From an uncultured Verrucomicrobiales bacterium (lineage in GTDB: Bacteria; Verrucomicrobiota; Verrucomicrobiae; Limisphaerales; CANJSG01): a stretch of 6,757 bases of DNA. A program made the position numbers and the translations under genes. This document shows positions 1 to 6,757 of this stretch, in pieces. How positions within the stretch are numbered: position 1 is the first letter of the stretch; each line of letters opens with the position of its first letter. Under the pieces are notes generated by a model. That model ran no database searches. It was not told the DNA's origin and was given only the letters and a program-made list of their open reading frames with translations. The stretch covers positions 1 through 6,757 of the forward strand of contig CAMLMI010000256.1 in NCBI GenBank assembly GCA_946480965.1. Direction: 5' to 3'.

Positions 1-1
1 G

Positions 2-3000
2 GCCGCGCTGAAGAAGCACCTTCAAGCCTTGGTCGCCGCCGAGGGCGCGGCGCAGTTCAACGCCCAGCTCAAGCTCCTCGGCCAGTCCGCCTCCAGCTAC
101 CTCGACCTCTGCGACACCCCGGCCAAGTGCGAGGAATACCTCAACCGGTTGACGGTGCAGCTCGAAGAGCTGGAGGGCGCGTTCGCCGGGTTCGAGGAAT
201 ACACCGTCCAGCTCGCCGAGCGCCGCACGGAACTCTACGAGGCCTTCGAGCAGCGCAAGCTCGCGCTTGTCGAGCAACGGAACAAGCGCGCCAACGCGCT
301 CCTCTCCGCCGCCGAGCGCATCCTCAAGGTCATCCAGAACCGGCTCGCGGGCTTCAAGTCGCTGGAGGAGATCAACACCTACATGGCCTCCGACCTGATG
401 GCGGCCAAGGTGCGCGAGACCATCGGCCAGCTGATGGAGCTAGGCGATTCGGTGAAGGCCGACGATCTCCAGGGCCGGCTCAAGTCCGTGCAGCAGGAGG
501 CGGTGCGGACCCTGAAGGACAAGCAGGAGCTGTTCGTCGATGGCGCGGCCGTCATCCAGCTCGGCAAGCACAAGTTCAACGTCAACACCCAGCCGCTGGA
601 CCTCACGGTCGTGATCCGCGACGGCGTGCCGAACCTTCACCTGACGAGCACGAAGTATTTCGAGCCCATCGCCGACGAGGCGTTCCTGGCCACGCGTTCG
701 GTCTGGGATCAGGAAGTGGTCTCGGAGAACACGACCGTCTATCGCGCCGAATACCTCGCGTGGCAGATGCTGCGGAGCCTAGACTCTGGTAGCCGCCGAG
801 GTAACGAGGCGGATGGAAGCGCATCAGGCTCGAACGAAGTCCGCCTCCTCACGTCGGCGGCTACGAGCCTCGAAACTTTCCTCGCCCTTTCCGAAGACCA
901 GCGCCTCGCCGCCGTGCAGGAGTTCATGGGCGCGCGTTATCAGGACGGCTACACCAAGGGCCTCCACGATCTCGACGGTGCCCGCATCTTCGCCGTGTTG
1001 GCCGAAACGCATCTGGCCCTGCAGCGCGCCCGGTTCCGCCCCGAGGCCCGCGCTTGCGCCGTGGTCTATTGGACGAAGTTCTGCCCCGAGGAAACCCGCA
1101 CGCTCTGGACCGCGAAGCTCAAGGCCTTCGGCCAACGCAACCGTCTCTTCCCCGGCGATCCGATCCAGCAGGACTACGTCGCCGCGCTCCAGCGGCTCAT
1201 CGCGGAGTTCCTGAAAGCGCAGCCGTTGTATGGGGAAGCCCTCGCCGCTGAAGCCGGTGAATACCTGTTCCACGAGTTGAGCGAGGGCGAGACCTTCACC
1301 GTCACGCGCGAGGCCGACCACTTGGCCACCGCTTTCCAGCAGCACCTCGTGACCAAGGGCCACGACGACACCTTCGCCGCCGCCCGTGCCGCGTTGAACG
1401 GGCATCCGTCGAGCGAACTGGAACTGGTGCGCGACTGGGTGAAGGGGTTTCTTCTGAACCGCGCCACGACGGAATCGCGAAGCCACGAAGCTTCGGGCGT
1501 CCCCCTCACCCGTCCTGCGGACACCCTCTCCCCCACTGGGGGAGAGGGCCGGGGTGAGGGGGCTGCCGCCCGTTCGACCAGCCACCTCGAAGAAGCCACC
1601 GCCATCCTCTTCTGCGGCGACGCCCTGCCCCGCACGCCGGTCCATGCCGAATCGCGCCGTGTGCTCGAAGCCCTGCGCGGCGCGCACCCGCGCCTCGACG
1701 GCAGTCGCTACACCTTCGACTACCTCGACTTCACCGACCGGCTCCGGAGCTTCGAGCGCGACGTCGTGCCCCGCTTCGAGGCCTTCCACCGCTTGAAGCA
1801 GAAGCTGCTGGAGCGCGAGAAGGCCCGGCTGCGCCTCGATGAGTTCAAGCCGCGCGTCCTCTCGTCCTTCGTCCGCAACCAGCTCACCGACCGCGTCTAT
1901 CTCCCGATGGTCGGCGACAACCTGGCCAAGCAGATCGGCGCGGCCGGAGCGGCCAAGCGCACGGACCTGATGGGCTTGTTGCTCCTCATTTCCCCGCCCG
2001 GCTACGGCAAGACCACGCTGCTCGAATACGTCGCCAGCCGCCTCGGCATCGTCTTCATCAAGATCAACGGCCCCGCCATCGGCCACGCCGTCACGTCGCT
2101 CGATCCCGAGGAGGCGCCCAACGCCGCCGCCCGCGAGGAGGTCCAGAAGCTGAACCTCGCGCTGGAGATGGGCGACAACGCGTTGATCTGCGTGGACGAC
2201 ATCCAGCACTGCAACCCCGAGTTCCTCCAGAAGTTCATCTCCCTCTGCGACGGCCAGCGGAAGATCGAGGGCGTCTGGCGCGGCCAGCCCCGCACTTACG
2301 ACCTGCGCGGCCGCAAGGTCGTCGTGGTCATGGCGGGCAACCCCTACACCGAGAGCGGGCAGAAGTTCAAAATCCCCGACATGCTCGCGAACCGCGCCGA
2401 TACCTACAATCTCGGCGACATCATCGGCGGCAACGCCGAGTGGTTCGAGGCCAGCTACCTGGAGAACGCGATCACGTCGAACGCCGTTCTCGCCCCGTTG
2501 GCCAACCGCAGCCAGCAGGACGTGCGCGCCTTCGTCCGCATGGCCACGACCGGCGAGCGCAGCACCGACGGCTTCGAGGGCAGCTATTCTTCGAACGAGG
2601 TGGAGGAGATCCTCTCCGTGATGACCAAGCTCGTGGCCATCCGGAAGGTGGTCATGCGCGTGAACCAGGAATACATCGCCTCCGCCGCCCAGGCCGACGA
2701 ACACCGCACCGAGCCGCCCTTCAAGCTCCAGGGTTCCTACCGCAACATGAACCGGCTGGCCGAAAAGGTCGTCGCCATCATGAACGACGACGAGGTCCGC
2801 GCCCTCGTCATGGGCCACTACCGCGGCGAGTCGCAGACGCTGACCACCGGGGCGGAGTCGAATCTGCTCAAGTTCAAGGAAATGATCGGCGCGCTCGCGC
2901 CGGAGGAATCCGCGCGGTGGGACGAGATCAAGAAGAGCTTTCGCCGGAACCAGTTCACCAAGGGCGCGGACTCGTCCGATCCCGTCGGCCGCGTCGTCGC

Positions 3001-3670
3001 GCAACTGGCGCTCTTCCAGAGCGGCCTCGAGACCATCGGCCAGACGCTGCACAGCGGCCTTTCCCGCGAACCGGCCCCGCTGCGGCTGGACCTCGCACCG
3101 GTCGAGCGCAGCCTCGGCGCCATCGAAGCCGCATTGCAGAAACCGCCCGCGCAGCCCGTCGCCGTGCCGACCTCCGTGGTGCTGGATCTGGCTCCCGTGG
3201 CCAAGGGCCTGGAATCGCTTCAAGCCGCCTTGACCGAGCATTTGAATCGTCCCGCTCCGGCACCGACACCGGTCGTGGTCCCGGCCGAAGCGCCTGCCGT
3301 GGGCCGCGAGTTGGGCGAAGGGTTCCAGCGCCTCGGCGAACAGCTTTCGCAGGCCATCCACACCGTGCAGACGGCCAAGACCACGGACAAGGTGGACAGC
3401 CTCTCGCACGAGTTGGAGATGATCCACAGCACGCTCGCCAGCCTGAAGGATCTGTCGCGCCAGCAACGCGACCACCTCCGCCAAGCGCAGGAGCTATTGG
3501 CCACCCGCGCCAAGCAGGGCACGGTCGAGATCGAGCTGACGCAGGAGATGCTGGCGAATGAACAGGCGTTCCTAGAGAAGTTCCACCAGGTGCTGGAGCA
3601 GTCGCAGAGGCCGAAGGATGGAAGCACCGGCAAGGAGCCCGGCGGACCACCGCCGTTGCCGAAAGGGTGA
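2..3670 (+). CDS. Large AAA+ ATPase of the 'DNA repair ATPase' (DUF3686-type) family, 5' end outside the window
   Basis: The frame is open from position 2, so the true start lies upstream; the TTG at 29 is only the first start-like codon and is used here as residue 1 for numbering. Residues about 1-165 are charged and predicted coiled coil; about 175-215 form a beta-rich stretch (LGKHKFNVNTQPLDLTVV). The AAA+ core has Walker A PPGYGKTT (656-663, Lys661), Walker B LICVDD (719-724), a sensor-1 Asn in MAGNPYTE (Asn771) and a probable arginine finger in LANRAD (Arg789). A helical lid region follows. From about residue 985 the tail alternates Ala/Pro-rich linker and coiled coil, with an LDLAPV motif repeated at 1020 and 1052. 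I recognise the core as that of large bacterial proteins annotated 'DNA repair ATPase' with DUF3686 (PF12458); their role is not firmly established, and in proteobacteria they often neighbour PspA/YjfJ-like and flotillin-like envelope-stress genes (recalled). Two stretches, residues 252-281 and about 485-517, are low in family character and are encoded by palindromic insertions. Family confidence is high, function low. Confidence 0.88.
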   Translation, partial: AALKKHLQALVAAEGAAQFNAQLKLLGQSASSYLDLCDTPAKCEEYLNRLTVQLEELEGAFAGFEEYTVQLAERRTELYEAFEQRKLALVEQRNKRANALLSAAERILKVIQNRLAGFKSLEEINTYMASDLMAAKVRETIGQLMELGDSVKADDLQGRLKSVQQEAVRTLKDKQELFVDGAAVIQLGKHKFNVNTQPLDLTVVIRDGVPNLHLTSTKYFEPIADEAFLATRSVWDQEVVSENTTVYRAEYLAWQMLRSLDSGSRRGNEADGSASGSNEVRLLTSAATSLETFLALSEDQRLAAVQEFMGARYQDGYTKGLHDLDGARIFAVLAETHLALQRARFRPEARACAVVYWTKFCPEETRTLWTAKLKAFGQRNRLFPGDPIQQDYVAALQRLIAEFLKAQPLYGEALAAEAGEYLFHELSEGETFTVTREADHLATAFQQHLVTKGHDDTFAAARAALNGHPSSELELVRDWVKGFLLNRATTESRSHEASGVPLTRPADTLSPTGGEGRGEGAAARSTSHLEEATAILFCGDALPRTPVHAESRRVLEALRGAHPRLDGSRYTFDYLDFTDRLRSFERDVVPRFEAFHRLKQKLLEREKARLRLDEFKPRVLSSFVRNQLTDRVYLPMVGDNLAKQIGAAGAAKRTDLMGLLLLISPPGYGKTTLLEYVASRLGIVFIKINGPAIGHAVTSLDPEEAPNAAAREEVQKLNLALEMGDNALICVDDIQHCNPEFLQKFISLCDGQRKIEGVWRGQPRTYDLRGRKVVVVMAGNPYTESGQKFKIPDMLANRADTYNLGDIIGGNAEWFEASYLENAITSNAVLAPLANRSQQDVRAFVRMATTGERSTDGFEGSYSSNEVEEILSVMTKLVAIRKVVMRVNQEYIASAAQADEHRTEPPFKLQGSYRNMNRLAEKVVAIMNDDEVRALVMGHYRGESQTLTTGAESNLLKFKEMIGALAPEESARWDEIKKSFRRNQFTKGADSSDPVGRVVAQLALFQSGLETIGQTLHSGLSREPAPLRLDLAPVERSLGAIEAALQKPPAQPVAVPTSVVLDLAPVAKGLESLQAALTEHLNRPAPAPTPVVVPAEAPAVGRELGEGFQRLGEQLSQAIHTVQTAKTTDKVDSLSHELEMIHSTLASLKDLSRQQRDHLRQAQELLATRAKQGTVEIELTQEMLANEQAFLEKFHQVLEQSQRPKDGSTGKEPGGPPPLPKG
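781..864. mobile_element. REPIN-like inverted pair of GTAG-headed palindromes inserted in frame in the ATPase gene
   Basis: Unit 1 is GTAG (789-792) followed by a hairpin with CCGCC (793-797) and GGCGG (808-812). Unit 2 is the same in reverse, ending in CTAC (861-864), with CCGCC at 841-845 and GGCGG at 856-860. The outer 11 bases, GTAGCCGCCGA at 789-799, are perfectly complementary to 854-864, and GAGGCGGA at 806-813 pairs again with 840-847. The middle, 814-839, is unpaired. The hexamer GAGCCT occurs at 775-780 and again at 865-870, exactly 90 bp apart, as expected of a target duplication around an 84-bp insert. It encodes residues 252-281, rich in Ser, Gly and Asn, between otherwise well-structured sequence; removing 90 bp joins MLRSL directly to ETFLAL and keeps the frame. 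GTAG-headed palindromes in inverted pairs are the hallmark of REP/REPIN sequences mobilised by RAYT transposases; no RAYT gene is in this window. The duplication could be coincidental. Confidence 0.72.
1481..1579. mobile_element. C/T-G/A-rich double palindrome inserted in frame in the ATPase gene
   Basis: An outer stem pairs CCCCCTCACCC (1501-1511) with GGGTGAGGGGG (1552-1562), 11 bp without mismatch. Inside it lie a small hairpin, GTCC (1512-1515) with GGAC (1519-1522), and a second perfect 11-bp stem, CCCTCTCCCCC (1524-1534) with GGGGGAGAGGG (1538-1548), loop ACT. The hexamer AGCCAC at 1481-1486 recurs at 1580-1585, 99 bp apart, a multiple of three; this suggests the limits of the insert but is weaker support than at the first element. 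It encodes about residues 485-517, including SPTGGEGRGEG, between charged helical sequence and the segment starting SHLEEATAIL. The CCCTCACCC...CCCTCTCCC...GGGAGAGGG pattern resembles a hairpin repeat scattered through many GC-rich bacterial genomes (recalled, not searched). The exact boundaries are uncertain; that a palindromic element lies here is clear. Confidence 0.68.
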
Positions 3671-3715
3671 AGCGAATGAGCTCCCGCAATTTCAGCCGCG
3701 GAGCGGCGACAGATC

Positions 3716-3739
3716 GTAGCCCACAGCGTGAGCTGTGGG
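3716..3739 (+). repeat. GTAG-headed palindrome, 8-bp stem
   Basis: GTAG at 3716-3719 is followed directly by CCCACAGC (3720-3727), loop GTGA and GCTGTGGG (3732-3739), a perfect 8-bp stem. It lies 46 bp past the ATPase stop codon. The GTAG head and size match the other REP-like units in the window, but its arms and four-base loop differ, so it is probably a separate family. No T-run follows, so it is not an obvious intrinsic terminator, although the hairpin could still protect the 3' end of the ATPase transcript. Confidence 0.65.
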
Positions 3740-3869
3740 ACGATTCACTTCGTCATGCCAAAGCTCCGGAGGAGCGACAGAACTTCATCCAGTCGGCTGA
3801 ACCGACCGCAAGCACCACAATCTCACGGTCGGGAAGTATCCGAAGTCGCTTGGAATACGCCCGGATCGA

Positions 3870-3935
3870 GCAACCTGAAAGGTTGCCATCCATTAGCCGG
3901 GGGTTGAGGAGCGCGCAGCGCGACGACACCCCCGG
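3870..3935 (+). repeat. Two-hairpin dispersed-type repeat, copy 1 (forward)
   Basis: A first stem, GCAACCT (3870-3876) with AGGTTGC (3880-3886) and loop GAA, is followed by CATCCATTAG and a second, longer stem: CCGGGGGT (3897-3904) with ACCCCCGG (3928-3935). The interior of the second stem holds an extra 4-bp helix, CGCG (3912-3915) with CGCG (3919-3922), loop CAG. The same arrangement is found in reverse orientation at 4044-4099, with one mismatch over the 22 bases from CAT to the GGGGGTTGAG stretch. That two-copy agreement makes this a true repeat and not chance structure. Confidence 0.75.
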
Positions 3936-3955
3936 TGCGATCTCCCCGACGAACC

Positions 3956-3972
3956 GCATCGCGCAGCGATGC
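3956..3972. repeat. Palindrome, 7-bp stem
   Basis: GCATCGC (3956-3962), loop GCA, GCGATGC (3966-3972), without mismatch. It sits between the two inverted copies of the larger two-hairpin repeat and may be part of the same composite element. Confidence 0.5.
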
Positions 3973-4003
3973 CATCAAAGCAACACCGGGATGGACGGCG
4001 ATG

Positions 4004-4020
4004 GCACCCCGTTGGGGTGC
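4004..4020. repeat. Palindrome, 7-bp stem
   Basis: GCACCCC (4004-4010), loop GTT, GGGGTGC (4014-4020), without mismatch. Like the hairpin at 3956-3972 it has a 17-nt total length and a three-base loop, and lies inside the span bounded by the inverted two-hairpin repeats. Confidence 0.5.
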
Positions 4021-4043
4021 GCCCTGAAACGGGGCCGTCTTTC

Positions 4044-4099
4044 CCGGGGGTGTCGCTGCGCTCAACCCCCGGCTAATAGATGCCAACCCTCCGGGTTGG
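4044..4099 (-). repeat. Two-hairpin dispersed-type repeat, copy 2 (reverse)
   Basis: Read on the minus strand this repeats the copy at 3870-3935: a hairpin of CCAACCC (4083-4089) with GGGTTGG (4093-4099), the spacer CATCTATTAG, then the long stem CCGGGGGT (4044-4051) with ACCCCCGG (4065-4072). Its long-stem interior is about ten bases shorter than in copy 1, and the small hairpin differs in both arms while staying complementary, so structure is kept while sequence drifts. The two copies face each other across about 108 bp. Confidence 0.75.
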
Positions 4100-4126
4100 A
4101 GGCTCCCGTTCAACAGCAGCCTCCAA
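4096..4126. repeat. 9-bp inverted repeat overlapping the preceding hairpin
   Basis: TTGGAGGCT (4096-4104) is exactly complementary to AGCCTCCAA (4118-4126), with 13 bases between. Its left arm shares TTGG with the hairpin at 4083-4099, so the two stems cannot both form fully in one molecule. It may be incidental. Confidence 0.4.
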
Positions 4127-4203
4127 GCAAGAAACCGGTTCAACGGAGGACACTGCTCGGTCCCTTCGTCGCCTCTTCGCTCCACTCCGGCTCCTCCTCC
4201 CTA

Positions 4204-4315
4204 GTAGGGCGGTCTGCCAGACCGTCACGTAGCGCAGGCTGCCAGCCTGCGGTCGTCATGAATTTTTCCCGACCTGGCAGGTCGGGCTACCTGACGGGCC
4301 AGCGGCCCGTCCTAC
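4204..4315. repeat. Symmetrical cluster of four GTAG-headed 19-nt palindromes (REP/BIME-like)
   Basis: Each unit is GTAG plus a 19-nt palindrome with a single central base. Forward: unit A, GTAG 4204-4207 then GGCGGTCTG-C-CAGACCGTC (4208-4226, one G-T pair); unit B, GTAG 4229-4232 then CGCAGGCTG-C-CAGCCTGCG (4233-4251). Reverse: unit C, 4268-4286 then CTAC 4287-4290, read on the minus strand as CCCGACCTG-C-CAGGTCGGG; unit D, 4293-4311 then CTAC 4312-4315, read as GACGGGCCG-C-TGGCCCGTC. A and B are 2 bp apart, as are C and D; 16 bp, 4252-4267, separate the halves. The outer six bases of the arms differ in every unit but stay complementary, while the CTGCCAG centre is kept in three of four. This fits the GTAG-headed REP sequences bound by RAYT transposases and their inverted BIME arrangements. 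It ends 16 bp before the next start codon, so it may lie in that gene's leader. Confidence 0.82.
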
Positions 4316-4331
4316 TCGCCACCCTCACCCC

Positions 4332-5183
4332 ATGAAAAACCTCAAGGCCAAGCTCCAGTCCCTCCGCCAGCGCGCGGAGCAGTTGCAACAGGTGGTCGAG
4401 AGCGCCCCGGCGCGGGCCGAACGGCTGCGCGGCGCGGTCCACACCGCCGCCGGGCAGTTCCAGCAGCTCCGCTCCGAGGTGCAGGGCACCGTCTCCGCCC
4501 TGCGGATGAACGACGACTCCCAGATGGCCGCCGCGCTGGTCGAGATCGGCGAGAGCGAATCCGTCTTCCTCGCCGCCGGTTATCATCTGACCGGCGTGGA
4601 CATGGAGCCCGGCATGGCGCCGCGCCTCCTCGTGCGTTTGGAGAAGCTGGACGAGGTGCGCGAATCGGTGCTGGTCCGGCTCCAGAACGAGAACCGCACC
4701 CGCCCGACGATCTACGCGCTGCTCTCCGCGATGCAGAAAGCCGAGGCCACGGCCGCCTCCGTCGAACTGCCGGGACTGGAATATTCGCGGCTGACCGTCC
4801 ACGTCGGCCCCATCCCTTCGATCCAGATCGGCTGGCGGCGCACGGACGAACCGGAGCCGGAGCGTCCCGCCGTTCTGGTCTCGGCTCCGGTCATGGCCCA
4901 ACCGGCTCCACCTCCCCTGCCCGGCTCCGGCAGCCCGGCTTCGTTCTTCACCCCCGCCGAACCGGAGTTGCCGGCTCCCGCACCTTCGCGCCCGGCTTCT
5001 CCGGTAACGACCACGGTTCCGGTTGAACCAGTCCGTTCCCGCCCCAGCCCGACTCCCCAGCGGTTCTCGCCCTTGGTCCTGAGTTCTTCGCCCAAGCCCT
5101 CCAGTTCGTCCCCCGGATCGACCGGCGATTGGCGCAAGGACGCCTTGGCGAAGTTCAAGCAGATGCCCGCGCCCAAGGGTTGA
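4332..5183 (+). CDS. Uncharacterised 283-residue coiled-coil and proline-rich protein
   Basis: I do not recognise the family. Residues 1-57 are charged and Gln-rich, predicted coiled coil. Residues about 58-172 look like a compact mixed alpha/beta domain, starting DSQMAAALVEIGE and ending near IQIGWRRTDE. Residues about 173-262 are a Pro/Ser/Ala-rich, probably disordered linker with many PAP and PSP steps. The last 20 residues return to a short charged helix (DWRKDALAKFKQMP), possibly a docking peptide. There is no signal peptide or membrane segment, so it is probably cytoplasmic. ATG at 4332 is chosen because coiled coil starts at once and no better start lies upstream; there is no evident Shine-Dalgarno sequence, the leader being C-rich and preceded by the REP-like cluster. 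It follows the large ATPase on the same strand, and both carry coiled coils and Pro/Ala linkers, so a partner or adaptor role is possible but is inference only. Coding is supported by compositional regularity and clean domain layout. Confidence 0.8.
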   Translation: MKNLKAKLQSLRQRAEQLQQVVESAPARAERLRGAVHTAAGQFQQLRSEVQGTVSALRMNDDSQMAAALVEIGESESVFLAAGYHLTGVDMEPGMAPRLLVRLEKLDEVRESVLVRLQNENRTRPTIYALLSAMQKAEATAASVELPGLEYSRLTVHVGPIPSIQIGWRRTDEPEPERPAVLVSAPVMAQPAPPPLPGSGSPASFFTPAEPELPAPAPSRPASPVTTTVPVEPVRSRPSPTPQRFSPLVLSSSPKPSSSSPGSTGDWRKDALAKFKQMPAPKG

Positions 5184-5234
5184 GCCTCTGGCAAAGGCTC
5201 CGGCAGGCGGGCGCGGACGGACCGTTCGCTCGCC
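5182..5234. terminator. Tandem hairpins between convergent genes, probable terminator
   Basis: The first stem, GAGCCT (5182-5187) with AGGCTC (5195-5200), is perfect, with a 7-base loop, and overlaps the stop codon of the 283-residue protein gene. The second spans 5206-5234: GGACG (5215-5219) pairs with CGTTC (5223-5227), loop GAC, and the stem continues outward with two bulges to GGC/GCC. It is followed on the plus strand by TTTCCT, a weak T-run. Both genes end within 20 bp of these hairpins, so they could stop transcription in either direction. Confidence 0.5.
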
Positions 5235-5250
5235 TTTCCTATTCGGCGGA

Positions 5251-6757
5251 TCACTGCGCACCGACCGGCTGGTAGGCCCAGCAGAGGTCATCGGGATCGG
5301 TCGCGGGTGCGTCCTTGGAATACGCCTTGGTGCCCAAAGCCCCGCCGTCGTCCCGGCGATTGATCCCCAGCGACCAGAGACGGAACCGCCCGTCGGCCGA
5401 GCGTTCGTAGCGGAACGCCTCGCCGGTGTAGGGATCGGGCAACGCCTCCGCCAAGTAGGCGGGCGTGAGTTCCGCCAACGCCGCCGGATACGCGCCCTTG
5501 GCCAGATGGAAGCGCTCCAGCGCGATGGCGGTGCGCGCGACGCGGAGTTCGGACAGGACTCGGAGCGTCTTGTTGGTGGCATTGTTAACCGCAGGAAAGA
5601 TTTGGTCCGCCAAGATCCTGCTAGGGTTCCGGATGCCATCTCCCTCCCCCATTCGAGGAACCGCCGAATCGCTGGAACCCTCCATCATTCCCACAAGATC
5701 CTGCTTGGCTTCCTGAGTCGCGGGATCATTGGGCCGCCGACCGGCAACAACATCCGAGTAGCGGTTCAACCGGATGACGTTTCGATAGACGATGAATCGG
5801 GCGAACCGAGCAGGAGCCGTCGGAATGGCATTCCCCATGGAGAATTCAGCGAACATCCCAACTTTGGCCGGATTCCCCACCACGTCGAGAAGCCCGTCCG
5901 TTCCCAACAACCGCTCCCCTTCCAGGCCTCGTCGCATTGCGCCCTCGACATCACTGGCACCGAGCGCCGCTTCCAAGCGCTTCAGTTCCGTCTCGGTCCA
6001 AACACGGTGTTTCAGTCCCTCCCAAATCGGGCCATGTCCCAAACCTTGGACGGCGTAGCCCACCAAGCAACTGATCAACAGCGGTTCTTCCTCCATGACT
6101 TCCGCCAGCCGAAGGATCGTCAAGACGTCTCCCAGGGCGGCGGAGCCCTGTCCCGTCTGGGCCAAGGCTCCGCCGCGCACGGCCAAGAGTTGTGAAATCC
6201 CCTTCATCGGAGCCAGATGCGGCAGCAGCGCCGAAAACGTGTCCTCGTAGCGGATCGGAAACCGCGCACTCGGCCGGGCCAGCGCCTCCCGCAACAGGGC
6301 CAGTTGCGGGTCCGCATAGCGCAAGGTTTCCAGCAAGCCCTCCGCCGTATCGGCCGCCGCCACTGCATTGGTAAACTTCTTGTCGTCACGGAACGCCTGC
6401 TGAAGCGCGGCGGCATCCAGCGGCCGCTGCTTGAAGGCGGCGGTTCCCCCGTCCCGACCGACGCTGTCCGGCAACTTCGCCAAATCGATCGTCGCCCGGA
6501 TCTCGTCCCAAGCGGCGGCACGGTTGACGGAGTCTCCGGAAAACAAGTGAAGCATCGGTGCGAAGAATGGAGCCATCGCCACGTTCTCTTCGTCCGGAAC
6601 GCTTCCCGGAAGCAGATCGGTTATCGACAGCTTGACCCCATCGGCCACCAGTTCGGCGCGATACCGCTCCCAAGCCATTTGGGCCCGGACATTCGCAACG
6701 CTGACCACCAGCGCGATGGGCAGGGCGATGCCGAGAAGCAGCACATAGGCGGGCCCC
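5251..6757 (-). CDS. Membrane-anchored hypothetical protein with pseudopilin-like C-terminal motif, 5' end outside the window
   Basis: The frame stays open to the right edge (GPAYVLLLGIALPIAL...), so the GTG at 6744 is probably an internal valine of a membrane helix and not the start; numbering here takes that codon as residue 1, giving 497 visible residues. The first ~18 residues are a hydrophobic helix, followed by WERYRAEL and a long, mainly helical region that would lie outside the cytoplasm. Residues about 401-467 carry a pattern known from type II secretion pseudopilin (GspG-like) ends and from many verrucomicrobial and planctomycete hypothetical proteins: a helix ARTAIALERFHLAKGAYP, then LPDPYTGEAFRY, then FRLWSLGINRRDDGG. 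The DP/TG and RRDDGG stretches resemble the calcium-site loop of GspG, but no prepilin peptidase site is visible, and the protein is far longer than a pseudopilin. It converges with the neighbouring gene and is probably independent of it. Function unknown. Confidence 0.85.
   Translation of the reverse strand, partial: GPAYVLLLGIALPIALVVSVANVRAQMAWERYRAELVADGVKLSITDLLPGSVPDEENVAMAPFFAPMLHLFSGDSVNRAAAWDEIRATIDLAKLPDSVGRDGGTAAFKQRPLDAAALQQAFRDDKKFTNAVAAADTAEGLLETLRYADPQLALLREALARPSARFPIRYEDTFSALLPHLAPMKGISQLLAVRGGALAQTGQGSAALGDVLTILRLAEVMEEEPLLISCLVGYAVQGLGHGPIWEGLKHRVWTETELKRLEAALGASDVEGAMRRGLEGERLLGTDGLLDVVGNPAKVGMFAEFSMGNAIPTAPARFARFIVYRNVIRLNRYSDVVAGRRPNDPATQEAKQDLVGMMEGSSDSAVPRMGEGDGIRNPSRILADQIFPAVNNATNKTLRVLSELRVARTAIALERFHLAKGAYPAALAELTPAYLAEALPDPYTGEAFRYERSADGRFRLWSLGINRRDDGGALGTKAYSKDAPATDPDDLCWAYQPVGAQ

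Follow-up and report, generated by a model that had tools for sequence, protein, structure and literature searches.

The stretch of DNA analysed here, 6,757 nucleotides in length and referred to below as the window, raises the question of how a palindrome comes to stand in frame within the gene for an AAA+ ATPase, and what becomes of such an insert once it is there. The sequence-only reading of the window had described the palindrome and a 6-bp direct repeat around it (GAGCCT at 775-780 and 865-870, 90 bp apart), and the placement, the coordinates and the repeat all prove to be as described, with the frame of the ATPase gene open across the element (Table 1). It had also stated that the protein gains residues 252-281; about 30 extra residues are indeed present, but this numbering is valid only when counted from the TTG at base 29. 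The 76 bp at 789-864, which run from GTAG to CTAC, are a REPIN, that is, an inverted pair of GTAG-headed REPs, since each arm has its own GTAG start and its own CCGCC/GGCGG stem with a loop of about 10 nt. The inverted repeat as a whole is slightly longer (786-813 and 840-867; 28 nt, 86% complementary, 26 nt spacing), and the RNA fold predicted for 775-870 has a free energy of -47.8 kcal/mol (z = -4.31), a stability reached by one of 200 shuffled sequences. When the flanking repeat is stretched to nine bases, GAGCCTAGA on the left and GAGCCTCGA on the right match at eight of nine positions, and at the same place in the ATPase gene of a related locus, L001, the repeat is a perfect 9 bp (GAGCCTCGA). 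Between the window and L001 each arm is identical at 25 of 25 positions, against 62% identity in the loop and 80% in the ATPase gene; since double identity equal to that of the arms is found at 1.8% of places in this gene, constraint on the two arms is only suggested.

Table 1. Features of the window that bear on the insert, with positions counted from the first base of the window
Feature	Position	Strand	Basis or remark
AAA+ ATPase gene, host of both inserts, 5' end beyond the window	2..3670	+	open frame; Pfam AAA, AAA_5
Direct repeat, left copy, GAGCCTAGA	775..783	+	not general across the REPIN family
REP arm A, GTAG-headed	789..813	+	exact arm pattern multi-copy in relatives
REPIN loop, fast-changing, 26 bp	814..839	+	62% identity to L001
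REP arm B, GTAG-headed on the minus strand	840..864	-	exact arm pattern multi-copy in relatives
Direct repeat, right copy, GAGCCTCGA	865..873	+	sequence
Second palindrome, in frame at site 2 of the ATPase	1496..1567	+	inverted repeats 1496-1511/1552-1567 and 1524-1535/1537-1548

The product of the host frame exceeds the Pfam cut-offs for AAA and AAA_5 and represents part of a long AAA+ ATPase, most of whose listed homologues have about 1,800-1,900 aa; the full-length homologues P0001 and P0005 combine DUF3686, DUF7902 and AAA domains. Against PADLOC the ATPase gives a single weak match, to LmuB at 17.9 bits. The two other genes of the window (4332-5183 on the plus strand, 283 aa, and 5251-6744 on the minus strand, about 497 aa) are without a match at the thresholds set for Pfam, NCBIfam and PADLOC. 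The stretch from the ATPase gene to the next gene (3671-4331) is dense in inverted repeats, for example 3871-3908/4061-4098 and 4203-4245/4274-4316, and the Rfam Acido-Lenti-1 RNA (RF01687) matches there at 3694-3739 on the minus strand, at a palindrome that begins GTAGCCCACAGC. Elsewhere, an IS200/IS605-type transposase gene has two RF01687 copies on either side of it, with orientations that alternate (L058, 1263-2195), and two adjoin a Y1 transposase match (L062, 1158-1360); the Acido-Lenti-1 "RNA" may itself be a REP-like element.

Copies of the REPIN were counted in relatives of the window's genome, reached through homologues of the ATPase (15 loci), and 12 genomes were searched, all from Verrucomicrobia/Verrucomicrobiota and all metagenome-assembled, with G001 the nearest. 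The 84 bp at 781-864, which the sequence-only reading had expected to be repeated and not unique, are matched in nine of these 12 genomes at E <= 0.01, with at least 54 matches in G001 and at least 72 in G005, many places in this palindrome being scored on both strands. The 25-base arm pattern in its exact form is present in five of the 12 and in nine of the 50 genomes of the family of G001; among the matches listed it occurs 43 times in G001, five in G002, 16 in G004, 114 in G005 and twice in G012, and a reversed control of the pattern gave no match in any of the 12 genomes. The second palindrome of the ATPase is unrelated to the REPIN at site 1 and is also multi-copy, with matches in nine of the 12 relatives.

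To be classified as intragenic, a copy had to have both flanks coding in one frame with no stop across it, under a coding model of the flanks and with edge cases excluded. The copies classified are those in stretches around the search matches and not every copy in a genome; four contigs of G001 (C24, C125, C167 and C277), each with 84-bp matches, lie outside this set. A count of copies in coding sequence had been suggested at the outset, and it finds many of them intragenic in some relatives: 16 of 23 in G001 (two of the 16 being the ATPase copies that led there), 20 of 59 in G005, 4 of 17 in G021, 1 of 14 in G004, none of 7 in G050 and 3 of 7 in G019. Random places put through the same test were intragenic in 343 of 600 cases in G001, 372 in G005, 323 in G021, 412 in G004, 412 in G050 and 257 in G019. 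Paired copies in G001 are intragenic in 13 of 16 cases, an excess over random that is not significant (13/16 vs 343/600, p = 0.07), and the key point for this genome is that intragenic copies are not depleted; G005 shows a depletion (p = 4e-5), and G004 taken with G050 a strong one (p = 2e-9). Intragenic placement as a rule for the whole REPIN family was considered and rejected, as it varies from genome to genome.

All 19 of the host frames scanned (13 from G001 and six from G005) have Pfam domains. In G001 they encode valyl-tRNA synthetase, another class I tRNA synthetase, a CMAS-type methyltransferase, Lnt, DUF7133 proteins, GST, AcrB and others, and in G005 EPSP synthase, MutS, a FixG-like protein, a kinase-TPR protein and others. 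Several inserts lie inside a domain match; that of valyl-tRNA synthetase, for example, falls within Anticodon_1. The elements are entered in two frames (GSRR.. and VAAE/VAAD..) and left in three, and the third entry frame reads the TAG.

Orthologous places with and without the element can be compared directly in these genes. Valyl-tRNA synthetase is matched in 44 of the 50 family genomes, and among 30 aligned loci the insert is found in G001 only; the 29 others are aligned without it, twelve of them joining directly at the insertion point. For the methyltransferase (43 of 50 genomes matched, 30 loci aligned), the insert is present in G001 and in decayed form in G021 and G019, with a remnant-like stretch in G016, while three of the other loci contain other inserts and 23 have short linkers. 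Inserts at orthologous places are shared in the kinase-TPR gene (G002, G004, G005 and G021), the PSD1 and CMAS genes (G001 and G021), AcrB (G001 and G005), DUF7133 (G001, G002 and G019) and the ATPase (the window and G001), and these were searched for through recognisable arms, so that decayed ones are missed. In the kinase-TPR gene the REPIN stands at one point in all four genomes (L188 at 13084; also L068 and L227), with the order of the arms reversed in G005, which indicates either an inversion or a separate insertion at one point.

In an alignment of 121 rows of the ATPase (the query and the 120 best of 1,280 homologous proteins), we defined a large insertion as at least 12 residues above the median length in at least two rows, and among the first ~1,000 residues of the query such insertions recur at two loops only, residues 257-297 (site 1) and 485-526 (site 2). 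The inserts of both sites were sorted by peptide pattern into seven classes, F1 comprising the window REPIN and its near relatives. Site 1 contains F1 in 22 rows, F3 in 10, F4 in nine, F5 in seven, F6 in three and F7 in two, with none in 23 and other inserts in 45, and site 2 contains F1 in 22, F2 in 19, F6 in one and F7 in one, with none in 72 and others in six; the sorting is rough, and some rows counted as other resemble members of the classes. Both head and tail are present in 41 of the 44 F1 calls, and the DNA was seen for F1, F3, F4 and F7, all of them palindromes or hairpins. L001 has F1 at both sites, and the window has F1 at site 1 and the unrelated palindrome at site 2.

Seven of the proteins (P0001-P0005, P0007 and P0008) are 95.9-98.3% identical outside both sites, and within this group site 1 is occupied by F1 in four, by F6 in one and by nothing in two, and site 2 by F1 in three, an F1 remnant in P0004, F2 in two and nothing in P0008; the inserts of P0002-P0008 are known as peptides only. 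The fewest changes needed to account for the two sites are 6 and 8 on a 24-row tree in which some forks are weak, and 36 and 29 on a quick tree of all 121 rows. Homologues free of the insert had been predicted to read MLRSL-ETFLAL-like, and those found read close to this, WQML-AAT/GAS/NAS/GAF-KLEDFLA. The same residues in distant homologues had been held to speak against an insertion; 22 of the 121 rows do have F1 at site 1, but these inserts are themselves of REPIN type, with boundaries and loop lengths that vary, and for this reason we read them as further insertions, although some of them may still go back to shared descent.

A gene that could move the element was also sought, as the sequence-only reading had proposed, and G001 proved to have a RAYT-like gene with members of the REPIN family on both sides. 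The general model PF01797 has matches in all 12 genomes, three of the five in G001 being IS200/IS605 transposases, and none of the 15 Y1 stretches that it marks in G001 and G005 has an arm within six mismatches. The REP-specific model NF047646 finds the RAYT-like gene on contig C379 of G001 (5496-5897), between two REPINs of the family (5367-5444 and 6008-6083), with a frame that stops at the TAG of the downstream REPIN's GTAG. The gene scores 63.5 bits, under the model's cut-off of 80, and its protein contains MPDHLHLLW, in which we see the HuH motif of RAYTs. There are seven NF047646 matches in G001 in total: the RAYT-like gene on C411 is above the cut-off and has no arm in the surrounding stretch examined, that on C116 has one arm near it with five mismatches, and that on C190 and a fragment at C379:11550 have no arms near. 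The REPIN family shows these traits of the GTAG REP superfamily: a tagged stem-loop, an inverted and foldable pair, a dispersed multi-copy occurrence (in the relatives) and, on C379 of G001, a RAYT-like gene between copies of its own REP.

In a search with the C379 protein, relatives at E <= 1e-20 are found in eight of the 50 family genomes, and identity of at least 70% is confined to G001 itself, G004 (73%) and G021 (78% over 83 of 134 residues). These three genomes also have the highest arm counts of the 50 (43, 16 and 21, respectively, the next being 9), a coincidence that random ranking would give with a probability of 1 in 19,600, in a test that was picked after the data had been seen. 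The RAYT gene of G004 has variant arms on both sides, and on contig C170 of G021 an arm (411-435) lies beside the RAYT match (109-360). In G025, G027, G041 and G048 the RAYT relatives are 57-62% identical and there are zero copies of the arm pattern. G005, which is not among the 50 family genomes, has 114 arms, and its nearest RAYTs are just 53-56% identical to the C379 protein; several of them are flanked by a sister REP that begins GTAGCAGC, and at a distance of about 1.3 kb from one of these RAYTs there is an intact REPIN of the family. The flanking of the G005 RAYT genes by a sister REP, of the form GTAGCAGCGGACGT.AGTCCGCTC (L347, on contig C70, and L366), suggests a joint divergence of RAYT and REP.

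To account for the element, its distribution and the variable loops together, we consider it highly probable that a REPIN moved by a RAYT enters genes in this lineage, and that two tolerant loops of the ATPase gain, lose and exchange palindromes, those that stay decaying to a linker. The 76-bp unit is a REPIN, non-autonomous and made of two GTAG-type REPs in an asymmetric inverted arrangement; a cognate RAYT most probably moves it, and we infer that the RAYT on C379 is the one that does so. In this lineage of Verrucomicrobiota, insertion would occur both within and between genes. One of the three entry frames hits the TAG of GTAG and the other two are free of stops, so that an insertion with a net length that is a multiple of three could be translated and kept in a tolerant loop, and the insert peptide is presumably made and tolerated. 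The two loops of the ATPase would repeatedly gain REPINs and other palindromes and quickly lose or exchange them, and the inserts that stay would decay into ordinary linker. Against this explanation count the score of the RAYT below the cut-off, the other RAYT-like genes of G001 without clear arms, the combination in G005 of the most copies with distant RAYTs, the rarity of intragenic copies in G004 and G050, and the lack of any general target duplication across the family.

Alternatives differ in the age that they give to the inserts and in the process behind their turnover. An old shared linker, inserted once in an ancestor, selected since then as a protein linker or as a hairpin in mRNA or DNA, and no longer mobile, would fit the orthologous inserts common to several genomes, which are about 68-93% identical in DNA, the arms that stay identical between the window and L001 in a gene of 80% identity, and the absence at both ATPase sites, over the 121 rows, of the F1 element in another frame. 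We regard it as improbable, because at both sites near-identical proteins vary between F1, an insert of another class and none, the site is empty in all 29 other valyl-tRNA synthetases aligned, the arms of the kinase insert occur in opposite orders at one point, and the conservation of the arms, matched at 1.8% of gene places, is only suggested. Recombination between strains, with insertions few and old and the loops varying through the exchange of alleles, is in our judgement unlikely, though it keeps some weight: flanks that are 95.9-98.3% identical whichever class they enclose, and at least two different F1 boundaries at site 1, speak against it but would still allow short tracts, and in its favour related proteins repeatedly show one class at a given place, the close relatives P0002-P0008 being known from peptides alone. 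We infer that the turnover of the loops is one of insertion and loss rather than of allele exchange.

The direct repeat invites a different explanation, in which the element is inserted like a MITE, by a transposase that duplicates 6 or 9 bp of its target, and the eight of nine bases repeated in the window and the perfect repeat in L001 are what it would leave. The sequence-only reading had likewise taken the repeat as a sign of insertion, yet this does not carry over to the family: the longest repeat shared by the two flanks has a mean of 4.35 bp over 43 paired elements, where re-paired flanks give 4.26 +- 0.13, and repeats of at least 6 bp occur in six of the 43, against 3.9 +- 1.7 expected. 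Target duplication as a general mark of the family was rejected for want of any such excess, the fixed-length terminal direct repeats of MITEs are not seen over these elements, and the family is linked to a RAYT-like gene, all of which makes MITE-like insertion very unlikely; at the window site itself a duplication may be real, given the perfect repeat of L001. That short repeats were misjoined during assembly might be suspected of sources that are metagenome-assembled genomes, but the same gene and frame continue on both sides of the insert in separate assemblies and orthologous inserts recur across different genomes, and we find an artefact scarcely credible.

Beyond REPIN insertion into tolerant loops, it is conceivable, and we offer it only tentatively, that the two loops of the ATPase are standing docking places at which REPINs and other classes arrive, decay and replace each other fast, perhaps under selection for variety. 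Were this so, both loops would be the most variable part of a protein that is otherwise 96-98% identical, and the turnover of repeats would rank among the main sources from which the lineage draws new protein sequence. REPs are named for their extragenic position, and the sampled copies of G001 lie mostly in genes, including those for valyl-tRNA synthetase and Lnt. Filled, empty, shared and decayed sites, together with a candidate RAYT, make it directly testable whether mobile palindromes add segments to bacterial proteins, and a single gene, that of the ATPase, shows the speed with which such segments are exchanged.

A translated REPIN had been put forward as a new route to protein insertions, and in this respect the claim was anticipated: Di Nocera et al. 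(2013; PMC3733652) described translated intragenic GTAG REPs, a verrucomicrobium among their hosts. Among the papers listed, as judged by title and abstract and with subscription papers mostly outside them, we found no other work on REPs of Verrucomicrobia or on the turnover of translated REPs. What we did not find described is a protein, here the ATPase, in which two fixed loops exchange several classes of insert, or a genome, here G001, whose sampled REPIN copies lie mostly inside genes. The classical extragenic REP, as defined in PMC12306157, a paper whose main text does not contain the terms "Verrucomicrobi" and "intragenic", seldom overlaps protein-coding regions, and the window copy and 16 of 23 copies in G001 lie within them.

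Among known systems, the REPINs of Pseudomonas described by Bertels and Rainey (2011; PMC3116915) are inverted REP doublets with a predicted hairpin, a link to RAYTs and signs of excision. The present family resembles them in the doublets and the RAYT linkage and differs in its placement, since by that paper's count the commonest 16-mers overlap genes in just 14 of 1,067 cases. The palindromic elements of Rickettsia, as summarised in PMC3733652, are in-frame palindromes within genes that likely encode working proteins, and the present inserts are like them in this; however, the intragenic RPE-4 and RPE-6 of R. conorii bear a CGTC tag, not GTAG, and the same account gives the CGTC group no association with a transposase. 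The intragenic REPs of Di Nocera et al. are of GTAG and CGTC types, the GTAG ones being most numerous in Opitutus terrae (Verrucomicrobia); their Table 1 gives GTAG REPs a stem of 5-13 bp, a loop of 2-20 nt and a tag at one end, and more than half of the intragenic inserts are dimers or groups that encode 20-30 residues. As that paper presents them, the intragenic GTAG REPs share with the present family the tag, the inverted dimers, the in-frame position in genes, the addition of 20-30 residues and the presence of several copies in DNA repair genes, and O. terrae belongs to the phylum studied here. In the same account REPs are mostly intergenic and their insertion sites differ, except in recB of two Xanthomonas species, whereas in the family studied here the sampled population of G001 is mostly intragenic, orthologous sites are shared among genomes, and several classes of insert meet at two loops of the ATPase.
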